Shown: in pieces, positions 1 through 64,000 of the stretch
Layout: every line of letters begins with the position of its first letter
Position numbering within the stretch: position 1 is the stretch's first letter
Source of the DNA: Flavonifractor sp. An92
Lineage (GTDB): Bacteria > Bacillota > Clostridia > Oscillospirales > Oscillospiraceae
Assembly (NCBI RefSeq): GCF_002159175.1
Contig: NZ_NFGZ01000013.1
Coordinates: forward strand, 1 to 64,000
Direction of reading: 5' to 3'
DNA: 64,000 nt
Notes under the pieces: generated by a model
Seen by the model: the letters and a program-made list of their open reading frames with translations, nothing else
Databases searched by the model: none
What the model was told of the DNA's origin: nothing
Program-made: the position numbers and the translations under genes

Positions 1-552
1 ATTATGTCGATGAAGTGGTGCGGTCCAGCGCGGTTGAGATTCCCAGCGGGAACCTGGTAGTGGACGGTGTGGCGTATGAGCTGAAGTCCAGCGGCACCGG
101 TTACCAGACCACGGAGGTAGTGGCCAACCAGATGAATACGGCCCTGGTCGTCACCAACACCTACACCAAGGCTGGTGAGATCCAGCCCCAGGAGGGTATG
201 CTGCGTGTCACCAAGGTGATGGAGCTGCCCGAAGGCATGAAGCTGCCCGAGGACTATCAGGTAACCCTGAAGGTGACCGAGGACGGTACCAAGATCGGTG
301 AAAAGACCTTTGGGTACTACCAGTTGGTGAATGGAAGCGCCAGCTTTGACATCTATGGCGTGGAGCCCGGTGAGCACACCTATTATGTCGATGAAGTGGT
401 GCGGTCCAGCGCGGTTGAGATTCCCAGCGGGAACCTGGTAGTGGACGGTGTGGCGTATGAGCTGAAGTCCAGCGGCACCGGTTACCAGACTACGGAGGTA
501 GTGGCCAACCAGATGAATACAGCCCTGGTCGTGACCAATACCTACACCAAGG
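1..552 (+). repeat. 381-bp (127-residue) in-frame tandem repeat
   Basis: Bases 1-171 and 382-552 are nearly identical, with only a few mostly silent differences towards the 3' end (gtcaccaacacc versus gtgaccaatacc). The period is 381 bp, so each unit encodes 127 residues in frame. More copies may lie upstream of the window. Near-identity at the DNA level suggests recent duplication or gene conversion. Confidence 0.9.
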
Positions 553-1373
553 ACGAGACTCAGCCTCCTGTTGAGGGTCCTGTGCTGACCATCACCAAGA
601 CTGCCAGCGCCTCCAGCGTTGAGGCAGGTAGCAATGTGACCTATACCATTGAAGTCAAGAATACCGGCACTGAGACCGCGAAGAATGTGCAGATGAACGA
701 TACGCTGCCCGCTGGTTTGGAGTATGTGAGCTATGAAGTGGTGAGCGGTAAGGATAGCGTCGTCACGCGCGGCAACGATGTGACGTGGCAGCTGGATGAT
801 TTGGAGCCGGGTGCGGACGTGGTGCTGAAGCTGACCGTCAAGGTGAGCAGCGACGCGGCTGCTGGCACCGTGATCAACACGGCTACCGCGACTGCGGACA
901 ATGCGGCCGAAGTGTCTGCCAGCGCCTCCTTTGAGGTGAAGGGGAGCACGGATCCCGATCCCACTCCTACCCCCACTCCCACCCCCACCAATCCTCCCTA
1001 TGTGCCTGACGACGACGATGACGACGATCCTCCTGTTGTGATCGTGGATCCCACGACTCCTCTGGGCCCCGGCACTTCTCCCGAGCCCACCACTGAGCCG
1101 ACTACCGAGCCCACCGAGGAGCCCACTGAGATCCCCGAGGAGACCACTCCCCTGGCTCCCGATCCCGGCGTCGGGGATAATGGCGACGGGGATGATGGCG
1201 ATGCGGACATCACCGACGGCGAGACGCCTCTGGGCAACCTGCCTCAGACCGGCGCTGTGGCCGCTCCCGTGAATCCCGCCACTACCGCTGGCCTGGTGGC
1301 TCTGGCCTTTTCCATGGCTGGCTGTGGTCTGTACTTCACCTTTGGCCGCAAGAAGGGTGAAGAGGAGGACTAA
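1..1373 (+). CDS. LPXTG cell-wall-anchored repeat/DUF11 surface protein (5' end outside window)
   Basis: The reading frame is already open at the first base, so the N-terminus and signal peptide are missing. The visible part has a beta-rich repeat unit, partly present at 1-171 and again at 382-552. Bases 172-381 encode the start of the second unit, with a YYVDEVV motif at the unit junction. A DUF11-type domain follows (about bases 580-940; motif NTGTETAKNVQMNDTLP), as in bacterial adhesins. Next comes a low-complexity Pro/Thr/Glu and poly-Asp stretch that probably spans the wall. The C-terminus is a sortase signal: LPQTG at bases 1239-1253, a hydrophobic segment and RKK. Role: exported, covalently wall-anchored surface or adhesin-like protein; its ligand is unknown. 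The next gene carries an almost identical anchor. Confidence 0.88.
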   Translation, partial: YVDEVVRSSAVEIPSGNLVVDGVAYELKSSGTGYQTTEVVANQMNTALVVTNTYTKAGEIQPQEGMLRVTKVMELPEGMKLPEDYQVTLKVTEDGTKIGEKTFGYYQLVNGSASFDIYGVEPGEHTYYVDEVVRSSAVEIPSGNLVVDGVAYELKSSGTGYQTTEVVANQMNTALVVTNTYTKDETQPPVEGPVLTITKTASASSVEAGSNVTYTIEVKNTGTETAKNVQMNDTLPAGLEYVSYEVVSGKDSVVTRGNDVTWQLDDLEPGADVVLKLTVKVSSDAAAGTVINTATATADNAAEVSASASFEVKGSTDPDPTPTPTPTPTNPPYVPDDDDDDDPPVVIVDPTTPLGPGTSPEPTTEPTTEPTEEPTEIPEETTPLAPDPGVGDNGDGDDGDADITDGETPLGNLPQTGAVAAPVNPATTAGLVALAFSMAGCGLYFTFGRKKGEEED

Positions 1374-1410
1374 ACCTCCGGTAAAACCGAATCAGATCCG
1401 GTAAGAGAGA

Positions 1411-1446
1411 CCGCCGCTGCATGATGCAGCGGCGGCCTTTTTTTAT
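1411..1446 (+). terminator. Intrinsic terminator after first surface protein
   Basis: A perfect 10-bp GC stem (ccgccgctgc 1411-1420 with gcagcggcgg 1426-1435), a 5-nt loop and a run of seven T. The stem sequence recurs in the terminator of the next gene. Confidence 0.93.
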
Positions 1447-1511
1447 AATGTGCCTGGTGAAAAACAGAAGGGTTTCATGCAAAGTGTTAAATTAAAAAAT
1501 AAATTTTAAAA

Positions 1512-1545
1512 TGTAACCGTATTTGTAACCGTTGCATTTTATAAT
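1512..1545 (+). promoter_or_regulatory. Candidate promoter region with direct TGTAACCGT repeat
   Basis: TATAAT lies at 1540-1545, about 25 nt upstream of the riboswitch leader. No good -35 is seen. Instead TGTAACCGT occurs twice (1512-1520 and 1524-1532, 12-bp period) across the -20 to -35 region, which would suit an activator or repressor site. The assignment is inference. Confidence 0.5.
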
Positions 1546-1597
1546 AGGGCACACAAACACAAGAGAGAACCTTCCGCGCTCTTCGGGAGCGGATCGG

Positions 1598-1692
1598 AAG
1601 CGTGCAAATGGCAAACCGGTGGAAACGCCGGGACGCAAAGCTCAGGAGACTAAAGCGAGAGATCCCGCCAAGTCAGTCCGGCCGCCACGGAT
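1598..1692 (+). ncRNA. Cyclic-di-GMP-I (GEMM-I) riboswitch
   Basis: The leader carries the GEMM hallmarks in order: GGCAAACC (1610-1617), a helix closed by a GAAA tetraloop (CCGGTG GAAA CGCCGG, 1616-1631), then GGGACGCAAAGC (1630-1641) and a second arm closing at about 1690. The base equivalent to G20 of the Vc2 aptamer, just 5' of GCAAACC, is G. That favours c-di-GMP over the A20-type cGAMP class. A stable hairpin (1571-1600) precedes the aptamer. Downstream, ATTCTC (1696-1701) can pair with GAGAAT (1718-1723), which covers part of the ribosome site, so translational control is plausible. Confidence 0.87.
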
Positions 1693-1725
1693 TTGATTCT
1701 CAGACTGATCGAAAGAGGAGAATGA

Positions 1726-3177
1726 ATGATGTTGGCGAAGAACCCCACTATGAAGCGAATTGTTTCGTCTGCCCTGGCCGTAACGATGGCGGTCAGCATG
1801 GTTTCTACCACCGCCCTTGCCACGGAAGGCGGCGAGGAGGAGCTGTTCCCCATTGTGGACCCCGGCTTTACGGTCTCGGTGGATGAGACTACGGAGGAGC
1901 CCGAAGTCAGCGTGGAGCCCGAGGTCACGGAAGAGCCTGAGACCGCGGAGAAGGTCGAGGACACTGACGACACGCTCCCCGTTGTGGACCCCGGCTTTAC
2001 CGTTCCGACCAATGAGGTCACCGATGAGACCGAGACTACGGAGGAGCCTGTGGAGGACGAGGTGCCGCAGGACGAGGTGCTGGAGAACGGCATGAACGTG
2101 TCGGGCGACGACGTGAAGGTGGAAGAATACCACGTTCTGAACAGCGCTCTGGCCGCCATGCGAGCTCAGGCCGAGGCGGAGGACGCCCGACTGACCAAGA
2201 AGGGCGTCACCTTTACGGAGGTTGTCTTTACCTTTGCGGATGGGTATTCGGTCAACGCCGGCCCTCTGGTTGGCATGTGGCGGGCCACCGTGGAAGGGAT
2301 CAGCGACAACCGGCAGCCGGAAAACCTCACCGGCATCACGCTGCGTTACTATGACTGGCTCAAAGTAAAAAGGTATTCCTATACCTTTACGCCGGATCAG
2401 CTTCAGGCGGTGCGGTATGAGGCCGGCCTTCTGGACTATGCCGAGGTCTGCATCTACGACGAACCCACCACCGTTTACTACACGGTGACCCTGGACTATG
2501 GCTACCAGTTCGACGAAGGGAACAACAGCACCTGTTCCTATGTGACCGTGGAAGAAGGAAACTGTCTCTCCCTGGAGGACCCGGAGCGCGAGGGCTACCG
2601 GTTTGAGGGCTGGTACAGCGATGAGAACCGGACCGAAGCATTCGACACCACCACGGAGATCTACAGCGATATGACCCTCTATGCTGGCTGGAGTGAGCTC
2701 CCTGAGGAGCCCAATCCCACTCCCAGCACCGACCCGACCCCTACTCCTGCTCCGAGCACGGACCCCACTCCTATCCCCAGCACCGATCCGGAGTACCCCC
2801 CTTATGTTCCCGATGACGAGGATGACAAAGACAATGTAGTCATTGAGGATGAGGAGATTCCGCTGGACTCTGATCCGGACGCGACGGAGGAGGAGCCCTC
2901 TGAGACCGAGATCGTGGAGGAGGAGACTCCTTTGAACGGTCAGCCCGAAGCCACTGAGGAGTCTGCCGAGGTCAACCAGGCGGAGGTCACGGTGGAGGAG
3001 GCTCCCGTGGAGATCCAGGATGCGGGCGTGGCCCTGGGCGACCTGCCCCAGACCGGCGCTGTGGCCGCTCCTGTGAATCCCGCCACTACCGCGGGCCTGG
3101 TGGCCCTGGCCTTCTCCCTGGCCGGCTGTGGACTGTACTTCACCTGCGGACGCAAGAAGGGCGAAGAGGAGGACTAA
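1726..3177 (+). CDS. LPXTG cell-wall-anchored protein with InlB-type B repeat
   Basis: 483 residues. A Sec signal peptide (residues 1 to about 32, ending in TTALA) precedes an acidic region with two VDPGFTV repeats. The middle of the protein has no recognised fold. An InlB B-repeat / Flg_new-like module (about 246-326) has the typical GYRFEGWYSDENRTEAFD and MTLYAGW strings. A Pro-rich linker leads to LPQTG (440-444), a hydrophobic segment and RKKGEEED. Family knowledge: such proteins are sortase-linked to peptidoglycan and take part in surface contacts. The start has an AGAGGAG ribosome site 5 nt upstream. The GEMM-I riboswitch in the leader implies control by c-di-GMP. The last 44 residues nearly match those of the preceding gene. 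Confidence 0.9.
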   Translation: MMLAKNPTMKRIVSSALAVTMAVSMVSTTALATEGGEEELFPIVDPGFTVSVDETTEEPEVSVEPEVTEEPETAEKVEDTDDTLPVVDPGFTVPTNEVTDETETTEEPVEDEVPQDEVLENGMNVSGDDVKVEEYHVLNSALAAMRAQAEAEDARLTKKGVTFTEVVFTFADGYSVNAGPLVGMWRATVEGISDNRQPENLTGITLRYYDWLKVKRYSYTFTPDQLQAVRYEAGLLDYAEVCIYDEPTTVYYTVTLDYGYQFDEGNNSTCSYVTVEEGNCLSLEDPEREGYRFEGWYSDENRTEAFDTTTEIYSDMTLYAGWSELPEEPNPTPSTDPTPTPAPSTDPTPIPSTDPEYPPYVPDDEDDKDNVVIEDEEIPLDSDPDATEEEPSETEIVEEETPLNGQPEATEESAEVNQAEVTVEEAPVEIQDAGVALGDLPQTGAVAAPVNPATTAGLVALAFSLAGCGLYFTCGRKKGEEED

Positions 3178-3207
3178 GTTCCCCGCTCAGACAGCCTGAA
3201 CTGCCAT

Positions 3208-3248
3208 AAAAAAGTCCGCCGCTGCAATTTGCAGCGGCGGACTTTTTT
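3208..3248. terminator. Bidirectional intrinsic terminator
   Basis: An 18-bp stem (3208-3225 with 3231-3248) has an A run on the left and a T run on the right, so it can stop both the surface-protein gene and the convergent lyase gene. Its core CCGCCGCTGC is the same stem used at 1411-1435. Confidence 0.92.
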
Positions 3249-3254
3249 GCCTTA

Positions 3255-4469
3255 TTACTTCTGGGGGTGGAACACATAGCGGTCCAGACGCTGGAATGCC
3301 TCCTCCAGCAGTACCTGGGGCAGCGCCAGATTCATGCGGATGGCGCAGGGGCCGTGGAAGGGGCGGCCGTCCTGCCACAGGACGCCCACCTCAAACCCGG
3401 CGGCGAGCAGCCCGTCGATGGTCTTGCCGTGGTCGGCGCACCACTGGGTGCAGTCCAGGAAGAGCATGTAGGTGCCCTCCGGCTTGCTGACCTGCACGCC
3501 GGGGAAGTGATCCCGGATGAAGTCGCAGGCGTAGTCCACGTGCTGGGTGAGCACTTCCCGCAGCTCATCCAGCCACTGATAGCCCTCCGGCTGATAGGCG
3601 CCGATGAGGGCGTGCATGCTCAGCACATTCTGGTCGTTGTAGTGGCACAGGGAGGACTCCTTTTCCACCCGCTCCCGGATCCAGGAATTATAAATAATGT
3701 GGTAGCTTCCCACCAGACCCGCCAGATTGAAGGTCTTGCTGGGGGCGTAGAGGGCCACGGTGCGCATGCGGGCGTCCTCGCTCACCGATTGGGTGGGGAT
3801 GTGCTTGTGATTCCCCAGAATCAGGTCGGACCAGATCTCATCGGAGACCACATATACAGCGTACTTGCGGTAGAGCTCCATGGCCCGCTCCAGCTCCCAG
3901 CGCTCCCACACCCGGCCGCAGGGGTTGTGGGGGGAGCAGAGGATGGCGGCGTGGATCTTCTCCTTGCGGAGCTTTTCCTCCATATCGGCGTAGTCCATGC
4001 GCCACACGCCGTTTTCGTCCTGCTTGAGGGGGCTGTGGACGATGTGGTAGCCGTTGTTGGTGAGGCTCCCGGTAAAGCCGATGTAGGTGGGCGAGTGGAC
4101 CAGGACCTTGTCGCCCTTGGAGCAGAACACGTTGAGGGCGCTGACCACCCCGCCCAGCACGCCGTTTTCATATCCGATGTGCTCGGCGGTCAGGCCGGTG
4201 ACGCCGTTGCGCGTCTCCTGCCAGCGGATGATGGCGTCATAGTACTCCTTCCGGGTGTTGAAGTAGCCGAAGGCCGGGTGCTGGGCCCGGCGGATGATGG
4301 CCTCCTGTACCGTGGGGACGGTGGCGAAGTTCATATCGGCCACCCACATGGGGATGGGAGTAAAGCCTTCCCGGATGGGGACGGGATTGGCGCGCATGGC
4401 AGCCTCCGGCTCCAGGGCAATGGCGTCCTTGCCCACCCGGTCCAGAATGCTGGTAAAATCGTATTGCAT
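3255..4469 (-). CDS. PLP-dependent C-S lyase / aminotransferase, MalY-PatB family
   Basis: 404 residues, the usual length of fold-type I PLP enzymes of the MalY/PatB (cystathionine beta-lyase) branch. Visible signatures: the N-terminal PMWVADMNF string typical of this branch, CSPHNPCGRVW (about 178-188), SDEIWSDL with the PLP-contacting Asp near 210, and the Schiff-base Lys in APSKTFNLAG (K245). Family role: pyridoxal-phosphate beta-elimination of cystathionine or related thioethers in the cytoplasm; some members also act as regulators. Substrate cannot be read from sequence. It is single-gene, convergent with the surface protein. A TATAAT-like -10 on the minus strand lies at 4517-4522. Confidence 0.85.
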   Translation of the reverse strand: MQYDFTSILDRVGKDAIALEPEAAMRANPVPIREGFTPIPMWVADMNFATVPTVQEAIIRRAQHPAFGYFNTRKEYYDAIIRWQETRNGVTGLTAEHIGYENGVLGGVVSALNVFCSKGDKVLVHSPTYIGFTGSLTNNGYHIVHSPLKQDENGVWRMDYADMEEKLRKEKIHAAILCSPHNPCGRVWERWELERAMELYRKYAVYVVSDEIWSDLILGNHKHIPTQSVSEDARMRTVALYAPSKTFNLAGLVGSYHIIYNSWIRERVEKESSLCHYNDQNVLSMHALIGAYQPEGYQWLDELREVLTQHVDYACDFIRDHFPGVQVSKPEGTYMLFLDCTQWCADHGKTIDGLLAAGFEVGVLWQDGRPFHGPCAIRMNLALPQVLLEEAFQRLDRYVFHPQK

Positions 4470-4580
4470 ACAGCAGCCTCCTTGGTACAGTGTCGTTGTG
4501 GAACCAATCGAATGTTATTATACCGCGTCCGACTGTCGGCGAAAAGCCCCGAACGGGGGGATTTTCCGCCGCCGGCGCAG

Positions 4581-4609
4581 TTGCCGGAGCCGTGGGGCTG
4601 TGCTATCAT
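4581..4609 (+). promoter_or_regulatory. Sigma-A-type promoter
   Basis: TTGCCG (4581-4586), a 17-bp spacer and TATCAT (4604-4609), about 45 nt upstream of the start at 4656. Confidence 0.6.
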
Positions 4610-4655
4610 AGATTTCATGTGTCCGCGCAGAGGCGCGGCGGAGAGGAGTGAGCAG

Positions 4656-5912
4656 ATGCCGCAGCTGTGGTGTCAGCCGTTTTATTTTCTGATCCTCTGT
4701 CTGGGGGTCTACTATGTGGCGCGGTCCCGGCGGGTCTTCAGCGAGGCCTGGAACAAGCGCAATCTGGAGTCTTTTTTCCAGGAGCAGTGCGGTCAGTCGC
4801 TGCGGCGGGAGATCGGGCGGGGGCTGCTGCGCACCCTGTTCGGAGATCTGCCGCTCTTTTCCTGGCTGATGATGTTTTCCATGCTGCGCCAGGGCGGCGC
4901 CGGGTGCCTGTTCTGGTATGCGGTTTGTATGCTGCTGTGGCTGCATCCGCTGGGGGCGCTGTCTGCCCTGTGGGAGTACTACCGCGCGCCGGGGGAAAAA
5001 CAGCCGGATCTGGGCCTGCTGCTGGAGCGCATCCGGCGGCGGAAGGGCATAGAGCCCCGGCCCCGGGCGGTACGGGGGTTGCATATTCTGCACCTGCTGT
5101 TTCTGGCCTGCCTGCTCCCCTGCATCAGCGGCGCCGTGAGCTGGGACGGCCTGCCTCTGCCCCGGCTGGGCACCTCTTTGGTGTGGGCGGCGCTGGCCTG
5201 GGCGGTGTGCCGGGTGGGCGGAGAGCGGATGCGCCGGGCGGCGGCGACCCTGTTTCTGGTCTTTTTGGGCGGGGCGCTGCTCTGGAACCTGGCCAACCTC
5301 ATTCCCGCCATCGGGCTGGTCCTGCGGGACGCCTTCCAGCTCAACCGCTTTCTCTTTGCCCTCTCCGGGGCGGGACTGGAGGCGGCGGTGCGCAGCGGCG
5401 TGCAGCTGGGCACCGGGACCTTTCTCCTCCAGGGGGCGGCGGCCCGGGCGGAGGAACCGGCCTTCCCCCATCCGATCCATGCCGCGGTGTATGCCCAGAT
5501 GCGGGGAACCTGCCAGCTGGTGCTGCAGTTGGCGGTGGGGCTCCTCTTCCTGTGCTCGGAGATGGTGCCGGCGGAGAACCAGATTATCCAGCCGGTGCTG
5601 TACACCTTTTTCTGCCTGTTCGGTCTGGAATTTGTGTTCAGTAACCTGCGGGGCCTATTCCGGATCGGGCGGCGGTGGGAGGCCCTGGCGTGTCTGGGCG
5701 TGTTGGGGGCGCTGCTGGTGGCGGACGGCCTGAGCGGGAGCTCCCTGCTCCTCCATGTGTCCTGGAGCGTGCTGTGGCTGATGGCGCTGAGTGCGGCAGG
5801 TCTTCTGATGATGGATGCCAGTTGGTATTTTATTCTTTTGGAACAGTACCGGGATGTGTATCTCTGGCACGTTGCACCCCATCCCCGCGTGTCTTCCCAC
5901 ATGAAATGGTGA
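4656..5912 (+). CDS. Polytopic membrane protein, probably a degenerate AGCS (alanine/glycine:cation symporter) relative
   Basis: 418 residues with about 9-10 hydrophobic segments. ATG 4656 is chosen because GAGAGGAG lies just upstream; the open frame runs further 5' but only antisense to the lyase. The order of features recalls AGCS symporters: a segment ending in NLIPAIGLVLRDAF, then AAVRSGVQLGTGTFLLQGAA followed by a HPIHAAVYAQM stretch and a long helix. This is the region where true AGCS proteins have GxxxGxxSNEAGxGSAP and hPvxqG. The SNEAG-type motif is absent here, so sodium/alanine transport is unlikely to be conserved. It could be a decayed paralog or one with a new role. The family link is tentative. 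Confidence 0.55.
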   Translation: MPQLWCQPFYFLILCLGVYYVARSRRVFSEAWNKRNLESFFQEQCGQSLRREIGRGLLRTLFGDLPLFSWLMMFSMLRQGGAGCLFWYAVCMLLWLHPLGALSALWEYYRAPGEKQPDLGLLLERIRRRKGIEPRPRAVRGLHILHLLFLACLLPCISGAVSWDGLPLPRLGTSLVWAALAWAVCRVGGERMRRAAATLFLVFLGGALLWNLANLIPAIGLVLRDAFQLNRFLFALSGAGLEAAVRSGVQLGTGTFLLQGAAARAEEPAFPHPIHAAVYAQMRGTCQLVLQLAVGLLFLCSEMVPAENQIIQPVLYTFFCLFGLEFVFSNLRGLFRIGRRWEALACLGVLGALLVADGLSGSSLLLHVSWSVLWLMALSAAGLLMMDASWYFILLEQYRDVYLWHVAPHPRVSSHMKW

Positions 5913-6062
5913 GGACTATGGGAACTTTCCCATAATTATAAAATAATTTTCAGACATTTATGAATTATAATACATTAAAGTGTTACCATTTTAAGGTTGG
6001 GACGCCCGTGGCCCGGCGCGGCGGCGAAACGAACGGGTCCTTCCGATCGGAAAGGAGACAGT

Positions 6063-6980
6063 ATGTTCAAATATCTGCTCAAACGGATCTTATCCGCTCT
6101 GATCACCATTTTCTTCATCATCACCATCACGTTCTTCCTGATGAAGGCCATTCCCGGTGATCCTTTTGCGGCGGAAAAGATGCCCAATGCGGAGATCCGC
6201 GCGGCGATGATGGCCAAATACGGCCTGGATCAGCCGGTGTGGAAGCAGTATCTCATCTACCTGAACAACTTCATCCACGGGGACTTCGGCGTGTCCTACA
6301 CCAAGGCGGGCATGACGGTCAACCAGGTCATCGGCGACGGCTTCCCGTACTCCCTGACCATTGGTATTTACGCATCCCTGCTGGTGGTTTTTGCAGGCAT
6401 CGGCTTCGGCGTGGTGTGTGCGCTGCGGCAAAATAAATTCATCGACCGCTTCTTCATGGTCCTGGCCACGCTGGGCTCCACCATCCCCAGCTTCGTGCTG
6501 GCCACCGGCTTCCTCTTCCTCTTCAGCAAGACGCTGGGTCTGGTGCCGGCCTTCGGCGTGGACACGGTGGCGGGCTACATCGGGCCGGTGGTGGTCATCG
6601 GCGCCTTCCCGCTGTCCTTCATCACCCGTCTGACCCGGACGAGCCTGGTGGAGGTGCAGCAGCAGGACTACATCCGCACCGCCCGCAGCAAGGGCATCTC
6701 GGAGTTCAAGGTGGTGTGCAAGCACGGCCTGCGCAACGCCCTGCTGCCGGTGGTCACCTACATCGGGCCCATGGTGGCCTCCATCGTCACCGGCTCCTTT
6801 GTCATTGAGAAGGTGTTCGGCATCCCCGGCGTGGGCAGCCTCTTCACCAACAGCATCATCAACCGGGATTACCCGCTCATCATGGGCATCACGGTGTTCT
6901 TTGCCGTCCTGCTGGTGTTGGCGGTGCTGATCGTGGACTTTATCTATGTGCTGATCGACCCGAGAATCAAGCTGGAGTGA
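6063..6980 (+). CDS. oppB: Oligopeptide ABC transporter permease OppB
   Basis: 305 residues. ATG 6063 follows AAAGGAGA by 4-5 nt and gives the standard OppB N-terminus (MFKYLLKRI). Six membrane segments are visible, with the N-terminal ITFFLMKAIPGDPF motif of OppB/DppB proteins and the EAA cytoplasmic loop DYIRTARSKGISEFKVVCKHGLRNAL, which contacts the ATPases. It forms the membrane channel with the next gene product. First gene of a five-gene operon (permease, permease, two ATPases, binding protein). The 150-bp upstream gap is AT-rich, with a TATAAT at 5966-5971 but no clear -35. Confidence 0.93.
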   Translation: MFKYLLKRILSALITIFFIITITFFLMKAIPGDPFAAEKMPNAEIRAAMMAKYGLDQPVWKQYLIYLNNFIHGDFGVSYTKAGMTVNQVIGDGFPYSLTIGIYASLLVVFAGIGFGVVCALRQNKFIDRFFMVLATLGSTIPSFVLATGFLFLFSKTLGLVPAFGVDTVAGYIGPVVVIGAFPLSFITRLTRTSLVEVQQQDYIRTARSKGISEFKVVCKHGLRNALLPVVTYIGPMVASIVTGSFVIEKVFGIPGVGSLFTNSIINRDYPLIMGITVFFAVLLVLAVLIVDFIYVLIDPRIKLE

Positions 6981-6990
6981 GGAGAATCGC

Positions 6991-8313
6991 ATGAACAAGA
7001 ACAACACAGACCTCCGCTGGCAGCCGGCCGACCGGGACGCGCTGGCCTCGGAGACCATCGCCGGCCCCAGCCTGACCTACTGGCAGGACTGCTGGCAGCG
7101 GCTGCGGAGGAACAAGACCGCCCTGCTCTCCTTCGTGGTGGTGCTGGTGGTGGTGTTTTCCGCCATTTTCGTGCCCCTGTTCTGGCCCTATTCCTATGAG
7201 GAGCAGGAGCTGATGTACGCCAACATTCCCCCCGAGCTGGAGATCTACGATTTGGGCGGGGAGAACTATGTGTACATCACCAACGAGTACAAGTGCATCA
7301 ACACCGACGACAAGGGCAACCTCCTGGGGGCCTCCACCCTGGTCAAGGACGACAAGTCCAACCGCTTCTACACCTATGAGGTGGGCGGCCAGGAGCTGAC
7401 CGTGGACTACGGCGTGTACTTCCGGGCCAAGACCGAGTACATGGAGCAGGAGGCCATCCACCGGGACGGCAGCGACGTGGTGGTGGCCGACGTGGAGTAC
7501 CTGCAGGAGTACTTCGGGGACGACGCCCCCGAGACCGTCTCCCTCCGGGAGGCCGAGCACATCCTGGAGGACAAGATGGAGCGTTTCCACGTGCTCTACA
7601 ACGGCGAGCAGATCCGCCCCTTCAAGACGGTGCTGAACAAGACCTACATCTGGGGCACCGACTCTCTGGGCCGTGACCTCTTCATCCGCGTGGTCTACGG
7701 CGCCCGGGTGTCCCTGCTGGTGGGCGTGGTGGCCGCGCTGGTGAACTTCGTGGTGGGCGTGCTGTACGGCGGCATCGCCGGCTACTTCGGCGGCACGGTG
7801 GATAACGTGATGATGCGTATCGTGGATACCATCAGCTCCATCCCCATGATGCTGTACGTCATTCTGCTGATGGTGGTCATGGGCTCCGGCCTTCACTCCA
7901 TCATCCTGGCCATGGGCCTTACCTACTGGGTGGGCATGGTGCGTATCGTGCGCTCCCAGGTGCTGAGCATGCGGGAGCAGGAGTTCGTCTCCGCCGCCAT
8001 TCTGCTGGGCGTTCCCACCCGGAAGATCCTCACCCGGCACCTGATCCCCAACGCCATGGGCCCCATCATGGTGTCCATCACCATGCAGATCCCCAGCGCC
8101 ATGTTCACCGAGGCGTTCCTGAGCTTCATCGGTCTGGGCGTGTCCAAGCCCCAGGCCTCCTGGGGCGCGCTGGCCAACGCCGCGCTGCCCAGCCTGTATA
8201 CCAACCCCTATCAGCTCTTCTACCCCGCCCTGGTGATGAGCGTCACCATCCTGGCGCTGAACCTGTTCAGCGACGGCCTGCGGGATTCGCTGGATCCCAG
8301 ACTGAGAAAGTGA
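6991..8313 (+). CDS. oppC: Oligopeptide ABC transporter permease OppC with large extracytoplasmic insertion
   Basis: 440 residues, over 100 longer than usual OppC (about 300). TM1 is near residues 45-65; the family motif GTDSLGRDLFIRVVYGAR does not appear until about 222-239. Residues about 70-215 form a charged, non-hydrophobic domain that should lie outside the membrane. The C-terminal permease core is normal, with the EAA loop (EFVSAAILLGVPTRKILTRH). It pairs with OppB. It starts 10 nt after oppB behind a GAGGAGAAT ribosome site. The insertion may dock the lipoprotein OppA or act as a lid; that is inference. Confidence 0.9.
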   Translation: MNKNNTDLRWQPADRDALASETIAGPSLTYWQDCWQRLRRNKTALLSFVVVLVVVFSAIFVPLFWPYSYEEQELMYANIPPELEIYDLGGENYVYITNEYKCINTDDKGNLLGASTLVKDDKSNRFYTYEVGGQELTVDYGVYFRAKTEYMEQEAIHRDGSDVVVADVEYLQEYFGDDAPETVSLREAEHILEDKMERFHVLYNGEQIRPFKTVLNKTYIWGTDSLGRDLFIRVVYGARVSLLVGVVAALVNFVVGVLYGGIAGYFGGTVDNVMMRIVDTISSIPMMLYVILLMVVMGSGLHSIILAMGLTYWVGMVRIVRSQVLSMREQEFVSAAILLGVPTRKILTRHLIPNAMGPIMVSITMQIPSAMFTEAFLSFIGLGVSKPQASWGALANAALPSLYTNPYQLFYPALVMSVTILALNLFSDGLRDSLDPRLRK

Positions 8314-8323
8314 GTTCTGTCCT

Positions 8324-9352
8324 ATGTCGAGACGTTTACTTTCGGTACGAAATCTAAAGACCTCCTTCTTCACCCACGTGGGCGAGGTGCAGGCGGTGCG
8401 CGGCATCGACTTTGACGTCAATCAGGGCCAGGTGCTGGGCATCGTGGGCGAGAGCGGCAGCGGCAAGAGCGTCACCAGCCTCTCCATCATGGGCCTTCTG
8501 CAGCACCCCGGCCGGGTGGTGGACGGCGAGATCCTCTTCCAGGGGGAGGACATCCTCTCGTACAACAAGCGCCAGATGCGCAAGGTCCGCGGCAAGGAGA
8601 TCGCCATGGTGTTCCAGGACCCCATGACCTCCCTCAACCCGGTGTACACCGTGGGCAACCAGATCATGGAGATGATCCTGGAGCACGAGAACATGAACCG
8701 GGCCCAGGCCAAGGAGCGCGCCATCGAGATGCTCCGCCTGGTGGGCATCCCCTCCCCGGAGAAGCGCATCCACAACTACCCCCACGAGTTTTCCGGCGGT
8801 ATGCGCCAGCGCGCCATGATCGCCATGGCCCTGGCCTGCAACCCCAAGCTCCTCATCGCCGATGAGCCCACCACCGCCCTGGATGTGACCATCCAGGCCC
8901 AGATCCTCAACCTCATCAAGGACCTGAACCGCAAGCTGGACATGACCACCATCCTCATCACCCATGACCTGGGCGTGGTGGCTACTCTGTGCGACAAGGT
9001 GGTGGTGATGTACGGCGGCCTCATCATGGAGGACGGCACGGCGGAGGACATCTTCTATCACCCCCAGCACCCCTACACCATGGGCCTGATCGACTCCATC
9101 CCCCGGGTCACCGGCGGCGAGAAGCAGCGCCTCAAGCCCATCCCCGGCACCCCGCCCAACCTGATCAACCCCCCGAAGGGCTGTCCCTTCAGCGCCCGGT
9201 GCCCCTACTGCATGAACGTGTGTACCCAGGAGACGCCGCCCTACTTCCAGGAGGACGGCCACCGGACCATGTGCTGGCTCCTCCACGAGGAGGCGCCGGA
9301 GAATCCGGACTATGAGAAGCGGAAGGGAGGGACCCGGCGTGCCGACGGATAA
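8324..9352 (+). CDS. oppD: Oligopeptide ABC transporter ATP-binding protein OppD
   Basis: 342 residues. Walker A GESGSGKS, the signature [11 protein letters not shown], Walker [13 protein letters not shown] and the switch His in ILITHDLG are intact, so it should hydrolyse ATP. The C-terminal oligopeptide/dipeptide extension with the Cys cluster [14 protein letters not shown] is typical of OppD/DppD. It forms the motor heterodimer with OppF, whose start lies inside its 3' end. The ATG follows the oppC stop by 10 nt without a strong ribosome site, so translational coupling is likely. Confidence 0.94.
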
Positions 9353-10328
9353 ACTGATCGAGCTGGACGGCCTGACTAAGTATTTTTATAAACCCATGGG
9401 CCTGCTGGGCCGGAAAAAGCAGGTCATCCAGTCGGTGGACCATGTGAGTTTCCACATCCTCCGCCACGAGACCTTCGGCCTGGTGGGCGAGTCGGGCTGC
9501 GGCAAGACCACCATCGGGCGGACCATCACCCGCCTCTACGAGCCCACCGAGGGAAAGATCCTCTACGACGGCACCGACATCAGCCACCTGAAGGGGCAGG
9601 AGCTCCTCCCCTTCCGCAAGCGCATCCAGATGATCTTCCAGGACCCCTACGCCTCTCTGGACTCCCGTATGACCGTGATGGACATCATCCGGGAGGCGCT
9701 GGACCTGCACGGCGACCTCCACACCAAGGAGGAGCGGAACCAGCGGGTCTATGAGCTGCTGGACCGCGTGGGCCTCCAGCGGGAGCACGCCAACCGCTAC
9801 CCCCACGAGTTCTCCGGCGGCCAGCGTCAGCGCATCGGCATCGCCCGTGCTCTGGCGGTGGACCCGGAGTTCATCGTCTGTGACGAGCCCATCTCCGCGC
9901 TGGATGTGTCCATCCAGGCCCAGGTGGTCAACATGCTGGAGGATCTCCAGAAGGAATTCGGCCTGACCTACCTCTTCATCGCCCACGACCTGTCCATGGT
10001 GCGCCACATCTCCAACCGCATCGGCGTCATGTACCTGGGCAAGCTGGTGGAGGTGGGCGACAGCGAGGAGATCTACCAGCACCATCTGCACCCCTACACC
10101 GAGGCGCTGCTGTCCTCGGTGCCGGTGCCCGATCCGGAGACAGCCCGGCAGAGCCAGCCCATCATGCTGGAGGGCGACATCCCCTCCCCCATCGCGCCTC
10201 CCTCCGGCTGCCGGTTCCGCACCCGCTGCCCCTACGCCACGGAACTCTGTGCCCAACAGGAGCCGCCCCTGGTCAACGTCAACGACCATCACGCGGTGGC
10301 CTGTCATCGAGCGACACCCCAGGCATGA
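9339..10328 (+). CDS. oppF: Oligopeptide ABC transporter ATP-binding protein OppF
   Basis: 329 residues from GTG 9339, chosen because GGAAGGGAGG lies 8 nt upstream and the next residues ([15 protein letters not shown]) match an OppF N-terminus. The start overlaps oppD by 14 bp. Walker A GESGCGKT, signature [14 protein letters not shown], Walker [13 protein letters not shown] and IAHDLS are all present. The C-terminal extension has [15 protein letters not shown]. Second motor subunit of the Opp importer. Confidence 0.94.
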
Positions 10329-10348
10329 GAAGAAAAAGGAGGATTACC

Positions 10349-12082
10349 ATGAAAGCGAAGAACCTGACCGCGCTGCTGCTGGCGGGTGCGCTGACGCTGG
10401 GCCTGTCGGCCTGCGCGCCCACCACCGGCAACACCACCCCCAGCACCCAGCCTACCGGCGGGGATACCGGCAGTGTCTCCACCGACTACCTGGTGTACAA
10501 TGTGGGCGAGGAGCCCAAGACCTGGGACCCCCAGCTGAACACCTCCAGCATGGGCGGCCACATCATCCTGAACCTGTATGACGGCCTGGTCCGCGACACC
10601 CAGGAGGGTATCAAGATGGCCTCCGCCGAGAGCTACACCACCAGCGCCAACGCCGAGGGCGTGGAGGACACCGTCTACACCTTCACCCTCCGGGACGGCC
10701 TGAAGTGGTCCGACGGCGAGCCTGTCACCGCCCACGACTACGAGTACGCCTGGAAGCGGGCCTGCTCCCCCGAGATGGCCTCTCCTTACGCCTTCCTGAT
10801 GACCGACTACATCAAGGGCGCCTATGAGTACTTCAGCGGTGAGGGCACTGCCGACGACGTGGCCGTCAAGGCCCTGGACGACAAGACCCTCCAGGTGGAG
10901 CTGAAGCAGCCCACCGCCTACTTCCTGAACCTGGTGGGCTGGTTCACCTACATGCCCTGCCGTGAGGACATGACCTCCACCGGCGAGGGCTGGGAGAAGG
11001 ACCCCGCCAAGTGCGTCACCAACGGCGCCTTCACTCTGGAGGAGTACCAGGTGGGCTCCCACATCCTCCTGAAGAAGAACGAGAACTACTGGAACGCTGA
11101 CAACGTGGAGCTGGCCGGCGTGAAGGTCCTCTTCATCACCGACGCCACCACCTCCCTCCAGGGCTATCAGGCCGGTGAGATCAACGTCACCAGCATCCTG
11201 CCCGGCGAGGAAGTGCCCCGCCTGCTGGCCGAGGACCCCAACTTCAGCAGTGATCCCGCTCTGGGCACCACTTACTTCATGTTCAACATGGACGCCGACG
11301 TGGTCAACGACCTGAACGTCCGTAAGGCCCTGACTCTGGCCATCGACCGCTCCATGATCGTGGACCAGGTGCTGCGCGACGGCGCCACCCCCGCCGCCGC
11401 CTTCGTGGCCCCCACCTTCAAGCTCTCCACCGGCGAGAGCGTGCGTCCTCTGGATGAGAACGGCAACGTGGTGGAGGAGTACGAGATCGATCCCTACTCC
11501 GCCAAGGTGGAGGAGGCCCAGGCCTACCTGGCCGAGGCCGGCTACCCCAACGGCGAGGGCTTCCCCAAGCTGAAGGTGCTCTACTATGAGGCCGGCAACA
11601 ACGGCCTGATCTGCGAGGCCGTGCAGCAGATGTGGCAGGAGAACCTGGGCATCTCTGTGGAGCTGCAGGTCCAGGAGTACGCCACCTTCACCAACACCGT
11701 GAACTCCGGCGACTGGACCATCGCCCTCACCGGCTGGAGCGCCGACTACAACGACCCCATGACCATGCTGTCCCTGTTCAGCGCCGAGGGTCTGAACGAT
11801 CCCCGCTGGCGCTATAAGCCCTATGCCGGCGTGCCCGACGACACCACCCTCAACCCCGAGAACGAGGCCTATGACAACGCCGTGAAGATGGCTGCCAAGA
11901 CCTCCGGCGAGGAGCGCGACGGCTACCTGAAGGAGGCCGAGGACGTGCTCATGGAGAACATGGTCATCTGCCCCATCAGCTACACCACCTACACCCAGGT
12001 CATCGACCACAGCAAGGTCTCCGGCCCGGGCCGTACCCCCATCGGACAGTGGGACTTCCAGTACTATAAGATGATCGGCTGA
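10349..12082 (+). CDS. oppA: Oligopeptide-binding lipoprotein OppA
   Basis: 577 residues from ATG 10349, which has AAAAAGGAGG 6 nt upstream. Signal peptide with lipobox LSAC (Cys22), then a Thr/Ser/Gly linker. The mature part is a family 5 solute-binding protein: EPKTWDPQLNTSS near the N-terminus, GLKWSDGEPVTAHDYEYAWKR, and WSADYNDPMT in the C-terminal lobe. It is a membrane-tethered extracellular receptor that delivers peptides to OppBC. It is the last opp gene, followed by a strong terminator and then a two-component system, which may sense peptide supply. Confidence 0.94.
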   Translation: MKAKNLTALLLAGALTLGLSACAPTTGNTTPSTQPTGGDTGSVSTDYLVYNVGEEPKTWDPQLNTSSMGGHIILNLYDGLVRDTQEGIKMASAESYTTSANAEGVEDTVYTFTLRDGLKWSDGEPVTAHDYEYAWKRACSPEMASPYAFLMTDYIKGAYEYFSGEGTADDVAVKALDDKTLQVELKQPTAYFLNLVGWFTYMPCREDMTSTGEGWEKDPAKCVTNGAFTLEEYQVGSHILLKKNENYWNADNVELAGVKVLFITDATTSLQGYQAGEINVTSILPGEEVPRLLAEDPNFSSDPALGTTYFMFNMDADVVNDLNVRKALTLAIDRSMIVDQVLRDGATPAAAFVAPTFKLSTGESVRPLDENGNVVEEYEIDPYSAKVEEAQAYLAEAGYPNGEGFPKLKVLYYEAGNNGLICEAVQQMWQENLGISVELQVQEYATFTNTVNSGDWTIALTGWSADYNDPMTMLSLFSAEGLNDPRWRYKPYAGVPDDTTLNPENEAYDNAVKMAAKTSGEERDGYLKEAEDVLMENMVICPISYTTYTQVIDHSKVSGPGRTPIGQWDFQYYKMIG

Positions 12083-12091
12083 TCGTCGCCC

Positions 12092-12133
12092 GCGCCCCCC
12101 ACGGCCGCCGCAGGCCTGTGGGGGGCGCTTTTC
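12092..12133 (+). terminator. Intrinsic terminator of opp operon
   Basis: An 11-bp GC stem (gcgccccccac 12092-12102 with gtggggggcgc 12118-12128) followed by a short T run. Confidence 0.85.
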
Positions 12134-12222
12134 AAAGTGGAATGCCATGTGATATAATGAACCCACAAATCGCCCTCCTTCGCCCCGGCGGGGAGGAATT
12201 TTCGGGAAAGGGGGAACCAGGG

Positions 12223-12897
12223 ATGTGGATCAGCGTCATTGAGGACGAGGCGGTCCTGAATAATCTCATCACCAAGTATCTGCAGAAGGAGGGGTATCAG
12301 GTCCGCAGCTACCTCAACGGAGAGGACGCCGTGCAGAACCTGGACAAGCCCACCGACCTGTGGGTCATCGACATTATGCTGCCCGACATCGACGGCTTTA
12401 CGGTGTTCCGGGAGGTACAGCAGAAAAATCCCAACAGCTATGTCATCTTCATCTCGGCCCGCAACCAGGACATCGACCGGGTGGCGGGGCTGGAACTGGG
12501 GTGTGACGACTATATCTCCAAGCCCTTCCTGGTGCGGGAGCTGGTCATCAAGATCAACCGCCTCCTGAAGGGGAGCCGCCCCAAGGCCACCGAGGTCCAT
12601 GTGGGGCCCTACACCGCCCACCTGGAGAAGCATCTGGTCTACCGGGGGGAGGAGTGCATCAGCCTGACCGTGAAGGAGTACGACCTGCTGCTCCATCTGG
12701 CGGCCAACCGGGGCCATGTGCTCAAGCGGGGAGACATCCTCAACTCGGTATGGGGCTATACCTTCTACGGCTCCGACCGGGTGGTGGACGACACCATCCG
12801 CCGCCTGCGCAAAAAGCTGCCGGAACTGGACATCGCCACTCTATATGGACTGGGCTACTGCCTGAACGAGGAGAAAGATGGACCGCAACTCGATTAA
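12223..12897 (+). CDS. OmpR/PhoB-family response regulator
   Basis: 224 residues from ATG 12223 (AAAGGGGG upstream). Receiver domain about 1-115: acidic pocket E7/D8, phospho-acceptor D50 in WVIDIMLPDIDGF, S78 in FISAR, K100 in SKPF. Winged-helix DNA-binding domain about 125-224 (LTVKEYDLLLHL; RVVDDTIRRLRKKL). It should bind DNA when phosphorylated by the next gene product. The genes overlap by 20 bp. Targets are unknown; the flanking opp genes and peptidase suggest peptide metabolism. Confidence 0.93.
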   Translation: MWISVIEDEAVLNNLITKYLQKEGYQVRSYLNGEDAVQNLDKPTDLWVIDIMLPDIDGFTVFREVQQKNPNSYVIFISARNQDIDRVAGLELGCDDYISKPFLVRELVIKINRLLKGSRPKATEVHVGPYTAHLEKHLVYRGEECISLTVKEYDLLLHLAANRGHVLKRGDILNSVWGYTFYGSDRVVDDTIRRLRKKLPELDIATLYGLGYCLNEEKDGPQLD

Positions 12898-13939
12898 ATA
12901 TTGGATGCAGGACCGGCCGCTGCACATCCAGGTGTGGCTGCTGCTCTCCCTCTTCGGGACGGCCATTTTGCTGGCCGCCCTTCTCTACGCCCTTTTGTTC
13001 CTCCTGCCCGCCGGGGCGCTGGACGCGGCGCAGTGGCGGAAGGTGGGGTACCTCTTCCTGATGATCCTCATCGCCAACTTCTTTGTGGCCAAGGTGGTCA
13101 CCGAGCGCATCACCGAGCCCTTTGAGAAGCTGGCGGAGAACCTCTCCCGGGTGAAGAACAAGAACTGGAGCGATAAGATCCTCCAGGTTTCCCGGAAGGA
13201 CGAGATCGGATGCATCATCAACACCCTCTCCCAGATCCAGCGCAACGTGGTGGAGATCAACGAGGATGAGGAGCTTTTCTACCAGAGCGTGTCCCACGGC
13301 CTCAAGACCCCCATCATGGTCATCCAGAACTGCTGCACCGCCTACCAGGACGGCATCTACGGCGACGAGGCCATCGACATCATCATGAAGGAGAGCCTGG
13401 CCCTGGAGCGGGATATCCGCAAGCTCCTGTATGTCAACTCCTTCGACCACATGCTGGGCAAGCAGAGCGAGTTTACCGCCGTGTCGCTGGACGAGCTGCT
13501 GGAGAACTGCCGCAAGCGCTTTACCGGCAACGAGCGGGGCATCCGCATCACGGTGCCGGAACACACCGGGTTCCGGGTGCCGGGCAACGCGGAGTCCCTC
13601 CAGACGGTGTTCGACAACCTCCTGGAAAACGACCTGCGCTACGCCCGCAGCTATGTGCGCGTCACCATAGCGGAGGAGAAGCAGGGCCTGCACCTGACCT
13701 TCGAGAACGACGGAGATCCCATTGAGCCGAAGGTGTTGGACCGGCTCTTTGAAAAATTCTACAAGAGCACCGACGGAAACTTCGGCCTGGGCCTGTTCAT
13801 CGCCAAAAAGATCGTCCTCTTCCACAAGGGGGAGATCTGGGCGGACAATTTCGAGGACGGGGTCCGCTTCCATGTGGTGCTGCGACAAAACAGCCCCCGG
13901 CTGGAGCCGGGCGGCAGAACTGCGAGGGAATTGCCATGA
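12878..13939 (+). CDS. Sensor histidine kinase with short extracytoplasmic loop
   Basis: 353 residues. Two membrane helices (about 18-44 and 56-74) are separated by only about 10 residues, so there is no extracellular sensing domain; this is the layout of intramembrane-sensing kinases. A HAMP-like linker follows. H-box SVSHGLKTPI gives the phospho-accepting His. The catalytic domain has N-box NLLENDLRYA, G1 FENDGDP, F-box LFEKFYK and G2 NFGLGLFIAKKI. Partner of the upstream regulator. The next start overlaps its stop region by 4 bp. Confidence 0.92.
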   Translation: MDRNSIKYWMQDRPLHIQVWLLLSLFGTAILLAALLYALLFLLPAGALDAAQWRKVGYLFLMILIANFFVAKVVTERITEPFEKLAENLSRVKNKNWSDKILQVSRKDEIGCIINTLSQIQRNVVEINEDEELFYQSVSHGLKTPIMVIQNCCTAYQDGIYGDEAIDIIMKESLALERDIRKLLYVNSFDHMLGKQSEFTAVSLDELLENCRKRFTGNERGIRITVPEHTGFRVPGNAESLQTVFDNLLENDLRYARSYVRVTIAEEKQGLHLTFENDGDPIEPKVLDRLFEKFYKSTDGNFGLGLFIAKKIVLFHKGEIWADNFEDGVRFHVVLRQNSPRLEPGGRTARELP

Positions 13940-14976
13940 ATCAGCGCTTTTTATACGACATGCTCACCACCGAGTCGGTGAGCGGCGGGGAGATCGCCCT
14001 TCAGAAGAAGGTAATGGCCTATATGAAGGAGCAGGGCGTCACGGTGGAGACCGACCGCTGCGGCAACGTGGTGTCGGTCCTCAACCCGGAGTCCCCCATC
14101 AAGGTGCTCCTGTGCGGCCACATCGACGAGATCGGCTACCGGGTCACCCACATCACCGACGAGGGCTACCTGAAGGTGGCCATGGCCGGCGGCGTGCGCC
14201 TGGCCCTGGCCCAGGGCAAGCGGGTGACTGTGCTGGGCAAGCGCCGCATCACCGGCGTGATGGGCCTGCTGCTGGACAAGGGCGAGGTGCGCACCGACAT
14301 CCAGGCCACCGACCTCTACATCGACTGCGGCTTCACCAGCCGGGAGGAGGCCGCCGCGCTGGTGTCCCCCGGGGATTTCGTCACCTACACCGATACGGTG
14401 GATGAGCTTCAGAACCACCGCATCGCCGGCCGGGGCCTGGACGACCGCCTGGGGGCCTATACCGTCCTCCACGCCCTCCTCCGCGCCCGGGAGAAGGGCG
14501 CCAAGGTGGGCGTTTACGCCGCCACCACCGTGGGCGAGGAGACCACCATGCGGGGCGCCTACCATGTGGCCAGCCGTCTGGAGCCCACCCTGGCCATTGC
14601 GGTGGACGTGATCCACAGCTCCGACTTCTCCGGCTCCCTCCCCCAGCGCTTCGGGGACATCCGCCTGGGCGGCGGGCCGGTGCTCTGCCACAGCGCCGCG
14701 TGCAGCGCCCCGGTGAACCGCGACCTGGCCGACGCGGCGGAGCGCCTGGGCCTGGCGGTGCAGTACGAAGTGACCCCCCGGGTCATGGGCACCGACGCGG
14801 ACAAGATCAACCAGACCGGCAAGGGCGTGCCGGTGACCACCGTGTCCATCCCCCTGCGGTACATGCACACCCCGGCGGAGGTGGCCTCCCTGGACGACGT
14901 GGACCAGACTGTGGAGCTGCTGGCCGAGTTCCTGTGCGGCCTGGAGGGGGTCAACCTGGACCCCTTCGCCGACTGA
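13936..14976 (+). CDS. M42-family metallo-aminopeptidase
   Basis: 346 residues, normal for M42 (glutamyl aminopeptidase / endoglucanase M-like) enzymes. Metal and catalytic motifs in order: GHIDEIG (first His), GRGLDDRLGAY (bridging Asp), TVGEETTMRGA (Glu-Glu pair, general base), AVDVIHSSDF (Asp) and RYMHTPAEVASLDDVD (last His). Role: two-metal cytosolic aminopeptidase trimming imported peptides. It overlaps the kinase gene by 4 bp (ATGA), so it is translationally coupled to the two-component system. Together with the opp genes this makes a peptide uptake and breakdown cluster. Confidence 0.93.
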   Translation: MNQRFLYDMLTTESVSGGEIALQKKVMAYMKEQGVTVETDRCGNVVSVLNPESPIKVLLCGHIDEIGYRVTHITDEGYLKVAMAGGVRLALAQGKRVTVLGKRRITGVMGLLLDKGEVRTDIQATDLYIDCGFTSREEAAALVSPGDFVTYTDTVDELQNHRIAGRGLDDRLGAYTVLHALLRAREKGAKVGVYAATTVGEETTMRGAYHVASRLEPTLAIAVDVIHSSDFSGSLPQRFGDIRLGGGPVLCHSAACSAPVNRDLADAAERLGLAVQYEVTPRVMGTDADKINQTGKGVPVTTVSIPLRYMHTPAEVASLDDVDQTVELLAEFLCGLEGVNLDPFAD

Positions 14977-14992
14977 GAGGAGGGAACACACC

Positions 14993-16612
14993 GTGCTGCT
15001 GCTGACCAACGGCGTGTTCGCCACCATGGACCCCGCCCGGCCCCTGGCCCGCGCGGCGGTGGTGGACGGGGCGTACTTTGCCTATGTGGGCGAGGAGGCG
15101 GAGGCCCGCGACTTCCTCCGCGCCTTTGCCGGTGAGCAGGTGGAGGAGGTGGATCTGGGGGGCAAGTTCGTCCTCCCCGGCTTCAACGACTCCCACCTCC
15201 ACTTTATCCACTATGTGAAGGCCCGCCTGTCGGTGGACCTCTTCGGCTGCACCTCCCTCACCGAGGTGCAGGACCGGCTGCGCAAGGGGCTGGAGGGCTT
15301 TGATAAAAATTCCGGCCGCTGGCTCATGGGCGAGGGCTGGAACCACGAGCTCTTCACCGACGGCCGCCGCTTCCCCAACCGGCACGACCTGGACGCGGTG
15401 AGCCGGGAGGTGCCCATCCTCATCCTGCGGGGCTGCTTCCACGTGGGTGCGGTGAATACGAAAGGCCTGGAGCTTCTGAAGCTCACCAAAGAGAGCGCCG
15501 GGCAATACGGCGACTTTCTGGAGCTGGACGGAGACGGGGAGCCCACCGGCGTGCTGAAGGAGAACCTGCTGGACGACGTGAAGGGGGCGCTGCCCTCCAT
15601 CGGCCTTGCCGACCTGCTGGAGCAGGTGAAGCGGGCCCAGTATGACTTCTTTGCCGAGGGCCTCACCAGCCTCCAGACCGACGACTTCAAATACGCCCCC
15701 GACGAGGACCCTTACGCCCTCATGGACGGGCTGCGGGCCCTCTCCGAGCGGGGGGAGCTGAAGCTCCGCCTGGCGGAGCAGGCCCTCCTCACCGAGCCCG
15801 AGACCCTGGACGAGTTCTTCCGCCGGGGTATGGCCCAGTACGGCGGAGGGACGGGCTTCCGCATCTCCACCGTGAAGATCCTGGCCGACGGCTCTCTGGG
15901 CGGGCGGACCGCCTATATGCAGGAGCCCTACGCCGACGACCCCACCACCCGGGGCATCCCCATCTATGAGCAGAAGGAACTGGACGCCCTGGTGGAGACC
16001 GCCCACCGCCACGGCATGCCGGCGGCCATCCACGCCATCGGGGACGGCGGGGCCGAAATGGCCCTCACCGCCTTCCAGCGGGCGGAGGAGCGCTGCCCCT
16101 GGTTCCAGCCCCGCCACGGCCTGGTCCACTGTCAGGTGATGACCGCGGAGCAGCTGCGGCGGATGAAGGCCCTGGGCGTGACTGCCTTTGTCCAGCCGGT
16201 GTTCATCAACGGCGACATGCACATCGCCCCCGCCCGGCTGGGAGAGGCGCGCCTGAACGGCTCCTACGCCTGGGGCACCATGGAGCGGCTGGGCATCCCG
16301 GTGGCCTACGGCACCGACGCTCCGGTGGAGCAGATCCGGCCCCTGGACGGCATCTACTGTGCCGTCACCCGCCGGGATTTCGAGGGCAACGGCCCCTTCC
16401 TCCCCGGCGAGGCGGTGAGCGTGGAGCAGGCCCTGTACGCCTACACCGTGGGCGGGGCCTACGCCTCCGGCGAGGAGGCGGTCAAGGGCCGCATCCGTCC
16501 CGGTATGCTGGCCGACTTTACGGTGCTGGACCGGAACCTCTTCACCATCCCGCCGGAGACCATCCGGGAGGCCCGGGTGCTCGCCACCTATGTGGGGGGC
16601 GTGCAGGTCTAG
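14993..16612 (+). CDS. Amidohydrolase of the YtcJ/NfdA type
   Basis: 539 residues from GTG 14993 with GAGAGGAGGG upstream. Amidohydrolase-superfamily features: HLHFIHYVK after PGFNDS (first metal-binding His pair), HAIGDGG, HCQVM, and GTDAPVEQIRPLDGIYCAV near the end. The long insert and the DAPVE ending match YtcJ-like proteins. These hydrolyse N-acyl or N-formyl amides, but the substrate is unknown. It sits 17 nt behind the M42 gene and is probably co-transcribed, fitting a hydrolytic role on amide-bearing compounds. Confidence 0.85.
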   Translation: MLLLTNGVFATMDPARPLARAAVVDGAYFAYVGEEAEARDFLRAFAGEQVEEVDLGGKFVLPGFNDSHLHFIHYVKARLSVDLFGCTSLTEVQDRLRKGLEGFDKNSGRWLMGEGWNHELFTDGRRFPNRHDLDAVSREVPILILRGCFHVGAVNTKGLELLKLTKESAGQYGDFLELDGDGEPTGVLKENLLDDVKGALPSIGLADLLEQVKRAQYDFFAEGLTSLQTDDFKYAPDEDPYALMDGLRALSERGELKLRLAEQALLTEPETLDEFFRRGMAQYGGGTGFRISTVKILADGSLGGRTAYMQEPYADDPTTRGIPIYEQKELDALVETAHRHGMPAAIHAIGDGGAEMALTAFQRAEERCPWFQPRHGLVHCQVMTAEQLRRMKALGVTAFVQPVFINGDMHIAPARLGEARLNGSYAWGTMERLGIPVAYGTDAPVEQIRPLDGIYCAVTRRDFEGNGPFLPGEAVSVEQALYAYTVGGAYASGEEAVKGRIRPGMLADFTVLDRNLFTIPPETIREARVLATYVGGVQV

Positions 16613-16697
16613 CGGCGGGAAATCTGAACCGGCAGGACCCGGAAGCTTTATACTTTTTTTTCAATAGTAAGCGAAAATAACGGCTAACGAAATCAAT

Positions 16698-16726
16698 TTG
16701 ACGCCCACCAGACTGAGGGGTATAGT
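16698..16726 (+). promoter_or_regulatory. Sigma-A-type promoter
   Basis: TTGACG (16698-16703), a 17-bp spacer and TATAGT (16721-16726), 65 nt upstream of the metallo-hydrolase start. Confidence 0.82.
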
Positions 16727-16790
16727 GGGGACAGACCCGCGCGCGGCATGACCTGAAATCCGAGAGATGAAAGAGAAAGGAACGGATGGT

Positions 16791-17897
16791 ATGAAACGCT
16801 CGATGTTCGCACTGCTTCTCACTCTGGCACTGGTCCTGGCCCTGAGTCTGGCGGTCGGGGCCAAAACGGTCTACCCCATCTGGATCAACGGCGAAAAGAC
16901 GGAACTGGCCGGCGACACCACCGCCGGTGTGACCACCATCGGCCTGCGTGCGCTGGCCGAGGCACTGGGTTTTGAGGTGAATTTTGTGGATTCCAGCATC
17001 CAGATCACAGAGCCGGATCAGGTAAAGATCACCACTCTGACCGAGAACAACAACGGAGACAATCCGGACACCAGCGCGGAGTTCGGATTCTCGGTCCTCA
17101 TTGAGACAGAAAAGGACAAGATCCTGTTTGATACCGGCAAGGCCGGGCAGCTGCTGGCCAACGGCAAGGCGCTGGGAGTGGACCTCTCCGACTGCACCAA
17201 GCTGGTGCTCAGCCACTCCCATTATGACCACTGCGGCGGCCTCATCCCCTATTTCCAGGAGTACGGCGCGGAGAACAAGACCCTCTTCCTGAAAAACAGC
17301 TTCTTCAACAACGCAGACAGCAAGTATTACTACGACGCCGTGGGCCAGAAGTTCGACTTCACCGACGGTACCAAGGGCTATTTCCCGGTGGGCATCGACT
17401 TCGACGAGCAGGACCTGCTGGACCTGGGCGTGGCCATCGAGTATATCGACACCACCTGCATGAAGGTGGCCGACGGCGTCACCATCTACGGGAATTTTGA
17501 CCGGGACAAGAACTTCGAGCTGGCCCCCAATATGCTGGACCGCCTGGAGAACGGGGAGTATGTGGTGGACGACTTTGACGAAGAGGTGGCTGTGGCAGTG
17601 GAGACCAGCAAGGGCCTGGTCATCGTCTCCGGCTGCTCCCATAACGGGATCCTGAACATCGTCAACACCATCGAGAAGCGCTCCGGGGAGAAGGTGTATG
17701 CGGTCATCGGCGGTTTCCATCTGCTGGACGCTGATGAGGCCACCATCCAGGCCACCATCGACCGCTTCCAGGAGCTGGGCGTGCAGCGCATCGGCCTGTC
17801 CCACTGCACCGGCGCCAAGGCCACCCAGATGTTCCTGGAGCAGATGCCGGAGCAGACGTTTGTCAACAGCACCGGACATGTCTATGTCGTAGACTGA
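16791..17897 (+). CDS. Exported metallo-beta-lactamase-fold hydrolase (dihydropterin-phosphate synthase-like) with stalk remnant
   Basis: 368 residues from ATG 16791 (AGAAAGGA upstream). A clear signal peptide (about 1-24, ending AVGA) is followed by a short copper-amine-oxidase-N-like stalk piece (about 25-72; WINGEKTELAGD, GLRALAEALGFEVNF). The MBL domain has SHSHYDHCGG (H142, H144, D146, H147), SGCSHNGILNIV, VIGGFHLLDAD and SHCTGAKA. That set matches the 7,8-dihydropterin-6-methyl... 5'-phosphate synthase-like branch, which is normally cytosolic. The true substrate is unknown; an exported member is unusual. A sigma-A promoter lies upstream and mtnA follows 93 bp downstream. Confidence 0.82.
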   Translation: MKRSMFALLLTLALVLALSLAVGAKTVYPIWINGEKTELAGDTTAGVTTIGLRALAEALGFEVNFVDSSIQITEPDQVKITTLTENNNGDNPDTSAEFGFSVLIETEKDKILFDTGKAGQLLANGKALGVDLSDCTKLVLSHSHYDHCGGLIPYFQEYGAENKTLFLKNSFFNNADSKYYYDAVGQKFDFTDGTKGYFPVGIDFDEQDLLDLGVAIEYIDTTCMKVADGVTIYGNFDRDKNFELAPNMLDRLENGEYVVDDFDEEVAVAVETSKGLVIVSGCSHNGILNIVNTIEKRSGEKVYAVIGGFHLLDADEATIQATIDRFQELGVQRIGLSHCTGAKATQMFLEQMPEQTFVNSTGHVYVVD

Positions 17898-17990
17898 TCC
17901 GGAAGGGCCCGCGCGGCAGGAAGCCATGGGCGGAGCGGGAAAAGCCTTCCGGAGAGCATGTCTGTACCGATCAGAAAGGAGTGCAGAGCC

Positions 17991-19061
17991 ATGTGCGATC
18001 CCCTTCGGCAGGTGACCCACTGTGAGAACATCCGCCTCGCGGAGGACGGGCGGAGTGTCATTATTCTGGACCAGACCCAGCTGCCCAACCGCACCGAATA
18101 CCGCGCCCTCCGCACACCGGAGGAGATGTACGAGGCCATCCAGCTCCTGCGGGTGCGGGGCGCGCCGGCCATCGGCATCTGCGCGGGCTATTGCATGTAT
18201 GTTCTGGCCCGGCAGATGGAGGAGCGGGACTACGACGCCTTTGCCGGGCGCTTCCACGCCCTCAAGGAGTACCTGAATGCCTCCCGGCCCACGGCGGTGA
18301 ATCTAAGCTGGGCCCTGGGCCGGATGGAGCGGGTGGTCACCGGCCACCCCGGCGCGTCGGTGGAGGAGCTCCTGCCCCTGCTGGAGGCGGAGTGCAAGGC
18401 CATCCACCGGGAGGACATTGCCATGTGCCGTTCCATCTCGGAGCACGGCCTGGCCCTTCTGAAGGACGGCGACGGCATCCTCACCCACTGCAACGCCGGA
18501 CCTCTGGCCACCTCCCGCTACGGCACCGCCCTGGGGCCGCTCTTCCTGGGCAAGGAGAAGGGCATGCAGTTCAAGGTCTTTGCCGACGAGACCCGGCCTT
18601 TGCTGCAAGGCGCCCGCCTCACCTCCTATGAATTGCAGCGGGCGGGCATCGACGTCACCCTCATCTGTGACAATATGGCTTCTATCGTGATGAAAAACGG
18701 CTGGGTGCAGGCCTGCCTGGTGGGGTGCGACCGGGTGGCGGCCAACGGCGACACCGCCAACAAGATCGGCACCAGCGGCGTGGCCATTCTGGCCAAGCAC
18801 TACGGCATCCCCTTCTATGTACTGGGGCCCACCTCCACCATCGACCTCTCCTGCAAGAGCGGCGACGATATTGAGATCGAGCTGCGGGACGGGGCGGAGA
18901 TCCGGGAAAAGTTCTACGCCGAGCCCATGGCCCTGCCGGAGGTCAAGTGCTACAATCCCGCCTTTGATGTGACGGATCACAGTCTCATCACCGGCATTGT
19001 CACGGAGAAGGGCGTCTGCTATCCGCCCTATACCGAGTCCCTGGCGGCTCTGTTCCGCTGA
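17991..19061 (+). CDS. mtnA: S-methyl-5-thioribose-1-phosphate isomerase
   Basis: 356 residues from ATG 17991 (AGAAAGGA 10 nt upstream). MtnA signatures: VRGAPAIGI, catalytic Cys in [10 protein letters not shown], catalytic Asp in [17 protein letters not shown], and PTSTIDLS. It converts 5-methylthioribose-1-phosphate to the ribulose form in methionine salvage or in the 5-deoxynucleoside shunt. No mtnK, mtnN or aldolase is visible nearby, so partners must be elsewhere. It ends in a strong terminator. Confidence 0.93.
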
Positions 19062-19082
19062 GGGGCGTACTCACAACAACTA

Positions 19083-19117
19083 AAACCCTGCGGCCCCGGC
19101 CGCAGGGTTTGTTGTTT
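19083..19117 (+). terminator. Intrinsic terminator after mtnA
   Basis: The inverted repeat aaaccctgcggcc / ggccgcagggttt (19083-19110) is followed by a T-rich tract. Confidence 0.88.
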
Positions 19118-19376
19118 TCCGGACAGCACGGTGGGGGCCTTGACTTGTCCTATAATTTTTGGTAGAAAGATAGAGTAGAACGTGTGGTATGGGTAAATCC
19201 GACAAAAACGGACCGTCTGATTTGTGGACTCTTCCATAGTTTCAAAGTGCCCGAAAAAAGGGACATGTGGCCTTTCTTTTTGGGTGAATTCGCCTATATA
19301 ATAGAGTCATCAGACGGAGCAGTTTGGACATACCGCACGACCAGCCCCTCGTTTGACGGTAAGGAGATGGGAGCTT
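19118..19376 (+). promoter_or_regulatory. Regulatory gap upstream of Crp/Fnr gene, with 9-bp inverted repeat
   Basis: This 259-bp AT-rich gap has no gene. A possible -10 TATAAT lies at 19297-19302 with a poor -35. CCGTCTGAT (19213-19221) and its exact reverse complement ATCAGACGG (19309-19317) flank that region and could be paired operator half-sites or a leader stem. Confidence 0.4.
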
Positions 19377-20081
19377 GTGGATATGTTCAAAGAACTGCCA
19401 CCGGAAAAGCGGCGATATATGGAGCTGCTGTTCCAAAATTGCACTGAAGAGGTCAAATATTATATGGCCGTAGTGGAGATCGAACCCGGCCGTGAGTTTA
19501 TCAAGGCTGGCGCCGACTGTACCCAGATCTTCCTGATCCTCTCCGGCAAGGTCACCGGCGTGGAGTGGCCCACCCACGAGCGGGCCTATCCCTTCAAGGA
19601 TTTCGGCCCCGGCGACTTCTTCGGCGAGATCGAGTGCTTTGCCGGACTGCCGCAGTACCGCATCAGCATCGTGGCCGCCACCAGGTGCAAGGTGCTCACC
19701 ATCCCGGCGGATGCCTACATGGACTGGCTGCACATGGATGTGGACGCGCTGTTCCTCCGGACCCAGGAGAACATGCACCGGCTCATCACCCAGACCGCGG
19801 AGGCGAGAAAGTACCTCTTCATGGAGGGCAAGGACCGCCTCATGGTCCACCTCATCCGCTTCTACGAGCAGCACCAGCCCCTCCCCGACTCCGTGGAGCT
19901 GCGCCAGACCCGGACCCAGATGGCGGAGGAGATCGGCTTCTCCACCAAGACCCTCAACCGCAGCATCAAGCGCCTGGAGGAGCTGGGCCTCATCCGGCTG
20001 AACAAGGGCAAGATCGTCATCTCCCGGGAGGGCTACGAGGAGATGAAAGCCCACTACATCGAGTATTATCTCAACGGCTGA
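19377..20081 (+). CDS. Crp/Fnr-family transcriptional regulator
   Basis: 234 residues from GTG 19377; AAGGAG lies 10 nt upstream. ATG 19383 and TTG 19353 are alternatives. An N-terminal cyclic-nucleotide-binding-like beta-roll (about 15-120; FLILSGKVTGVE, GDFFGEIECFAGLPQYRISIVAAT) leads through a dimer helix to a winged HTH (RTQMAEEIGFSTKTLNRSIKRLEELGLI). The four-Cys iron-sulfur pattern of Fnr is not seen, and the PRxE cAMP-contact motif is altered, so the ligand is unknown. It lies 57 bp upstream of the molybdo-enzyme genes and is the likely regulator of that set. Confidence 0.88.
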   Translation: MDMFKELPPEKRRYMELLFQNCTEEVKYYMAVVEIEPGREFIKAGADCTQIFLILSGKVTGVEWPTHERAYPFKDFGPGDFFGEIECFAGLPQYRISIVAATRCKVLTIPADAYMDWLHMDVDALFLRTQENMHRLITQTAEARKYLFMEGKDRLMVHLIRFYEQHQPLPDSVELRQTRTQMAEEIGFSTKTLNRSIKRLEELGLIRLNKGKIVISREGYEEMKAHYIEYYLNG

Positions 20082-20138
20082 CCGCTGGCCGACGCGGGAG
20101 CCTTTTCCATTTCAAACCATGAGACAGGAGGAATCGCC

Positions 20139-22424
20139 ATGTATGTAGGAAAAAATGTGACCCGCGTGGACGCCTACGACAAAGTGACCGGACGGACCAA
20201 ATATACCGATGATCTGTGCGACAAGGGCGCCTATATTGCCAAGATCCTGCACGCCACCATCCCCAACGGTCGGGTGGTGTCCATCGACGTGAGCAAGGCC
20301 GAGGCCATCCCCGGCGTGGTGAAGGTGTTTACCTGCTTCGACGTGACCGAGAAGCACTACTTCCCCACCGCCGGACACCCCTGGTCCACCGACGAGAGCC
20401 ACCAGGACGTGGCCGACCGGCTGGTCCTCACCGACCGGGTGCGCTTCTACGGCGACGATGTCGCCGCCGTCGTGGCCGAGAACGAGGTGGCCGCGTCCCA
20501 GGCCCTGCGGGCCATCCAGGTGGAGTACGAGGAGTACCCCTTCGTCCTGGACGTGCGGGAGGCTATGAAGGACGGCGCGCCTCAGCTCCACGAGAATTAC
20601 CCCAATAACATCCTCAAGCACACCTCCATCCGCAAGGGCAACTACGAGGAGGCCATCAAGGAGCCCGGCCTCACCAAGGTGGAGGGCTGGTACAGCACTC
20701 CCACTGTGCAGCACTGCCACATCGAGAACTTCATCTGCACCGCTGAGATGGTGGGCGACCGCATCAAGGTGGTCACCTCCACCCAGATCCCCCACATCGT
20801 CCGCCGCGTGGTGGGCCAGGCCCTGGGGATTCCCTGGGGCAAGATCCAGGTCATCAAGCCCTACATCGGCGGCGGCTTCGGCAACAAGCAGGACGTGCTC
20901 TACGAGCCCCTGTGCGCCTGGTTGTGCATGAAGCTGGGCGGCCATCTGGTGAAGATCGACATCCCCCGCGAGGACACCTTCGTCTCCAACCGGGTGCGCC
21001 ACGCCATCCTCAGCCACATCGTCTCCTGGGTGCGGCCCGACGGCACCTACGCAGCCCGCAAGCTGGAGGCCTTCTCCGACCAGGGCGCCTACGCCTCCCA
21101 CGGCCACAGCATCGTGGCCAAGGGCATGGGCTGCTTCCCCCAGCTCTACCCCTGTGACAACGTGGAGTGCGATTCCTACACCGTGTTCACCAACAAGTCG
21201 GTGGCCGGCGCCATGCGCGGCTACGGCATCCCCCAGGCCATGTGGGCTGTGGAGTGCCACACCGAGGACGTGTGCGCCAAGATGGGCCTGGACCCCATCG
21301 AGTTCCGCCGCAAGAATCTGATGCCGGTGGGCTTCACCGATCCCTTCTCCAAGAACGAGCTCTACTCCGACACCTTCAACCAGTGCATCACCAAGGGTAT
21401 GGAGGCCACGGATTATCTGCGTAAGTACAAGGAGTATCAGAACCAGACCGGCGACGTGCGCCGGGGCATCGGCATGGCTGTGTTCTGGTACAACACCGCC
21501 GTGTGGCCCATCTCGCTGGAAACTTCCTCCTGCCGGATGGTCCTCAACCAGGACGGCTCCCTCCAGGTGCAGCTGGGTGAGACCGAGATCGGCCAGGGCG
21601 CCGACACCGCCTACACCCAGATGACCGCCGATGTGGTGGGCGTGCCGCTGAGCGACGTCCACGTGGTCTCCTGCCAGGACACCGACGTGACCCCCTTCGG
21701 CACCGGCGCCTACGCCTCCCGTCAGACCTACACCGCCGGCTTTGCCATCCGCCAGACCGGCCTGCTGCTGAAGGAGCGCATCCTCAACTACGCCCACGAG
21801 CTGACCCGGATGCCGGTCTACAACCTGGACATCATCAACGGCAAGATCGTCCGCATCACCGACGGGCGGGAGCTGATGAGCCTGGGCGACCTGGCCACCG
21901 AGGCCCTGTACAGCCTCACCCACAGCGAGCACATCACCGCTGAGAGCACCTCCCAGATCAAGTCCAACGCCTACTCCTTCGGCTGCACCTTCGCCGAGGT
22001 GGAGGTGGACATCCCCCTGTGCAAGGTGAAGCTCCTGGACATCGTCAACGTCCACGACGCCGGCACCATCATCAACCCCGCCCTGGCGGAGGCCCAGGTC
22101 CACGGCGGTATGAGCATGGGCATCGGCTTCGGCCTGTCGGAGAAGCTGCTCTTTGATGAAAAGACCGGCAAGCCGCTGAACAACAACCTGCTGGACTACA
22201 AGCTGTCCACCTTCATGGATCACCCCCGTCTGCGTGGCTATTTCGTGGAAAATCCCGAGCCCACCAGTGCCTTCGGCACCAAGGCTCTGGGCGAGCCTCC
22301 CACGTGCTCGGTGGCCCCGGCCATCCGTAACGCCGTGTATCAGGCCACCGGCGTGGCGGTGGACGACGCGCCTGTCAATCCGCACATCCTGTTCCGCAGA
22401 TTCCAAGAAGAAGGCCTGATTTAA
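20139..22424 (+). CDS. xdhA: Xanthine dehydrogenase-type molybdenum-binding subunit
   Basis: 761 residues, close to E. coli XdhA in length. Xanthine oxidase-family features: VTGRTKYTDDL at the N-terminus, the GGGFGNKQD Moco-contacting loop, AGAMRGYG, QVQLGETEIGQGADTAYTQ and the catalytic Glu in AFGTKALGEPP. Role: cytosolic molybdenum hydroxylase core that hydroxylates purines (hypoxanthine/xanthine to urate, or the reverse in purine fermenters). Related enzymes act on other heterocycles, so the exact substrate is inference. Start preceded by GACAGGAGG. The next two genes encode its FAD and iron-sulfur partners. Confidence 0.88.
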   Translation: MYVGKNVTRVDAYDKVTGRTKYTDDLCDKGAYIAKILHATIPNGRVVSIDVSKAEAIPGVVKVFTCFDVTEKHYFPTAGHPWSTDESHQDVADRLVLTDRVRFYGDDVAAVVAENEVAASQALRAIQVEYEEYPFVLDVREAMKDGAPQLHENYPNNILKHTSIRKGNYEEAIKEPGLTKVEGWYSTPTVQHCHIENFICTAEMVGDRIKVVTSTQIPHIVRRVVGQALGIPWGKIQVIKPYIGGGFGNKQDVLYEPLCAWLCMKLGGHLVKIDIPREDTFVSNRVRHAILSHIVSWVRPDGTYAARKLEAFSDQGAYASHGHSIVAKGMGCFPQLYPCDNVECDSYTVFTNKSVAGAMRGYGIPQAMWAVECHTEDVCAKMGLDPIEFRRKNLMPVGFTDPFSKNELYSDTFNQCITKGMEATDYLRKYKEYQNQTGDVRRGIGMAVFWYNTAVWPISLETSSCRMVLNQDGSLQVQLGETEIGQGADTAYTQMTADVVGVPLSDVHVVSCQDTDVTPFGTGAYASRQTYTAGFAIRQTGLLLKERILNYAHELTRMPVYNLDIINGKIVRITDGRELMSLGDLATEALYSLTHSEHITAESTSQIKSNAYSFGCTFAEVEVDIPLCKVKLLDIVNVHDAGTIINPALAEAQVHGGMSMGIGFGLSEKLLFDEKTGKPLNNNLLDYKLSTFMDHPRLRGYFVENPEPTSAFGTKALGEPPTCSVAPAIRNAVYQATGVAVDDAPVNPHILFRRFQEEGLI

Positions 22425-22439
22425 GGAGGCGACCGAGTT

Positions 22440-23327
22440 ATGTATGACATGAAAGCGCTCTACGAGGCGGAGAGTGTGGCCCATGCGGTGCAGCTCCTCA
22501 CCGAGCACCCCGAGGCCCAGATCATCGCCGGCGGCAGCGACGTGCTGGTCCAGATGCGGGAGGGCAAGCGGGCCGGTAAGGAGCTGGTGAGCATCTACAT
22601 GCTGGACGAGATGCGGGGCATCTCCTATGAGGACGACGGCGCCATCCGCATCGGCTCTCTGACCAGCTTCTCCCACATCACCAAGGACCCCATCATCCAG
22701 AAGCACATCAACGTGCTGGGCGAGGCGGTAGACATGGTGGGCGGACCCCAGATCCGCAACATCGGCACCATCGGCGGCAACACCTGCAACGGTGTGACCT
22801 CCGCCGACTCGGCCTCCACCCTCTTCGCCTGGGACGCCATCATCGAGATCACCGGCCCCGACGGGGTGCGGCGGATCCCCATCCAGGATTTCTACATCAA
22901 GGCGGGCAAGGTGGACCTGCGCCCCGGCGAGCTCCAGACCGCCATCATCATCCCCAAGGCCTCCTATGAGGGCTATCAGGGCCACTACATCAAGTACGCC
23001 ATGCGCAACGCCATGGACATCGCCACCACCGGCTGCTCGGTGAACGTGAAGCTGTCGGCGGACAAGAAGACCATGGAGGATGTGCGCATCGCCTACGGCG
23101 TGGCCGGCCCCATCCCCATGCGGGCGGTCACCGCTGAGGCCAAGGCCAAGGGTCAGCCCACCACCCAGGCGGCGGTGAAGGCCTTTGCCCAGGCGGTGCT
23201 GGAGGACGTCCATCCCCGTGACAGCTGGCGCGCCGCCAAGGACTTCCGCGAGCACATCGCCGTGGTCCTGGCCGAGCGGTGCCTGACCGAGTCCATCCGT
23301 CTGTCGGGAGGTGAGATCGATGAGTAA
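22440..23327 (+). CDS. xdhB: Xanthine dehydrogenase-type FAD-binding subunit
   Basis: 295 residues. The molybdopterin dehydrogenase FAD-binding domain is recognised by IIAGGSDVLVQMREGK (FAD pyrophosphate loop), GGPQIRNIGTIGGNTCNG and the C-terminal CO-dehydrogenase flavoprotein domain (AYGVAGPIPMRA). It passes electrons between the iron-sulfur subunit and the final acceptor. It starts 16 nt after xdhA behind TAAGGAGG and overlaps xdhC by 8 bp. Confidence 0.9.
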   Translation: MYDMKALYEAESVAHAVQLLTEHPEAQIIAGGSDVLVQMREGKRAGKELVSIYMLDEMRGISYEDDGAIRIGSLTSFSHITKDPIIQKHINVLGEAVDMVGGPQIRNIGTIGGNTCNGVTSADSASTLFAWDAIIEITGPDGVRRIPIQDFYIKAGKVDLRPGELQTAIIIPKASYEGYQGHYIKYAMRNAMDIATTGCSVNVKLSADKKTMEDVRIAYGVAGPIPMRAVTAEAKAKGQPTTQAAVKAFAQAVLEDVHPRDSWRAAKDFREHIAVVLAERCLTESIRLSGGEIDE

Positions 23328-23826
23328 TCAGTACAAACTGGTCAAGTGCACCATCAACGGCAAGCAGGTCGAGAAGATGGTGGACGTGCGGGCCTCCCTC
23401 ACCGATATGCTGCGGGACGACTTCCGTCTCACCAGCGTGAAGAAGGGCTGCGAGGTGGGCGAGTGCGGCGCCTGCAACGTGCTCATCAACGGCGAGGCCT
23501 TCAACTCCTGTATCTACCTGGCCGTGTGGGCCGACGGCAAGGAGATCCTCACCTTGGAGGGCCTGGCCGGCCCCAACGGAGAGATCTCCGACATCCAGCA
23601 GGCCTTCATCGACGAGGCCGCGGTCCAGTGCGGCTTCTGCACTCCCGGCTTCATCATGAGCGCCACGGAGCTGCTCAACGCCCACAAGGAGTTCTCCGAC
23701 GACGAGATCCGCAAGATGCTCTCCGGCCACCTGTGCCGCTGCACCGGCTACGAGAACATCTTCCGGGCCGTGAAAAAGACCATGCTGCGCCGCTTGGGCA
23801 AGTATGCCGAGGCTGACGCGGTGTAA
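23320..23826 (+). CDS. xdhC: Xanthine dehydrogenase-type [2Fe-2S] subunit
   Basis: 168 residues from ATG 23320, with GGGAGGTGAG just upstream and an overlap with xdhB. A plant-type ferredoxin domain has KKGCEVGECGACNVLINGE plus a later Cys (first cluster). A helical domain has CGFCTPGFIMSA and HLCRCTGYENI (second cluster). All eight cluster Cys are present. It relays electrons from molybdenum to FAD. Last gene of the trimeric enzyme set. Confidence 0.92.
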   Translation: MSNQYKLVKCTINGKQVEKMVDVRASLTDMLRDDFRLTSVKKGCEVGECGACNVLINGEAFNSCIYLAVWADGKEILTLEGLAGPNGEISDIQQAFIDEAAVQCGFCTPGFIMSATELLNAHKEFSDDEIRKMLSGHLCRCTGYENIFRAVKKTMLRRLGKYAEADAV

Positions 23827-23868
23827 GCTCCCTCACACCACTTCAGGAAACCCATCGTAAGATCCCAT

Positions 23869-23926
23869 CCCCTCCGGATGTACTGGCAGCTGAAACCATC
23901 CGATCCGTCCCAGTGTACCGGAGGGG
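23869..23926 (+). promoter_or_regulatory. Long imperfect hairpin between xdhC and permease gene
   Basis: cccctccgg (23869-23877) plus tactgg pair with ccagtgta plus ccggagggg (ending 23926). No T run follows, so it is not a normal terminator. It does not fit the purine riboswitch pattern. It may protect the xdh mRNA end or regulate the downstream permease. The rest of the 187-bp gap is AT-rich with no gene. Confidence 0.5.
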
Positions 23927-24013
23927 ACTTTCGGCCACTCCAATCAAAAAAATATAGTTTTGAAAGAAAAATAAATTTTTATACAACATTGGATTCAATG
24001 TGAGGTGTGAACG

Positions 24014-25420
24014 ATGGAAAACAAGGAAGCGATCGTCAAAACCGTCAGCGCAGACAACATCTATCGGTTGAACGGGCGGGTCCCTCTGTCCAAGGCGATT
24101 CCCTTCGGCCTGCAGCACGTGCTGGCCATGTTCGTCTCCAACCTAGCGCCGGTGCTCATCGTGTGCAGCGCCGCCCTGGTGCGGGGCACCGACAGCCACC
24201 TGACCGCGGTGGAGATCACCAAGCTCCTCCAGTGCGCCATGTTCGCCGCCGGTATCGGCACCATTCTCCAGCTCTATCCCGTCTGGAAGATCGGCTCCAA
24301 GCTGCCCATCGTCATGGGCGTCAGCTTCACCTTCCTGGGAAGCCTGCTGATGATCTGTACCAACCCGAATCTGGGCTATGAAGGCATGGTAGGCGCCGTC
24401 ATCCTGGGCGGCTGCTTTGAAGGCATCGTCGGCCTGAGCGCCAAGTACTGGAAGCGTTTTCTGACCCCCGTTGTCTCGGCCTGTGTGGTCATCGCCATCG
24501 GCCTGTCCCTCCTGTCCGTGGGTATGGACTCCTGGGGCGGCGGCAGCGGCGCGGCCGACTTCGGCGCCTGGTACCACCTGCTGGTGGGCTTCTTCACCCT
24601 CATCGTCTGCCTGGTGTCCCGCTATTTCCTGAAGGGCGTGTATAAAAATCTGAATATTCTGGTTGGCCTCATCTTCGGTTACATCCTGGCCGCCATTTTC
24701 ACCGCCGCTGGCGTGGCCCAGATGGTGGACTTCTCCGGCATCACCAAGACCGTGGGCGAGATCGGCTTCTTCAGCCTGCCCACTCCCGTGTTCCTCACCA
24801 GCCACAAGCCCGTCTTTGATGTGGGCGCCTTCTTCACCATCGCCATCGTGTTCCTGGTCTCCGCCGCTGAGACCACCGGCGCCACCACCGCCGTGTGTAA
24901 GGGCGCGCTGGGCCGCGATCTGAAGATGGAGGAGCTGCAGGGCTCCCTGGCCGTGGACGGCTTCTCCAGCGCCATTTCCGGCTGCTTCGGCTGCCTGCCC
25001 CTGACCTCCTTCAGCCAGAACGTGGGCCTGGTCACCATGACCGGCGTCATCAACCGCTTCACCATCCTGATGGGCGCGCTCATCATGATCCTGGCCTCCC
25101 TCTTCCCGCCCCTGGGCGCCTTCTTCAACTCCCTGCCCCAGTCCGTGCTGGGCGGCTGTACCGTGATGATGTTCGGCTCCATCCTCTATGAGGGCATGAA
25201 GATGCTCAAGGACTGCGTGTTCGACGACCGCAACATGATCATCGTCGCCCTGTCCTTCTGCATCGGCGTGGGCCTGACCCAGACCAGCGGCAACTTCTTC
25301 GCCGCCTTCCCCTCCGCCGTGGGCGACATCTTCAACGGCAACGCCGTGGCCGGCGTGTTCGTGGTGTCTCTGATCCTGAGCCTGGTGCTCCCCAAGGAAA
25401 AGAAGTCCCAAGAGGACTGA
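24014..25420 (+). CDS. NCS2-family xanthine/uracil (purine) permease
   Basis: 468 residues, about 12-14 membrane segments. NCS2 signatures: PFGLQHVLAMFVSNLAPVLI near the N-terminus, ETTGATTAVCKGALGRDL and the substrate-region motif FSQNVGLVTMTGV. These proteins are proton symporters for xanthine, urate or uracil. The position directly behind the xanthine dehydrogenase genes favours a purine such as xanthine or urate; that is contextual inference. It ends with a strong bidirectional terminator. Confidence 0.9.
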   Translation: MENKEAIVKTVSADNIYRLNGRVPLSKAIPFGLQHVLAMFVSNLAPVLIVCSAALVRGTDSHLTAVEITKLLQCAMFAAGIGTILQLYPVWKIGSKLPIVMGVSFTFLGSLLMICTNPNLGYEGMVGAVILGGCFEGIVGLSAKYWKRFLTPVVSACVVIAIGLSLLSVGMDSWGGGSGAADFGAWYHLLVGFFTLIVCLVSRYFLKGVYKNLNILVGLIFGYILAAIFTAAGVAQMVDFSGITKTVGEIGFFSLPTPVFLTSHKPVFDVGAFFTIAIVFLVSAAETTGATTAVCKGALGRDLKMEELQGSLAVDGFSSAISGCFGCLPLTSFSQNVGLVTMTGVINRFTILMGALIMILASLFPPLGAFFNSLPQSVLGGCTVMMFGSILYEGMKMLKDCVFDDRNMIIVALSFCIGVGLTQTSGNFFAAFPSAVGDIFNGNAVAGVFVVSLILSLVLPKEKKSQED

Positions 25421-25440
25421 TGCCTCTCTCTTTTTTCTGA

Positions 25441-25474
25441 AAGACCCCGCTCTCCCATGAGAGCGGGGTCTTTC
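25441..25474. terminator. Intrinsic terminator between convergent genes
   Basis: A perfect 15-bp stem, aaagaccccgctctc (25441-25455) with gagagcggggtcttt (25460-25474), serves the permease and possibly the convergent SRAP gene. Confidence 0.9.
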
Positions 25475-25488
25475 ACGTCAGAACAGAT

Positions 25489-26070
25489 TCACCACAGCCG
25501 GAGCTGGGGGTCCATGGGCCGGGCCTCCAGGGCGGGGGGCTCCCGTTCCAGCAGCGCGGCGGCGGCCTGGGGCCGCTCCAGCCAGGGGCGCAGATCCCGG
25601 CGCGTCAGCACCAGGGGCATCCGGTCGTGGATGGGTGCCATGGAGGGATTGGCGGCGGTGGTGAGGATGCAGTAGCAGGGCACGCCCTCCCGCACCTCAT
25701 AGAGCCCCGCCAGATACAGGGCCCCCTCCCCCGGCAGGCGGAAGCGGTACTTTCGGCCATCCCCGTCCCACTCGTAAAATCCGGCGGTGGGCACCACGCA
25801 CCGCCTTGCGGCTACGGCATCCCGAAAGAGGGGCTTTTCCCGCACAGACTCCGCCCGGGCGTTGATGACCAGGGTGTGGGGCAGGGCGTAGCCCCAGCGC
25901 ATCAGCTCGGCCCGGGCCTTTTTCTCCCCCGTCCGCAGCACCGGCGCCGTTGCCGTGGGGCGGATCTCGCCGGGCTGCCACCCGCCGGGGCCATACCGGG
26001 CCTCGATAAGCTCCGCCACCCGGCGGAGCTCCTCGCTGTCCTCCAGAGTGAATTCATACCGTCCGCACAT
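25489..26070 (-). CDS. SRAP-domain protein (YedK/HMCES family, abasic-site DNA crosslinker)
   Basis: 193 residues from the ATG at 26070, chosen because it puts the catalytic Cys at position 2 (MCGRYEF), as self-processing requires, and AGGAGGGA lies upstream. SRAP signatures: INARAES, RRCVVPTAGFYEWDG (Glu of the active site) and PIHDRMPLVL (His). Family role: covalent capture of abasic sites in single-stranded DNA. It is divergent from the Y-family polymerase gene with an SOS box between them, matching a damage-response role. Confidence 0.92.
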   Translation of the reverse strand: MCGRYEFTLEDSEELRRVAELIEARYGPGGWQPGEIRPTATAPVLRTGEKKARAELMRWGYALPHTLVINARAESVREKPLFRDAVAARRCVVPTAGFYEWDGDGRKYRFRLPGEGALYLAGLYEVREGVPCYCILTTAANPSMAPIHDRMPLVLTRRDLRPWLERPQAAAALLEREPPALEARPMDPQLRLW

Positions 26071-26124
26071 GGGCCTTCCCTCCTGTCTGTCCCCAGTATA
26101 CCACGGTTTGGGGGAAAATCCCTC

Positions 26125-26153
26125 TTGCAATTTTAGAACGGATGTTCTATCCT
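26125..26153 (+). promoter_or_regulatory. SOS-type promoter: LexA box inside the spacer
   Basis: AGAACGGATGTTCT (26135-26148) matches the Gram-positive GAAC-N4-GTTC LexA/DinR operator. It lies between TTGCAA (26125-26130) and TATCCT (26148-26153), a 17-bp spacing, so bound LexA would block RNA polymerase. A minus-strand TATACT (about 26095-26100) close by suggests the SRAP gene may share the operator. Confidence 0.85.
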
Positions 26154-26175
26154 ATAAGCGGAAGGAGGCGGTGGC

Positions 26176-27423
26176 ATGGGCCGTCACATTCTGCATGTGG
26201 ATCAGAACTGCTTTTATGCCTCGGTGGAGATGCAGCGCCACCCGGAGCTGCGGGACAAGCCCCTGGCGGTGTGCGGCCGGCAGGAGGACCGCCACGGCAT
26301 CGTCCTCACCGCCAACTACATCGCCAAGCCCTACGGCGTGCGCACCGGCATGGCGGTGTGGCAGGCCAAACAGAAGTGCCCCCATCTGGTGGTGCTGCCC
26401 CCGGACATGGGGGAGTATATCCGCTTCAGCCGCATGGCCCGGGAGATCTATGAGGACTACACCGACCAGATCGAGCCCTTCGGCCTGGACGAGAGCTGGC
26501 TGGACGTGACGGGCAGCGTGGGGCTCTGCGGTGACCCGGTGACCATTGCCCGGGAGATCGCCGGGCGCATCAAATTCGAGCTGGGCATCACCGCCAGCAT
26601 TGGCGTGGCCGACAACAAGATCACCGCCAAGCTGGGCAGCGACTACAAAAAGCCCGACGCCATCACCCGCATCGGGCGGGACAACTACCGGCAGGTGGTC
26701 TATCCTCTCCCGGTGGAAGACCTCCTGTATGTGGGTCCGGCCACCAGTAAGAAGCTGCGCAGCATGGGCATCCACACCATCGGCCGCCTGGCCGAGTGCC
26801 CCACGGCGGTCCTCACCCGGAAGCTGGGCAAGATGGGGGCGGTGCTGCGCACCTTCGCCCTGGGGCTGGACCCTACGCCGGTGCGGCGCACCGACCACGT
26901 CCCAAATATCCAGTCGGTGGGCAACAGCGCCACCACCCCCCGGGACCTGGAGAGCGAGGAGGATGTGGGCCTGATGCTCCTCCTGCTGGCCGAGAGCGTC
27001 TCCTCCCGCATGCGGGAGCTGGCCGCCCGGTGTACCGTGGTGGAGGTGTCGGTGCGCGACGCAGAGCTGGAGCACTTCACCCGCCAGCGAAAATTACCCC
27101 GCCCCACCGGCTCCAGCGACGAGCTGGCCCGGACGGCCCTGGACCTCTTCCGCCGCAGCTACCACTGGAACGCCCCCATCCGCAGTGTGGGTCTGCGGGC
27201 CTGCGGCCTGGTGGAGGGCTCCGCCGGAGTGCAGCTCTCCCTCTACCCGGAGGACGTGCGGCGGGACAAGTGGGAGCGCATCGACGCGGCGGTGGAGGGG
27301 CTGCGGCGGCGCTACGGCTACCGCTGTGTCCAGCGGGCCCGGATCTATGCCGACCCCCAGCTGGGGCGCATCAACCCCCGGGAGGACCACACCGTCCACC
27401 CTGTAGGGTATTTTGGAGGCTGA
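26176..27423 (+). CDS. dinB: Y-family DNA polymerase (DinB/Pol IV type)
   Basis: 415 residues. Palm motifs: ILHVDQNCFYASVE (first catalytic Asp), YGVRTGMAVWQA, GLDESWLDVTG (catalytic Asp-Glu pair) and TASIGVADNKITAKLGSDYKKPD. Thumb HhH region DLLYVGPATSKKLRSMGI and a little-finger domain with TDHVPNIQSVGNSAT follow. Role: translesion synthesis. The normally conserved DMDAFFASVE start is DQNCFYASVE, as in a common Clostridia subgroup. The beta-clamp peptide is probably QLSLYPED (near 348). Expression is predicted to be LexA-controlled. A small gene follows 2 bp later. Confidence 0.92.
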   Translation: MGRHILHVDQNCFYASVEMQRHPELRDKPLAVCGRQEDRHGIVLTANYIAKPYGVRTGMAVWQAKQKCPHLVVLPPDMGEYIRFSRMAREIYEDYTDQIEPFGLDESWLDVTGSVGLCGDPVTIAREIAGRIKFELGITASIGVADNKITAKLGSDYKKPDAITRIGRDNYRQVVYPLPVEDLLYVGPATSKKLRSMGIHTIGRLAECPTAVLTRKLGKMGAVLRTFALGLDPTPVRRTDHVPNIQSVGNSATTPRDLESEEDVGLMLLLLAESVSSRMRELAARCTVVEVSVRDAELEHFTRQRKLPRPTGSSDELARTALDLFRRSYHWNAPIRSVGLRACGLVEGSAGVQLSLYPEDVRRDKWERIDAAVEGLRRRYGYRCVQRARIYADPQLGRINPREDHTVHPVGYFGG

Positions 27424-27425
27424 CC

Positions 27426-27671
27426 ATGGAAGAGCGGGAGAAAAAATACGTGCCGGTGCTGGTCCGCTTCGACGCGGAGGGGCGTATGCGCCCGGTGGAG
27501 ATCCAGTTCGCACCGGGCCAGCGCTACCACATCGACAAGATCCTGGACGTCCGCCGGGCGGCCTGCCAGAGCGTGGGCGGCGTGGGGGACCGCTATACCT
27601 GCCGCATCGGCGGGCGGGAGTCCTATCTCTGGTTTGAAAAGGGGCGCTGGTTTGTCGCCGCCCGGCGGTGA
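27426..27671 (+). CDS. Small protein of unknown function coupled to dinB
   Basis: 81 residues. ATG 27426 lies 2 bp after the dinB stop, with TTTGGAGG upstream, so it is surely in the same transcript. The sequence is basic and beta-rich (KYVPVLVRFDAEGRMRPVEIQF, YHIDKILDVRRAA, DRYTCRIGG), with no signal peptide or membrane segment. Not recognised as a named family. SOS co-expression with a translesion polymerase suggests a DNA-damage accessory; that is inference. Confidence 0.8.
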   Translation: MEEREKKYVPVLVRFDAEGRMRPVEIQFAPGQRYHIDKILDVRRAACQSVGGVGDRYTCRIGGRESYLWFEKGRWFVAARR

Positions 27672-27733
27672 GACGGGCGGCTTTTTTATTGAATATCTCT
27701 ATATTTCTATATCTCTTTATCGAAATTCATAAA

Positions 27734-27762
27734 TTGACTATTTTCAATCAGAACGTTAAACT
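27734..27762 (+). promoter_or_regulatory. Candidate sigma-A promoter
   Basis: TTGACT (27734-27739), a 17-bp spacer and TAAACT (27757-27762), 36 nt upstream of the PHP gene in an AT-rich gap. Confidence 0.65.
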
Positions 27763-27798
27763 AGAGCATGATTCCAAGAGAGAAACGGGGGATTCGCC

Positions 27799-28416
27799 GT
27801 GATTCTGGATACGCATCTGCACGAAAGGACCTTCTCCTCCGACAGCAAGATGAACTTGCTGGAGATGGTGGCGGAGGCCCGGATCAAGGGCCTGGACGGC
27901 ATCTGCATCACGGACCATGACCGTATCGGCCTCACCCGCTACGCCGCCGAGATCGCCCGGCGGGAGAATTACCCCATCTTTGTGGGCGTGGAGTACCTCG
28001 CCTGCGAGGGGGACATCGTGGCCTTCGGCCTGAAGGAGCTGCCCGAGCCCCATCTGCCCGCCCAGGAATTTCTGGACTATGTGAACGCCCAGGGGGGCGT
28101 GTGCATCTCCGCCCACCCCTACCGCGGAAACAGCCGGGGTCTGGGGGATGAGCTCTACCGGGTGAAGGGCCTGGTGGGCGTGGAGGTGCTCAACGGCAGC
28201 GCCACGCCGGAGGAGAATCGCCGGGCGCTGGAGACCTGCCTCAAGGCGGGCTACAAGCCCTTCGGGGCCAGCGACGCCCACACCACCATGCAGATCGGGC
28301 GCTACGCCACCGAGATCCCGGGGTACTTCACCACCGTGGAGGAGCTGGTGGAGGCCATCAAGACCCGGGAGTGCCGGCCAGTCTATCTGTCCGGCTTCCG
28401 GCCGCTGGAGTTTTAA
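27799..28416 (+). CDS. PHP-domain metal-dependent phosphohydrolase
   Basis: 205 residues from GTG 27799. PHP motifs: DTHLHERTFSSDS, CITDHDRIGLTR, VGVEYLACEG, SAHPYRGN and GASDAHT, giving the metal-binding His/Asp set of the polymerase-and-histidinol-phosphatase fold. Short stand-alone members are often phosphoesterases acting on nucleotides or small phosphates; the substrate is unknown. It lies 55 bp upstream of an iron-type ABC importer and may be co-transcribed. The ribosome site is weak (GGGGG). Confidence 0.85.
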   Translation: MILDTHLHERTFSSDSKMNLLEMVAEARIKGLDGICITDHDRIGLTRYAAEIARRENYPIFVGVEYLACEGDIVAFGLKELPEPHLPAQEFLDYVNAQGGVCISAHPYRGNSRGLGDELYRVKGLVGVEVLNGSATPEENRRALETCLKAGYKPFGASDAHTTMQIGRYATEIPGYFTTVEELVEAIKTRECRPVYLSGFRPLEF

Positions 28417-28471
28417 TGGGTCGAGTCTGTGCATGCACAGTTTTGACAGGATAGAAAAAGGAGATATGGAA

Positions 28472-29557
28472 ATGAAAAAGAAGAATCTGCTTGCACTCTT
28501 GCTGGCAGGGTCCATGACCCTGGCTCTGGCCGCCTGCGGCGGCGGGAACGAGGCCAGCCAGGAGAGCGCCGCTCAGCCCTCTTCCGAGCCCACCGCTGAG
28601 ATGGAGGACACCGTGGTGGTCTACTCCACCCACGGCGAGGACATGCTGGACGAGATCGCCGCGGCCTTTGAGGAAAAGACCGGCATCAAGGTGGAGAGCA
28701 TCAACCTGAAGGGCGAGCTGGCCGACCGGGTGCGCAGCGAGAAGGAGAACCCCCAGGCCGACGTCATGTTCGGCGGCGACAGCGCCACCTATGCCCTGCT
28801 GAAGGAAGAGGGCCTGTTTGAGGCCACCAACCCCGAGTGGGCGGGCGACCTGGACGCCATGTACAAGGACTCCGAGGGCTACTGGTACGGCACCATCAAG
28901 ACCCCCGTCATGCTCTTCTACAACAGCGACCTGCTCTCCGCGGAGGAGGCCCCCAAGGACTGGGCCGACCTGACCAAGCCCGAGTATCAGGGCCAGATCG
29001 TGGTGCGGGACTCCCTGTCCTCCTCCATGCGCTCCACCGTGTGCTGCCTCATCGACTACTACACCCGCGAGCAGGGTGAGGAGGCCGCCTGGGATTACCT
29101 GAGCGCCCTGGACGCCAACATCAAGAACTACTACAACAGCGGCAGCATGATGTACGCCGCCGTGGGTAAGGGCGAGGCCGCCATCTCCTGGGCTGTCCTC
29201 AGCGACATCATCACCAACCAGGTGGACAACGGCATGCCTCTGGAGATCGTGGACGCCACCAGCGGCTCCGTGGTCCTGACCGACTGCATCGCCGCCATCA
29301 AGGACGCCCCCCATCCCAACGCCGCGGCCGCCTTCGTGGAGTTCGCCGGCAGCGCCGAGGTCCAGGCCATGATCGCCAATGACTTCAACCGCGTGCCCAC
29401 TCTGGACGCCGCCCTGGCCGACTCCCCCGAGTGGATGCAGACCGAGTACAAGGCCATGGACGTGGACTGGAACAACATCAGCGCCAATCAGTCCGCCTGG
29501 CTGGAGCAGTGGGAGACCAACGTCATCGACGCGGACAAGAACCTGGCTTCCGAATAA
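28472..29557 (+). CDS. Fe(III)-type ABC transporter substrate-binding lipoprotein
   Basis: 361 residues from ATG 28472, the ATG with the best distance (8 nt) from AAAGGAG; ATG 28466 is too close. Lipobox LAAC follows a basic signal peptide. The mature protein is a family 1 / FbpA-AfuA type receptor: VVVYSTHGEDMLDEIAAAFE at the N-terminus, KENPQADVMFGGDSATYALL, KTPVMLFYNSD and the hinge region. The metal-binding Tyr pair of classical FbpA is not evident (NYYNSGSMMYAAV), so other anions such as phosphonates or phospho-sugars remain possible. It feeds the ATPase and fused permease downstream. Confidence 0.85.
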   Translation: MKKKNLLALLLAGSMTLALAACGGGNEASQESAAQPSSEPTAEMEDTVVVYSTHGEDMLDEIAAAFEEKTGIKVESINLKGELADRVRSEKENPQADVMFGGDSATYALLKEEGLFEATNPEWAGDLDAMYKDSEGYWYGTIKTPVMLFYNSDLLSAEEAPKDWADLTKPEYQGQIVVRDSLSSSMRSTVCCLIDYYTREQGEEAAWDYLSALDANIKNYYNSGSMMYAAVGKGEAAISWAVLSDIITNQVDNGMPLEIVDATSGSVVLTDCIAAIKDAPHPNAAAAFVEFAGSAEVQAMIANDFNRVPTLDAALADSPEWMQTEYKAMDVDWNNISANQSAWLEQWETNVIDADKNLASE

Positions 29558-29580
29558 GTGAATACCCGCAATCTGTGAGA

Positions 29581-29616
29581 AAAAATAGTGAGGAAGGCCC
29601 TTCCTCACTATTTTTC
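29581..29616 (+). terminator. Intra-operon terminator/attenuator
   Basis: aaaaatagtgaggaagg pairs perfectly with ccttcctcactattttt (29581-29615), 13 nt before the ATPase start. It should lower ATPase and permease expression relative to the binding protein. Confidence 0.88.
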
Positions 29617-29628
29617 TATGGAGGAACT

Positions 29629-30609
29629 ATGGACACCATTGAACTGCAGGATATCAGCTACCGCTACGGAGAGAGCCTGGCCCTGGACCAGGTCCGGCTC
29701 CAGATCCGCAAGGGGGAGTTTTTTACCCTCCTGGGCCCCTCCGGCTGCGGCAAGACCACCATGCTCCGCATCCTGGCCGGATTTCTCACCCCCACCCAGG
29801 GGAAGATCCTGGTGGACGGGCAGGACATCACCGCCGTCCCGCCGGAGCGCCGGGGCATGGGCATCGTCTTTCAGAACTACGCCCTCTTCCCCAATATGAC
29901 GGTGGAGGAAAATATCGTCTACGGGCTCCAGGTGCGCCGCTGCTCCAAGGGGGAGATCCAAAAGAAATGCGGCTATTTCCTGGAGCTGACCGGCCTGGAG
30001 GAGCTGCGCCGGCGGAAGATCGACCAGCTCTCCGGCGGACAGCAGCAGCGGGTGGCCATCGCCCGGGCCCTCATCGTGGAGCCCAAAATGCTGCTGCTGG
30101 ACGAGCCGCTGTCCAACCTGGACGTGGCGCTGCGGGTGAAGATGCGCCAGGAGATCCGGGAGATCCAGGAGACCACCGGCATCACCACCCTGTTCATCAC
30201 CCACGACCAGCAGGAGGCCCTCAGCGTCTCCGACCGCGTGGCGGTGCTGGACCGGGGCAGGGTCCAGCAGGTGGGCACCCCCATGGAGATCTACGACACG
30301 CCGGCCAACGACTTTGTGGCGCAGTTCGTGGGGGTCTCCAACCGCCTGGACCCCCGGGACGGGGCGGCCATGGGCCTGCCGGAGGACCAGCGGTACATCC
30401 GCCCGGAGCAGCTCCGCCTTACCCGGGAGGGCCCGGGCGCGCCGGTAACGGTGCGGAAGGTCTGCTTTGAGGGGGCGGTGTACCAGTACACCGTGGCGTC
30501 GGAGCACGCCTCCTATCAGGTCGCGGCGGTGAACCGGGGCGGCCGCCGGGCGCAGGAGGGAGACGCCCTCTTCCTGACCACTCTTCCGGAGGAGGAGCGC
30601 GGCCTATGA
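29629..30609 (+). CDS. ABC transporter ATP-binding protein, Fe(III)/spermidine (FbpC/PotA) type
   Basis: 326 residues from ATG 29629 (ATGGAGGAAC upstream). Walker A GPSGCGKTT, Q-loop FQNYALFPNM, signature LSGGQQQRVAIARAL, Walker B LLLDEPLSNLD and switch THDQQEA are intact. A C-terminal TOBE-like regulatory domain occupies about 245-326. It is the motor of the importer; its last 4 bp overlap the permease start (ATGA). Confidence 0.92.
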   Translation: MDTIELQDISYRYGESLALDQVRLQIRKGEFFTLLGPSGCGKTTMLRILAGFLTPTQGKILVDGQDITAVPPERRGMGIVFQNYALFPNMTVEENIVYGLQVRRCSKGEIQKKCGYFLELTGLEELRRRKIDQLSGGQQQRVAIARALIVEPKMLLLDEPLSNLDVALRVKMRQEIREIQETTGITTLFITHDQQEALSVSDRVAVLDRGRVQQVGTPMEIYDTPANDFVAQFVGVSNRLDPRDGAAMGLPEDQRYIRPEQLRLTREGPGAPVTVRKVCFEGAVYQYTVASEHASYQVAAVNRGGRRAQEGDALFLTTLPEEERGL

Positions 30610-32279
30610 GACGTACGGCCTGCCGAGCGGGATGGCTCCTCTTTTACGCCATCCTGTTCTTCCTCCTCATCGGATACATCGTCTATCCCATGCTCAACAC
30701 CCTGCGCCAGGCCTTCCTGAGCGAGGGACAGTTCACGACGGCTGTTTTTACCGACTATATCACCAACCCCAATAACCTCCAGGTCATCGAAAATACCCTC
30801 TGGGTGGGCCTGGGGGCGGTGGTGTGCTGCGGCGTGCTGGGCACCGCCCTGGCGCTGTATATGACCTTCTGCGCCCGCCGCTTCCGCAAGGCGCTCCACG
30901 TCCTCCTCCTCAGCCCCATGATGATCCCCGGGGTCATCATCGTCATCGCCTTCGTGCAGCTCTACGGGGAGAGCGGCATCCTCACCAAGGCGGTGGAGGC
31001 CCTCTTCCGCCTGGAGGAGACCCCCTGGCAGTTCAGCGGCCTGCCGGGCATCCTCTTCGTCATCACCTACACCCAGTATGTCTATTTCTACCTCAACGTG
31101 TCGGTGGGGCTGAAATACCTGGACTACTCGGCGGTGGAGGCGGCCCGGAGCCTGGGGGCCGGCCGGGTGCGGATTTTTGTAGACATGATCCTCCCCACCA
31201 TCCTCCCCGCCCTCATCACCTCGGCCATCATGACCTTCGCCTCGGGCATCGGGGCCTACACCGCCCCCAACCTGATTGGCGGCGGCTACAAGGTACTCAG
31301 TACCCAGATCGTGCGCTCCAAGGCCAATTACCGCATGGACATCGCCTCGGCCCAGGTGCTCATCCTCTTTGTGATGAGCGTGTCGGTGATGCTGCTCCTG
31401 CAATACTACAAGCGCCGCCACCCCTATGTCCGCTCCGTGCGCCCCACCTCCTGGCAGGACACCGGGAAGCGGTCCAACCTCCTCTCGGCGGTGTGCGGTG
31501 TGCTGGCGGCGATCCAGCTTTTGCTGGTGCTGCTGCCCATTGCGGCGGTCATTTATCTGTCCTTCAACACCACCCACTCCATCATGATGTCGGTTTTTCC
31601 CACCGAATTCACCCTGGAGAACTACCGGCAGATCCTGGCAAGCGACCGGGTCTTTGAGCCCCTGGTCAACAGCCTGACCATGTCGCTCATTGCCGTGGCG
31701 GCCGGCCTGGTGCTGACGGTGCCGGTGTCCTACCTGGCCTACCGCCGCAGCGGGAGGGCGGTCTCCGCCGCCAAATACCTGATGATGATCCCATGGTGCA
31801 TGCCGGTCAGCGTCATCGGTATCAACCTCATCAACGCCTTCAATGTGCGCAGCGTGTTCGCTCTGGGTCAAGCTCTCATCGGCGGGTACGCCATCCTCCC
31901 CATCGGCTATACCATCACCGCCCTGCCCCTGCTCCTCAGCTCCAACGACGTGGCGATGGAGAGCTTCAACCCGGTGCTGGAGGAGGCCTCCAAGAGCCTG
32001 GGCGCCTCCCGCTGGTACGGCATCTGGCGGGTGGTGCTGCCCAACATCGCCCCCGGCGTGGCGTCCGGCGCCATTCTGGTGTTCATCCGCACCATCGGCG
32101 AGTACACCATGTCGGCGCTGCTCTACGGCGTGTACAATCGGCCCATCTCCATCTCCATGGTCACCAACATGCAGGAGTTCCGGGTGGGCATCTCTATGGC
32201 CTACGGCGTCATCGTCATCGCCGTGAGCTATCTGGCTCTGGCCCTGGTGCTCAAGCTGGACAAACGGCAGCAGATCTGA
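30606..32279 (+). CDS. Fused two-module ABC permease, FbpB type
   Basis: 557 residues with about 12 membrane helices, made of two permease modules fused in one chain as in FbpB/AfuB/ThiP. Each half has an EAA loop: AVEAARSLGAGRVRIFVDMILP (about 177-198) and VLEEASKSLGASRWYGIWRVVLP (about 458-480). The fusion provides the whole channel, so no second permease gene is needed. Translationally coupled to the ATPase gene. Ends in a strong terminator. Confidence 0.91.
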   Translation: MRRTACRAGWLLFYAILFFLLIGYIVYPMLNTLRQAFLSEGQFTTAVFTDYITNPNNLQVIENTLWVGLGAVVCCGVLGTALALYMTFCARRFRKALHVLLLSPMMIPGVIIVIAFVQLYGESGILTKAVEALFRLEETPWQFSGLPGILFVITYTQYVYFYLNVSVGLKYLDYSAVEAARSLGAGRVRIFVDMILPTILPALITSAIMTFASGIGAYTAPNLIGGGYKVLSTQIVRSKANYRMDIASAQVLILFVMSVSVMLLLQYYKRRHPYVRSVRPTSWQDTGKRSNLLSAVCGVLAAIQLLLVLLPIAAVIYLSFNTTHSIMMSVFPTEFTLENYRQILASDRVFEPLVNSLTMSLIAVAAGLVLTVPVSYLAYRRSGRAVSAAKYLMMIPWCMPVSVIGINLINAFNVRSVFALGQALIGGYAILPIGYTITALPLLLSSNDVAMESFNPVLEEASKSLGASRWYGIWRVVLPNIAPGVASGAILVFIRTIGEYTMSALLYGVYNRPISISMVTNMQEFRVGISMAYGVIVIAVSYLALALVLKLDKRQQI

Positions 32280-32293
32280 CCGATTGAACGAAA

Positions 32294-32337
32294 AAACACC
32301 CTCCGGCACGGCTCACAGGCCGCGCCGGAGGGTGTTT
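32294..32337. terminator. Intrinsic terminator between convergent genes
   Basis: aaacaccctccggc (32294-32307) pairs with gccggagggtgttt (32324-32337). A and T runs on both sides suit bidirectional use. Confidence 0.88.
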
Positions 32338-32343
32338 CGTATT

Positions 32344-33405
<1,062 letters not shown>

Positions 33406-33574
33406 ATGTCAAACTCCTTTCCGTCCGGCAGGTTGTTCCGGTGTTGTGAGTCCAGAATAAAGACTCAACCCTAATTGGAACTTAAAATCCCCAAACTTTC
33501 GCTAACAAGTTGTAAATTTTCTCTGAATCGCATTTTTGACTAAAAATAGAGGGAAATTTCGTTCAAAACTCCCT

Positions 33575-33603
33575 TTGCGATTTGCGGACACAATTGGTAT
33601 AAT
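33575..33603 (+). promoter_or_regulatory. Strong sigma-A-type promoter
   Basis: TTGCGA (33575-33580), a 17-bp spacer and a perfect TATAAT (33598-33603); transcript start expected near 33610. Confidence 0.8.
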
Positions 33604-33611
33604 GATTACAC

Positions 33612-33667
33612 AACGTGTGGCTTTGATGCGTAATTCCGGTTGCGCCTGAGCCACACGTTATTTTTTG
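33612..33667 (+). terminator. Leader hairpin with T run: attenuator or short terminated RNA
   Basis: aacgtgtggct pairs with agccacacgtt (right arm 33649-33659), followed by A and six T. It begins almost at the predicted transcript start and ends 19 nt before the small gene at 33686. It could make a terminated RNA of about 58 nt or attenuate the small gene. The 26-nt loop makes full termination uncertain. Confidence 0.6.
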
Positions 33668-33685
33668 GGAAAGTGAGGTCAAACC

Positions 33686-33931
33686 ATGAAGCGGATCAAA
33701 GCGGCGTGCATTTGCCAGACGCTGCACTTTATGCTGAAAGAGGGCGTGGAACACAGCGAAGCGGTGGCCCTGGTGAAGCATGAGGTGGAGCACTACCGGG
33801 AGGGCCTGGAGCGCAACCGGATCCGGTACCGGATCCTGGAGCAGCAGGAACAGGCGGATGGCTCCGTGATTATCAAAGTGATCAAGCAGTACAATTCCGC
33901 TCCCATGGGCGAGTATTGGAAGGACATCTAA
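33686..33931 (+). CDS. Small protein of unknown function
   Basis: 81 residues, ATG 33686 with an AAAGTGAGGTC ribosome site. Rich in charged residues, with a helical middle (EAVALVKHEVEHYREGLERNR) and a beta-like end (YRILEQQEQADGSVIIKVIKQYN). No signal peptide or membrane segment. Two Cys occur in AACICQ. Not recognised. It has its own strong promoter, a hairpin leader and a terminator, so it is a regulated single gene. Confidence 0.75.
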   Translation: MKRIKAACICQTLHFMLKEGVEHSEAVALVKHEVEHYREGLERNRIRYRILEQQEQADGSVIIKVIKQYNSAPMGEYWKDI

Positions 33932-33937
33932 ACATCG

Positions 33938-33997
33938 AAAAAAGCGCGTAGCCTATGGCATAAATCCAGCAAGCATAGGACTGCGCGCTTCTTTTTT
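33938..33997 (+). terminator. Intrinsic terminator after small gene
   Basis: aagcgcg and gcctatg pair with cataggac and cgcgctt, with small internal mismatches, followed by ctttttt. Confidence 0.8.
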
Positions 33998-34018
33998 GGA
34001 CACAGGAGGGAACTATGT

Positions 34019-35449
34019 ATGGAACATTCCAATCAGATCCTGGACACGGAGCCGGTAGGAGCGCTGATGCGACGGTATGCTGTGCCCTGCATCATCTCTC
34101 TGCTGGTGGGGGCGCTCTACAACATCGTCGACCAGGTCTTTATCGCCAATGCCAGCTACCTGGGCTCGTATGGAAATGCCGCCAATACGGTGGTGTTTCC
34201 GCTGACGGTGGTGGCGCTGGCTGTGGCGGTGATGGTGGGAGACGGCTGCTGCGCCTTCGTCAGCATCAGCCTGGGGCGCGGAGATGGTGATGCGGCAAGG
34301 CAGAGCGTGGGCAACGCCATTCTGATGAGCGTGGCAGGCAGCCTGCTGCTGACCATCCTCTACCTGCTGGGCCAGAGCCGGATCATCGCGCTGTTCGGCG
34401 GAACGGTCAACGAGGAGACCTTCCGCTATTCCCGGGAATATTTCTTCTATATCACCCTGGGCATTCCGTTCTATATGTTCGGACAGGCCATGAATCCGGT
34501 GATCCGCGCCGACGGCAGCCCCAGATTTGCCATGGCCGCCACACTGGCTGGAGCGGTCACCAACCTGATCCTCGACCCGATTTTCATCTTTGTTTTTCAC
34601 TGGGGGATGATGGGAGCGGCAGTGGCCACCGTCATCGGCCAGATCCTGACCGCCATCCTCTCGGTCTGGTATGTTCTCCATATGAAAACCATCCGCCCTA
34701 CCCCCGCCCATTTCCGGCTCAACGGCAGGATCTGCGGAAGGACGCTGCTTCTGGGCATTACCAGTTTCCTGTCGCAGATCTCTCTGGTGGTGTCTATGGC
34801 GGCGGTCAACAATATGCTGCGGAAATACGGCGCGGAGGACGTGATCTTCGGCCAGGCCCAGTATGCCCAGATCCCCATGGCGGTGGTGGGGATCGTCATG
34901 AAATTTTTCCAGATCATCATTTCGGTGGTGGTGGGCATGGCTGCGGGCTGTATCCCCATCGTGGGCTTCAACATGGGCGCGGAGAAGCGGGACCGGGTCC
35001 GGAGCCTGTTTACCAAGCTGCTGCTGTCTGAGACAGTGGTGGGGGCCGTGGGTTTCCTTCTGGCCGAGTGTTTCCCCCAGCCCCTGATCGCCCTCTTCGG
35101 CGCGGCCAATGAGAGCGTATATTATACGGAGTTTGCCGTCCGTGCGTTCCGGGTCTACCTGTGTCTGATCATCCTGGCCTGCGTCAATAAGGCGTGCTTT
35201 ATTTTCCTGCAGGCCATGGGCAAGGCGGCGGCCTCCACGGCCCTGTCCATGATCCGGGAGGTGGTGTTCGGCGTGGGCTTTGCGCTGCTGCTGCCCCTCT
35301 TTTACGGCCTGGACGGGGTACTGTTCTCCATGCCTGCGTCGGACGGACTGACGTTCCTGGTAGCGCTGGTCCTGATCTGCCATACCGATCGGGAGCTGAC
35401 CGGGGCGGCGGGCAAGCATATCCCGGCGGCAAGGCACTCCTTGCTGTGA
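34019..35449 (+). CDS. MATE-family multidrug/metabolite exporter
   Basis: 476 residues, 12 membrane helices in two pseudo-repeats. MATE-like strings: VPCIISLLVGALYNIVDQVFI at the start, GNAANTVVFPLT, GQAMNPVIRADGSPRFAM and, in the second half, GMAAGCIPIVGFNMGA. Role: cation-coupled export of drugs or metabolites; substrate unknown. CAGGAGGGAAC precedes ATG 34019. Single gene bounded by terminators. A second MATE gene lies at 56361. Confidence 0.9.
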   Translation: MEHSNQILDTEPVGALMRRYAVPCIISLLVGALYNIVDQVFIANASYLGSYGNAANTVVFPLTVVALAVAVMVGDGCCAFVSISLGRGDGDAARQSVGNAILMSVAGSLLLTILYLLGQSRIIALFGGTVNEETFRYSREYFFYITLGIPFYMFGQAMNPVIRADGSPRFAMAATLAGAVTNLILDPIFIFVFHWGMMGAAVATVIGQILTAILSVWYVLHMKTIRPTPAHFRLNGRICGRTLLLGITSFLSQISLVVSMAAVNNMLRKYGAEDVIFGQAQYAQIPMAVVGIVMKFFQIIISVVVGMAAGCIPIVGFNMGAEKRDRVRSLFTKLLLSETVVGAVGFLLAECFPQPLIALFGAANESVYYTEFAVRAFRVYLCLIILACVNKACFIFLQAMGKAAASTALSMIREVVFGVGFALLLPLFYGLDGVLFSMPASDGLTFLVALVLICHTDRELTGAAGKHIPAARHSLL

Positions 35450-35466
35450 CCGGCTGAGCACACAAA

Positions 35467-35510
35467 GCAAAGGCGCTGTTTTCTTAGGAAAACAGCGCCT
35501 TTGCTTTTGC
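35467..35510 (+). terminator. Intrinsic terminator after MATE gene
   Basis: A perfect 16-bp stem gcaaaggcgctgtttt / aaaacagcgcctttgc (35467-35504), then a T-rich tail. Confidence 0.92.
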
Positions 35511-35519
35511 TTTCCATGT

Positions 35520-35999
35520 GCCGTTTGGGCTGCCTTTGGAGTAAAAATAATTTTTAAAATGAAGCGCACAAACAGCGCCGAAAGGGAGAGACGGCAGAGC
35601 GCGGAACTGCATAGATTCTGAATATATACAAATATAGGTGATAAAATATCAATTCATAAGGTCGGCACGGGAGAGCAAATTATAAAAAATTCCGTCTTGA
35701 TTACAAATAGTTTACACGCCGGAATGCGCGAATTTCACAAAAATAGGTAGATTTCAGGCCTAAAATAGGCAGAAATAAATGGAAAAAGCAAATGAATATG
35801 TGAAAGAAGTCCATATATCGAGAAATAAAGTTCATACATATGTGTAATATAGACAAAAGGCGACGGGGTGATTTATTGATATAATAGAAATTCGTTCACG
35901 GATGCAAAATCATGTTGAAAATAATTTTTAAAATGCTATAGTTAAGGCAGATCACAAAGCACTGCGCAGCGTGGCGCCCGCGAGAGCACAGTGGAACAA
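35520..35999 (+). promoter_or_regulatory. 480-bp AT-rich regulatory gap upstream of gldA-TRAP-selenoprotein operon
   Basis: No gene is seen. It holds an 18-bp direct repeat (aaaataatttttaaaatg at 35544-35561 and 35918-35935), a 12-bp repeat AAAATAGGYAGA at 35740-35751 and 35762-35773 spaced exactly 22 bp (two helical turns), and a promoter at 35915-35942. The region is far more AT-rich than its surroundings, as expected of a heavily regulated promoter. Confidence 0.55.
35915..35942 (+). promoter_or_regulatory. Candidate sigma-A promoter of gldA operon
   Basis: TTGAAA (35915-35920), a 16-bp spacer and TATAGT (35937-35942), with about 90 nt of leader before the first start codon. Confidence 0.65.
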
Positions 36000-36014
36000 A
36001 AAAGGAGGTAGAGC

Positions 36015-36107
36015 GTGCCGTTTGGCCTGCTCGCAAATTATGGTTTCTTCTACCACGAGAGCGTTTGGAAGTCCTTTGCGTTATGTTCAGGGTCCGGGCG
36101 AGTTTGA
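36015..36107 (+). CDS. Possible 30-codon overlapping leader ORF (out of frame with gldA)
   Basis: The strong ribosome site AAAGGAGG (36001-36008) sits 6 nt before a GTG at 36015. That frame encodes 30 residues (MPFGLLANYG...) and stops at 36105-36107, overlapping the gldA start. It may be a leader that couples or regulates gldA translation. Alternatively it is chance, or the sign of a frameshift in this DNA. Confidence 0.35.
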   Translation: MPFGLLANYGFFYHESVWKSFALCSGSGRV

Positions 36108-37146
36108 CCGCCTGCCCCAGTATACCGCCCCCTACGGCAATGCCTGCGTTCTGATCGACGGGTTCCTCTATCCGGATCTGAACGCCCGTCTGGAGAAGGC
36201 CTACGCCGGCAGCGACCACAGCTTCGTCTCCATCCAGTTCCAGGGCGAGTGCTGTGATGAGGAGGCGGCCCGGATCGGGGCCATCGCCCGGGAGCACCAG
36301 GCCGGCGTCTTTGTGGGCGTGGGCGGCGGCAAGACGCTGGACACCGCCAAGGTGTGCGCCGACGCCATGGGGCTGCCGGTCATCATCGCGCCCTCCTCGG
36401 CGTCCACCGACGCGCCGGTCAGCGAGATCGCGGTGCTCTACACCGCCGACGGCGAGTACATCGGCTCCCGCAAAATGAAGCGCAACGCCGATCTGGTCCT
36501 GGTGGACAGCCAGATCATCGCCAAGGCGCCCCGCCGCCTCTTCGTGGCCGGTATGGGCGACGCCCTGGCCACCTGGTTGGAGGCCCAGGCGGATGAGGCC
36601 TCCGACTCCCCCAACTACATCGGCACGGGCTACCGCCGCTGCAAAGCCGGCATGGCCATCGCAAAAGCCAGCTGGGACATCCTCTTTGCCGACGGTCCCG
36701 CCGCGCTGCGGGCCCTGGAGCGGGGTGTGGTCACCGAGGCGCTGGAGAACGTCATCGAGGCCAACACCCTGCTCAGCGGCCTGGGCTTCCTGAACACCGG
36801 CCTGGCCACCGCCCACGGCATCCACTCGGGCCTGACCGCCCTGCCGGAGACCCACAAGTACCTCCACGGTGAGAAGGTGGCCTTCGGTGTGGTCTGCCAG
36901 ATGGTGCTGGAGAACACCCCCGCCGATGTGGTGGATCAGGTCATGCGCTTCATGACCGCCATCGGCCTGCCGGTGACGCTGGAGCAGCTGGGCGTGGAGG
37001 CCACGCCGGAGAAGGTCCTGGCCATCGCGGAAAAGACCGCCCAGGGTCCCCTGGTCCACCAGGAGCCCTTCGTGGTGACCACCCAGTCGGTGTACGACGC
37101 CATTCTGGCGGCCGATGAGCTGGGCAAGCAGTACCGCGCCATGTGA
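36040..37146 (+). CDS. gldA: GldA-like NAD-dependent glycerol/polyol dehydrogenase
   Basis: 368 residues from ATG 36040, giving a normal GldA N-terminus (GSPLRYVQGPG about 10 residues in). The ribosome site lies 31 nt away; TTG 36022 (13 nt away) is an alternative start. Iron/zinc-type alcohol dehydrogenase features: FVGVGGGKTLDTAK (nucleotide loop), APSSASTDAPVS, and the metal ligands Asp and His in GMGDALATW, TAHGIHSG and HGEKVAFG. Reaction of the family: glycerol to dihydroxyacetone. Here it heads an operon with a TRAP importer, a Grd-like reductase and a sugar kinase, so a related polyol or amino-polyol may be the substrate. Confidence 0.86.
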   Translation: MVSSTTRAFGSPLRYVQGPGEFDRLPQYTAPYGNACVLIDGFLYPDLNARLEKAYAGSDHSFVSIQFQGECCDEEAARIGAIAREHQAGVFVGVGGGKTLDTAKVCADAMGLPVIIAPSSASTDAPVSEIAVLYTADGEYIGSRKMKRNADLVLVDSQIIAKAPRRLFVAGMGDALATWLEAQADEASDSPNYIGTGYRRCKAGMAIAKASWDILFADGPAALRALERGVVTEALENVIEANTLLSGLGFLNTGLATAHGIHSGLTALPETHKYLHGEKVAFGVVCQMVLENTPADVVDQVMRFMTAIGLPVTLEQLGVEATPEKVLAIAEKTAQGPLVHQEPFVVTTQSVYDAILAADELGKQYRAM

Positions 37147-37188
37147 CGGCGAGCCAACCGAACCATCCGATGACAAGGGGGAATTTCC

Positions 37189-38208
37189 GTGAAAAAGAAG
37201 TGGACGCGTATCCTCCTGGCGCTGCTCTGCTGCGGGCTTCTGGCCTCCTGCGGCGGCGCCGGTACGAGCGAGGGCCCTGAGCCGGAAGTGGTGCTGGACT
37301 TCGGACACATCCAGAACCCCGGCCATGCCCTGGCGGTGGCGCCGGAGGAGTTCAAGGCTCTGGTGGAAGAGCGCAGCGAGGGCCGGATCCAGGTCAACCT
37401 CTACCCCTCCAGCCAGCTGGGCTCAGCCCGCGAGATGATGGAGCAGGTGACCATGGGCACCCTGGACATGACCTGCTGTGACACCGCCGACTGGGCGGCC
37501 GCCCTGAGCATCCCCGAGCTGGCCGTGTTCAACATGCCCTTCCTGACCAAGGACCTGGACACCCAGGCCGAGCTCATCAACACCATCGTCTCGGAAGAGG
37601 TGCCCAAGATGCTGGAGGGCTCCGGCGTGCGCCTGCTGATGACCTACTCCAACGGCATCCGCAACCCGCTGCTCAAGACCAAGCCCATCACCTGCCTGGA
37701 GGACATCCAGGGCATCAAGATGCGCACCGCTGAGACCCCGCTCTATGTGGACCTGTGGAACTGCCTGGGGGCCAGCACCGTCACCTCCGCCTGGAGCGAG
37801 GCCTACACCCTCCTGCAGCAGGGCGTGGCCGACGCGGTGGAGGCCGACGCCACCGGCCTGGTGAACCAGAACCTGCAGGAGCAGGGCAAGTACTTCTCCA
37901 AGATCGGCCATCTGGGCGCCATTTACTGCGTCTTTATGAGTGAAGAGAAATGGGACAAGATCCCGGCGGATCTCCAGGAGATCATTCAGGAGTGTGCGCT
38001 GGAGAGTCAGAATACCCAGCTGGAAGAGCGGCAGGCCTCGGATGACGCCGCGGAAAAGAAGATGGAAGAGGACGGCGTGCAGATCAACGAGGTCTCTGCG
38101 GAAGAGCGGGAGCGGATGAAAGACGCCTGCCAGCCCATCTATGACGAATACGCCGAGAAATACGATCTGGGCGACCTGATCGAGCGGATGCTGGCGTTGA
38201 ACAATTGA
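37189..38208 (+). CDS. dctP: TRAP transporter solute-binding lipoprotein, DctP family
   Basis: 339 residues from GTG 37189 (GGGGGAAT upstream). Basic signal peptide and lipobox LLASC. DctP features: GHIQNPGHALAVAPEEFKALVEERS, IQVNLYPSSQLGSAREMMEQV, FNMPFLTKDL and the carboxylate-contacting Arg region GIKMRTAETPLY. It captures an organic acid or sugar acid outside the membrane for the DctQM permease. The ligand cannot be read from sequence; neighbours suggest a polyol acid or N-substituted acid. Confidence 0.9.
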   Translation: MKKKWTRILLALLCCGLLASCGGAGTSEGPEPEVVLDFGHIQNPGHALAVAPEEFKALVEERSEGRIQVNLYPSSQLGSAREMMEQVTMGTLDMTCCDTADWAAALSIPELAVFNMPFLTKDLDTQAELINTIVSEEVPKMLEGSGVRLLMTYSNGIRNPLLKTKPITCLEDIQGIKMRTAETPLYVDLWNCLGASTVTSAWSEAYTLLQQGVADAVEADATGLVNQNLQEQGKYFSKIGHLGAIYCVFMSEEKWDKIPADLQEIIQECALESQNTQLEERQASDDAAEKKMEEDGVQINEVSAEERERMKDACQPIYDEYAEKYDLGDLIERMLALNN

Positions 38209-38247
38209 ACCGGAAACCGCGATTCTGACCTTTAAGAGGTGACAAAA

Positions 38248-38739
38248 GTGAAAACACTCCTGAAAATCGACCGGGGCATCGAGACCTTCCAGACCTGGTT
38301 TTGCATAGCGATGTTTGTTTTGATCCTGATTTTCGGCAGTATCCAGGTCTTTGGCCGCTTCATCCTCCACTCGGCGCCCCCCTGGACCGAAGAGGCCATG
38401 CGCTTTTGCGGTATCTACCTGACCTTTGTGGGCTCCGCCCTCACCGTGCGGGTGGACGGCCATGTGTCGGTGGACATCGTCATCAGCTCCATGAAGAACA
38501 ACAAGGCCCGGGCCATCCTCTTCATCGTGGGCCGCCTGATCTGCGTGGTGTTCCTGCTGATGTTCCTGCCCGGCTCTATCCTGCTGGTCACCAAGACCTT
38601 CCAGTCGCTGGGCGCGGCTATCGCCATTCCCTACGCCTACGTCTACGCTGCGGCTCCGCTGGGCGTTGTGATGATGCTGTGCTCCTACGCCAGCGCCATT
38701 CCCAAGCTGTCCAAGCAGTATCGAGAGGGGGAGAAGTAA
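38248..38739 (+). CDS. dctQ: TRAP transporter small permease, DctQ family
   Basis: 163 residues from GTG 38248, with TAAGAGGTGA upstream; GTG 38239 is an in-frame alternative. Four membrane helices, with the family string SAPPWTEEAMRFCGIYLTFVGSALTVRVDGHVSVD between helices 2 and 3. It forms the transport unit with DctM, whose TTG start follows directly after its stop codon. Confidence 0.9.
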   Translation: MKTLLKIDRGIETFQTWFCIAMFVLILIFGSIQVFGRFILHSAPPWTEEAMRFCGIYLTFVGSALTVRVDGHVSVDIVISSMKNNKARAILFIVGRLICVVFLLMFLPGSILLVTKTFQSLGAAIAIPYAYVYAAAPLGVVMMLCSYASAIPKLSKQYREGEK

Positions 38740-40023
38740 TTGATTACCATCGCAGTTGTGGGACTGCTCATCCTGCTGGTGTTGGGCGTCCCGGTGTGTT
38801 TTGCCATTGGTCTGTCCGGTCTGCTGGCCATTATGCTGGGCAGCGACATCCCGTCCCTCATGGCGGCCCATCAGGCCATCCGCGGCATGAACTCCTTCTC
38901 CCTGATGGCCGGTCCCCTGTTCATCCTGGCCGGTGAGATCATGGGCGCGGCCAACCTCTCCAAGCGTATCCTGGACTTCTGCCGGGCCTGCATCGCCCAG
39001 GTCCGGGGCGGCATGGGCATAGTGTCCGTGCTGGCCAACATGATCTTCGCGGGCATCTCCGGCTCCGGTGCGGCCACCATGAGCGCCGTGAGCACCCTGA
39101 CCGTGCCCGAGCTGAAGAAAGAGGGCTATGACAGCGGCTTCATCGCCTCCATGATCGCCGGCTCCGGCGCGCTGGCCCCCATCATCCCGCCCAGCACCAA
39201 CATGATCGTCTACGCCTCCCTCACCGGCTTCTCGGTGGGCAAGCTCTTCCTGGGCGGCCTGGTGCCCGGCATCCTGATCGGCATCTGCCTGATGGTCATG
39301 TGCTACTGGTACGCCCGCAAGCACAATGTGGACGGCGGCAGCGGCCACTTCAGCTTCCGCGCGGTGGGCAAGGCCTTCGTGCACTCCTTCTTCGCCCTCA
39401 TTACCCCCGTCATCATTCTGGCCGGCGTGGTGTCCGGCAAGTTCACCGCCACCGAGTCCGGCATCGTGGCCTGCATCTACGCGCTGATCTGCGGCTTCTT
39501 CATCTACCGCACCCTGAAGCTCTCCGACCTGGTGGGCATCTTCAAGCGCGCGGCCTCTTCCTCCGCCATGCTGATGATGATCATGGGCATCTCCAGCATC
39601 TACTCCTACATCTTCGCCCGTGAGAACCTGGCCGAGCATATCAAGAACTTCATGCTCTCCATCAGCCAGAATCCCGCCGTGGTGGTGTTCATCATCATCG
39701 TCATCATGCTCATCATCGGCTGCTTCATGGAGACCCTGGCCGCCACCGCCGTCATCCTGCCCATCGTCTACCCCATCATCACCAGCCTGGGCGTGGACCC
39801 CCTGCTGTTCGGCGTGCTGTTCTCCATCTCCACCGTGGTGGGCGCCCTGACCCCGCCGGTGGGCCTGTACCTCTTCCTCTCCATGAACATCGCGGAGGCT
39901 CCCTTCCGCAAAGCCATCAGCTACACCGCGCCGGTGGTGCTCATCATCCTGGCGGTCATGCTGCTGATGTGGTTCTTCCCGCCCATCGTCACCTTGGTGC
40001 CCAACCTTCTCATGGGCGCATAA
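38740..40023 (+). CDS. dctM: TRAP transporter large permease, DctM family
   Basis: 427 residues from TTG 38740, immediately after dctQ. About 12 membrane segments with DctM signatures: PVCFAIGLSGLLAIM, GPLFILAGEIMGAANLSKRI, ISGSGAATMSAVSTLTVPELKKEGYD and IIPPSTNMIVYASLTGFSVGKLFLGGLVPG. It carries the sodium-coupled transport pathway. The TRAP set is complete (P, Q, M). Confidence 0.93.
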   Translation: MITIAVVGLLILLVLGVPVCFAIGLSGLLAIMLGSDIPSLMAAHQAIRGMNSFSLMAGPLFILAGEIMGAANLSKRILDFCRACIAQVRGGMGIVSVLANMIFAGISGSGAATMSAVSTLTVPELKKEGYDSGFIASMIAGSGALAPIIPPSTNMIVYASLTGFSVGKLFLGGLVPGILIGICLMVMCYWYARKHNVDGGSGHFSFRAVGKAFVHSFFALITPVIILAGVVSGKFTATESGIVACIYALICGFFIYRTLKLSDLVGIFKRAASSSAMLMMIMGISSIYSYIFARENLAEHIKNFMLSISQNPAVVVFIIIVIMLIIGCFMETLAATAVILPIVYPIITSLGVDPLLFGVLFSISTVVGALTPPVGLYLFLSMNIAEAPFRKAISYTAPVVLIILAVMLLMWFFPPIVTLVPNLLMGA

Positions 40024-40040
40024 GGCTTAAGGAGTTTAGT

Positions 40041-41345
40041 ATGAAATTAACGGTAGAAACCTTAAAGATCAAGGACCTGCAGTTTGGCGACACCACCTGT
40101 CTGAAGGACGGGGTCCTCTATGTGAGCAAGGCCGACATCCTGGCCTTTGCCGAGAGTGAGCCCTGCTTCAACACCCTCAAGATCGACATCGCCCGCCCGG
40201 GGGATTCCACCCGGATCATCAACGTGGTGGATGTGGTCCAGCCCCGGTGCAAGGTGTCGGGCAACATCGACTGGCCCGGCGTCCTCACCGACGACTACGA
40301 GATCGCCGGCAGCGGTGTCACCCGGGCGGTGGAGGGCATGGGCATCGTCCTGTGCCAGAACAACACCTACTGGTCCCGGAAGTGGGGCTCCTTCGACATG
40401 AGCGGCGAGTGCGCCGCCATCAACCCCTACGCCAAGATGCCTGAGCTGGTCATCGAGCCCATGGCCCCGGAGGACGCGGACTTCCGCGACTACCGCGAGG
40501 CGGTGCGCCGGGTGGGCTTCAAGACCAGCGTGCTGCTGGCCAAGGTCACCCTGGGACAGGCCCCCGATTCTACCGAGACCTTCGACAACGAGACCCAGTA
40601 CCCAGACCTTCCCAGCATCGCCTATTCCTATCAGATCTACTCCAAGCAGTACGACACCCAGAACTACCGGGAGCCCATGGTCTACGGCAACGCCGTGCCC
40701 GACAGCCTCCCCCTCATCATGCAGCCCACCGAGATCCTGGACGGCGCCATCGCCCCCTGCGGCGGCTTCCGCTGCGTGACCACCTATGAGATCCAGAACC
40801 ACCCGGTCATCGTGGAGCTGATGCGCCGCCACGGCAAGGACCTCAACTTCGCCGGCGTGCTCATCACCGTCACCTCGGTGGAGGCCAAGCACCGCTATCT
40901 GGTGTCCAAAATGGCGGCCAGCCTCCTGAAAGAGGTGTTCCACGCCGACGGCGTCATCGTCACCAAGGGCGTGGGCGGCGCGTCCACCCTGTGCGTGGGC
41001 GCCATCGCCAGCGAGGCGGAGAAGCTGGGTATCAAGGCGGTGCCCATCATCCAGATCCTCAACGGCAAGAGTAACCTGGGCGTGGAGTGCATGATCAGCG
41101 AGCAGAACGTGGATTCCATCGTATGCTCGGGAACCTATTACCACAACTTTACCCTCCCGCCGGTGGAGACCCTGCTGGGCGGGCCGGAGGACGCGCTGTA
41201 CCTCAGCGGCGACGACGGCGTCATCGGCGGCCACAAGATCGCCACCGGCCGTCCGGCCAAGGGAGAGGTCCGCTCCACCTACATGAAGCAGGTTGGCCTG
41301 ATGAGCCAGGTGGGCTACTCCTACGGCATGGCCGTGGATTACTGA
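40041..41345 (+). CDS. Glycine/sarcosine/betaine reductase component B alpha/beta proprotein-like (GrdE/GrdG/GrdI family)
   Basis: 434 residues, the usual size of GrdE-type proproteins. Family match along the length: MKLTVETLKIKDLQFGD, DIARPGDSTRIINVVDV, a LPxMQPxEILDGAI region and GDDGVIGGHK. In characterised members the chain is cut before a Cys near residue 242 to make a pyruvoyl group that binds the substrate amine. Here Cys240 and Cys245 lie in ILDGAIAPCGGFRCVTTYEIQN, and Cys245 or Cys240 is the likely site. It pairs with the selenoprotein that follows by 16 bp. The sequence diverges enough from glycine, sarcosine and betaine forms that the substrate is open. Confidence 0.85.
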   Translation: MKLTVETLKIKDLQFGDTTCLKDGVLYVSKADILAFAESEPCFNTLKIDIARPGDSTRIINVVDVVQPRCKVSGNIDWPGVLTDDYEIAGSGVTRAVEGMGIVLCQNNTYWSRKWGSFDMSGECAAINPYAKMPELVIEPMAPEDADFRDYREAVRRVGFKTSVLLAKVTLGQAPDSTETFDNETQYPDLPSIAYSYQIYSKQYDTQNYREPMVYGNAVPDSLPLIMQPTEILDGAIAPCGGFRCVTTYEIQNHPVIVELMRRHGKDLNFAGVLITVTSVEAKHRYLVSKMAASLLKEVFHADGVIVTKGVGGASTLCVGAIASEAEKLGIKAVPIIQILNGKSNLGVECMISEQNVDSIVCSGTYYHNFTLPPVETLLGGPEDALYLSGDDGVIGGHKIATGRPAKGEVRSTYMKQVGLMSQVGYSYGMAVDY

Positions 41346-41361
41346 GGGAGAAGGTCACAGT

Positions 41362-42672
41362 ATGGAACAGAAAAAATGGCGTGTTGTCTGCTATATCAAC
41401 CAGTTCTTCGGCCAGATCGGCGGCGAGGACATGGCCCATGTGGGCTTTTCGGTGAAGGAGGAGCCGGTGGGCCCGGCCCTCCTCTTCCAGAAGCTGCTCC
41501 AGGACGACTGCGAGGTGGTGGGCACCATCATCTGTGGTGACAACTACTTCGCCGAGCACACCGAACAGGCCACTGCCGAGGGCGTGGAGCTGGTCCGGGC
41601 GCTGAAGCCCGACCTCTTCATCGCGGGCCCCGCCTTCAACGCCGGGCGCTACGGCATCAGCTGCGGCAATATGGTCAGCGCCGTGGGCCGGGAGCTGGGC
41701 ATCCCCACCGTCACCGGCATGTATCCGGAAAATCCGGCGGTGGAGCTCTTCCGCAAGGATACCTACATCGTCAAAACGGCCATCCTCTCCTCCCAGCTGC
41801 GCAAGGCCGCTCCGGTCATGGCCAGCATCGGCCTGCGCCTGCTGAAGGGGGAGCACATCGGCAGCGCCGCCTCGGAGGGCTATATCATCCGGGACATCAT
41901 CCTCAATGAGGAGCAGCCCCAGAACGCGGCGGAGCGGGCCATCGACATGGTCCTGAAGAAGATCAAGGGCGAGCCCTTTGTCAGCGAGCTGCTGCCGCCC
42001 AAGTTCGACCACGTGCCCCCCGCCCCTCCGGTGGCGGACCTGAGCAAGGTCAAGCTGGCTCTGGTCACCGACGGCGGACTCATTCCCCAGACCAACCCCG
42101 ACAAACTCAAGCCCAACGGCAGCACCACCTGGGGCCACTACAACTGGGACACCCTGGTGGCCGAGCCCCACTTCGTCATCCACAGCGGCTACGACGGCAC
42201 CTGGGTGCTGGAGAACCCCTACCGGCTCTTCCCGGTGGACATCCTGCGGGAAGAGGTGGCCCAGGGCAAGCTGGGCGCGCTGGAGGAGGAGGTCTATGTC
42301 TCCTGCGGCAACTGCGCCTCGGTGGCGGCCTCCAAGGCCAAGGGCCAGCAGATCGCCCAGGCCCTGCTGGACAAGGGCATCCAGGCGGCTATCCTGACCT
42401 CCACGTGAGGCACCAGCACTCGTTGCGGGTCAACGATCGTGAAGGAAATCGAGCGGGTGGGCATCCCGGTGACGCAGATCTGCGCGGTGGTGGACATCGC
42501 CAAGTCGGTGGGCTCCTCCCGCATCCTGCGTGGTTTTGCCATCACCTGCCCGGTGGGCAATCCCACCCTCAGCGCGGAGGACGAAACGACCTCCCGCCAG
42601 CGCTATGTGGAAAAGGCGCTGGACATGCTCACCAAGCCCGGCCAGAGCGGCATGGTGGAGGACATCCTTTAA
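41362..42672 (+). CDS. GrdB-like selenoprotein, reductase component B large subunit (in-frame UGA = Sec349)
   Basis: 436 residues when the TGA at 42406-42408 is read as selenocysteine. N-terminus CYINQFFGQIGGEDMAHVGF, VVGTIICGDNYF and IPTVTGMYPENPAVE match GrdB/GrdF/GrdH. The Sec site is ILTSTU-GTSTRCGSTIVKEIERVGIPV, nearly as in GrdB, where UxxCxxC is usual; here the middle Cys is Ser (UxxSxxC). Downstream, IAKSVGSSRILRG, CPVGNPTLS and VEKALDML keep family identity, so the codon is not a true stop. Role: with the pyruvoyl partner, cleaves a C-N bond of an amine-type substrate and passes a carboxymethyl-selenoether to component A. GrdA, GrdC and GrdD are not in the window. Confidence 0.88.
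42406..42437 (+). promoter_or_regulatory. Sec-insertion UGA with candidate bacterial SECIS stem-loop
   Basis: The UGA (42406-42408) is followed 12 nt later by CGTTG (42421-42425), a CGGGT loop and CAACG (42431-42435). A G-containing apical loop about 15-25 nt after the UGA is what SelB-dependent insertion needs. The stem assignment was drawn by eye. Confidence 0.65.
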
Positions 42673-42755
42673 ATCTCAGAATATGTTTGCTCCCTTTCGC
42701 AACTCCATGTAAAATAGAGGAAACGGAGAACGTATCAGAAGGGGAGCAAAGCGCG

Positions 42756-43616
42756 ATGACAGATACAGAAAACGGCGGCGCCTTTTACAGCCGCGTACAG
42801 GAAAAACTGGATTCTCTCTCCAAGAAGGAGCGGGAGACCGCGGAGTATATGGTGGCCAACCAGGACAAGCTGATTTACGCCTCCATTACCGAACTGGCGG
42901 AGTTGGTGGGCACCAGCGAGGCCACGGTGACCCGGGTGTGTACCAAGCTGGGGTATCGGGGTTTTCAGGCCCTGAAGGTCAGCGTGGCCCGGGAGCTGGT
43001 GACGCCCCAGGAAAAGATCCACGAGGACCTGACCCAGGACGCGCCGACCGAGCAGATCATCGACAAGATCTTCTCCAGCGCCGTCCAGACCCTGACCATG
43101 ACCCAGAGGGCGCTGGACAGCAAGGCGGTGGAGCGCAGCATTGACGCCCTGTGCAAGGCCCGGCGGATCGTCATCATCGGCAACGGCAACTCCGGGGCCA
43201 TCGCCATGGACGCCCAGCACAAATTCCTGCGCATCGGCCTCGACGCCCAGGCCTACACCGACGATCACATGCAGATGATCGCCGTGGTGTCCCTGACGCC
43301 GGAGGATGTGGTGCTGGCCATCTCCCACTCGGGCAGCTCCCGGGACGTGGGGGATGCCGCCCGGCTGGCCCGGGAGCGGGGCGCCACCGTCATCACCATC
43401 ACCAACAACGGCATCTCCCCGGTGTCCAAGCTGGCGGACATCCGGCTGTACACCTACTCGCAGGAGACCAAATACCGCACCTATGCCATCTCCTCCCGCA
43501 TGGCGGAGCTGACCATCATCGATACGCTGTACACCGGCGTGTCCCTCCGCCTGGGGGAGCAGGCCATCGGAAACTTTGAAGCGCTGGAAAAGGCGCTGGT
43601 CGTCAAGAAATACTAA
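42756..43616 (+). CDS. MurR/RpiR-family transcriptional regulator with SIS domain
   Basis: 286 residues from ATG 42756 (AGGGGAGC upstream). N-terminal HTH_6 domain (about 15-90: LSKKERETAEYMVANQDKL, ELVGTSEATVTRVCTKLGYRGF) and C-terminal sugar-isomerase (SIS) domain (about 135-265: IVIIGNGNSGAIAMDAQHKFLR, VLAISHSGSSRDV). The SIS domain binds phosphosugars as effectors. Position between the Grd-like genes and an FGGY kinase suggests it controls this operon in response to the kinase product; inference. Confidence 0.91.
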   Translation: MTDTENGGAFYSRVQEKLDSLSKKERETAEYMVANQDKLIYASITELAELVGTSEATVTRVCTKLGYRGFQALKVSVARELVTPQEKIHEDLTQDAPTEQIIDKIFSSAVQTLTMTQRALDSKAVERSIDALCKARRIVIIGNGNSGAIAMDAQHKFLRIGLDAQAYTDDHMQMIAVVSLTPEDVVLAISHSGSSRDVGDAARLARERGATVITITNNGISPVSKLADIRLYTYSQETKYRTYAISSRMAELTIIDTLYTGVSLRLGEQAIGNFEALEKALVVKKY

Positions 43617-43669
43617 CGTCCCACCCCCAAAAGCCGGGGCGGGGCGCCCGACGGAATGGGGGAACTACT

Positions 43670-45190
43670 ATGGATAAACTCTTCGGCGTGGACTTTGGCA
43701 CCGGCGGGTGCAAGGCCACCGTCATCGACCTGGAGGGCAACATCTGCGCCACCGCTTTTGAGGAATATCCCTCTGAGCACCAGAAGCCCGGCTGGTCCGA
43801 GCAGGACCCGGCCCTCTGGATCCAGGCCTTCTGCAATACCGTGCGGGCCTGCCGGGAGCAGATGGCGGACGGCTTCGAGGGCGTCCTGGGTCTGGCGGTC
43901 ACCGCCTCCACCCACAATGCCGTGCTGGTGGACAAAGAGGGACAGGTCATCCGCCGCTGCATCATGTGGAACGACCAGCGCAGCGGCGACCAGTGCCGCC
44001 GCCTGAAGGAGGCCCACGGCGACCTCATCTTCCGCATCGGCATGCAGATGCCCACCCCCACCTGGACCCTGCCCCAGCTCATGTGGGTGAAGGAGCACGA
44101 GCCGGAGCACTACGCCAGGATCCACCGCCTCTATTTCACCAAGGACTACATCCGCGCCTGGGTCACCGGGGACTTCTGCACCGACGTGGTGGACGCCCAG
44201 GGCAGCCTCCTCTACGACGCCCGGAACCGCTGCTGGTCGCCGGAGCTGTGCGGCCTCATTGACCTGCCCCTCTCGGTGATGCCCGAGATCCGCGGCTCCA
44301 AGGACATCGTGGGCACCGTGCGGGCCGAGGTGGCCGCTCAGACCGGTCTGCCCGAGGGCCTGCCGGTCATCGCCGGGTGCTCCGACACCGCCGCGGAGGA
44401 CTTCAGCGCCGGCGCAGTCCGGGCCGGCCAGATCATCGTCAAGCTGGCCACCGCTGGCAATGTGAACCTGGTCACCGACGAGGCGGCGCCCCACGCCAAG
44501 TCCTTCACCTACCCCTACTCGGTGGAGGGCAAGTGGTACACCGTCACCGCCACCAACAGCTGTGCCTCGGCCTACCGCTGGATGCGGGACGCCCTCTACC
44601 CCGCCGAGAAGGAGCTGTGCGAGGCCAAGGGCGAGGATGTGTACCTGCTCATGGACCAGCAGGCCGCCGAGTCTCAGCTGGGCGCCCGGGGCCTCCTGTT
44701 CCACCCCTTTCTGCTGGGAGAGCGCTGCCCCTACTTCAACCCCAACGCCCGGGGCGACTTCTTCGGCGTGAGCATGGTCCACACCAAGGGCGACTTTGCC
44801 CGGGCTCTGCTGGAGGGCGTGGCGTTCAGCCTGTACGACTGCCTCCAGGTACTGAAGAACTTCACCGATAACATGGCCGACATCGTGGTCATCGGCGGCG
44901 GAGCCAAGAGCCCGCTGTGGAGCCAGATCGTCAGCGACGTGTTCGGCCTGGAGGTCAAGCAGCCGGAGCACGCCGAGTCCTCCTTCGGCGGCGCGCTGCT
45001 GGCCGGTGTGGGCGTGGGCGCCTTCCCGGACGAGCTGGAGGCCGCACGGCGGTGCATACGCATGAAGCGGACCTACCGGCCCAACGCGGAGAACCACGCC
45101 AAGTACGAAAAGCTCTTTGCCATCTACAAAGAGGTGACCGAGGTCTCCGCTCCCCTGTGGGAGAAGCTGGCTGCGCTGGACGAGGCCTAA
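43670..45190 (+). CDS. FGGY-family carbohydrate kinase
   Basis: 506 residues. FGGY features: GVDFGTGGCKATVIDLEGN (phosphate-1 loop), MWNDQRSGDQ, DYIRAWVTGDFCTDVVDAQGSLLYDARNRCW, the catalytic Asp in GCSDTAAED, and VVIGGGAKSPLWSQIVSDVFGLEV (adenosine loop). Closest by eye to xylulokinase-like members. It phosphorylates a sugar or polyol, probably the product of the upstream dehydrogenase. GGGGAACT precedes the start. Ends before a GC-rich hairpin. Confidence 0.9.
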   Translation: MDKLFGVDFGTGGCKATVIDLEGNICATAFEEYPSEHQKPGWSEQDPALWIQAFCNTVRACREQMADGFEGVLGLAVTASTHNAVLVDKEGQVIRRCIMWNDQRSGDQCRRLKEAHGDLIFRIGMQMPTPTWTLPQLMWVKEHEPEHYARIHRLYFTKDYIRAWVTGDFCTDVVDAQGSLLYDARNRCWSPELCGLIDLPLSVMPEIRGSKDIVGTVRAEVAAQTGLPEGLPVIAGCSDTAAEDFSAGAVRAGQIIVKLATAGNVNLVTDEAAPHAKSFTYPYSVEGKWYTVTATNSCASAYRWMRDALYPAEKELCEAKGEDVYLLMDQQAAESQLGARGLLFHPFLLGERCPYFNPNARGDFFGVSMVHTKGDFARALLEGVAFSLYDCLQVLKNFTDNMADIVVIGGGAKSPLWSQIVSDVFGLEVKQPEHAESSFGGALLAGVGVGAFPDELEAARRCIRMKRTYRPNAENHAKYEKLFAIYKEVTEVSAPLWEKLAALDEA

Positions 45191-45211
45191 AATAAACCGA
45201 TCGCACCAGGA

Positions 45212-45238
45212 GAGCCCCGGGGCATCGCCCCGGGGCTC
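45212..45238 (+). terminator. GC-rich hairpin, probable terminator of kinase operon
   Basis: gagccccgggg (45212-45222) pairs with ccccggggctc (45228-45238), followed by only a short T stretch (ggttccattt). Confidence 0.65.
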
Positions 45239-45280
45239 GGTTCCATTTGGCGGTCCGGTCTGCAAAAAGCGCAAATGGGT

Positions 45281-45309
45281 TTGACAAGCCAAGGATCCTT
45301 CGGTATGAT
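45281..45309 (+). promoter_or_regulatory. Near-consensus sigma-A promoter
   Basis: TTGACA (45281-45286), a 17-bp spacer and TATGAT (45304-45309). The transcript should start near 45316, just before the riboswitch. Confidence 0.88.
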
Positions 45310-45328
45310 AGGAGCTGACAACGGAACA

Positions 45329-45396
45329 CGCCTATATAAGTCCATGATTCGGATGGACGTTTCTACCAACTGCCTAACAGTTGACTATATGGTATT
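45329..45396 (+). ncRNA. Purine riboswitch aptamer (guanine-type, C at specificity position)
   Basis: Elements in order: P1 5' strand and J1/2 TATAA (45334-45338), P2 gtccat/atggac closing the loop GATTCGG, J2/3 GTTTCTACC (45359-45367) identical to the xpt aptamer, P3 aactg/cagtt with a CC-bearing loop for the kissing contact, then J3/1 GACTATATGG with C (45385) at the position equal to C74. C74 selects guanine-like ligands over adenine. The gene downstream is an 8-oxoguanine deaminase, so guanine, xanthine or 8-oxoguanine may be the ligand. Confidence 0.9.
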
Positions 45397-45436
45397 CGCA
45401 TCTGCGATACTGACGGTCACTGAGAGGCGGTTTTTT
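45368..45436 (+). terminator. Riboswitch expression platform: terminator competing with P3 of the aptamer
   Basis: AACTGCCT (45368-45375, P3 5' arm) pairs with AGGCGGTT (45425-45432). CAGTTGAC (45378-45385, P3 3' arm and J3/1) pairs with GTCACTG (45416-45422) with one bulge. An inner hairpin (gtattcgca / tgcgatac, 45392-45409) caps it and six T (45431-45436) follow. It cannot form together with the folded aptamer, so ligand binding should prevent termination (ON switch). Confidence 0.78.
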
Positions 45437-45508
45437 GTTTGTCCGGGCGATCCCGCCCATGGAGGCGCTGGAACGTTGATCCTGCTCGATCCGATCGGAG
45501 GAATGGAA

Positions 45509-46864
45509 ATGTCTTCTCTGCTCATTCGCAACGCCGCTCATATTGTGACCTGTGACCATCAGGACCGGGTGTATGACCACGCCGACCTGCTGATCCGGGA
45601 CGGCGTGATCGCCGCCATCGGCGCGGTGGACCAGCCGGCGGACGAGGTGATCGACGCCGCGGGCTGCATCGTGTACCCCGGACTCATCAACACCCACCAC
45701 CATCTCTATCAGGTATTCAGCCGCAACCTGCCCCAGGTGCAGAACATGGAGCTCTTCGACTGGCTCCGGACGCTGTACGAGATCTGGAAGAACCTGGACG
45801 GCGACGTGGTCTACCACAGCTCCCTCACCGGTATGGGCGAGCTGATGAAAAATGGCTGCACCACCTGTTTTGATCACCACTATGTGTTCCCCAATGACCA
45901 CGCGGAGGGCCTGCTGGAGCGCCAGTTTGCCGCCGCGGAGGACCTGGGCATCCGCATGTACGCCTCCCGCGGGAGCATGGACCTGAGCAAAAAGGACGGC
46001 GGCCTGCCGCCGGACAGCGTGGTCCAGTCGGTGGACCGCATCCTGGACGACTGCCGCCGGGCGGTGGAGCGCTTCCACGACCCCGCCCCCTACTCCATGC
46101 GCCGGGTGGCGCTGGCCCCCTGCTCCCCCTTCAGCGTCTCGGAGGAGCTGCTGCGCCAGTCCGCCATCCTGGCCCGGGACCTGGGCGTGCGCCTGCACAC
46201 CCACCTGTGCGAGACCAAGGACGAGGAGAACTATGTGCTGGAGCGCTTCGGCATGCGCCCCTTGGCCTATATGGAGTCCCTGGGCTGGATCGGCTCCGAC
46301 GTGTGGTACGCCCACGGCATCCACTTCAACGACGAGGAGCTGCACCGTCTGGCGGAGACCGGCACCGGCGTGGCCCACTGCCCCATCTCCAACATGAAGC
46401 TCTCCTCCGGTGTGTGCCGCATTCCCGACATGCTCCGGCTGGGGGTGCCGGTGGGCCTGGCCGTGGACGGCAGCGCCTCCAACGACGGCTCCAACCTGCT
46501 GGAGGAGCTGCGGGTGGCCTATCTGCTCCACCGCCTCCAGTCCAGCCACCAGGCCCCCAGCGGCTACGACCTGCTGAAGCTGGCCACGGCGGGCAGCGCC
46601 CGCATCCTGGGCCGGGATGACATCGGCACGCTGGAGCCCGGCAAGGCCGGCGACTGCTTCCTGGTGCGCACCAACCGGCTGGAGCTGGTGGGCGCGGACC
46701 TGGACCCCAAGTCCATGCTGGCCACCGTGGGCCTCAAGGGCAGCGTGGATTACACCGTCGTCAACGGCAAGGTCACCGTGCGGGAGGGCCATCTGACCCG
46801 CCTGGACGAGGGCGTGGAGGCCGAACGGGCCGCTGCCCTGGTCCGCACCTATCTGGCGCGCTGA
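45509..46864 (+). CDS. 8-Oxoguanine deaminase (amidohydrolase superfamily)
   Basis: 451 residues from ATG 45509; CGGAGG lies 7 nt upstream, and ATG 45503 is too close. It closely resembles the recalled Pseudomonas PA0142 enzyme: PGLINTHHHLYQVFSRNLP (metal-binding His pair), MELFDWLRTLY, GCTTCFDHHYVFP, ALAPCSPFSV, HTHLCETKDEENY, WYAHGIHFND, GTGVAHCPISNMKLSSG and AVDGSASNDGSNL (catalytic Asp). Reaction: hydrolytic deamination of 8-oxoguanine to urate and ammonia, in the cytosol. The purine riboswitch upstream supports a purine substrate. Urate would feed the xanthine-dehydrogenase-type enzyme encoded at 20-24 kb. Confidence 0.88.
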   Translation: MSSLLIRNAAHIVTCDHQDRVYDHADLLIRDGVIAAIGAVDQPADEVIDAAGCIVYPGLINTHHHLYQVFSRNLPQVQNMELFDWLRTLYEIWKNLDGDVVYHSSLTGMGELMKNGCTTCFDHHYVFPNDHAEGLLERQFAAAEDLGIRMYASRGSMDLSKKDGGLPPDSVVQSVDRILDDCRRAVERFHDPAPYSMRRVALAPCSPFSVSEELLRQSAILARDLGVRLHTHLCETKDEENYVLERFGMRPLAYMESLGWIGSDVWYAHGIHFNDEELHRLAETGTGVAHCPISNMKLSSGVCRIPDMLRLGVPVGLAVDGSASNDGSNLLEELRVAYLLHRLQSSHQAPSGYDLLKLATAGSARILGRDDIGTLEPGKAGDCFLVRTNRLELVGADLDPKSMLATVGLKGSVDYTVVNGKVTVREGHLTRLDEGVEAERAAALVRTYLAR

Positions 46865-46887
46865 TGGGACAGCGTCCGTAAAAAACA

Positions 46888-46920
46888 GGGCTCCGTCTGC
46901 CAAAGCAGACGGGGCCTCGG
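46888..46920 (+). terminator. Probable terminator after deaminase gene
   Basis: ggctccgtctgc pairs with gcagacggggcc around a CAAA loop (46889-46916); a short T tract (ggttta) follows. Confidence 0.65.
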
Positions 46921-46927
46921 TTTACGC

Positions 46928-46957
46928 GCGGAGCGCGGCAGAGCGGAGCGCGGCAGA
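46928..46957. repeat. Two perfect 15-bp tandem copies
   Basis: gcggagcgcggcaga occurs at 46928-46942 and again at 46943-46957, between the deaminase terminator and the tRNA terminator. Non-coding; probably replication slippage. Confidence 0.85.
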
Positions 46958-46964
46958 AAAACAA

Positions 46965-46993
46965 AAATCCCGGAACCATTTGGTTCCGGGATT
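46965..46993 (-). terminator. Terminator of tRNA-Val gene
   Basis: On the minus strand, aatcccggaacca pairs with tggttccgggatt right after the CCA end, followed by tttgttttt. Confidence 0.88.
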
Positions 46994-46997
46994 GATC

Positions 46998-47073
46998 TGG
47001 TGGACGATACAGGACTTGAACCTGTGACCTCCCGCACGTCAAGCGGATGCTCTACCAGCTGAGCTAATCGTCC
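46998..47073 (-). tRNA. tRNA-Val (anticodon GAC), CCA encoded
   Basis: Minus-strand 76-nt cloverleaf: acceptor GGACGAT with ATCGTCC, discriminator A plus encoded CCA; D-arm TAGCTCAGCTGGTAGAGC; anticodon stem TCCGC/GCGGG with loop TTGACGT (anticodon GAC, reading GUC/GUU); T-arm ACAGG TTCAAGT CCTGT. Confidence 0.95.
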
Positions 47074-47087
47074 AGACAGCGTAGTTT

Positions 47088-47116
47088 ATTATAGCGGGTG
47101 AGACGCGACTTGTCAA
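47088..47116 (-). promoter_or_regulatory. Consensus sigma-A promoter for tRNA-Val
   Basis: On the minus strand TTGACA (47116-47111), a 17-bp spacer and TATAAT (47093-47088), 15 bp before the mature tRNA 5' end. Confidence 0.92.
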
Positions 47117-47155
47117 CACTTTTTTCAAAAATTTTTTCGCGCCGGTTGGGAGGGG

Positions 47156-47184
47156 TTGGCACGGGTCCGGGCCTTTGCTATACT
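47156..47184 (+). promoter_or_regulatory. Sigma-A-type promoter
   Basis: TTGGCA (47156-47161), a 17-bp spacer and TATACT (47179-47184), about 50 nt upstream of the FabG-like gene. Confidence 0.75.
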
Positions 47185-47232
47185 GGAGGGCACAATATGC
47201 CCCGGCGGACCGGGGATCAGGAGGAATGGCAG

Positions 47233-47973
47233 ATGGAGATGCGGGGAGCGGTCCTCATCACCGGGGCCAGCCGGGGCATCGGCGCGGCCTGCGCCCGGCG
47301 CTTTGCCCGGGCGGGCTATCCGGTGGCCCTGAACTACAACCACTCGGAACAGGCGGCCCGGGCCCTGGCCGAGGAGCTAAGGGCTGAAGGGGCTCGGGTG
47401 GAGCTCTTCCGGGCCGACGTGGGCGACACGGAACAGGTGGAGCGGATGGTTGACAATGTGTTGGATAAATTTTGTCAACTTGACATTTTGATATGCAACG
47501 CGGGGGTGGCCAGACAACAGCTCTTCACCGACATCACCGACCAGGACTGGCGGGAGCTGTTCAACATCAACGTGGACGGCACCTTCCGCTGCTGCCGGGC
47601 GGTGCTGCCCCATTTCATCCACCGGAAGGCGGGGCGCATCGTCACGGTTTCCTCCATGTGGGGGGTCACCGGAGGGTCCTGTGAGGTGGCCTATTCGGCC
47701 ACAAAAGCGGCCATAATCGGCCTGACCAAGGCACTTGCCAAGGAAGTGGGGCCCTCGGGCATCACGGTCAACTGCGTGGCCCCCGGGGTCATCGACACCG
47801 ACATGAACGGCAATCTCACCGCCGAGGACCTGGAAGCCCTGCGGGAGGAGACGCCGCTGGAGCGCATCGGCCGCCCGGAGGACGTGGCGGAGAGCATTTT
47901 CTTCCTGGCGGGGGAGGGCGCGTCCTTCCTGACGGGCCAGGTGCTGTCTCCCAATGGTGGAATTCTCATCTGA
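47233..47973 (+). CDS. Short-chain dehydrogenase/reductase, FabG-like
   Basis: 246 residues from ATG 47233 (AGGAGGA 7 nt upstream). Classical SDR: LITGASRGIGAA (cofactor loop), ILICNAGVA, Ser in VTVSSMWG, catalytic YSATK, and the C-terminal SPNGGILI close to the FabG ending. The family reduces 3-oxoacyl-ACP, but stand-alone copies often act on other keto groups. It is not in a fatty-acid operon, so the substrate is open. Codons 47446-47500 are locally AT-rich, unlike the rest, and contain GTTGACA/TGTCAAC strings. Confidence 0.83.
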   Translation: MEMRGAVLITGASRGIGAACARRFARAGYPVALNYNHSEQAARALAEELRAEGARVELFRADVGDTEQVERMVDNVLDKFCQLDILICNAGVARQQLFTDITDQDWRELFNINVDGTFRCCRAVLPHFIHRKAGRIVTVSSMWGVTGGSCEVAYSATKAAIIGLTKALAKEVGPSGITVNCVAPGVIDTDMNGNLTAEDLEALREETPLERIGRPEDVAESIFFLAGEGASFLTGQVLSPNGGILI

Positions 47974-48035
47974 ATTTGTATGTATCTCACAGAAATACAA
48001 AGATAGATGTGGGGTGCATTGGTCACTTTCATAAG

Positions 48036-48064
48036 TTGACAATTTCGGACGCCGAGCGTATAAT
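48036..48064 (+). promoter_or_regulatory. Perfect consensus promoter inside a GTTGACA/TGTCAAC palindrome
   Basis: TTGACA (48036-48041), a 17-bp spacer and TATAAT (48059-48064). GTTGACA (48035-48041) and its reverse complement TGTCAAC (48064-48070) bracket the promoter, a possible repressor arrangement. Confidence 0.88.
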
Positions 48065-48095
48065 GTCAACAACCTGTAAGGGAGGTACATTTGAA

Positions 48096-49292
48096 ATGAA
48101 AAAGATGCGTGTTCTGTCTTTGGCTATGGCGGCTGCCATGAGCCTGTCTCTGCTGGCCGGCTGCGGCGGCGGCACCAGCAGCGAGCCCTCCACCAACCCC
48201 GACAGCGGCTCCGGCAGCTCCACCGGCGCTGACGTCATCACGATCGGCGGCATCGGCCCCCTGACCGGCTCCGCCGCTGTGTACGGCCTGGCTACCAAGC
48301 AGGGCGCCGAGATCGCCATTGAGGAGATCAACGCTCTGGGCGGCCTGCAGTTCGCCCTGGACTCCCAGGACGACGAGGGCGCCACCGAGAAGGCCGTCAA
48401 CGCCTATGGCAAGCTGAAGGACAACGGCGCCAAGATCATCTACGGCTGCACCACCACCAACCCCTGCGTGGCCGTGGCTGCTGAGACCTACAATGACCGC
48501 TACTTCCAGCTGACCCCCTCCGCCTCCTCCACCGACGTCACCGCTGGCAAGGACAACGTGTTCCAGGTCTGCTTCACCGACCCCAACCAGGGCAAGACCG
48601 CTGCCGACTACATCAAGGAGAATAACCTGGGCACCAAGATCGCCGTCATCTACAACAACGGCGACGCCTACTCCACCGGCATCTACACCGCCTTCCAGGC
48701 GGAGGCCGATGAGATCGGCCTGGAGGTCGTGGCTGTCCAGACCTTCCCCGATGACACCAACGCCGACTTCACCGTGCAGCTGACTGCCGCCAAGGACGCC
48801 GGCGCCGACCTGGTGTTCATGCCCATCTACTACACCCCCGCTTCCCTGATCCTGAACCAGGCCAAGACCATGGGCTATGAGCCCACCTTCTTCGGCTGCG
48901 ACGGCATGGACGGCATCCTGGACCTGGAGGGCTTCGACACCTCTCTGGCCGAGGGCCTGATGCTCATGACCCCCTTCAACGCCTGGGGCGAGGATGAGCG
49001 CACCGTCAAGTTCGTGGAGGAGTACCAGGAAGCTTACGGCGGCATCCCCAACCAGTTCGCCGCGGACGGCTACGACTGCATCTACGCCATCTACGAGGCC
49101 TGTGAGAAGGCCGGCATCACCGCCGACATGAGCGCTCAGGACATCTGCGAGAAGCTCATCGCCACCTTCACCGACAGCAGCTTCAGCGTGGACGGCCTGA
49201 CCGGCACCGGCATGACCTGGGGCACCAACGGCGAGGTCTCCAAGGCCCCCGTGGTCGTCAAGGTCGAGGGCGGCGTGTACGTCACCCAGTAA
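48096..49292 (+). CDS. livJ: Branched-chain amino-acid ABC transporter binding lipoprotein LivJ
   Basis: 398 residues from ATG 48096 with TAAGGGAGGT about 10 nt upstream. Signal peptide with lipobox LLAGC, then a Ser/Gly linker. Type I periplasmic-binding fold: IGGIGPLTGSAAVYGLATKQGAEIAIEEIN, ALDSQDDEGATEKAVNAYGKL, YGCTTTNPCVAVAAE and LTPSASSTDVT. Role: extracellular receptor for leucine/isoleucine/valine or related amino acids. The Gly/Ala/Asp codon-rich gene is driven by a consensus promoter and followed by hairpins, as expected for the most abundant subunit. Confidence 0.92.
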   Translation: MKKMRVLSLAMAAAMSLSLLAGCGGGTSSEPSTNPDSGSGSSTGADVITIGGIGPLTGSAAVYGLATKQGAEIAIEEINALGGLQFALDSQDDEGATEKAVNAYGKLKDNGAKIIYGCTTTNPCVAVAAETYNDRYFQLTPSASSTDVTAGKDNVFQVCFTDPNQGKTAADYIKENNLGTKIAVIYNNGDAYSTGIYTAFQAEADEIGLEVVAVQTFPDDTNADFTVQLTAAKDAGADLVFMPIYYTPASLILNQAKTMGYEPTFFGCDGMDGILDLEGFDTSLAEGLMLMTPFNAWGEDERTVKFVEEYQEAYGGIPNQFAADGYDCIYAIYEACEKAGITADMSAQDICEKLIATFTDSSFSVDGLTGTGMTWGTNGEVSKAPVVVKVEGGVYVTQ

Positions 49293-49330
49293 TCACAAGC
49301 TCCCCCATCCATAAGTTGAGGGAACCCGAA

Positions 49331-49366
49331 AGAGAGGGTTGCCGGACCGTCGGCAGCCCTCTCTTT
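49331..49366 (+). terminator. Intra-operon terminator after livJ
   Basis: agagagggttgccg (49331-49344) pairs with cggcagccctctct (49351-49364) and a short T run follows. Probably partial, reducing permease expression relative to livJ. Confidence 0.8.
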
Positions 49367-49377
49367 TCTCCCTTTCC

Positions 49378-49433
49378 CTGTATGGCGGAAACGTCCGCGG
49401 CTGTTGTTGGCCGCGGAGGTTTTCGCCATACAG
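49378..49433 (+). promoter_or_regulatory. Long 24-bp hairpin in the livJ-livH spacer
   Basis: ctgtatggcg...tccgcggc (49378-49401) pairs almost perfectly with gccgcgga...cgccatacag (49410-49433) around an 8-nt loop. No T run follows, so it is not a normal terminator; an mRNA stabiliser or processing site is more likely. Confidence 0.65.
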
Positions 49434-49490
49434 CCCCGTTTCCGGGGTCCGTACCAAGAGACAAGAGAAACGAGAAAGAGGTGACCGTCT

Positions 49491-50369
49491 TTGAGTCTTC
49501 TCAATAACCTCATCAACGGCATCAGCCTGGGCAGTGTGTACGCCATCATCGCCCTGGGCTACACCATGGTCTACGGCATCGCCAAGATGCTGAACTTCGC
49601 CCACGGCGACGTTATCATGGTGGGCGCCTACATCTGCTTCTTTGCCACCGGCCAGTTCGGCCTGCCCCCCGTGGTGGGCGTCATCCTGGCCATGGTGGTG
49701 TGTACTGTGCTGGGCGTGGTCATCGAGCGCCTGGCCTACAAGCCCCTGCGGCAGGCCCCCTCTCTGGCCGTGCTCATCACCGCCATCGGCGTGAGCTATT
49801 TCCTCCAGAATTCCGCCCTGCTGCTGTGGAAGTCCGACCCCAAGAGCTTCACCTCCGTGGTGGGCAAGGGCTCCTTCAAGCTCTTTGACGGCCAGCTCAC
49901 CATCACCCATGTGGCCCTGGTCACCGTGGTCGCCTGCATCGTCATCATGCTGGCCCTGACCTGGTTCACCGGCAACACCAAGATGGGCAAGGCCATGCGC
50001 GCCTGCTCTGAGGACAAGGGCGCCGCCCTCCTCATGGGCATCGACGTCAACCGCACCATCTCCATGACCTTTGCCATCGGCTCCGCCCTGGCTGCCATCG
50101 CCGGCGCCCTGTACTGTTCCACCTACCCCACCCTGATGCCCACCACCGGCTCCCTCCCCGGCATCAAGGCCTTCACCGCCGCCGTGTTCGGCGGCATCGG
50201 CTCCATCCCCGGCGCCATGCTGGGCGGTATCCTGCTGGGTGTCATCGAGATCTTCGCCAAGGCCTTCAATACCCAGATCTCCGACGCGGTGGTCTTTGCC
50301 GTGCTCATCATCGTCCTGCTGGTGAAGCCCGCGGGCCTGCTGGGCAAGACCGTGCGCGAGAAAGTTTGA
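49491..50369 (+). CDS. livH: Branched-chain amino-acid ABC permease LivH
   Basis: 292 residues from TTG 49491 with AAGAGGTGA 6 nt upstream. About eight membrane helices. LivH signatures: NGISLGSVYAIIALGYTMVYGIAKMLNFAHGD, GVVIERLAYKPLR, ITAIGVSYFLQN and the EAA-like loop GKAMRACSEDKGAALLMGIDVNR. Channel subunit paired with LivM. Confidence 0.94.
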   Translation: MSLLNNLINGISLGSVYAIIALGYTMVYGIAKMLNFAHGDVIMVGAYICFFATGQFGLPPVVGVILAMVVCTVLGVVIERLAYKPLRQAPSLAVLITAIGVSYFLQNSALLLWKSDPKSFTSVVGKGSFKLFDGQLTITHVALVTVVACIVIMLALTWFTGNTKMGKAMRACSEDKGAALLMGIDVNRTISMTFAIGSALAAIAGALYCSTYPTLMPTTGSLPGIKAFTAAVFGGIGSIPGAMLGGILLGVIEIFAKAFNTQISDAVVFAVLIIVLLVKPAGLLGKTVREKV

Positions 50370-50379
50370 GGTGGCGGAC

Positions 50380-51450
50380 ATGAAAAAACTCACTCCCAGC
50401 CGCAAACGGCTGATCAACAACTCCATCACCTACGGCATGGTCATCGCTGCCTTCGTGATTATCCAGATCATGAAGGCCGGCGGCATGCTCTCCTCTTCCC
50501 TCCAGGGCCTGCTGGTGCCCATCTGTGCCTATGTCACCATGGCCATCGCCCTGAACCTGGTGGTGGGCATCTCCGGCGAGCTGAGCCTGGGCCACGCCGG
50601 CTTTATGAGCGTGGGCGCCTTCTCCGGTATGGTCTTTAACATCGCCATGCAGAGCGCCATCCCCGTCGCCCCCCTGCGCCTGCTGTGCGCCATGCTGGTG
50701 GGCGCGGTGTTCGCCGGCATCGCCGGCGTCATCGTGGGTGTGCCGGTGCTCCGCCTGCGGGGCGACTACCTGGCCATCGTCACCCTGGCCTTCGGCGAGA
50801 TCATCAAGAACATCATCAACATCCTCTACATCGGTGTGGATGAAAACGGCCTCCACTTCTCTACCCAGAACGAGGCGGCCCTGGGCCTGGCGGAGGGCGG
50901 CAAGGCCATCCTGAAAGGGCCGCTGGGCGTGACCACCAATGTGAAGCTCTCCACCTTCACCGCCGGATTTATTCTGGTGCTGGTGGCCATCACCGTGGTG
51001 CTCAACCTGGTCAACAGCCGCACCGGACGGGCGGTCATGGCCCTGCGGGACAACCGCATCGCCGCCGAGAGCGTGGGCATCGGTGCCACCAAGTATAAGC
51101 TCATTGCCTTCGTTACCTCTGCGGTGCTGGCCGGTGCGGCCGGCGCACTGTACGCCATGAACTACTCCTCCGTGGCGGCCAAGCAGTTCGACTTCAACGC
51201 CTCTATCCTGATCCTGGTGTTCGTGGTGCTGGGCGGCCTGGGCAACATCCGCGGCTCCATCATCGCCGCCGCCCTCCTGTACGTCCTGCCCGAGCTGCTC
51301 CGCGACTTCTACGATTTCCGCATGCTGATCTACGCCATCGTCCTCATTCTGGTGATGCTGGCCACCAATAATCCCACCTTCAAGCAGTTCTTCGGCGGCC
51401 TCTTCGCCCGTCTGGGCCGTGGCAGCCGGAAAGGAGGCGCACAGGAATGA
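50380..51450 (+). CDS. livM: Branched-chain amino-acid ABC permease LivM
   Basis: 356 residues from ATG 50380; GAGGTGG lies upstream, and the in-frame GTG at 50371 sits inside that ribosome site. About ten membrane segments. LivM signatures: NLVVGISGELSLGHAGFMSVGAF, LRLRGDYLAIVTLAFGEIIKN, GRAVMALRDNRIAAESVGI and VVLGGLGNIRGSI. Overlaps livG by 4 bp. Confidence 0.93.
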   Translation: MKKLTPSRKRLINNSITYGMVIAAFVIIQIMKAGGMLSSSLQGLLVPICAYVTMAIALNLVVGISGELSLGHAGFMSVGAFSGMVFNIAMQSAIPVAPLRLLCAMLVGAVFAGIAGVIVGVPVLRLRGDYLAIVTLAFGEIIKNIINILYIGVDENGLHFSTQNEAALGLAEGGKAILKGPLGVTTNVKLSTFTAGFILVLVAITVVLNLVNSRTGRAVMALRDNRIAAESVGIGATKYKLIAFVTSAVLAGAAGALYAMNYSSVAAKQFDFNASILILVFVVLGGLGNIRGSIIAAALLYVLPELLRDFYDFRMLIYAIVLILVMLATNNPTFKQFFGGLFARLGRGSRKGGAQE

Positions 51451-52307
51451 GCAGCCGAGTGAAGAATAAGCAGCCCACCAAGATGGTGCCCGTTCCCAGC
51501 CATTCCATCATCCCCGAGCGCGACATCGACAAGGCCCCCATTCTGGAGTGCCAGCACCTGGGCATCGACTTCGGCGGCCTGACCGCCGTCAACGACTTCA
51601 ACCTCACCGTGGGCCGCACCGAGATCGCGGGCCTCATCGGCCCCAACGGCGCGGGCAAGACCACCGTCTTTAACCTGCTGACCAAGGTGTACCAGCCCAC
51701 CCGCGGTACCATCCTTCTGGACGGCAAGGACACCCACGGCATGAACACCGTGCAGGTCAACCGGGCCGGTATCGCCCGTACCTTCCAGAACATCCGCCTC
51801 TTCGACAAGCTCACCGTGGAGGATAACGTGAAGATCGGCCTCCACAACCAGATCCGCTACCCCATGTGGAGCGGTGTGCTCCGTCTGCCCAGCTACTGGA
51901 AGAAGGAGAAGCTGGCCCATGAGAGCGCCATGGAGCTCCTCCACATCTTCGACATGGAGGACCTGGCCAACCATCAGGCCGGCTCCCTGCCCTACGGCGC
52001 CCAGCGCCGCCTGGAGATCGTCCGCGCCCTGGCCACCAACCCGTCCCTGCTGCTGCTGGACGAGCCGGCCGCCGGCATGAACCCCTCCGAGACCGCCGAC
52101 CTCATGGAGAACATCCTGAAGATCCGCGATACCTTCCAGATCGCCATCATGCTCATCGAGCACGACATGAGCCTGGTCATGGGCATCTGCGAGGGCATCT
52201 GCGTGCTCAACTTCGGCCAGGTCATCGCCAAGGGCACCCCGGCCGAGATCCAGGCCAACCCCAAGGTCATCGAGGCCTATCTGGGCAGTCAGAAGAAGGA
52301 GGGATGA
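51447..52307 (+). CDS. livG: Branched-chain amino-acid ABC ATPase LivG
   Basis: 286 residues. Walker A GPNGAGKTT, the LivG-specific FGGLTAVNDFNLTV start and RTFQNIRLF after the Q-loop, signature LPYGAQRRLEIVRAL, Walker B LLLDEPAAGMN and switch IEHDM. An N-terminal extension of about 30 residues precedes the ABC domain. It overlaps livM by 4 bp (ATGA) and is 4 bp from livF. Confidence 0.94.
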   Translation: MSSRVKNKQPTKMVPVPSHSIIPERDIDKAPILECQHLGIDFGGLTAVNDFNLTVGRTEIAGLIGPNGAGKTTVFNLLTKVYQPTRGTILLDGKDTHGMNTVQVNRAGIARTFQNIRLFDKLTVEDNVKIGLHNQIRYPMWSGVLRLPSYWKKEKLAHESAMELLHIFDMEDLANHQAGSLPYGAQRRLEIVRALATNPSLLLLDEPAAGMNPSETADLMENILKIRDTFQIAIMLIEHDMSLVMGICEGICVLNFGQVIAKGTPAEIQANPKVIEAYLGSQKKEG

Positions 52308-52311
52308 CGCC

Positions 52312-53013
52312 ATGCTGAAGGTCAACGACATCAATGTGTATTACGGCGCCATCCACGCCATCAAGAACATCTCCTTTGAGGTCAACGACGGCGAGATCGT
52401 CACCCTCATCGGCGCCAACGGCGCGGGCAAGACCACCACGCTGCAGACCATCTCCGGCCTGCTGCACACCCGCACCGGCTCCATCGAGTTTATGGGCAAG
52501 AACATCGTGGGCGTGCCTCCCCACAAGGTGGTGGCCCACGGCCTGGCCCAGGTCCCCGAGGGACGCCGGGTGTTCCTCCAGATGACCGTGGAGGAGAACC
52601 TGCAGATGGGCGCCTTTACCCGCCCTAACAGCGAGATCGACCCGGGCATTGCCGACGTCTACGAGCGCTTCCCCCGTCTGAAGGAGCGGCGCAAGCAGAT
52701 CGCGGGCACCCTGTCCGGCGGCGAGCAGCAGATGCTGGCTATGGGCCGCGCGCTCATGTCCAAGCCCAAGCTCCTCATGCTGGACGAGCCCTCCATGGGC
52801 CTGGCCCCCATCCTGGTGGAGCAGATCTTCGACATCATCCGGGAGCTCAACCACGCCGGCGTCACCATCCTGCTGGTGGAGCAGAACGCCCGCATGGCGC
52901 TGTCCATCGCCCACCGTGGCTACGTGCTGGAGACCGGCAAGATCGTGGCCACCGGCACCGGCGAGCAGCTGCTGGAGGACGAGGCCGTCAAGAAGGCCTA
53001 CCTGGGCGGCTAA
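52312..53013 (+). CDS. livF: Branched-chain amino-acid ABC ATPase LivF
   Basis: 233 residues, normal length. LKVNDINVYYGAIHAIKNISF start, Walker A GANGAGKTT, GLAQVPEGRRVFLQMTVEENL, signature LSGGEQQMLAMGRAL, Walker B LLMLDEPSMGLAP and LVEQN. Forms the motor with LivG. Ends at a strong terminator; the liv operon is complete (JHMGF). Confidence 0.95.
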   Translation: MLKVNDINVYYGAIHAIKNISFEVNDGEIVTLIGANGAGKTTTLQTISGLLHTRTGSIEFMGKNIVGVPPHKVVAHGLAQVPEGRRVFLQMTVEENLQMGAFTRPNSEIDPGIADVYERFPRLKERRKQIAGTLSGGEQQMLAMGRALMSKPKLLMLDEPSMGLAPILVEQIFDIIRELNHAGVTILLVEQNARMALSIAHRGYVLETGKIVATGTGEQLLEDEAVKKAYLGG

Positions 53014-53022
53014 CCCAAATAT

Positions 53023-53058
53023 AAAAACAGACCTCCCCGAGTGGGAGGTCTGTTTTTT
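53023..53058 (+). terminator. Intrinsic terminator of liv operon
   Basis: aaaacagacctcccc (53023-53037) pairs with gggaggtctgtttt (53043-53056) and runs into seven T. Confidence 0.93.
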
Positions 53059-53119
53059 TGCTAATCGTGACAGATTCGGCCTCTCTGCGTTGTTATCAGG
53101 GTGAAAGGGAGGTGAGCCT

Positions 53120-53602
53120 ATGGACGAGAAACGAGCGGAGGATCTGGTGAAGCGCCACGCCGACACCATTCTCCGCATCGGCTACACCTGGCTGGGGGAC
53201 CTGGACGACGCCAAGGATGTGTGCCAGGAGGTGCTCATCCGGCTGCTGGAGGACGGGCGGACCTTCCCCGACCCCGGCCAGGAGCGGGCCTGGGTGGTGC
53301 GCGTCACCATCAACGCCTGCAAAAACTGGAAGAAGAGTGCCTGGTTCCGCCGCCGGGCGCCGCTGGAGGAGGGGCTGCACCTGAGTGTGGAGAACCCCGA
53401 GCCGGAGGACGGTTCCCTCCTGGCGGAGGTCAACCGCCTGCCCGGCAAGTACCGGGAGGTACTCTACCTGCGCTACTATGAGGAGTACCAGGTGGGGGAG
53501 ATCGCCGAAATCCTGGGCCAGTCCCCCGCCCTGGTGAGCACCCATCTGGCCCGGGCCAAGGCCAAACTGCGGAAACGATTGGAGGGAACGTGCTATGGAT
53601 GA
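53120..53602 (+). CDS. ECF-type RNA polymerase sigma factor
   Basis: 160 residues. Region 2 (RHADTILRIGYTWLGDLDDAKDVCQEVLIRLLE) and region 4 (LPGKYREVLYLRYYEEYQVGEIAEILGQSPALVSTHLARAKAKLRKRL) are clear; regions 1 and 3 are absent, as in extracytoplasmic-function sigmas. GGGAGGTG precedes the start. It overlaps the next gene by 8 bp, which encodes its probable anti-sigma factor. Confidence 0.92.
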   Translation: MDEKRAEDLVKRHADTILRIGYTWLGDLDDAKDVCQEVLIRLLEDGRTFPDPGQERAWVVRVTINACKNWKKSAWFRRRAPLEEGLHLSVENPEPEDGSLLAEVNRLPGKYREVLYLRYYEEYQVGEIAEILGQSPALVSTHLARAKAKLRKRLEGTCYG

Positions 53603-54635
53603 GCGGTATCGAGCGGAGCTGGATCAGATCCGGCTGACGGAGGAGAGCAAGGCGGAGCTGGCCCGGGTGCTGGCCCGGCGGCAGGAGGCGGCGCCCGGGC
53701 GGACGAGACGCCCCTGGAAGCGCACCGCCCTGGTGCTGGCGGCGGTGATGGGCGTCCTGGCCCTCTACGCCGGCGCGGCGGTGCTGTCCAGCCCGGTGCT
53801 GTGGGCCTACCTGGGCGGCGGCAACGGCTATACCCAGAGCGCGGTCCAGGTCTCCGAGGGCATCACGCAAAATGGTTGGACAGTGACTGTTACCGACTGT
53901 GTGGCCGATGACTACAACCTCTGGGTGGGCCTGGAGATGACCGCCCCCGAGGGGACCCGGTTTGACCCGGAGACGGACTACACCTTTTTGGAGCAGAACG
54001 AGATGTGGGCCTGGGACCTTCAGACCGGCGGTATCTTCCGCCAGGTGGAGGACGAGGACCCAGAGGACAACAAGCTCCACTTTGTGGCACGCTCCTATCT
54101 GATTCCGGACGGGGAGCCGGAGGAGCGGGAGCTGCGGATCAGCCTGAGCCGCCTGTGCCACCGGGTGGACCAGAACGCGGAGGAGACGGGGCTGCTCTGG
54201 GCCTATGACTGTGAAGAGACCTGGGACTTTACCGTGGAGGTCCCCTATCCGGACAACGCCATCCGCCTGTATCCCAACCTGCCGGTCCACACCCTGGATG
54301 TGGATGCCACGATTACCGAGGTCATGGTCTCCCCGCTCAGCGTCTATGTGCGCATCGAGGGGGACAGCCTGAAGGGCCACCACGATTGGGTCCCCAAGAA
54401 CGCCCCTGACGGGTACTATGGTTGTGTGGAGTATCAGGAGATCACACTCTACACCACCGACGGCTCTGTGATTCCCATGAGCGACGAGATCGCGGGCAGC
54501 GCTTGCAGCGGCGGTGAGCATCCGGAGACGGAGGACGGCTATCTGCGGTTGGTCCGCCGCCCGGAGGCGGAGATCATGGATGTGGACAGCTTGGATCATC
54601 TGACCGTCTGCGGTGTGGAGATCCCCCTGCGCTGA
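53595..54635 (+). CDS. Probable membrane-anchored anti-sigma factor (DUF4179-like)
   Basis: 346 residues. Cytoplasmic N-terminal segment of about 42 residues that could bind the sigma factor (ELDQIRLTEESKAELARVLARR), one membrane helix (about 44-68), then a large extracytoplasmic beta-rich domain (VTVTDCVADDYNLWVGLEMTAPEGTRFD). The layout and the 8-bp overlap with the ECF gene fit an anti-sigma/sensor. No ZAS zinc motif is seen. The signal is unknown. Confidence 0.8.
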   Translation: MDERYRAELDQIRLTEESKAELARVLARRQEAAPGRTRRPWKRTALVLAAVMGVLALYAGAAVLSSPVLWAYLGGGNGYTQSAVQVSEGITQNGWTVTVTDCVADDYNLWVGLEMTAPEGTRFDPETDYTFLEQNEMWAWDLQTGGIFRQVEDEDPEDNKLHFVARSYLIPDGEPEERELRISLSRLCHRVDQNAEETGLLWAYDCEETWDFTVEVPYPDNAIRLYPNLPVHTLDVDATITEVMVSPLSVYVRIEGDSLKGHHDWVPKNAPDGYYGCVEYQEITLYTTDGSVIPMSDEIAGSACSGGEHPETEDGYLRLVRRPEAEIMDVDSLDHLTVCGVEIPLR

Positions 54636-54650
54636 ATTTCAAAAACCAAA

Positions 54651-54688
54651 AGCGGCGTCCGCCCTCCGAAAGGAGGGCAGACGCCGCT
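54651..54688. terminator. Bidirectional terminator between convergent genes
   Basis: agcggcgtc-gccctcc (54651-54667), a GAAA loop and ggagggc-gacgccgct (54672-54688), with an A-rich left flank that gives a U run on the minus strand. Confidence 0.88.
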
Positions 54689-54692
54689 GGCC

Positions 54693-55172
54693 TTATTCTG
54701 CCAGATTCCGCAGGGTGTCCCCGGCCAAGCGGTACACCGTCCAGTCGCTCATGGGCTCGGCACCCATGGCGCGGTAGAAGTCGATGCTGCTCTGGTTCCA
54801 GTCCAGGCACCACCACTCCATCCGCCCGCAGCCCCGCTCCACAGCAATGGCGGCCAGCCGCTTCAGCAGGGCCTTGCCGTAGCCCTTGCCCCGGTAGGCA
54901 GGGAGGACAAACAGGTCCTCCAGGTAGAGCCCGGCCCGGCCCAGGAAGGTGGAGAAATTGTGGAAAAAGAGGGCGAAGCCCACCTCCTGCCCCTCGACCA
55001 GGGCAAAGAGCACCTCGGCCTTTTTCCGGTCAAAGATCCACTCCTCCAGGGTGGCCTCATCGGCCACCACCTTGTCCAGCATCCCCTCGTAGTCGGCCAG
55101 ATCCCGGATAAAGCGGAGGATCAGGGGCACATCCTCCCGCCGGGCAAAGCGAAACGTCACATCAGGGCACAT
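54693..55172 (-). CDS. GNAT N-acetyltransferase, diamine/SSAT-like
   Basis: 159 residues. GNAT fold: FRFARREDVPLILRFIRDLADYE at the start, LYLEDLFVLPAYRGKGYGKALLKRLA (acetyl-CoA loop, RGKGYGKA) and WNQSSIDFYRAMGA. The EDLFVLPAYRG and WNQSSIDFY strings recall spermidine/spermine acetyltransferases, so a polyamine or lysine-type amine is a reasonable guess; the substrate is not proven. Convergent with the anti-sigma gene. Confidence 0.87.
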   Translation of the reverse strand: MCPDVTFRFARREDVPLILRFIRDLADYEGMLDKVVADEATLEEWIFDRKKAEVLFALVEGQEVGFALFFHNFSTFLGRAGLYLEDLFVLPAYRGKGYGKALLKRLAAIAVERGCGRMEWWCLDWNQSSIDFYRAMGAEPMSDWTVYRLAGDTLRNLAE

Positions 55173-55280
55173 CGTCTATTCGCTCCTCTCATAGTATTAT
55201 GTGGTTCCATCATACCATTGCGCCGCCGGGCAGGCAACCATTTGGCGATAGAGATCGGGGGATTCCTCCATAGAGCGTGT

Positions 55281-55642
55281 CTACTCGGCGGAAGTACCGC
55301 CGGGGGTGTCCTCGCCGGACGGGCGTCCTGCGCGGACAGCGCCCGATTTCTTTTCGCGGAAAAGAAACCGGGGAAAGAAAAGGCGGAGAGGGGAACTTCT
55401 CGTTCCCCTCTCCACTCCCCTCCAAAAGGGCGGCCTTTTTGGGGGCCGCCCCGAGCAGCAGGGTACAACGCTTTCCGGATAGGCGGAAGGCCCGGAATTG
55501 GCCACGCCAGGGTAAGGAAATCCCTCCGCAGCCAGATGGAGACCGGGGAGCGCTTTGGGGGAGTCCAGAGGGGGGTATCCCCCCTCTGGGCTTTCTTTCC
55601 CGCCGCTTTCTTTGCAAAGAAAGCGGTGCTCCCGCCGAGTAG
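55281..55642. repeat. 0.36-kb non-coding element with inverted terminal repeats and internal palindromes (MITE-like)
   Basis: The ends CTACTCGGCGG (55281-55291) and CCGCCGAGTAG (55632-55642) are perfect 11-bp inverted repeats; similarity extends to about 18 of 21 bp. Internal hairpins include gaggggaac...gttcccctc (about 55388-55410), a gggcggcc...ggccgccc pair and cagagggggg...ccccctctg. Polypurine blocks on the left (gaaaccggggaaagaaaagg) mirror tttctttcc blocks on the right. No convincing protein is encoded on either strand. The base composition differs from the neighbouring genes. A mobile non-autonomous element or a structured intergenic repeat fits. Confidence 0.6.
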
Positions 55643-55685
55643 GCGCGTCCCCCGCGCGGCCAGCGCAGTCCCCCACCGCCCAGGG

Positions 55686-55714
55686 TGGCAATTTCTCCAC
55701 AAATGTGGTATAAT
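55686..55714 (+). promoter_or_regulatory. Candidate sigma-A promoter
   Basis: TATAAT at 55709-55714 with a weak TGGCAA -35 (55686-55691, 17-bp spacer), 59 nt upstream of the HD-domain gene. Confidence 0.6.
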
Positions 55715-55772
55715 ACTCTAATACTATCGTACACGAAATAGTTGAACCACCACCCAAAGGAGGAACTATCCC

Positions 55773-56357
55773 ATGAGCGCCCAAGGGGAATTCATCGAGC
55801 TCTATCAGGCTCACATCCACCGGGAGGGGGCCGATGCCCTGCTGGATTATCTGAAAAACAAGAGCGATTTCTTTACCGCACCGGCCTCGGCCCGCTTCCA
55901 CGGCTCCTATGCCGGGGGCCTGTGCGACCACAGCGTCAACGTCTATCACTGTCTGAAGGACTACTTGGAGCGGGAGCGGGTACAGGAGCTCTACGGCCTG
56001 GAGTACAGCGAGGAGTCCATTGCCTTGGTGTCCCTGCTCCACGACGTGTGCAAGATCGGCTGCTATAAGCAGAGTACCCGCAATGTGAAGGGGCCCGACG
56101 GCAAGTGGCAGAGCGTGCCCACCTTCTTCTACGAGGACAATCTCCCCTACGGCCACGGAGAGAAGAGCGTATACATCCTCTCCGGCTTCCTGCGCCTCAC
56201 CCGGGAGGAGGCCATGGCCATCCGCTGGCACATGGGCTTCTCCGGCGACGAGGACAAGCGCCTGGTGGGCCAGGCCTTGCAGCAGTACCCCCTGGCCTTT
56301 GCCCTGAGCGTGGCGGACATGGAGGCCACTTACTTCCTGGAAGGGGAGGAGGGCTAA
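55773..56357 (+). CDS. HD-domain phosphohydrolase
   Basis: 194 residues, AAAGGAGG upstream. HD-superfamily motifs: HGSYAGGLCDHSVNVY (His), LVSLLHDVCKIG (the His-Asp pair), GHGEKSV (His) and FALSVADMEAT (Asp). Family: metal-dependent phosphohydrolase, often acting on nucleotides; the substrate is unknown. The next gene starts 3 bp after its stop, giving an operon with a MATE exporter and a shikimate-kinase-like protein. Confidence 0.87.
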   Translation: MSAQGEFIELYQAHIHREGADALLDYLKNKSDFFTAPASARFHGSYAGGLCDHSVNVYHCLKDYLERERVQELYGLEYSEESIALVSLLHDVCKIGCYKQSTRNVKGPDGKWQSVPTFFYEDNLPYGHGEKSVYILSGFLRLTREEAMAIRWHMGFSGDEDKRLVGQALQQYPLAFALSVADMEATYFLEGEEG

Positions 56358-56360
56358 GAC

Positions 56361-57758
56361 ATGGCGAAGCGAGAAAATGATCTGGGGCGGGACCCGATTG
56401 GGCCGCTGCTCCTGCGTCTGGCAGTGCCCACAGTGACCGCTCAGCTGGTCAACGCCCTCTATAACATCGTGGACCGCATGTATATCGGCCATATCGCCGG
56501 CGTGGGCGACCTGGCCCTCACCGGCCTGGGTGTGTGCTTCCCGGTCATCATGTTCGTCTCGGCCATCTCGGCCCTGGTGGGCATGGGCGGCGGTTCCCGG
56601 GCGGTGGTGCGCATGGGCGAGGGCCGCACCGAGGAGGCAAACGCCATCCTGGGCAGCTGCTCGGCACTGCTGATCCTCCTGTCCGTGCTGGTGACAGTGG
56701 GCTTCCAGCTGGTGAAGGAGCCCATGCTCCTTCTCTTCGGCGCCACCGAGAACACCATCACCTACGCCGTGGACTACCTGACCATCTACCTGTGGGGCAC
56801 CATCTTTGTGGAGATCTCTCTGGGCCTCAACTTCTTTATCACCTCCCAGGGCTTTTCCACCATCTCGATGGCCACGGTGCTCATCGGCGCCATCATCAAC
56901 ATCGTGCTGGACCCCATCTTTATCTTCGGCTTCCATATGGGGGTCAAGGGCGCGGCTCTGGCCACCATCACCGCGCAGGCGGTGTCGGCGGTGTGGGTGC
57001 TGCGTTTCCTCACCGGAAAGCGCACCAAGCTGCGCCTCCAGCGGCGGTATTTCCGCATCAAGCCCCGGGTGCTGGCTCCGGTGCTGGCCCTGGGCGTGTC
57101 CCCCTTCATCATGAACGCCACCGAGAGCCTGGTGAACATCGCCTTCAACTCCTCCCTGAAGGCCTATGGCGGAGACGCCGCCGTGGGCGCCATGACCATC
57201 TGCTCCTCGGTGATGCAGGTCTTTTTCCTCCTCCTCCAGGGTATCGCCCAGGGCGCCCAGCCCATCATCGGCTTCAACTACGGCGCGGGCAATCTGGACC
57301 GGGTGAAAAAGACCTACCGGCTGCTGCTCATCAGCGCGCTGTCGTTCAGCTGTACCGTGTGGGCGGCGCTGGAGCTCTTCCCCGGCGCTTTTGTGGCCCT
57401 CTTCAATGATAAGCCCGCGCTGGTGGATCTGGCGGTGTGGACTCTGCGGGTGTATGCCGGCGGCATGTTCATCCTGGGCATCCAGACTGCCTGTCAGCAG
57501 ACCTTCGTGGCCCTGGGTCAGGCCAAGATCTCCCTTTTCCTGGCCCTGCTGCGGAAGATCATCCTGCTCATCCCCCTCATCTACATCCTGCCCCCCTTCT
57601 TCAGCAACAAAGTGCTGGCCGTGTTCCTGGCCGAGCCCGCGGCCGATATCCTGGCGGCCACCACCACCGGATTGATGTTCCTCTGGCAATTCCCCCGCAT
57701 TCTCCGCCGCCGGGGCGAGGAGCTGGAGCATCTGCGTGAGAAAGGAGCTACCACATGA
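56361..57758 (+). CDS. MATE-family exporter
   Basis: 465 residues, 12 helices. LRLAVPTVTAQLVNALYNIVDRMYIGHIAGVGDLALTGLG at the start, MGGGSRAVVRMGEGRTEEANAILG, and QGAQPIIGFNYGAGNLDRVK in the second half are typical of the DinF/NorM-like clade. Cation-coupled export; substrate unknown. It overlaps the next gene by 4 bp (ATGA). Confidence 0.91.
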   Translation: MAKRENDLGRDPIGPLLLRLAVPTVTAQLVNALYNIVDRMYIGHIAGVGDLALTGLGVCFPVIMFVSAISALVGMGGGSRAVVRMGEGRTEEANAILGSCSALLILLSVLVTVGFQLVKEPMLLLFGATENTITYAVDYLTIYLWGTIFVEISLGLNFFITSQGFSTISMATVLIGAIINIVLDPIFIFGFHMGVKGAALATITAQAVSAVWVLRFLTGKRTKLRLQRRYFRIKPRVLAPVLALGVSPFIMNATESLVNIAFNSSLKAYGGDAAVGAMTICSSVMQVFFLLLQGIAQGAQPIIGFNYGAGNLDRVKKTYRLLLISALSFSCTVWAALELFPGAFVALFNDKPALVDLAVWTLRVYAGGMFILGIQTACQQTFVALGQAKISLFLALLRKIILLIPLIYILPPFFSNKVLAVFLAEPAADILAATTTGLMFLWQFPRILRRRGEELEHLREKGATT

Positions 57759-58255
57759 AAAACATTACCCTTATCGGTATGCCCGGCTCGGGCAAGAGCA
57801 CCCTGGGCGTCCTGCTGGCCAAGACCCTGGGCTTCGGCTTTGTGGACACCGACCTGGTGATCCAACAGCGGGAGGGCGACCTCCTGCAGAACATCCTGGA
57901 CAAGGTGGGCACCGAGGCCTTCCTGGACTTGGAGGCCGACGCCATCTGCTCGGTGGACTGCGACAAGACCGTCATCGCCCCCGGCGGCAGCGTCATCTGC
58001 CGGGAGCGGGGCATCGAGCATCTGCGGGCGCTGGGCCCGGTAGTCTACCTGCGCATCCCCTGCGACGTGCTGGAGCGGCGCATTCACAACATGGGCTCCC
58101 GGGGCATCGCCTTCCGCCCCGGCGAGACTTTAAAGGACATCTACGACTACCGTACCCCCCTCTATGAGAAGTACGCCGACATCGTGGTGGACGGGGACAA
58201 GGGCTCTCTGGAGGAGACCCTGGCCGCCGTGCTCCAGGCCCTTATCGGCATGTGA
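57755..58255 (+). CDS. Shikimate kinase-like P-loop kinase (substrate Arg not conserved)
   Basis: 166 residues, the length of AroK/AroL. P-loop GMPGSGKST, DTD after strand 2, a PGGS turn and the RTPLYEKYAD lid end are as in shikimate kinases. But the shikimate-contacting Arg of the usual GExxFRxxE motif is absent (here GTEAFLDLEADAI), and the GGG turn is PGGS. Either it uses a different small hydroxyl substrate or the motif has shifted. No other aromatic-pathway gene lies nearby, which supports caution. Confidence 0.75.
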   Translation: MKNITLIGMPGSGKSTLGVLLAKTLGFGFVDTDLVIQQREGDLLQNILDKVGTEAFLDLEADAICSVDCDKTVIAPGGSVICRERGIEHLRALGPVVYLRIPCDVLERRIHNMGSRGIAFRPGETLKDIYDYRTPLYEKYADIVVDGDKGSLEETLAAVLQALIGM

Positions 58256-58300
58256 GGACGGGGAAAAGGTTCCCCAGCCGCGCCGTTCGCCCGGTTGTAC

Positions 58301-58328
58301 TTGTATTTTTAAGAAATTGTGTTATACT
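58301..58328 (+). promoter_or_regulatory. Sigma-A-type promoter of helicase gene
   Basis: TTGTAT (58301-58306), a 16-bp spacer and TATACT (58323-58328). Confidence 0.75.
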
Positions 58329-58344
58329 AGATAGAAGTTGTCAC

Positions 58345-58382
58345 CACCATACGCCCGCAGGCCTGCCTGTGGGCGTATGGTG
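58345..58382 (+). promoter_or_regulatory. 18-bp leader hairpin upstream of DEAD-box helicase
   Basis: caccatacgcccgcaggc (58345-58362) pairs with gcctgtgggcgtatggtg (58365-58382), in the 5' untranslated region. No T run follows. It may regulate helicase expression, for example by autoregulation or temperature. Confidence 0.7.
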
Positions 58383-58430
58383 CGTCCTGCGGGCTTTGCC
58401 CCCATTTTTGAAGCAAAGGATTCGAGATAC

Positions 58431-60299
58431 ATGACTTTCCAAGACCTGGGCCTCATCGAGCCCATCCTGCGCGCTGTGGCCGATCTGGGCTATGAGCGCC
58501 CCTCCCCCATCCAGGAGAAGGCCATCCCTCCCGCGCTGGCCGGGCGGGACGTGCTGGGCTGCGCCCAGACCGGTACCGGCAAGACCTGCGCCTTTGCCAC
58601 CCCCATCCTCCAGCGCCTCCAGGGCGCGAGCGTCAAGGGCCGCCCCATCCGCGCCCTCATCCTCACCCCCACCCGGGAGCTGGCGCTCCAGATCCAGGAG
58701 AGCTTTGAGGCCTATGGCAAGAACTTAAAACTCCGCTCCGCCGTCATCTTCGGCGGCGTGGGCCAGGCCCCCCAGGTGGAGCGCCTCAAGAAGGGTGTGG
58801 ACATCCTGGTGGCCACCCCCGGGCGGCTCATCGACCTCTATCAGCAAAAGCTCCTGGACTTCGGCGGTCTGGAGATCCTGGTGCTGGACGAGGCCGACCG
58901 GATGCTGGACATGGGCTTCATCCACGACGTGAAGAAGATCCTCCAGTGGCTGCCCAAAGAGAAGCAGACCCTCTTCTTCTCCGCCACCATGCCCCCCGAG
59001 ATCACCGATCTGGTGAACTCTCTCCTCCGTGACCCGGTGAAAGTGGCAGTGGACCCGGTGTCCTCCCCAGTGAAGGTCATCCGGCAGCAGCTCTACTACG
59101 TGGACCGGGGCAACAAGACCAAGCTCCTGGCCTATCTCATCGACGCCGAGCAGGCCCCCAGCGCCCTGGTGTTCACCCGTACCAAGCACGGCGCCAACAA
59201 GGTGGCCGGCGACCTCATCAAGGCGGGCATCCCCGCCGCCGCCATCCATGGCAACAAGAGCCAGACCGCCCGTCAGCAGGCCCTGGCCGACTTCAAGAGC
59301 GGGGCCATCCGGGTGCTGGTGGCCACCGACATCGCCGCCCGGGGTCTGGACATCGAGGAGCTGAGCCACGTCTTTAACTACAACCTCCCCGACGTGCCCG
59401 AGACCTACGTCCACCGCATCGGCCGCACCGGCCGGGCGGGTCACGGCGGCACCGCCATCTCCTTCTGCGATGTGAACGAGAAGGACGAGCTCAAGTCCAT
59501 CGAAAAGCTGCTGGGCCGCGCCATCCCGGTGGTGGAGGACCACCTGTGGCCCATGGAGATCTTCGAGCCCCTGCCCAAGGACAAGAAGGGCCGGGTCATC
59601 AACCCGGAGGACGCCGAGGCCCGGGCCGCCGCCCGGGAGCGCAAGGCCGCCCGGAAGGCGAAAGAGACCAAGGAGCCGAAGGAGCCCAAGGCGGCCAAGC
59701 CCCAGAAGGCCCCCAAGGAGCCCAAGCCCGCCCCCGTGGTGGAGGAGGCTCCCGCCGCTCCCACTCCCGCCCAGAAAAAGCGCGCCCGGGGTTACCGGGC
59801 CAGCGCCACCCTGGAGGAGGCCCTGGTGGCCACCGCCCCCAAGTCCGCCCCCAAGAGCGCCAAGCGCAAGGGCGGTGAGGAGGACTTCCGCCACCCCGAT
59901 CCCCTGTCCGGCGACACCATCATGGATGCCACCGCCCGTCTGCTGGCCCCCCGGCCCCGGATGTTCCAGGACGACGCCAAGCCCCGCCGCCGCGGCGGCA
60001 AGGAGGAGCGGAGCGAGCGGAACAAGCCCGCCGCCAAAGCCTCCAAGGCGCCCAAAGCGGCCAAGGCCCCCAAGGAGACCAAGGCCCAGGAGGCCCCGGC
60101 CAAGAGCGGAACTTCCTCCCACAAGAGCAAGAAGCACGTCCCCTCTCCCCTGGAGGTGCTGGGCGGCAATAAGAAGCGCAAGCGCCGCTCCGGCGGAGGC
60201 GGTCCCCGGGAAGTGGAGCTGCGCACCGACGGCGTGAAGGACTCCACCGAGCTGTCCACCAGCCTCATGAAGCCCTACTACCTCAGCGACGACGATTAA
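58431..60299 (+). CDS. DEAD-box ATP-dependent RNA helicase with Lys/Ala/Pro-rich tail
   Basis: 622 residues from ATG 58431 (AAAGGA 10 nt upstream). All helicase motifs are present: [10 protein letters not shown] (Q), CAQTGTGKT (I), PTRELALQ (Ia), LDEADRMLD (II), FSATMP (III), TDIAARGLD (V) and [10 protein letters not shown] (VI). Closest to the RhlE/CshA group. Residues about 390-622 are low-complexity, rich in Lys, Ala and Pro, and probably disordered RNA-binding. Role: unwinding structured RNA in ribosome assembly or mRNA decay. A long hairpin sits in its leader. Confidence 0.94.
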
Positions 60300-60302
60300 A
60301 CC

Positions 60303-60336
60303 CAATGGCCCCGCCGGACGCCCCGGCGGGGCCATT
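60303..60336 (+). terminator. Intrinsic terminator-like hairpin after helicase gene
   Basis: caatggccccgccgg (60303-60317) pairs with ccggcggggccattg (60322-60336); only a short T stretch follows. Confidence 0.75.
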
Positions 60337-60376
60337 GTTCACAAAATTTGGCCTCGCTTTTGATGTGGTTTGACCA

Positions 60377-60405
60377 TTGACAGAAGGAGAAAGCTCTGTT
60401 ACTCT
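60377..60405 (+). promoter_or_regulatory. Sigma-A promoter of beta-glucoside operon
   Basis: TTGACA (60377-60382), a 17-bp spacer and TACTCT (60400-60405), about 25 nt before the RAT element. Confidence 0.7.
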
Positions 60406-60429
60406 TATTGCATCAATGAAATAGCTGTT

Positions 60430-63856
<3,427 letters not shown>

Positions 63857-63931
63857 AATAGAGAAAATAAATTCGGCCCGGCGGGGAGGTTTCCCGGCCG
63901 GGCCGAAGAACAGAGGGATGGAAGAGGCGGC

Positions 63932-64000
63932 ATGATCGTACGGAAGATACTCAACAACAATCTGATCCTGGCCACCGGGGCGGACGGCAGCGAGCAGATC
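63932..64000 (+). CDS. LicT/BglG-family transcription antiterminator (N-terminus only; cut by window)
   Basis: Only 23 codons are visible, from ATG 63932 with AGAGGCGG upstream: MIVRKILNNNLILATGADGS. This matches the start of the CAT RNA-binding domain (MxIxKxxNNN) of LicT/BglG. Family: RNA-binding protein controlled by PTS phosphorylation. It would act on the RAT at 60430. The call rests on a short stretch. Confidence 0.82.
   Translation, partial: MIVRKILNNNLILATGADGSEQI

What the first reader, a model, noticed from the sequence alone, without database searches (positions are those of the whole stretch)
45281..46864. Guanine-type purine riboswitch predicted to be an ON switch for 8-oxoguanine deaminase
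The terminator helices (45368-45375 with 45425-45432 and 45378-45385 with 45416-45422) use the P3 and J3/1 bases of the aptamer, so a folded, ligand-bound aptamer should stop termination. Most guanine riboswitches are OFF switches. A substrate-induced ON switch for a degradative enzyme makes sense and raises the chance that the true ligand is 8-oxoguanine or another oxidised purine. Variant purine aptamers for 8-oxoguanine have been reported by others.
Basis: partly seen in the sequence, partly recalled or inferred. Interest (0 to 1): 0.75.

Follow-up and report, generated by a model that had tools for sequence, protein, structure and literature searches.

The report
Guanine riboswitch switching on purine deaminase
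A guanine-type RNA sensor in front of a predicted 8-oxoguanine deaminase gene is built so that binding its ligand should turn the gene on, the opposite of most guanine riboswitches, and relatives in other gut bacteria keep the same wiring.

Summary
A purine aptamer (RF00167, 40.3 bits, gathering score 37) lies at 45312-45407 behind an 11-of-12 sigma-70-type promoter (45281-45309). Both P3 strands, L3 and J3/1 re-pair into an intrinsic terminator ending at U-run 45431-45436. Free RNA should terminate and ligand-held aptamer should read through: an ON switch. Relatives agree. The aptamer precedes the same gene in 25 of 80 named loci. In all 20 leaders with a usable U-run, P3-5'/L3 (17) or J3/1-P1 (3) is complementary to the bases before it, with compensatory changes. 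In two Brachyspira leaders folded (of six), P3/L3 pairs with the Shine-Dalgarno instead.

The ligand claim is partly supported. The pocket is canonical guanine-I and lacks the J2/3 change of aptamers before the homologous gene in an order inferred to be Paenibacillales, presumably the published 8-oxoguanine class. But a canonical guanine riboswitch is reported to bind 8-hydroxyguanine with KD 10 nM against 2.1 nM for guanine (PMC7287874), so 8-oxoguanine is not excluded. Most likely: a guanine-responsive ON switch, 8-oxoguanine a possible co-effector. A gene-linked J3/1 variant before guanine deaminase was noticed in passing.

The parts
45281..45309 (+). Sigma-70-type promoter TTGACA-17-TATGAT; transcription expected to start just before the aptamer
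   Evidence: 11 of 12 consensus matches; 1 found in 45180-45520, shuffles mean 0.3
45330..45393 (+). Guanine-I-type aptamer (three-way junction P1/P2/P3)
45337..45339 (+). J1/2 (UAA, U22-A24)
45340..45358 (+). P2 with L2 (GAUUCGG; its GG can pair with CC of L3)
45359..45366 (+). J2/3 GUUUCUAC, canonical guanine-I (U47, U48, U51)
45367..45383 (+). P3 with L3 (CCUAA)
45384..45386 (+). J3/1 A73 C74 followed by U75; C74 is the guanine-specifying base
   Evidence: role of C74 from passages of PMC7287874 and PMC11477304
45368..45375 (+). Terminator outer helix 5' arm (= P3 5' arm + part of L3)
45425..45432 (+). Terminator outer helix 3' arm
45378..45386 (+). Terminator middle helix 5' arm (= P3 3' arm + J3/1 + U75, base 45382 bulged)
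45415..45422 (+). Terminator middle helix 3' arm
45391..45411 (+). Inner hairpin of the terminator
45431..45436 (+). U-run of the intrinsic terminator
45497..45502 (+). Shine-Dalgarno GGAGGA
   Evidence: read by eye
45509..46864 (+). 8-oxoguanine deaminase family gene, 451 aa, amidohydrolase

Best explanation
A transcriptional ON riboswitch with a canonical guanine-I aptamer. Shown by computation: promoter, aptamer with canonical pocket, and a terminator that consumes both strands of P3, part of L3, and J3/1. Step by step: RNA polymerase makes the aptamer first (complete near 45393). Without ligand, the bases before the U-run (45425-45432) pair with the P3 5' arm and L3, the aptamer unravels and transcription stops near 45436. 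With ligand, the closed junction, P1 and the L2-L3 contact hold P3 until polymerase has passed, and the deaminase is made (inferred). The predicted gap in favour of the terminator is 11.7 kcal/mol, about what binding at a KD near 2 nM is worth at 37 C (my arithmetic from a published KD for xpt), so ligand plus co-transcriptional timing could decide; which dominates is not known. Ligand, inferred: guanine most likely (about 0.6), 8-oxoguanine as main or joint effector next (about 0.25), other guanine-like bases the rest. Role, inferred: to induce a guanine-type purine deaminase, in some species together with a purine permease, when such bases are plentiful.
For:: folds of growing transcripts (5-base steps) keep P2 and P3 to 45420 and then change to the terminator; 17 of the 20 leaders with a usable U-run have P3-5'/L3 complementarity just before it at p <= 0.026; the other three (L018, L021, L022) have J3/1-P1 complementarity at p 0.017-0.036; in the 16 leaders that fit one pattern, the L3 base after CC pairs as G-C 11, U-A 2, A-U 1, mismatch 2; in the two Brachyspira leaders folded (of six), five of the six Shine-Dalgarno bases examined pair with P3/L3 at probability 0.94-0.97. 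U22, U47, U51, A73 and C74 in 26 of 26; 24 of the 26 enzymes fall in one clade of 30 rows, SH-aLRT 99; a PF00860 permease is the next gene in L011, L014 and L015, 3 of the 15 loci whose neighbours were listed (not all neighbours were family-searched).
Against: Folding is predicted, not measured; the freely predicted P1 of the window is in a shifted register, and the canonical one costs 1.3 kcal/mol more and has a bulge. The complementarity is not confined to this gene: 11 of 20 comparison leaders also have P3-5' p <= 0.026, most before guanine deaminase relatives. The shuffle test fixes the U-run chosen as best, which flatters the p values. The pocket cannot tell guanine from 8-oxoguanine (PMC7287874). 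Enzymes of this cluster are reported poor on guanine (kcat/KM <= 2.2 x 10^3; PMC13054789 passages), which makes a pure guanine inducer odd. The own genome has a separate guanine deaminase relative behind its own purine aptamer (L003). In the family the element is rare: of 30 family deaminase loci searched only the window's own has an R1 hit.
Confidence: 0.65

Rival explanations
1. An 8-oxoguanine riboswitch in function: the canonical-looking pocket is tuned by second-shell changes, or by the physiology, so that 8-oxoguanine is the true inducer.
For: The gene passes the 8-oxoguanine deaminase cut-off. Homologues in an order inferred to be Paenibacillales carry a purine aptamer with another pocket, presumably the published 8-oxoguanine class: 14 of 14 loci with 66-69% identity to the window enzyme and 11 of 16 with 54-57%. 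A canonical aptamer binds 8-hydroxyguanine with KD 10 nM. The genome has another purine aptamer before its guanine deaminase relative. A24 and the G25-C45 pair are constant in 26 of 26 but variable in the other purine aptamers parsed.
Against: J2/3 is the full canonical GUNUCUAC, not GCUCUAC. Guanine binds the canonical pocket five-fold better and is expected to be more abundant (inference). Variation at position 48 is not special: U48C is common in the other A73 purine aptamers parsed (15 of 29).
Confidence: 0.22
2. OFF switch: an antiterminator is favoured without ligand and the aptamer-bound form terminates, as in xpt.
For: Most guanine riboswitches reduce expression when guanine is plentiful (PMC9295807 section 5); the four of C. 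difficile are OFF (PMC11477304 passages).
Against: The only strong terminator that the folds show before the gene uses P3, L3 and J3/1. The consensus scan of 45180-45520 found only a hairpin upstream of the aptamer (45212-45238), but it sees loops of 3-8 bases only, so this is weak evidence. The overlap is kept in relatives, and in Brachyspira is replaced by a Shine-Dalgarno overlap.
Confidence: 0.06
3. The inducer is another guanine-like base, for example N2-methylated guanine or xanthine, matching a promiscuous deaminase.
For: Some AtzB-cluster enzymes hydrolyse N2,N2-dimethylguanine (PMC13054789 passages); some N2-modified guanines bind the canonical aptamer (PMC7287874 passages).
Against: The enzyme has CSPFS like the PDB 8-oxoguanine deaminase 7ww2, not the C, Q and N of N2,N2-dimethylguanine hydrolases; one of the eleven rows aligned, Brachyspira L025, has CAPFN. 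C74 disfavours xanthine (established knowledge).
Confidence: 0.1

Closest known systems
Guanine-I riboswitch (RF00167; B. subtilis xpt type)
   Same: Three-way junction, L2-L3 GG/CC, U22, U47, U51, C74, canonical J2/3 length
   Different: Predicted ON rather than OFF; controls a deaminase, not synthesis or salvage; L3 of 5-7 bases with a 6-bp P3 where the Rfam consensus has 7
8-oxoguanine riboswitch of Paenibacillaceae (Hamal Dhakal et al. 2023; paper not held, content recalled; cited in PMC11625349, and announced in PMC9295807)
   Same: Same gene family downstream; ON logic (recalled); purine three-way junction
   Different: The aptamers found here in the inferred Paenibacillales have J2/3 GCUCUAC and mostly U54-A72 closing P3; by eye their terminator arm is the P3 3' strand with J3/1
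pbuE adenine riboswitch (recalled)
   Same: Transcriptional ON switch in which the aptamer competes with a terminator
   Different: Adenine-specific U74
Xanthine-II, guanine-II and guanosine/2'-deoxyguanosine variants (PMC9295807, sections 5 and 9 and passages)
   Same: Purine junction; ON platforms described for xanthine-II and for the guanosine-type variant
   Different: Those have J2/3 and J3/1 insertions or pocket changes that are absent here

Membership tests
Guanine-I riboswitch | Covariance model match over the gathering score | tested here: met
   40.3 against 37 bits
Guanine-I riboswitch | Ligand-contacting U22, U47, U51 and C74 | tested here: met
Guanine-I riboswitch | Tight guanine binding | not testable with these tools
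   needs in-line probing or ITC
Guanine-I riboswitch | OFF regulation (usual, not defining) | tested here: not met
   predicted ON platform
8-oxoguanine riboswitch (Paenibacillaceae) | Altered J2/3 pocket as in the inferred Paenibacillales loci | tested here: not met
   GUUUCUAC against GCUCUAC; the published consensus itself could not be read
8-oxoguanine riboswitch (Paenibacillaceae) | Associated with an 8-oxoguanine deaminase gene | tested here: met
8-oxoguanine riboswitch (Paenibacillaceae) | Selective binding of 8-oxoguanine over guanine | not testable with these tools
   binding assay needed
8-oxoguanine deaminase (NF006055) | Score over the curated cut-off | tested here: met
   584.3 against 532 bits
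8-oxoguanine deaminase (NF006055) | Deaminates 8-oxoguanine | not testable with these tools
   enzyme assay needed
Adenine riboswitch | U74 | tested here: not met
   C74 in 26 of 26

The most novel reading that the evidence does not exclude
A second, independent solution to 8-oxoguanine sensing: in gut Clostridia, Brachyspira and Lactobacillales an unaltered guanine-I pocket serves as inducer of 8-oxoguanine deaminase. The same gene would then be controlled by two different purine pockets in different bacterial groups, with two expression platforms (terminator and Shine-Dalgarno), both of which use P3 and L3.
Probability: 0.22. Interest if true: 0.72.

Novelty: new variant of a known kind. Interest (0 to 1): 0.52.

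Why it matters
Guanine riboswitches are textbook OFF switches. Here a conserved group with the unchanged pocket is wired ON for a catabolic enzyme, with the strands of P3 reused as terminator arm or as anti-Shine-Dalgarno. A homologous gene in another order is controlled by a pocket variant. The pair makes a clean natural test of whether specificity lies in the RNA pocket or in cell chemistry.

Tried and rejected
Idea that variation at position 48 (U 21, G 3, A 1, C 1 of 26) marks a new ligand: rejected, because U48C is as common as U48 in the other A73 purine aptamers parsed (15 C, 14 U of 29) and the guaB riboswitch L133 has A48. Idea that the enzyme is an N2,N2-dimethylguanine hydrolase: disfavoured by the active-site motif. 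Plasmid search for nearer relatives: all 199 records below 60% identity. An energy of -20.6 kcal/mol for the aptamer form was found on checking to enforce P1 in a wrong register; it is replaced by -24.9. My automatic parser read 76 of 130 purine-aptamer loci. The 54 unread ones were printed; by eye most show the canonical GACUA, and they are not in the parsed counts. L091, the same locus as L085, was dropped before the counts. Published descriptions were sought. None of the listings or passages seen reports a guanine-I ON switch before a deaminase, but the key 8-oxoguanine paper is not held, so absence from print is not claimed.

Full report
What is there. The window (contig C5 of a 3.49 Mb genome of 60 contigs) holds, between a xylulokinase-family gene that ends at 45190 and a tRNA at 47001-47073, a single-gene unit. 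It has a TTGACA-17-TATGAT promoter (45281-45309), a purine aptamer (RF00167, 45312-45407, 40.3 bits), an intrinsic terminator, a Shine-Dalgarno GGAGGA and a 451-aa amidohydrolase (45509-46864). The protein passes the NCBIfam cut-off for 8-oxoguanine deaminase (584.3 against 532 bits) and not those for guanine deaminase. Its closest solved sequences are 3hpa and 7ww2, the latter labelled 8-oxoguanine deaminase. Where AtzB has SSPVI the window enzyme has CSPFS, as do 3hpa and 7ww2. The N2,N2-dimethylguanine hydrolases have C, Q and N at the motif positions (PMC13054789, passages).

The switch. The 3' arm of the terminator (45425-45432) pairs with the P3 5' arm plus part of L3 (45368-45375), and a second helix consumes the P3 3' arm and J3/1. 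In folds of growing transcripts P2 and P3 persist until 45420, and the terminator then takes over. Over 45327-45438 the free optimum is the terminator at -36.6 kcal/mol; with the canonical aptamer enforced it is -24.9, and with P3 alone enforced -29.4. The predicted P1 of the aptamer alone is in a shifted register, 1.3 kcal/mol better than the canonical one. Ligand that holds P3 and J3/1 should favour read-through.

Relatives. A scan of genome contigs with the protein kept the best 80 of 271 loci. Pattern searches and reading gave 25 aptamers. A model built from these and the window finds the same 25 of 80; it matches them by construction, and the information is that it finds no further one. 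Some loci have little upstream DNA (L028 1 base, L040 135, L048 338). The bearers are Oscillospiraceae, Lachnospiraceae, Brachyspira, Agrilactobacillus and an Enterococcaceae assembly. Another such locus, L237, appeared in the family survey. In the own family the element is rare: 68 of 300 genomes have a deaminase match, and of the 30 loci fetched only the window's has an R1 hit.

ON architecture across relatives. Six of the 26 leaders (Brachyspira) have no usable U-run. In the remaining 20, P3-5'/L3 complementarity to the bases before the U-run reached p <= 0.026 in 17, and J3/1-P1 complementarity reached p 0.017-0.036 in the other three. Five (L007, L012, L013, L015, L016) have both. In the 16 leaders that fit one pattern, the L3 base after CC changes with its terminator partner (G-C 11, U-A 2, A-U 1, mismatch 2). 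In Brachyspira P3/L3 differs (AAUUACCUC) and is complementary to the Shine-Dalgarno. Two of the six leaders were folded; five of the six Shine-Dalgarno bases examined pair with P3/L3 at probability 0.94-0.97. So the same part of the aptamer is tied to a terminator in some lineages and to the ribosome site in another. Comparison set: 11 of 20 other purine leaders also show P3-5' complementarity at p <= 0.026, nine of them before guanine deaminase relatives with altered J3/1, so the feature marks ON wiring of catabolic genes rather than this gene alone. The xpt and guaB riboswitches of Clostridium hydrogeniformans do not show it (p 0.20 and 0.08).

History. In a tree of 139 enzymes, 24 of the 26 ON-type bearers fall in one clade of 30 rows (SH-aLRT 99) that spans Bacillota and Brachyspira; the other two are the Lactobacillales pair (quick method, midpoint root). 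This suggests horizontal spread of gene and switch together (inference).

Ligand. All 26 aptamers have the canonical guanine-I core. A search of 392 genomes of an order that I infer to be Paenibacillales found 37 genomes with the deaminase. Of the 30 loci fetched, 25 carry a purine aptamer with a shortened J2/3, GCUCUAC: 24 by pattern plus L152 by R1 (R1 alone finds 23 of 30). I take this to be the 8-oxoguanine class announced in PMC9295807 (section 9) and cited in PMC11625349 (passage). The 2023 paper itself is not held, so this is inference. The window's pocket is not of that type. Yet PMC7287874 (section 2.1 whole and Table 1 passage) reports that the canonical aptamer binds 8-hydroxyguanine, the tautomer name of 8-oxoguanine, with KD 10 nM against 2.1 nM for guanine. 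Hence the pocket argues for guanine as first ligand but does not exclude 8-oxoguanine. A PF00860 permease follows the deaminase in L011, L014 and L015, which points to use of outside bases rather than DNA repair alone (inference).

A second variant, seen in passing. In the purine aptamers surveyed (mostly the window's family), those before a 2i9u-like guanine deaminase rarely keep A73 in J3/1: in 36 of 37 parsed cases it is replaced or displaced (GC, CC, UC, CGC, CCC), against 8 of 38 of the other parsed aptamers (Fisher p 2e-12, species not independent). All six parsed Xpt and all five parsed permease cases keep A. Among loci that the parser missed or misassigned, L278 and L288 are guanine deaminases that keep A, and L244, L267 and L279 are guanine deaminases that do not. 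The own genome has one such variant, L003; its protein scores below the NCBIfam guanine deaminase cut-off (322 against 375 bits) and best matches 2i9u. Whether this variant is known I could not establish.

Verdict. A real, conserved, ON-wired guanine-I riboswitch. Its ON logic is well supported by comparison, its ligand is open between guanine and 8-oxoguanine, and guanine is the likelier.

Noticed in passing
L003 (own genome, G000:C19:40565-40662) and loci such as L085-L090, L138, L141, L211, L219, L227: Purine aptamers before 2i9u-like guanine deaminase genes have J3/1 with A73 replaced or displaced in 36 of 37 parsed cases, while the parsed Xpt (6 of 6) and permease (5 of 5) aptamers keep A73; 21 of the 37 have at least 6 bp of P3-5' complementarity before a U-run. 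Possible undescribed variant group.
   Followed up: partly
L130 and L246: Altered J3/1 (GC by eye, UC) also before XdhA-type xanthine dehydrogenase genes, with P3-5' complementarity of 11 and 12 bp before the U-run.
   Followed up: partly
L001/L002 (own genome, G000:C12:207174-207360): Two purine aptamers in tandem before a PF00860 purine permease.
   Followed up: no
L226 and L232: Purine aptamers with J1/2 UAUUAG and a lengthened J3/1 (by eye) before an ABC-transporter-like and an unidentified gene, perhaps like the insertion-bearing variants of PMC9295807.
   Followed up: no
window 41362-42672: Glycine-reductase GrdB-like gene (name by recall, no family search) with an in-frame TGA at 42406-42408 that reads on as ...ILTSTUGTSTRCG..., probably selenocysteine.
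   Followed up: partly
window 1600-1689: c-di-GMP-I riboswitch, 64.4 bits; gene downstream not examined.
   Followed up: no
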